Assembly (NCBI GenBank): GCA_002449915.1 | Contig: DJXY01000133.1 | Coordinates: 1 to 12,840, forward strand | DNA from: Oribacterium sp. UBA6992 | GTDB lineage: Bacteria; Bacillota; Clostridia; Lachnospirales; Lachnospiraceae | Direction of reading: 5' to 3' | DNA length: 12,840 nt | Part shown: one piece after another, positions 1 through 12,840 of the stretch | How positions within the stretch are numbered: position 1 is the first letter of the stretch | Layout of the letters: every line of letters starts with the position of its first letter | Notes under the pieces: generated by a model | What the model was told of the DNA's origin: nothing | Databases searched by the model: none | The model's input: the letters and a program-made list of their open reading frames with translations, nothing else | Position numbers and translations under genes: made by a program

Positions 1-701
1 ATATGAACGCGATCCGCCGCGACGAAGAGCTCGACAATCTCCACTCCGTCTACGTCGATCAGTGGGACTGGGAGAAGGTCATAAGGCTTGAGGACCGCAA
101 CGAGGACTATCTGAAGAAGCCCGTCTACGAGATAGTCGAAGCCATCTGCGACACCGAAGAGACCCTTCGTATCTATTACCCGCAGCTTAAGGCCCTTAAG
201 GCCAAGGACAGAAAGGTGAGCTTCGTCTATTCTCAGGAGCTTGAGGATATGTACCCGGATCTCACCTCCAAGGAGAGGGAAAACGCTTACGTTAAGGAGC
301 ATCCGACCACCTTCATCATGAAGATAGGCGGAGCTTTAACCAGCGGAAAGCCCCACGACGGCAGAGCTCCGGACTACGACGACTGGGAGCTGAACGGCGA
401 CATCATCATCTGGAACCCTGTACTCGAGGACGCCCTTGAGATCAGCTCGATGGGTATCAGAGTCAACAGCGAGTCCATGCTCAGACAGCTTGAGATCGAC
501 GGAAAGATGGACAGAAAGGACATGCCGTACCATCAGGGTGTCATCAACGGAACTCTTCCGCTGACCATCGGCGGCGGTATCGGTCAGTCGAGATTATGCA
601 TGCTGCTTCTGGACCGCGCACATATCGGTGAGGTGCAGGCAAGCATCTGGCCACAGGATATGATTGACGAATGCTTAAAGCATAATATTTTCCTTCTGTA
701 A
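1..701 (+). CDS. asnA: Aspartate--ammonia ligase (asparagine synthetase A), 5'-truncated by the window edge
   Basis: Makes asparagine from aspartate, ammonia and ATP in the cytoplasm, through an aspartyl-adenylate. The visible part (about 233 codons) matches the C-terminal two-thirds of AsnA, which is normally about 330 residues, so roughly 100 N-terminal residues lie upstream of the window. The ATG at position 3 is an internal Met, not the start. Family signatures visible are LHSVYVDQWDWEKV near the beginning, RAPDYDDWELNGDIIIWNPV, LEDALEISSMGIRV and the class-II aminoacyl-tRNA-synthetase-like motif GGGIGQSRLCMLLL near the end. The fold is related to AspRS/AsnRS, but these signatures and the short C-terminus point to AsnA. 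The gene ends in a hairpin terminator and faces the RNase H gene. Codon choice is strongly C-ending and rich in GCC/ACC up to about 590, then becomes more like the neighbouring genes. Confidence 0.96.
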   Translation, partial: MNAIRRDEELDNLHSVYVDQWDWEKVIRLEDRNEDYLKKPVYEIVEAICDTEETLRIYYPQLKALKAKDRKVSFVYSQELEDMYPDLTSKERENAYVKEHPTTFIMKIGGALTSGKPHDGRAPDYDDWELNGDIIIWNPVLEDALEISSMGIRVNSESMLRQLEIDGKMDRKDMPYHQGVINGTLPLTIGGGIGQSRLCMLLLDRAHIGEVQASIWPQDMIDECLKHNIFLL

Positions 702-737
702 TACGAAATAACTGTTCCTGAGAAACTACTAATATAT

Positions 738-778
738 AACAGCCGCCATATCCTTTCATGGGTATGACGGCTGTTTTC
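738..778 (+). terminator. Rho-independent terminator of asnA
   Basis: A 13-nt left arm (738-750, AACAGCCGCCATA) pairs with 763-775 (TATGACGGCTGTT) with one C/A mismatch, followed by a short T run (774-777). It lies 37 bases after the asnA stop and between two convergent genes. On the minus strand the same stem pairs fully with one G-U, but there is no clear T run there, so termination of the RNase H transcript at this site is less certain. Confidence 0.7.
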
Positions 779-812
779 ATAATAACCGGTATAAGATGAT
801 ATTTTGAGCCGC

Positions 813-1562
813 TTAGAGTTCATTGCCAACCGCTTGCTTTGCAATCCGGTCTACAAACTCGTTAAAGCGAACCCCGGTATGTGCCGGAACCTTGCGAAAC
901 TCGATCCGGATCCGTGCGGACTGCGACTGCATAAACTGCTTATAGGCAATCGTCCCGGCTTTGTTGGTTTTCCATCTGCCCTGTGCCCACATCTCAATCC
1001 CCATATAATCATAAAAAATCGTAATGCTTTGAGCGCCGGCACGGACAGCCTCCTGCACAGCCCGTATGGCTCCATGAATCTCCCCGGCAACATTACGCAT
1101 GGATGCAAGGTCCGGATCTGAACCGGAGCCCTGGAAGCTTTGGTACGTCCCATCCCGGTGCATGAGCAGCACACCATATCCGAAGACATGCGTTGCAATA
1201 TTAAAACTTCCGTCAACATAGGCAAGACACTCGGTGTCTACAGAGTCAAATTCCGCGGTAACATCCAAAGCGCTGATCCCCTGATCGTCTGATTGCCCCG
1301 GTTTTTTTATTTCCGAATCAGAACCAGACATAGGTACATCCTTTCTCGCTACGGAAATTTTCTGCCTGGATTCTGATCCGCCTTTGATGCTATGCTTCTG
1401 AGATGGCATAGCCCTCCCAGGACCTGCAAAGCGCTCCGCCTCCTCACGAGTCTTGAACTTTTTATATACCGCGCCGGAATACCCATCGACTTCCGCCTTG
1501 CATGCTTCCCATGAGAGATAGACCCCTGGCGTTCTGCCCTTTTGGACTGCGTAATAAAACAT
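813..1562 (-). CDS. rnhA: Ribonuclease H1 with N-terminal RNA/DNA-hybrid-binding domain
   Basis: Degrades the RNA strand of RNA/DNA hybrids (R-loops, primers) in the cytoplasm. The 249-residue protein has two domains. Residues 1-47 are the RNase H1 N-terminal hybrid-binding (viroplasmin-like) domain, with the typical FYYAVQKGRTPGVYLSWEACKAEVDGYSGAVYKKF. Residues about 110-247 are the catalytic RNase H fold. The four carboxylates are visible: D117 (YVDGSF), E161 (GEIHGAI), D185 (FYDYMG) and D238 (NEFVDRIAK), plus the loop histidine H228 (PAHTG). A charged, low-complexity linker of about 60 residues (50-110) joins them. The ATG at 1562 is preceded by a GGAGAGG-type ribosome site. The gene is convergent with asnA and divergent from the HAD gene. 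It resembles the B. halodurans/eukaryotic RNase H1 layout rather than E. coli RnhA, so the symbol is by activity. Confidence 0.93.
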   Translation of the reverse strand: MFYYAVQKGRTPGVYLSWEACKAEVDGYSGAVYKKFKTREEAERFAGPGRAMPSQKHSIKGGSESRQKISVARKDVPMSGSDSEIKKPGQSDDQGISALDVTAEFDSVDTECLAYVDGSFNIATHVFGYGVLLMHRDGTYQSFQGSGSDPDLASMRNVAGEIHGAIRAVQEAVRAGAQSITIFYDYMGIEMWAQGRWKTNKAGTIAYKQFMQSQSARIRIEFRKVPAHTGVRFNEFVDRIAKQAVGNEL

Positions 1563-1615
1563 TCACACCTCTCCTTTTTATTTGCATTTTATTAGGGATT
1601 TTAGCATGGAAACAT

Positions 1616-1644
1616 TTGCATGAAAAGATGGCTTATGTTATTAT
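1616..1644 (+). promoter_or_regulatory. Sigma-A promoter for the HAD phosphatase gene
   Basis: TTGCAT (1616-1621), a 17-base spacer and TATTAT (1639-1644) lie about 43 bases before the start codon of the downstream gene. A weaker minus-strand candidate for the RNase H gene (TAAAAT about 40 bases before its ATG) overlaps the same 105-bp divergent region. These are read directly from the sequence; no transcript evidence is available. Confidence 0.6.
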
Positions 1645-1686
1645 CGCGGAGAACTCAAGGATACATACATGTTGGGAGGATGCGCG

Positions 1687-2436
1687 ATGTCAAAAGAATA
1701 TAAGGCAGTTCTGCTCGACCTGGATGGCACTCTGGTAAATACGCTTTACAGCCTCCAGGACACAATGAACAAGACGATGGAGCATTTCGGACTGGATCCG
1801 ATTTCCATAGAGCAGGTGAAAAAATATATCGGAAACGGGTATCATGTTTTTGTAGAAAAATCCATCTTAGCTACAGCGGATCGGTATTACAGAGAAGCTG
1901 AAAAGTGGGAAGCCCGGGATGAGGATAAGGCTATGGACCTGGATCAGAAGGCAGATGAGATCATGGAGTTTTATGATGATGCCTGCGACTTCTACATTCG
2001 CCTTTTTGCCACGAACTGCACATATGGAAATGAAGCTTATCCCGGCATGAAGGAGAGCCTTGAGATACTGAAACAAAGAGGTAAGAAGCTTGCCTGCGTA
2101 ACCAATAAATCACTTGAGGAAGCCAATAAAGTGCTGGATCAGGTCTATGGAGCCGGCTATTTTGATTATGTTTCCGGAGATGATGGTACGCATCCTCTGA
2201 AGCCGGATACCGGAGTAGTCAACGATGTCTGCACGAAGCTTCAGATTCCTGTTTCAGAATGCATCTTCGTCGGAGATACCAGAACCGATATGGAAACTGC
2301 GGCAAAGGCTGGGATGCCGTCTGTAGGATGTGCATTCGGATACCGGGGAGTAAAGGAGCTTGAGAAATATCATGCGACAACGATCATTGATCATGCAGGA
2401 GAGCTTGTTAAGGCAATTGATTCCATCTCCTGCTAA
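1687..2436 (+). CDS. HAD-superfamily hydrolase, phosphoglycolate-phosphatase-like
   Basis: A predicted cytoplasmic phosphatase of 249 residues. All four HAD motifs are present: motif I DLDGT with nucleophile D11 and acid D13, motif II T139 in CVTNK, motif III K172 in HPLKPD, and motif IV GDTRTD with D197 and D201. Residues about 18-115 form a helical C1 cap, which carries an acidic insertion around 70-95 (EKWEARDEDKAMDLDQKADE) that may tune substrate choice. The family includes Gph (2-phosphoglycolate), PpaX (pyrophosphate) and other sugar or nucleotide phosphatases, so the substrate cannot be named. The start at 1687 is chosen because GGGAGGA (1674-1680) sits six bases upstream. An in-frame ATG at 1669 lies before this ribosome site and is rejected. 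It appears to be a single-gene unit with its own promoter. No clear T-run terminator follows. Confidence 0.88.
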   Translation: MSKEYKAVLLDLDGTLVNTLYSLQDTMNKTMEHFGLDPISIEQVKKYIGNGYHVFVEKSILATADRYYREAEKWEARDEDKAMDLDQKADEIMEFYDDACDFYIRLFATNCTYGNEAYPGMKESLEILKQRGKKLACVTNKSLEEANKVLDQVYGAGYFDYVSGDDGTHPLKPDTGVVNDVCTKLQIPVSECIFVGDTRTDMETAAKAGMPSVGCAFGYRGVKELEKYHATTIIDHAGELVKAIDSISC

Positions 2437-2509
2437 TGACGCCTGGATGCGAATGCGGTCTGTTTAGAGAAATTTCACATTCCCGCGGGGGAAAGACCAA
2501 CCGTACAGG

Positions 2510-2539
2510 TTGACAAAGCCTTTACGCGGGGACTATAAT
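2510..2539 (+). promoter_or_regulatory. Sigma-A promoter of the COG0523 GTPase operon
   Basis: A perfect TTGACA (2510-2515), an 18-base spacer and a perfect TATAAT (2534-2539). Transcription would start near 2546, giving a 5' leader of about 90 bases. The last base of the -10 box is the first base of the CIRCE-like operator. The 73 bases upstream of this promoter (2437-2509) hold only a short GC-rich palindrome around CCCGCGGG and no gene. Confidence 0.85.
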
Positions 2540-2565
2540 TAGCAATGCTTTATAGAGAGTGCTAA
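2539..2565 (+). promoter_or_regulatory. CIRCE-type operator (HrcA binding site)
   Basis: The left arm TTAGCAATG (2539-2547), a 9-base spacer and the right arm GAGTGCTAA (2557-2565) match the CIRCE consensus TTAGCACTC-N9-GAGTGCTAA. The right arm is perfect, the left arm matches 7 of 9, and the spacer length is exact. It overlaps the -10 box and predicted transcription start, which is the usual position of CIRCE. In Firmicutes CIRCE is bound by the repressor HrcA, whose activity depends on GroEL, and normally controls hrcA-grpE-dnaK and groESL. Here it would repress a metal-handling GTPase operon outside heat shock. The hrcA gene itself is not in the window. Confidence 0.75.
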
Positions 2566-2636
2566 TGTCCCTGACGGATCCATGTTATGGCGTGTCCGCA
2601 GGGTTTGGTTATTGCCATTTTGAGAGGAGTATAGTT

Positions 2637-3833
2637 ATGACACGTATAGATATTGTCTCCGGCTTCCTGGGAGCGGGTAAAACCACATTTATTCAGAGAC
2701 TTCTGGATGAGGCACTGAAGACCCAGAAGGTGGTTCTCATCGAAAATGAATTTGGAGAAATTGGTATCGATGGCGGCTTTTTAAAGGAATCCGGCATTGA
2801 AATCCGGGAGATGAACCAGGGATGTATCTGCTGTTCACTGGTCGGAGATTTTGAGAAATCTCTTACAGAGGTAGTAAACAGATATCAGCCTGATCGTATT
2901 ATCATTGAACCGTCCGGTGTCGGCAAGCTCTCGGATATTATTGGCGCGGTAAAAACCGTGTCCGGAAAGCTTGATGTCGTACTGGATGCTGCCGTTACGG
3001 TCGTTGATGCAAAAAAGGCAAAGCTTTACAGCAGAAACTTCGGCGAGTTTTTTAATAACCAGATCCTGTACGCCGGTACAGTTGTTCTTTCCAGAACAGA
3101 TATTGCGGATGATGCTAAAATTGAGGAAGCGGTTAAGATTGTAAAGGAAATCAATCCTAAGGCAACTGTCATTACCACACCGGAGGAAAAGCTTACAGGT
3201 GAGCAGCTCATCAATATCATTTCGGGTAAGGATACCCTGGAGGATGATATGATGAAGGAGGTCATGGACCGGGTTCACGAGCATGAGCATGAAGAGGAAG
3301 ACGATGACGATCATGACGTAATCGAGACTCTGAGCAATGGTATCAGCATCCATCACCATCATGATCACCATCACCACCATCACGAGCATGACCATGAGGC
3401 TCACGAGCATGAGCATGAAGAGGAGCATGATCATGATCACCATGACCATGACCACGACGAGCATGATCATGACCACCATGACCATGAAGATCATGATCAC
3501 GAGCATCACGAGCATGAGCACCATCATCATCACAATCATGATGCGGATGAGGTATTCACAAACTGGGGTATGGAAACACCGCATCCTTTCAGCAAGGCAA
3601 AGCTTGCCGAGATTCTTAAGGATATGTCTGATTCCGATAAATTTGGAACGGTCGTAAGATGTAAGGGTATGCTTGAGATCGCGGAAGAGAAGGGCAAGTG
3701 GATGTATTTTGATCTGGTACCAGGTCAGACAGAGATCCGCGAGGGCAGTCCTGAGTATACAGGCAAGGTTGTCGTTATCGGCTCGGATCTTAAGGAAGAT
3801 GTACTGAAGCAGGAATTTTGCGGGGAGAATTAA
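2637..3833 (+). CDS. G3E-family GTPase (COG0523/CobW-like) with a long histidine-rich metal-binding segment
   Basis: Probable cytoplasmic metallochaperone or metal-insertase of 398 residues. The GTPase domain spans about 1-205, with P-loop GFLGAGKTT (9-17), the ENEFGEIGIDG switch region (36-46), the family metal site CICC (63-66), a Walker-B-like IIIEPSG (88-94) and SRTD (152-155) in place of the usual NKxD guanine-specificity motif. Residues 214-301 contain about 40 histidines mixed with Asp/Glu, much longer than in most relatives. A CobW_C domain (about 306-395, TVVRCKGMLEI...VVIGSDL) closes the protein. The start at 2637 is chosen because GAGAGGAG (2622-2629) lies seven bases upstream. An in-frame ATG at 2559 would fall inside the operator and is rejected. 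COG0523 members serve zinc, cobalt or nickel; the His-rich segment suggests zinc or nickel, but the metal cannot be read from sequence. The stop is three bases from the next gene. Confidence 0.93.
   Translation: MTRIDIVSGFLGAGKTTFIQRLLDEALKTQKVVLIENEFGEIGIDGGFLKESGIEIREMNQGCICCSLVGDFEKSLTEVVNRYQPDRIIIEPSGVGKLSDIIGAVKTVSGKLDVVLDAAVTVVDAKKAKLYSRNFGEFFNNQILYAGTVVLSRTDIADDAKIEEAVKIVKEINPKATVITTPEEKLTGEQLINIISGKDTLEDDMMKEVMDRVHEHEHEEEDDDDHDVIETLSNGISIHHHHDHHHHHHEHDHEAHEHEHEEEHDHDHHDHDHDEHDHDHHDHEDHDHEHHEHEHHHHHNHDADEVFTNWGMETPHPFSKAKLAEILKDMSDSDKFGTVVRCKGMLEIAEEKGKWMYFDLVPGQTEIREGSPEYTGKVVVIGSDLKEDVLKQEFCGEN
3276..3539 (+). repeat. Low-complexity CAY/GAY/GAG tract encoding the His-rich segment
   Basis: About 264 bp of irregular short repeats such as CATGAC, CACGAGCATGAG and CATGATCAC, encoding residues 214-301 of the first GTPase. 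The units are degenerate rather than exact, so length changes by slippage are possible. The tract also creates long spurious open frames on the other strand. It stays in frame with intact domains on both sides. Confidence 0.9.
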
Positions 3834-3836
3834 TAT

Positions 3837-4880
3837 ATGGCAGAAAACGAAAATTACGAGAGTCTGAGAGATGATCAGATTCCTGTATTTGTCATAAACG
3901 GATTTCTGGAAGCCGGAAAGACGGAGTTTATAAAATTCACAATGGAGCAGGAATACTTCCAGACGGAAGGAACCACAATCCTGCTTCTATGCGAGGAGGG
4001 CGAATCCGAATATGATCCGGCTATGCTCAAGCGGAACCATACGGTGCTGGTTCCAATTTCTAAAGAGACCGAGCTCACCAAGGAGTATCTCGGTAAGCTT
4101 GCTGAAAAGTATGATCCGGAGAGAATCCTAATCGAGTGGAACGGCATGTGGAATCAGGACGATCTGTATGATGGTCCAATGAGCGAAAAGCTCCTTGCCA
4201 AAGCACAGAACCGGGAACCGGGTTACGAGGTATCCATGCCGGAGGACTGGGTCATCTATCAGGTGATTACCATTTTGGACGGCTCCAGTTTGGATCTTTA
4301 TCTTAATAACATGAAATCCTTCCTGGGACAGATGTTAAGAAGGGCAGAGCTTGCGATTGTAAACCGCTGTGACGGCATCAGCAATGACAAGCTCGTGGAC
4401 TATCGTAGAAAAATCCGTGCAATGGGACAGAATGCCATGATTGTCCTGGAAGATAAGGATGGCGAAATCCCTCAGGATACTCTGCCGGAGGATCTGCCAT
4501 ATGACATTAATGCGGACAGAATCGATCTGAAGCCGGAGGACTATGGCACCTGGTTTATTGACTGCATGGATAATCCGGACCGCTATATCGGTAAAGAGGT
4601 TTCCTTTGATGCGATGATTCTGAAGCGGAAAGGGAGTCCCGCAAATGAATTTGTTCCGGGACGTATGGCGATGACCTGCTGTGCACAGGATATGACCTTC
4701 CTCGGCTTTGTCTGCAAGGGAGATCCGAAGGAGCTTAGTGCCTACAAGACCAGAGACTGGGCTAAGGTAACGGCAAAGGTCGGCATGGCGGAACGGGAAG
4801 AATATAATGGCGAAGGACCCGTGCTGGAATGTCTTTCTCTCGTAAGAACGGGCGAAATTTCCGATCCGGTTACATTCTGA
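3837..4880 (+). CDS. Divergent G3E GTPase (CobW-like) fused to a DUF1980/TIGR03943-like C-terminal domain
   Basis: A 347-residue cytoplasmic protein, function unknown. Residues about 14-205 resemble a COG0523 GTPase: P-loop GFLEAGKT (22-29), a Walker-B-like LIEWNG (98-103) and NRCD (176-179) in the NKxD position. The family's CxCC metal motif is missing, and the equivalent region reads CEEGESEYD (52-60). Residues about 236-338 do not look like CobW_C. The pattern NPDRYIGKEVSFDAM, then GRMAMTCCAQDMTFLGFVCKG, then DWAKVTAKV resembles the C-terminal part of DUF1980/TIGR03943 (YcgQ) proteins, whose hallmark is a TCC-A-D segment; C281-C282 would be the metal or redox site. This domain call is from pattern memory and is less certain than the GTPase call. 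The gene lies three bases after the first GTPase with GGGGAG upstream, so the two are surely co-transcribed and probably act together. Confidence 0.82.
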   Translation: MAENENYESLRDDQIPVFVINGFLEAGKTEFIKFTMEQEYFQTEGTTILLLCEEGESEYDPAMLKRNHTVLVPISKETELTKEYLGKLAEKYDPERILIEWNGMWNQDDLYDGPMSEKLLAKAQNREPGYEVSMPEDWVIYQVITILDGSSLDLYLNNMKSFLGQMLRRAELAIVNRCDGISNDKLVDYRRKIRAMGQNAMIVLEDKDGEIPQDTLPEDLPYDINADRIDLKPEDYGTWFIDCMDNPDRYIGKEVSFDAMILKRKGSPANEFVPGRMAMTCCAQDMTFLGFVCKGDPKELSAYKTRDWAKVTAKVGMAEREEYNGEGPVLECLSLVRTGEISDPVTF

Positions 4881-4917
4881 CCTCATTGTGCTAAAATTTG
4901 TAAGAAACATATATATA

Positions 4918-4965
4918 AAAGAGCAAAAGGACCTTCAGTTAAGCTTTAGTCCTTTTGCTTTTTTA
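4918..4965 (+). terminator. Rho-independent terminator of the GTPase operon
   Basis: AGCAAAAGGAC (4922-4932) pairs exactly with GTCCTTTTGCT (4949-4959), followed by six T residues (4959-4964). A-rich bases before the left arm could also make it work in the other direction. It sits about 40 bases after the second GTPase stop and cleanly separates that operon from the ABC transporter operon. Confidence 0.93.
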
Positions 4966-5014
4966 TTCATTGATTATATAAGTAATAACATAGAGTTATA
5001 TAATTAAGTTCTAC

Positions 5015-5043
5015 TTGCAAATATTATAAAGCTGGATTATAAT
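5015..5043 (+). promoter_or_regulatory. Sigma-A promoter of the ABC importer operon
   Basis: TTGCAA (5015-5020), a 17-base spacer and a perfect TATAAT (5038-5043) stand 72 bases before the lipoprotein start. The surrounding DNA (4966-5115) is very A/T-rich. The expected leader of about 66 bases is too short for a T-box or a typical riboswitch. Confidence 0.82.
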
Positions 5044-5061
5044 GCACACATATCAAAGATA

Positions 5062-5073
5062 TTAACGCGTTAA
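5062..5073. promoter_or_regulatory. Perfect 12-bp palindrome, candidate operator
   Basis: TTAACGCGTTAA lies about 12-24 bases downstream of the predicted transcription start, a position where a bound repressor would block elongation. An even palindrome with a central CG is typical of LacI-family operators. A second, longer-spaced inverted repeat, ATATTAAC (5059-5066) and GTTAATAT (5093-5100), overlaps it and ends just before the ribosome site. No matching repressor gene is in the window. Confidence 0.5.
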
Positions 5074-5115
5074 AGCAGATTAGTGCAAATTGGTTAATAT
5101 TGAGGGGGAAAAATT

Positions 5116-6216
5116 ATGAAAAAAGTAAAAAAACTTACAATTGTATCTATGACAGCGATTCTTGCAGCTTCCTCACTTGCAGCATGCGGATCTTCCTCTA
5201 CGCCCAATGCAACAACTGCGGCAGCTGCTGCAGGAACTACTGTTGCATCAGAAACAACGGCATCTAATGAAAGTACTTCAGCGGCAAAGGAGAGCTCGCA
5301 GGCAGCAGTCGAGTCCGGTGGTGCTAAAACAGTAGGAGACAAGAAGTTTAAGGTTGGTATCTGCCAGCTGGTACAGCACAATGCTCTGGATGCAGCAACC
5401 AAGGGCTTTGAAGAAACTCTTGAGAAAGAGCTTGGAGATAACGTAACAATTGACCTTCAGAACGCTCAGGGTGATTCGGCAACCTGTGCAACGATTGTCA
5501 ATGGCTTTGTTTCCAATGAGTATGATCTCATCATGGCAAATGCTACACCTGCTTTACAGGCAGCTGTATCTGCAACTACAGATATCCCAATTCTCGGAAC
5601 CTCTGTAACCGATTATGGCACTGCGCTTAACATGAGCAATTTCAGCGGTACTACCGGCATCAATGTTTCCGGAACCTCAGATCTTGCGCCACTCGATCAG
5701 CAGGAGGATATGATCCTTGAACTGGTACCGGATGTAAAGAAGGTTGGTATTCTGTACTGCTCAGCTGAGGCTAACTCCAAGTTCCAGGCAACACAGATCG
5801 AGAAGTATCTCGATGAGGACGGTGTGCAATATCAGGAGTATACATTCTCCGATTCCAACGATCTGCAGTCGGTAGTTACCTCTGCTGTTGGAAATATTGA
5901 TGCGCTTTACATCCCAACCGATAACACGGCAGCTTCCAACATGACCGTTGTTAACAACGTAACGGAACCTGCAAAGATTCCGGTCATCTGCGGCGAGGAA
6001 AATATGATGAAATCCGGCGGACTGGCAACACTTTCCATCAGCTACTATGATCTGGGTGCTGCAACAGCCAAGCAGGCGATTGATATCCTTGTGAACGGCG
6101 CGGATGTTTCCACCATGGAAATTGCCTATGCAAGTGCTACAACTAAGGAGTACAATAAAAAATATGCTGATGCGATCGGTATCACAATCCCGTCCGACTA
6201 TACTGCAGTGGAATAA
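5116..6216 (+). CDS. ABC importer substrate-binding lipoprotein (PF04392 family)
   Basis: Extracellular solute-binding component of 366 residues, anchored to the membrane by lipid. The N-terminus has a KK-rich start, a hydrophobic stretch and the lipobox LAAC with Cys24. Residues 25-72 are a flexible Ala/Ser/Thr linker. From about 76 (FKVGICQLVQHNALDAATKGF) the protein follows the ABC_sub_bind/TrpX-like fold, with a first lobe ending near DLIMANATPALQAA and a second lobe around KVGILYCSAEANS and ALYIPTDNTAASN. Relatives include predicted tryptophan binders (TrpX) of streptococci and the C. difficile tyrosine-binding lipoprotein CD0873, so an aromatic amino acid is the best guess for the ligand, by family only. 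GAGGGGG (5102-5108) gives a strong ribosome site. A terminator hairpin after it probably lets this gene be expressed above the permease and ATPase genes. Confidence 0.92.
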   Translation: MKKVKKLTIVSMTAILAASSLAACGSSSTPNATTAAAAAGTTVASETTASNESTSAAKESSQAAVESGGAKTVGDKKFKVGICQLVQHNALDAATKGFEETLEKELGDNVTIDLQNAQGDSATCATIVNGFVSNEYDLIMANATPALQAAVSATTDIPILGTSVTDYGTALNMSNFSGTTGINVSGTSDLAPLDQQEDMILELVPDVKKVGILYCSAEANSKFQATQIEKYLDEDGVQYQEYTFSDSNDLQSVVTSAVGNIDALYIPTDNTAASNMTVVNNVTEPAKIPVICGEENMMKSGGLATLSISYYDLGAATAKQAIDILVNGADVSTMEIAYASATTKEYNKKYADAIGITIPSDYTAVE

Positions 6217-6231
6217 TTAGCGATTCCGTAC

Positions 6232-6261
6232 TTTACAGAACTGCATCAGTATCAGTATAAT
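6232..6261 (+). promoter_or_regulatory. Possible internal promoter upstream of the permease gene
   Basis: TTTACA (6232-6237), an 18-base spacer and a perfect TATAAT (6256-6261). The predicted start near 6268 is just before the terminator hairpin at 6271, so transcripts from here would carry that hairpin at their very 5' end. This could give the permease and ATPase genes their own supply of message, or the match may be chance in A/T-rich DNA. Confidence 0.45.
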
Positions 6262-6270
6262 AAATGAAAT

Positions 6271-6301
6271 AGCGCAGGTGCTATAGTGCCTGCGCTTTTT
6301 T
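6271..6301 (+). terminator. Intercistronic terminator between lipoprotein and permease genes
   Basis: AGCGCAGG (6271-6278) pairs exactly with CCTGCGCT (6289-6296) across a 10-base loop, followed by six T residues (6296-6301). Its place between the binding-protein gene and the permease gene of one importer suggests partial termination, lowering expression of the two downstream genes relative to the lipoprotein gene. Confidence 0.85.
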
Positions 6302-6325
6302 ATGAATTGAGACAGGAGAGTATTT

Positions 6326-7378
6326 ATGGCAGCCTATTTTGCATCCCTTAATCCGGTAGCGCTTTGGAATGCTGCTCCCGGAGGTATCGCGCAGGGTCTG
6401 ATCTGGGGTATCATGGCACTTGGCGTTTACATGACATTCCGAATCCTTAATTTTGCGGATATGACCGTGGATGGTTCCTTTGCCCTTGGCGGAGCAATCG
6501 CCGTCATGCTGATGTTAAAAGGAGTTAACCCGGAGATTGTGCTGGTAGTATCATTTCTTGCAGGTCTTGGCGCCGGCTTTATCACCGGATTTTTACATAC
6601 CATGCTGGGGATCCCCGACATTCTTGCAGGAATCCTGACACAGATTTCTCTTTACTCGATTAATCTTAACATCATGGGTAAAGCGAATCAGGCGGTTCCC
6701 GTTGGTCAGGTGAGAGTATTCTTTACCTCCAATATCCGTTATCTCGGACAGACAATTGCCCTGACACTGGTGGTGGATGTCATCCTGATTGCGATTTTTT
6801 ACTGGTTCCTCGGCACTGAAAACGGCAGTGCGATCCGTGCGACCGGTATCAATGCGCATATGTCACGCGCCCAGGGCATTAATACGAACCGCATGAAGGT
6901 GGAAGCCCTCATGGTAGGAAATGCCCTTGTTTCTTTATCCGGAGGTATCCTTGCAGAATATCAGGGCTTTGCCGATGTCAAAATGGGACAAGGCTCCATC
7001 GTCATTGGTCTTGCTGCCGTCATCATCGGAGAGGTGCTTGCACAGCTTGTTGCAGGTAAAAGGCTTAACTTTATCCTGCGATTGAGTTTTACCGTGATTG
7101 GCGCCATCGTATATTACATGGTCTATGTTTTTGTCCTCTGGCTTAAGTTCCCGGCGGATGATATGAAGCTCCTGACTGCAATTGTGGTAGCGATTTTCCT
7201 GGCAGTTCCATATTTCCAGGAGCAGAAGACAAGCTCCTTCCATGGGCTGAAAAGAAGAAACGCAAAGCTCAGGGAAGCCATGCGCAAGGCAGCGGAGGGC
7301 GATGACGTGATTAATGATACAGCAGCTGAGGACGAGCGACAGGAGCAGACGACAGAAACCGGGAAGGAGGCAGATTGA
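6326..7378 (+). CDS. ABC importer permease, BPD_transp_2 (branched-chain/LivH-like) family
   Basis: Membrane subunit of the importer, 350 residues. About nine hydrophobic helices are visible, roughly at 20-40, 51-65, 70-90, 95-113, 141-161, 192-210, 224-243, 253-273 and 281-297. The pattern LNFADMTVDGSFALGGA (41-57) and the GQGSIVIGLAAVIIGE region (221-236) fit the BPD_transp_2 permeases that partner PF04392 binding proteins. The last 52 residues (299-350) are a highly charged cytoplasmic tail rich in Glu, Lys and Arg, longer than the transport core needs. AGGAGAG (6314-6320) is the ribosome site. Its stop TGA (7376-7378) overlaps the ATG of the ATPase gene by one base, so translation of the two is coupled. 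Confidence 0.93.
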   Translation: MAAYFASLNPVALWNAAPGGIAQGLIWGIMALGVYMTFRILNFADMTVDGSFALGGAIAVMLMLKGVNPEIVLVVSFLAGLGAGFITGFLHTMLGIPDILAGILTQISLYSINLNIMGKANQAVPVGQVRVFFTSNIRYLGQTIALTLVVDVILIAIFYWFLGTENGSAIRATGINAHMSRAQGINTNRMKVEALMVGNALVSLSGGILAEYQGFADVKMGQGSIVIGLAAVIIGEVLAQLVAGKRLNFILRLSFTVIGAIVYYMVYVFVLWLKFPADDMKLLTAIVVAIFLAVPYFQEQKTSSFHGLKRRNAKLREAMRKAAEGDDVINDTAAEDERQEQTTETGKEAD

Positions 7379-8175
7379 TGCTGGAGTTAAGACATATTTA
7401 CAAAACATTTAATCCCGGAACCATTAATGAAAAGAAAGCGCTGGTTGATGTCAATCTGACACTTGAAGACGGCGACTTCTGCACAGTGATCGGCGGTAAT
7501 GGCGCCGGTAAATCTACGATTATGAATGCCATTGCCGGAGTGTGGCCGCTGGACTCTGGTATGATTCTTGTAGACGGAGTAGACATTTCCGGACTCTCGG
7601 AATACCAGAGAGCTCCTTTTTTTGGACGCGTGTTCCAGGATCCGATGACTGGTACCGCTGCAGATATGCAGATTGATGAAAATATGGCTCTTGCAGCAAG
7701 GAGAGGTCAGAAACGAGGATTCCGCTGGGGCTGCACAGCCAGAGAGCGTCAGACTTATCGCGCAATGCTGTCGAGACTGGACCTTGGACTTGAGGACCGC
7801 CTGACTGCAAAGGTCGGACTGCTCTCCGGAGGTCAGCGACAGGCACTTACACTGATCATGGCAACCATGAAAAAGCCCAAGGTATTGCTGCTGGATGAGC
7901 ACACAGCGGCGCTGGATCCTAAGACTGCGTCCAAGGTATTGCAGGCGACCGACCAGATTGTAACAGAAAACAATCTGACGACTTTGATGGTAACCCACAA
8001 TATGAGGGATGCCATCGCTCATGGCAACCGGCTGATCATGCTGGACAGCGGACATATTATCTATGATGTAAGAGGTGAGGAAAAGAAAAAGCTAACCGTT
8101 GAGGATCTGCTTAAAAAGTTTGAGGAGGTGTCGGGAGGCGCCTTTGCCAATGACCGTATGATTCTCTCAAAATAA
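7378..8175 (+). CDS. ABC importer ATP-binding protein
   Basis: ATPase subunit of 265 residues that powers the importer from the cytoplasmic face. It has Walker A GGNGAGKS (39-46), a Q-loop Gln87 in VFQDP, the signature LSGGQ (149-153), Walker B VLLLDE with catalytic Glu174, and the switch His207 in VTHN. The ATG at 7378 is chosen because AAGGAGG (7364-7370) is seven bases upstream. An in-frame TTG at 7375 is only four bases from that site. The start overlaps the permease stop (TGATG). Sequence around the Walker B motif (LLLDEHTAALDP) is typical of the ATPases paired with PF04392/BPD_transp_2 systems. The operon ends at the terminator 60 bases downstream. Confidence 0.95.
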   Translation: MLELRHIYKTFNPGTINEKKALVDVNLTLEDGDFCTVIGGNGAGKSTIMNAIAGVWPLDSGMILVDGVDISGLSEYQRAPFFGRVFQDPMTGTAADMQIDENMALAARRGQKRGFRWGCTARERQTYRAMLSRLDLGLEDRLTAKVGLLSGGQRQALTLIMATMKKPKVLLLDEHTAALDPKTASKVLQATDQIVTENNLTTLMVTHNMRDAIAHGNRLIMLDSGHIIYDVRGEEKKKLTVEDLLKKFEEVSGGAFANDRMILSK

Positions 8176-8234
8176 TCAGAGGCAGGGAGCTGTCTGCCGG
8201 TTATGAACTGATTATATAAATCTGATTCTCAAGC

Positions 8235-8267
8235 AAAAGTCTGCCGATTCTGTCGGCGGACTTTTTT
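8235..8267 (+). terminator. Rho-independent terminator of the ABC importer operon
   Basis: AAGTCTGCCGA (8237-8247) pairs with TCGGCGGACTT (8253-8263) with one U-G pair and a 5-base loop, followed by six T residues (8262-8267). Confidence 0.92.
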
Positions 8268-8302
8268 CGGTCTGTAAATATATAAGAAATGTCAATTAAG
8301 GA

Positions 8303-8333
8303 TAACGAAACTCAGACTCGCTGAGATTCGTTA
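8303..8333. promoter_or_regulatory. Long inverted repeat upstream of the NlpC/P60 gene
   Basis: Arms at 8303-8315 and 8321-8333 (TAACGAAACTCAG and CTGAGATTCGTTA) are complementary at 12 of 13 positions around the 5-base loop ACTCG. No T run follows, and it ends about 21 bases before the -35 box of the next promoter. It may be a protein-binding site or part of a readthrough hairpin. Its role is unknown. Confidence 0.5.
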
Positions 8334-8353
8334 ACATACGCACACGAATAACA

Positions 8354-8383
8354 TTGTACTTCTTAGTGAAAAACTGCTATGAT
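8354..8383 (+). promoter_or_regulatory. Promoter of the NlpC/P60 gene
   Basis: TTGTAC (8354-8359), an 18-base spacer and TATGAT (8378-8383) preceded by TGC, which makes an extended -10 (TGCTATGAT). The start codon is 32 bases further on. The rest of the gap 8176-8415 holds the operon terminator and the inverted repeat; no gene is seen in it. Confidence 0.7.
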
Positions 8384-8415
8384 AGGGACCTATATAAATT
8401 ATATAAGGATGTCGT

Positions 8416-10074
8416 ATGAAAAAACCTAATATCAAAATAAAATTTGAGCCAGGCTCTGATCGGGACAGACTCCTCCTTAAAATTTCCAGTATAATTTTGA
8501 TTGTACTGGTGCTCCTTTTATGCGGAGTACTGATTGCACGTCGCACAGGCTCAACAAACGGAACGCAGAAGCGTTGGCAGGCTTCCACTATGAGTGAGCT
8601 TGCGTCTGCTTCATACCTCTCCGACGCAACAGAATCCGAGATCAGGAATTTAACCGATGCGCTTAAGGCGGAGACAGTAAAAAATACAATTTCAGAATAT
8701 CAGAATCTGGGAATTGTGCAATGCAGCTCTTACATCAATCTCCGTTCTGCACCGGACCAGAAGGATATTTCCAACATCAAAGGGATGCTGTCCAATCACG
8801 CGGCGGTTGACATTATAGAGGAGCACCCGGAGGGTGCGGATGGGTGGATGAAGATCCGTTCCGGCGGCATGGAGGGTTACATTTCGAGCAGCTTCGTCAT
8901 TACCGGAGAGGAAGCAAAGGAACTTGTGCCGGAGCTTATCGAGAGCAGGGCATGTATTGTTACCGATAAGCTGCGAATCCGTTCCACACCTGAAATCAGG
9001 GACGGAAATACCGTTGGTTCTGCCGCAAAGGGAGAGAAATATCAGGTCCTCCGCCGTATTGGCTCAGACTGGCTGGAAATTGTGCCGGATAACATCGATG
9101 GCGTAGATGTGGCTTACATGTCATCTAAGCCGGAGAATGTTTCCATGTCTTATGGGCTCGATGAAGCCCGAAGCCTTGATTTAAGGCAGAAGGTGCTCAA
9201 CATGTATGACCATCTGGGCGTTTCCAAGGCATCCGATTATGTAAATGTCCGTAAAACACCGGAGGAAGATGGCATCAACAACATCGTCGGGAAGCTTCCT
9301 GGATTTGCCGGTGCCAATATCCTCGGGGAAGAAAATGGCTGGTACAAGATTCAGTCCGGTAAGGTTACCGGATATGTTAGGGCTGATTTTATTGCGAGCG
9401 GAACAGAAGCGGAACAGCTTGCCGTGAACCACGCCCAGGTTATGGCAATTGTCAATACAGATGCTTTGAATGTGCGCTCTGAACCATCTACAGACTCGCA
9501 GGCATGGACGCAGATCACCAGGGATCAGCGTTACAGCGTGATCAATCAGCTGGATGGATGGGTGCAGCTGGATCTTGACAGCGGTGATGATGAAGACACA
9601 GAGCAGGGCTCTTATGTTTCAACCAGAGACAATAATGTATCTGTTACATACGCACTGCAGGAAGCGGTAGAGTATTATCCGGCCCTTGACGCAGCAAATA
9701 AAGCGGCAGCATTCCGCAGTCAGATTGTAAACTTTGCATGCCAGTATGTCGGCGGCAGATATGTCTGGGGTGGAAATTCGCTCACCAACGGTGTAGACTG
9801 CTCCGGATTTACACAGCAGGTACTGAAGCATTTCGGCATCTCTGTGCCAAGAGTTTCCAGAGATCAGGCAAGGACCGGTACGGCCGTCAGCAGTCAGAAC
9901 ATGAAGCCTGGTGATTTGATTTTTTATGCCAACCGTAGGGGCACCATTAATCACGTTGGTATGTATATTGGAAACGGGCAGGTGGTGAATGCTGCCTCCA
10001 GAAGGTCCGGAATCCGCATTTATCGCTGGAATTACCGGACGCCTGTCGCAATCCGCAATGTCATCGGAAGCTGA
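8416..10074 (+). CDS. Membrane-anchored cell-wall hydrolase: four SH3b domains plus NlpC/P60 peptidase
   Basis: Predicted peptidoglycan endopeptidase of 552 residues, acting outside the membrane on stem peptides. A short basic cytoplasmic start is followed by one hydrophobic helix (about 22-41) and RR, with no obvious signal-peptidase site, so it is likely a type II membrane protein. Four SH3b-like wall-binding domains lie at about 96-165, 178-245, 266-330 and 341-410, recognised by INLRSAPD, LRIRSTPE, VNVRKTPE and LNVRSEPS. The NlpC/P60 domain (about 433-550) has the catalytic Cys462 in VDCSGF and His513 in INHVGMYIG. The third polar residue is Asn525 (VVNAAS), where His is more common. AAGGA (8405-8409) is the ribosome site. 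It is a single-gene unit with its own promoter. Confidence 0.94.
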   Translation: MKKPNIKIKFEPGSDRDRLLLKISSIILIVLVLLLCGVLIARRTGSTNGTQKRWQASTMSELASASYLSDATESEIRNLTDALKAETVKNTISEYQNLGIVQCSSYINLRSAPDQKDISNIKGMLSNHAAVDIIEEHPEGADGWMKIRSGGMEGYISSSFVITGEEAKELVPELIESRACIVTDKLRIRSTPEIRDGNTVGSAAKGEKYQVLRRIGSDWLEIVPDNIDGVDVAYMSSKPENVSMSYGLDEARSLDLRQKVLNMYDHLGVSKASDYVNVRKTPEEDGINNIVGKLPGFAGANILGEENGWYKIQSGKVTGYVRADFIASGTEAEQLAVNHAQVMAIVNTDALNVRSEPSTDSQAWTQITRDQRYSVINQLDGWVQLDLDSGDDEDTEQGSYVSTRDNNVSVTYALQEAVEYYPALDAANKAAAFRSQIVNFACQYVGGRYVWGGNSLTNGVDCSGFTQQVLKHFGISVPRVSRDQARTGTAVSSQNMKPGDLIFYANRRGTINHVGMYIGNGQVVNAASRRSGIRIYRWNYRTPVAIRNVIGS

Positions 10075-10144
10075 GAATAAGAGATCCCCGGCAGTATCCA
10101 GCAGACAGTCTGATAAAAGTTTTGAAATGATTTGAAACTTCTCA

Positions 10145-10173
10145 TTGTATTCTATACAGGTATACGCTATGAT
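10145..10173 (+). promoter_or_regulatory. Promoter of the degV-like gene
   Basis: TTGTAT (10145-10150), a 17-base spacer and TATGAT (10168-10173), 47 bases before the start codon. The 10-base direct repeat TTTGAAACTT occurs on both sides, at 10131-10140 and 10183-10192. No strong terminator is seen after the preceding gene, so some readthrough is possible. Confidence 0.65.
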
Positions 10174-10220
10174 TAAATCGTTTTTGAAACTTTGAATCAC
10201 ATCTTATCAGGGGAATACAC

Positions 10221-11102
10221 ATGGCTAATTATGTAATCAGCTGCTGCTCAACGGTAGATATGCCGGAGAGCTGGGTAAGAGAACGTTCGGTATATCCCGC
10301 ATATTTCCATCTGTATGTGGGCGAAGATGAGTATCTGGATGATTTTTTCCAGTCAATTCGTCCTGACCAATTATATAAAAGGATGCTGGCGGGGGAGCCG
10401 ACCAGAACCTCTCAGGTTAATGTAGAGGAGTATGAGGAGCATTTCCGTAGATTTCTTAAGGATGGTAAGGACGTTTTGCATATCGCCCTTTCCAGTGGAA
10501 TATCAGGAACTGTCAATTCAGCCAGAATCGCCGCGGAGGATCTGAAGGAGGAATTTCCGGACCGTAAAATTTATATCGTAGATTCACTTTGCGCATCCTC
10601 CGGATATGGACTTCTGGTGGATAAGGCTGCCGACCTCCGGGATAGCAGTTCATCAATCGAGGAACTGCGGGACTGGCTGGAAGAACATAAGTCAGAGGTT
10701 CAGCACTGGTTTTTTACTTCGGATCTTACCTTTTTTATCCGTGGCGGCAGAGTATCAAAGACTGCCGGGTTTATAGGCTCAGTCTTAAATATCTGTCCAC
10801 TGCTGCATGTTGCTGCTGATGGCACACTGCAGCCGGTGGAAAAGGTCCGCACCAAAAGAAAGGTTATAGAAAAAACCGTAAGTAAAATGGCAGAGCTTGC
10901 CGTTCATGGAAGTGAATATGATGGGAAGTGCTTTATCAGTCATTCCAATTGTTTGGAGGATGCGGAAGCTATGCGAAGCCGGATTGAGGCTGTATTCCCG
11001 CACATGAAGGGTAAGGTGCAGATTTATCCGATCGGCTCAACCATCGGCTGCCATACCGGTCCCGGAACCGTGGCGCTCTTTTTCTGGGGACAGAAGCGAT
11101 AA
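10221..11102 (+). CDS. DegV-family (FakB-type) fatty-acid-binding protein
   Basis: Cytoplasmic protein of 293 residues that in characterised relatives (FakB) holds a fatty acid while FakA phosphorylates it, feeding exogenous fatty acids into phospholipid. DegV signatures are the N-terminal strand with CCSTVDMP (8-15, usually DSxxDLP; here the first Asp is Cys), TRTSQV (61-66), ALSSGISGT (89-97), IYIVDSL (117-123), the DLTFFIRGGRVSK segment (168-180) and GCHTGPGTVALFF (276-288), which includes the family's conserved His near the C-terminus. AGGGGA (10209-10214) provides the ribosome site. The partner kinase is not in the window, so binding is inferred from family. It is convergent with the downstream regulator. 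Confidence 0.93.
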   Translation: MANYVISCCSTVDMPESWVRERSVYPAYFHLYVGEDEYLDDFFQSIRPDQLYKRMLAGEPTRTSQVNVEEYEEHFRRFLKDGKDVLHIALSSGISGTVNSARIAAEDLKEEFPDRKIYIVDSLCASSGYGLLVDKAADLRDSSSSIEELRDWLEEHKSEVQHWFFTSDLTFFIRGGRVSKTAGFIGSVLNICPLLHVAADGTLQPVEKVRTKRKVIEKTVSKMAELAVHGSEYDGKCFISHSNCLEDAEAMRSRIEAVFPHMKGKVQIYPIGSTIGCHTGPGTVALFFWGQKR

Positions 11103-11195
11103 CAAATTCTTATATTCATTGTTGCATGGCATTGACTCATTGGATTTTCTATTAGTGTATAAGGATACATTGAGTATACATAATGAGCCTTTACT

Positions 11196-11244
11196 AAAAA
11201 AGAAGACGTTTCCCCGGTATATACCGGGAAACGTCTTCTTTTTT
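11196..11244. terminator. Bidirectional Rho-independent terminator between degV and the regulator gene
   Basis: The arms 11196-11220 and 11221-11244 are complementary over 24 pairs with one bulged C, starting with six A and ending with six T, so both strands carry a stem followed by a U run. The core is GAAGACGTTTCCC...GGGAAACGTCTTC with a TATA loop. It serves two convergent genes and is the strongest hairpin in the window. The 93 bases between the degV stop and this site show no gene. Confidence 0.97.
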
Positions 11245-11272
11245 GGCTTCTTTTGGTTCAAAAGGTAATTTA

Positions 11273-12592
11273 TCAGAGCAGGGCATTCCGGAATTCTTTG
11301 GAATTAAATTTATAATAATGTGTCGGTCGTCCAAGATGCGAGGCTTTTTTAGGAGTATCCTCTGCCTCGGTAAGATCCAGAATATGAAGCTCTGTCAGCT
11401 TCACCAAAATCCTGCTCGCGGAACGTGGTGTAATTCCAAGCAGAGTAGCAAGATTCATGGAACTTAAAATCTGACCCTCATCCTGCTCAAACATACTGAT
11501 CAGCTTCAGGATGTTTGTTTCATTGATGCCTTTGTCTCTTGCAAAGGCCAGTGCCTTTTCGTTAGAGTAGCTGTAGATCAGCTTGGTGTCAGCAGACAGA
11601 GGTCCTGTTACCGTGCCTTCCTCACCGACAAAAAATGCATCATTTCTGCCATAACGATTTGCCTCAAGCAGTGCGTGCTCTGAGAAATAGCGGCTTCTCT
11701 CCCGAGAGGATCCCAGTCCTGCACCTATGCGGAAGGGAAAGCCTATTTTTTTTCTAAGATCCAGTAAAATCGGCCGCAGTGATTCAGCTTCAAATGTCCC
11801 TGCATCCATCTGTGTATGCAGTTCAAATTGATTAAACCCCTGATTGATGGAAAAATGCAGGTGATTGGATTTGCGATAATCCGCAAGCATTTTATAAATG
11901 GTGGCTTCTCTGTATTCCTGCTCCTCCTGGTCAATGTCCTCACCAAAGGGTAAGCGGATCAGGATATTGAGCTCATCCTTCTGTTCAATGCTGTCAAGCT
12001 TCAGTTCATTGAGTGCTGATTTAATAGACTTGATGATCATCTCCCTGGAAGGCCAGACGGCTACATACGGGATATGCAGTTCGTCCAGACGTTTCAGATT
12101 ATTAATACTCCTTGAAAGGATAAGATCAATCTTGCCCTGGTCAAAAAGATCTTTGGCATAGCTTGTAATGTGCCGGTAGTCATAATGGGTGTCATTAAAA
12201 CAGTAGGGCATGTTCTCTGGCTTGATATACTGATCTATATCCATATAATGATTGGTAATCGTCAGGAAATCGCAGAATACCCGATTTAACGGGATATCCG
12301 GATGCTCAATTTTAAAATTCAGCAGGATGGAGAGTACATCGATGGTTTCATATGCAGTAAATGCACATGGAATCCGGTTGTCGGGAAACTTGTTTTTCAT
12401 GTAATGATATCCAAGCTCTCCGGAAAAGAATATGACATCACATTTTCCCCGACACTCATCATAAATACTGTCGATGTCAGACATCTTTTTATAGATGTAT
12501 GTATGGAACTGACATCCAAGGTCCATTTCACTAATGGCTTTATCAATGGGCTCCAGCCCATGGTCAGGGCTGACCACGGCAACACTGATCAT
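11273..12592 (-). CDS. Uncharacterised one-component regulator: PrpR_N-like, degenerate GGDEF-like and winged-helix regions
   Basis: Predicted cytoplasmic transcription regulator of 439 residues. Residues about 1-180 (MISVAVVSPDHG, then CDVIFFSGELGYHYMK, IPCAFTAYETIDVL, KIDLILSRS) have the alternating strand-helix pattern of a PrpR_N or periplasmic-binding-like sensor. Residues about 205-325 include FRIGAGLGSSRERSRYFSEHALLEANRYGRNDAFFV, which resembles the degenerate GGDEF-like region of CdaR-type regulators. Residues about 360-430 form a winged helix (NLATLLGITPRSASRILVKLTELHIL, wing near GRPTHYYKF). Domain names are by pattern and only moderately sure; the HTH is the firmest. The ATG at 12592 is chosen because GAGG lies seven bases upstream. 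A GTG 22 codons earlier has no ribosome site and would add a hydrophobic stretch. It is divergent from the gene at the window end, a likely target. Confidence 0.75.
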   Translation of the reverse strand: MISVAVVSPDHGLEPIDKAISEMDLGCQFHTYIYKKMSDIDSIYDECRGKCDVIFFSGELGYHYMKNKFPDNRIPCAFTAYETIDVLSILLNFKIEHPDIPLNRVFCDFLTITNHYMDIDQYIKPENMPYCFNDTHYDYRHITSYAKDLFDQGKIDLILSRSINNLKRLDELHIPYVAVWPSREMIIKSIKSALNELKLDSIEQKDELNILIRLPFGEDIDQEEQEYREATIYKMLADYRKSNHLHFSINQGFNQFELHTQMDAGTFEAESLRPILLDLRKKIGFPFRIGAGLGSSRERSRYFSEHALLEANRYGRNDAFFVGEEGTVTGPLSADTKLIYSYSNEKALAFARDKGINETNILKLISMFEQDEGQILSSMNLATLLGITPRSASRILVKLTELHILDLTEAEDTPKKASHLGRPTHYYKFNSKEFRNALL

Positions 12593-12688
12593 ATTACAGC
12601 CTCGCTTCCAGATTTTGTAAAAGACATAAACGACATAAACTATATTGAAGATTACCACTGCAATATGTAAAAGTCAATTGTTCCGGGG

Positions 12689-12704
12689 ATGTATAATTAG
12701 ACAT
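12689..12704. promoter_or_regulatory. Near-perfect 16-bp palindrome in the divergent intergenic region
   Basis: ATGTATAATTAGACAT has half-sites ATGTATAA and TTAGACAT that are complementary at 7 of 8 positions. It lies about 100 bases upstream of the regulator start and 90 bases upstream of the next gene, where an autoregulatory operator would be expected. A/T richness raises the chance of coincidence. Confidence 0.35.
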
Positions 12705-12731
12705 ACAGTTTAAGGCTGATACTATCGAGGG

Positions 12732-12761
12732 CTGTCATTTTGATAAAAAATCGTATATAAT
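12732..12761 (+). promoter_or_regulatory. Weak candidate promoter for the gene at the window end
   Basis: CTGTCA (12732-12737), an 18-base spacer and a perfect TATAAT (12756-12761), about 33 bases before the short ORF. The -35 box is poor, as is common for promoters that need an activator. Confidence 0.4.
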
Positions 12762-12793
12762 AAATTGGTTCATTAATTATTAGCGAGGATTTC

Positions 12794-12826
12794 ATGGGTA
12801 GACCAAAAGGAAGCAAAAACAAATGA
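12794..12826 (+). CDS. Ten-residue ORF MGRPKGSKNK with an AT-hook-like core
   Basis: ATG at 12794 runs ten codons to TGA (12824-12826) and encodes MGRPKGSKNK. The GRPKGSKNK string is an AT-hook-like DNA-binding core that is also a common N-terminus of longer bacterial proteins. AGCGAGGA (12782-12789) is a possible ribosome site four bases upstream. The stop overlaps a second start, ATG at 12823, in the pattern ATGA. It may be a leader peptide, a micro-protein, or the broken first segment of a longer gene. Translation is not proven. Confidence 0.45.
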   Translation: MGRPKGSKNK

Positions 12827-12840
12827 AAAAATACAGAAGG
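12823..12840 (+). CDS. Start of an unidentified gene cut by the window end
   Basis: ATG at 12823 opens a frame (MKKYRR) that remains open to the last base. AAGGAAG (12806-12812), inside the preceding short ORF, could be its ribosome site, and the ATGA overlap would couple the two. Only six codons are visible, so nothing can be said about function. Confidence 0.35.

Follow-up and report, generated by a model that had tools for sequence, protein, structure and literature searches.

A CIRCE-type operator before a two-gene COG0523 GTPase operon: a probable link between HrcA and metal handling in Oribacterium

HrcA regulons are mainly known as sets of chaperone and protease genes. Whether such a regulon may also take in metal handling is the question raised by a stretch of DNA from Oribacterium, a gut and mouth bacterium of the Lachnospiraceae, where a site resembling the CIRCE operator stands before an operon for putative metal GTPases. 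The stretch (12,840 nucleotides in all, called the window below) is contig C69 of a draft genome of 1.84 Mb in 225 contigs that is about 73% complete. The operon is followed in the window by an ABC transporter set at 5116-8175, comprising a TrpX-like substrate-binding protein, a permease and an ATPase. The minus strand carries an RNase H with a Cauli_VI (RNase H1 N-terminal) domain at 813-1562 and, at 11273-12658, a protein of 461 aa that matched neither Pfam nor NCBIfam. The features of the locus itself are as follows.

2510-2515, plus strand: -35 box TTGACA, from a promoter scan; retained in 15 of 15 carrier loci of the genus
2534-2539, plus strand: -10 box TATAAT, from a promoter scan; its last T is common to the operator
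2539-2547 (left arm), 2548-2556 (spacer) and 2557-2565 (right arm), plus strand: putative CIRCE operator, from the pattern and a matrix score of 28.4
2623-2629, plus strand: ribosome-binding site AGAGGAG, read from the sequence
2637-3833, plus strand, ATG at 2637: COG0523 (G3E, CobW-like) GTPase of 398 aa; PF02492 (E=1.9e-41) and PF07683 (E=6.3e-10)
3837-4880, plus strand: diverged COG0523-type GTPase without CxCC, with a fused DUF1980/TIGR03943 C-terminal domain; Pfam and NCBIfam
4922-4964, plus strand: terminator-like hairpin AGCAAAAGGAC / GTCCTTTTGCT followed by T5, found by eye; its loop of 16 lies beyond the limit of the hairpin scan, which hence does not list it

The site on the plus strand at 2539-2565 reads TTAGCAATG-CTTTATAGA-GAGTGCTAA. 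In a pattern search its arms agreed with the consensus TTAGCACTC-N9-GAGTGCTAA at 16 of 18 positions (two mismatches) and the 9-base spacer was exact, just as an earlier note on this DNA had described. It is the sole CIRCE match in the whole window, where the chance expectation is a mean of 0.01 (200 shuffles, of which two gave at least one match). The TTGACA/TATAAT promoter matches at 12 of 12 positions with a spacing of 18, and no other 12/12 match lies in 2300-5300. The earlier note had the site abutting a perfect -10 box; the box is indeed perfect, but the operator overlaps the promoter by one base rather than abutting it, its first T being the last T of the box. Transcription is predicted to start at about 2545-2547. 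The left arm departs from the consensus in its inner letters, ATG in place of CTC. The same genome has the variant half-site TTAGCAATG again at hsp20, there on the gene-proximal side and in opposite orientation to the gene, and the groES site of this genome has the related inner variant ACG.

The two genes downstream lie three bases apart and form the metal-handling GTPase operon that the earlier note had read there. The first protein has a Walker A motif (GFLGAGKT), a CICC motif at residues 63-66, a His/Asp/Glu-rich linker and a CobW_C domain, and 42 of its 398 residues are His. Domains and motif together identify it as a COG0523 metal GTPase, with a putative role in metal handling. CxCC is present in all 30 first-gene sequences examined. 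Relatives without CIRCE often have His-rich linkers too, and the linker is thus not tied to heat control. No NCBIfam equivalog matched the first protein above cut-off (ZigA was weak, at 77.8 bits where 600 are required), and homology thus does not fix the metal. The nearest solved GTPase-domain structure by sequence is that of E. coli YjiA (1nij, 4ixm; E=2.9e-22 for 1nij), but the match stops at residue 181, before the His-rich linker, and in Oribacterium a DUF1980_C partner gene comes next.

That partner protein has 6359 homologues at E 0.001, with CxCC in none of the best 120, and because it is itself missing CxCC it is not filed as a canonical COG0523 metallochaperone. A Cys-Cys pair, C281 and C282, is invariant in 25 aligned sequences. 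As modelled (mean pLDDT 86.8, with the C281/C282 loop of low confidence), the second protein keeps the GTPase fold. The top 50 Foldseek matches listed were mostly G3E and SRP-type GTPase domains, with HypB and UreG among the best, and gave no new clue to function. The operon contains no client gene.

For the site to act as an HrcA operator, the regulator has to be in place. The source genome encodes HrcA on contig C13 (PF01628, E=1.6e-55), and hrcA is itself preceded by a perfect 18/18 CIRCE. At up to three mismatches the genome has five CIRCE-like sites, versus one with a reversed control pattern. They lie before hrcA-grpE (0 mismatches), lon (1), a tandem hsp20 pair (2), the COG0523 operon (2) and groES-groEL (3), with groEL, grpE and the second hsp20 recognised by eye. 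The presence of hrcA, which the earlier note had put forward for a genome scan, was thereby borne out. None of the five lies before clpB or htpG, in a draft that is roughly 73% complete. Pfam searches for CtsR, the usual regulator of clp genes, gave no match to either CtsR domain in any of 61 genomes, and none in the control B. subtilis, which has CtsR (PMC8957991; this and the other papers cited are drawn on in excerpt), so that this negative is unreliable. Against a CtsR motif, the upstream regions in the genus held no convincing box; one match with three mismatches was found in a genome of another genus (G022).

A census of the genus covered 17 genomes, all drafts, one per species, with the source genome among them. 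It yielded 118 CIRCE-like sites at up to three mismatches; the reversed control pattern yielded 17, about one per genome. The surroundings of all 118 sites were taken, and BLAST of the genes starting within 450 bases downstream (E<=1e-5) assigned 112 of them: hsp20 19, hrcA 17, groES 17, lon 16, clpB 15, htpG 15 and COG0523 13. Altogether 104 sites lie before hrcA, groES, hsp20, clpB, htpG, lon or ftsH and 13 before COG0523, leaving one exception among the 118, a site in G012 (locus L209) that looks like chance. Pfam confirmation covered one reference gene per proteostasis class. Sites with three mismatches are common before groES in the genus. The earlier note confined CIRCE, in its classical occurrence, to hrcA-grpE-dnaK and groESL; for this family that is too restrictive, since clpB, htpG, hsp20, lon and in places ftsH carry it as well. 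Judged by these sequence assignments, the COG0523 operon is the sole recurrent target outside protein quality control in the 17 genomes.

The ftsH gene is preceded by a CIRCE-like site in five of the 17 genomes (G007, G010, G014, G015 and G016; loci L214, L221, L228, L261 and L274, at 2501-2527 in each). Its identity was confirmed by Pfam M41 for G015 (L228) and read from the N-terminal sequence for the other four. A gene for a CsoR/RcnR-type metal repressor and ftsH flank the site in G010, G014 and G015, where it is a perfect palindrome and may double as a terminator. That these palindromes are simply csoR terminators was considered and set aside; an operator is likelier, since G007 and G016 have sites before the same gene.

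Before the COG0523 gene, a CIRCE adjoins the same promoter in 15 of the 17 genomes, two sites with four mismatches (G004, G005) being added to the 13 found at up to three. In all 15 the first base of the site is also the final base of the -10 box, which is TATAAT in 13 carriers, TATGAT in G004 and TATACT in G007; the -35/-10 spacing is 17 in 13 carriers and 18 in two, one of them the source genome. Across the 15 rows, column agreement is 98% in the outer arm, 90% in the inner arm, 60% in the spacer and 46% in the 30 bases downstream. Among the 11 rows that are less than 75% alike, the values are 98%, 86%, 56% and 40%, respectively. A matrix was built from proteostasis sites only (48 distinct sites, 11 genomes). 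It gave the 15 COG0523 sites scores of 18.6-28.4, as against 23.6-32.8 for the training sites (leave-one-out minimum 22.9). Among 306,723 other sequence windows in 60 genus loci around CIRCE sites, four scored above 8, namely three before ftsH (27.8) and the L209 site (17.2). All 15 COG0523 sites thus outscore unrelated background, which, the ftsH sites apart, reaches 17.2. The maximum over 100 Markov copies of the 12,840-nucleotide window was 14.1.

Some weight against reading the site as an operator comes from the ATG variant of the left arm and from the less perfect copies. A Mollicutes study gives functional CIRCE as having at most two mismatches (PMC5138195), and the COG0523 sites have three in G001, G006 and G010 and four in G004 and G005, where control patterns reach about one match per genome at three.

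Two genomes keep the COG0523 gene and are missing the CIRCE: G008, inferred to be O. parvum, and G012. The upstream phosphatase-type neighbour gene, read by eye, is also retained in both. A candidate degraded CIRCE in O. parvum, with seven mismatches, was rejected, its score lying within background. G008 and G012 are sisters (support 100/100) nested among carriers, the position of the pair being supported at 91/70. A tree of 30 GTPase domains needs two label changes, which fits one gain and one loss of the site; a single gain close to the root of Oribacterium and a loss on the O. parvum branch are the probable history. The expectation that relatives would keep the arms therefore holds for 15 of 17 genomes and fails for O. 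parvum and its sister, in which the gene stays. Because it stays there, the operator is not essential to the operon. The control by HrcA proposed in the earlier note nevertheless gains support from the presence of hrcA and from the conserved arms.

Outside the genus, CIRCE was absent before the COG0523 gene in all 13 loci examined. Among named loci (the best 80 of 354), five carry the site, and all five are inferred to be genomes already in the genus set. It is absent in O. parvum ACB1 (L109) and in 74 other named loci in the same 80, none of which is labelled Oribacterium; L094, L107 and L146 have less than 300 bases of upstream sequence. Close named relatives include Oribacterium sp. RUI013 (L085), Oribacterium sp. 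oral taxon 078 F0262 (L077) and O. parvum ACB1. Five other genera of the family were sampled, through five of ten genomes (G024, G025, G030, G033 and G035) and 22 of 51 sites. All 22 sites lie before hrcA, htpG, groES, hsp20 or clpB, and none before lon or COG0523. The family core thus looks like a broad chaperone regulon, to which lon, COG0523 and, in some genomes, ftsH appear to have been added within Oribacterium. In several other genera of the family without CIRCE, a second, weaker COG0523-type match lies directly beside the first, suggesting that heat control was probably added to a pre-existing gene pair.

Might the palindrome be read by something other than HrcA? A different repressor, such as a metal sensor, would suit the metal-handling type of the gene, and Zur or B12 frequently controls COG0523 genes (PMC2770081). 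Against this stands the result that no Zur-like core (Firmicutes motif, up to three mismatches) was found in the window; in the genus the best upstream match to this core has 4-6 mismatches in 14, equal to other genera. The arms fit a matrix derived from chaperone and protease sites alone, and a second regulator with identical 27-bp geometry in the same genomes would be a less simple proposal. A different repressor is thus a very unlikely explanation. An action at the RNA level, through a 5' hairpin controlling mRNA stability, is suggested by the location of an inverted repeat at the transcript start, and is even less credible. The predicted start would put most of the left arm outside the mRNA, and in most rows the inner three arm letters pair incompletely (ATG versus GAG), so pairing is not the conserved feature. 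At the gathering threshold, no Rfam element, riboswitches included, was found within the window. A chance or relic match without function, which the two genomes without a site and the yield of the control patterns at three mismatches might favour, is just as improbable as the hairpin: the site is conserved at one position in 15 of 17 genomes despite diverged spacer and flanks, and its matrix scores exceed those of unrelated background windows.

It is thus very probable that the 27-bp element is a genuine HrcA operator and that its recruitment took place within Oribacterium. From its sequence and setting, it is highly likely that this CIRCE, placed across the -10 box and the start of a strong housekeeping promoter, works as such and that the two-gene operon is induced together with the chaperones, likely for metal supply or buffering. 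HrcA is described as depending on GroEL for its activity and losing it upon protein damage (PMC3842655, PMC8957991). By analogy with this established biology, HrcA sitting on the -10 box and start site would block RNA polymerase in the resting state; when unfolded proteins occupy GroEL, HrcA would lose activity and the operon would be derepressed. It would then be co-expressed with DnaK, GroEL, Hsp20, ClpB, HtpG and Lon.

Insertion of metals into client proteins is the known or presumed task of COG0523 proteins (PMC9164220). The GTPase and its CxCC-less partner would most likely supply or buffer a metal for proteins undergoing refolding, or abundant synthesis, under stress. The metal and the clients are hypothetical, with zinc as a first guess for the metal. 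The simplest link would be a demand for metal, under stress, by metalloproteins just made or refolded, for example the zinc protease FtsH, which belongs to the same regulon in five genomes; that the operon buffers metal set free would be about as likely as metal supply. A broader proposal is tentative and somewhat doubtful as a whole: in Oribacterium HrcA would have become the chief repressor of all protein quality control, with metal delivery as an integral part of that response. The COG0523 pair would metallate stress proteins such as FtsH or DnaJ, or restore metal to refolded clients, and folding and metal insertion would then be switched on together. An equally tentative alternative accepts the operator as real and has the operon sequester metal from damaged proteins or serve one unrelated stress-labile metalloenzyme, rather than supply metal to proteostasis proteins. 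The His-rich first protein, the conserved Cys-Cys pair of its CxCC-less partner and an operon without a client gene are consistent with that alternative; His-rich linkers, however, are common in CIRCE-less relatives, and GTP-driven delivery is a known theme of the family (PMC9164220).

The B. subtilis regulon of hrcA-grpE-dnaK-dnaJ and groESL is alike in the operator, the 9-base spacer, the place relative to the promoter and the self-control of hrcA (PMC8957991, PMC3842655). That of Oribacterium differs in adding clpB, htpG, hsp20, lon, ftsH (in five of 17 genomes) and the COG0523 operon. CIRCE before clpB and lon is shared with the Mollicutes HrcA regulon (dnaK operon, clpB, lon), for which the excerpted text describes no metal-handling target (PMC5138195). 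HrcA targets beyond chaperones include rpoH in Geobacter sulfurreducens (PMC545781), and in Lactobacillus plantarum unknown genes and an integrase are affected or predicted as targets (PMC3842655); none of the unusual targets named in these excerpts is a metal-handling operon. The Zur-controlled proteins YciC/ZagA and ZigA have the G3E GTPase with CxCC in common with the first protein, whereas the Oribacterium locus has an HrcA-type operator and no Zur-like box. In the open-access literature, as excerpted and for most searches among the best-ranked 10-20 papers, no report was found that links HrcA or CIRCE to COG0523 or metal handling; cobW and hrcA each occur once in PMC4176598 and PMC5480029. 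Leads connecting COG0523 with heat are eukaryotic only, namely heat induction of Arabidopsis At1g80480 and heat sensitivity of yeast YNR029c, in the excerpts of PMC2770081.

The operator, the promoter, their conservation, the membership of the regulon and the families of the genes can all be read directly from the compared genomes. The occurrence of a metal-handling operon under an HrcA-type operator in 15 of 17 genomes implies that selection in this lineage has coupled the trafficking of metals to folding stress. The clients of COG0523 proteins are a long-open question, for which the co-regulated proteins give a short and testable list of candidates. These data suggest that metal handling is part of the response of Oribacterium to damaged proteins.
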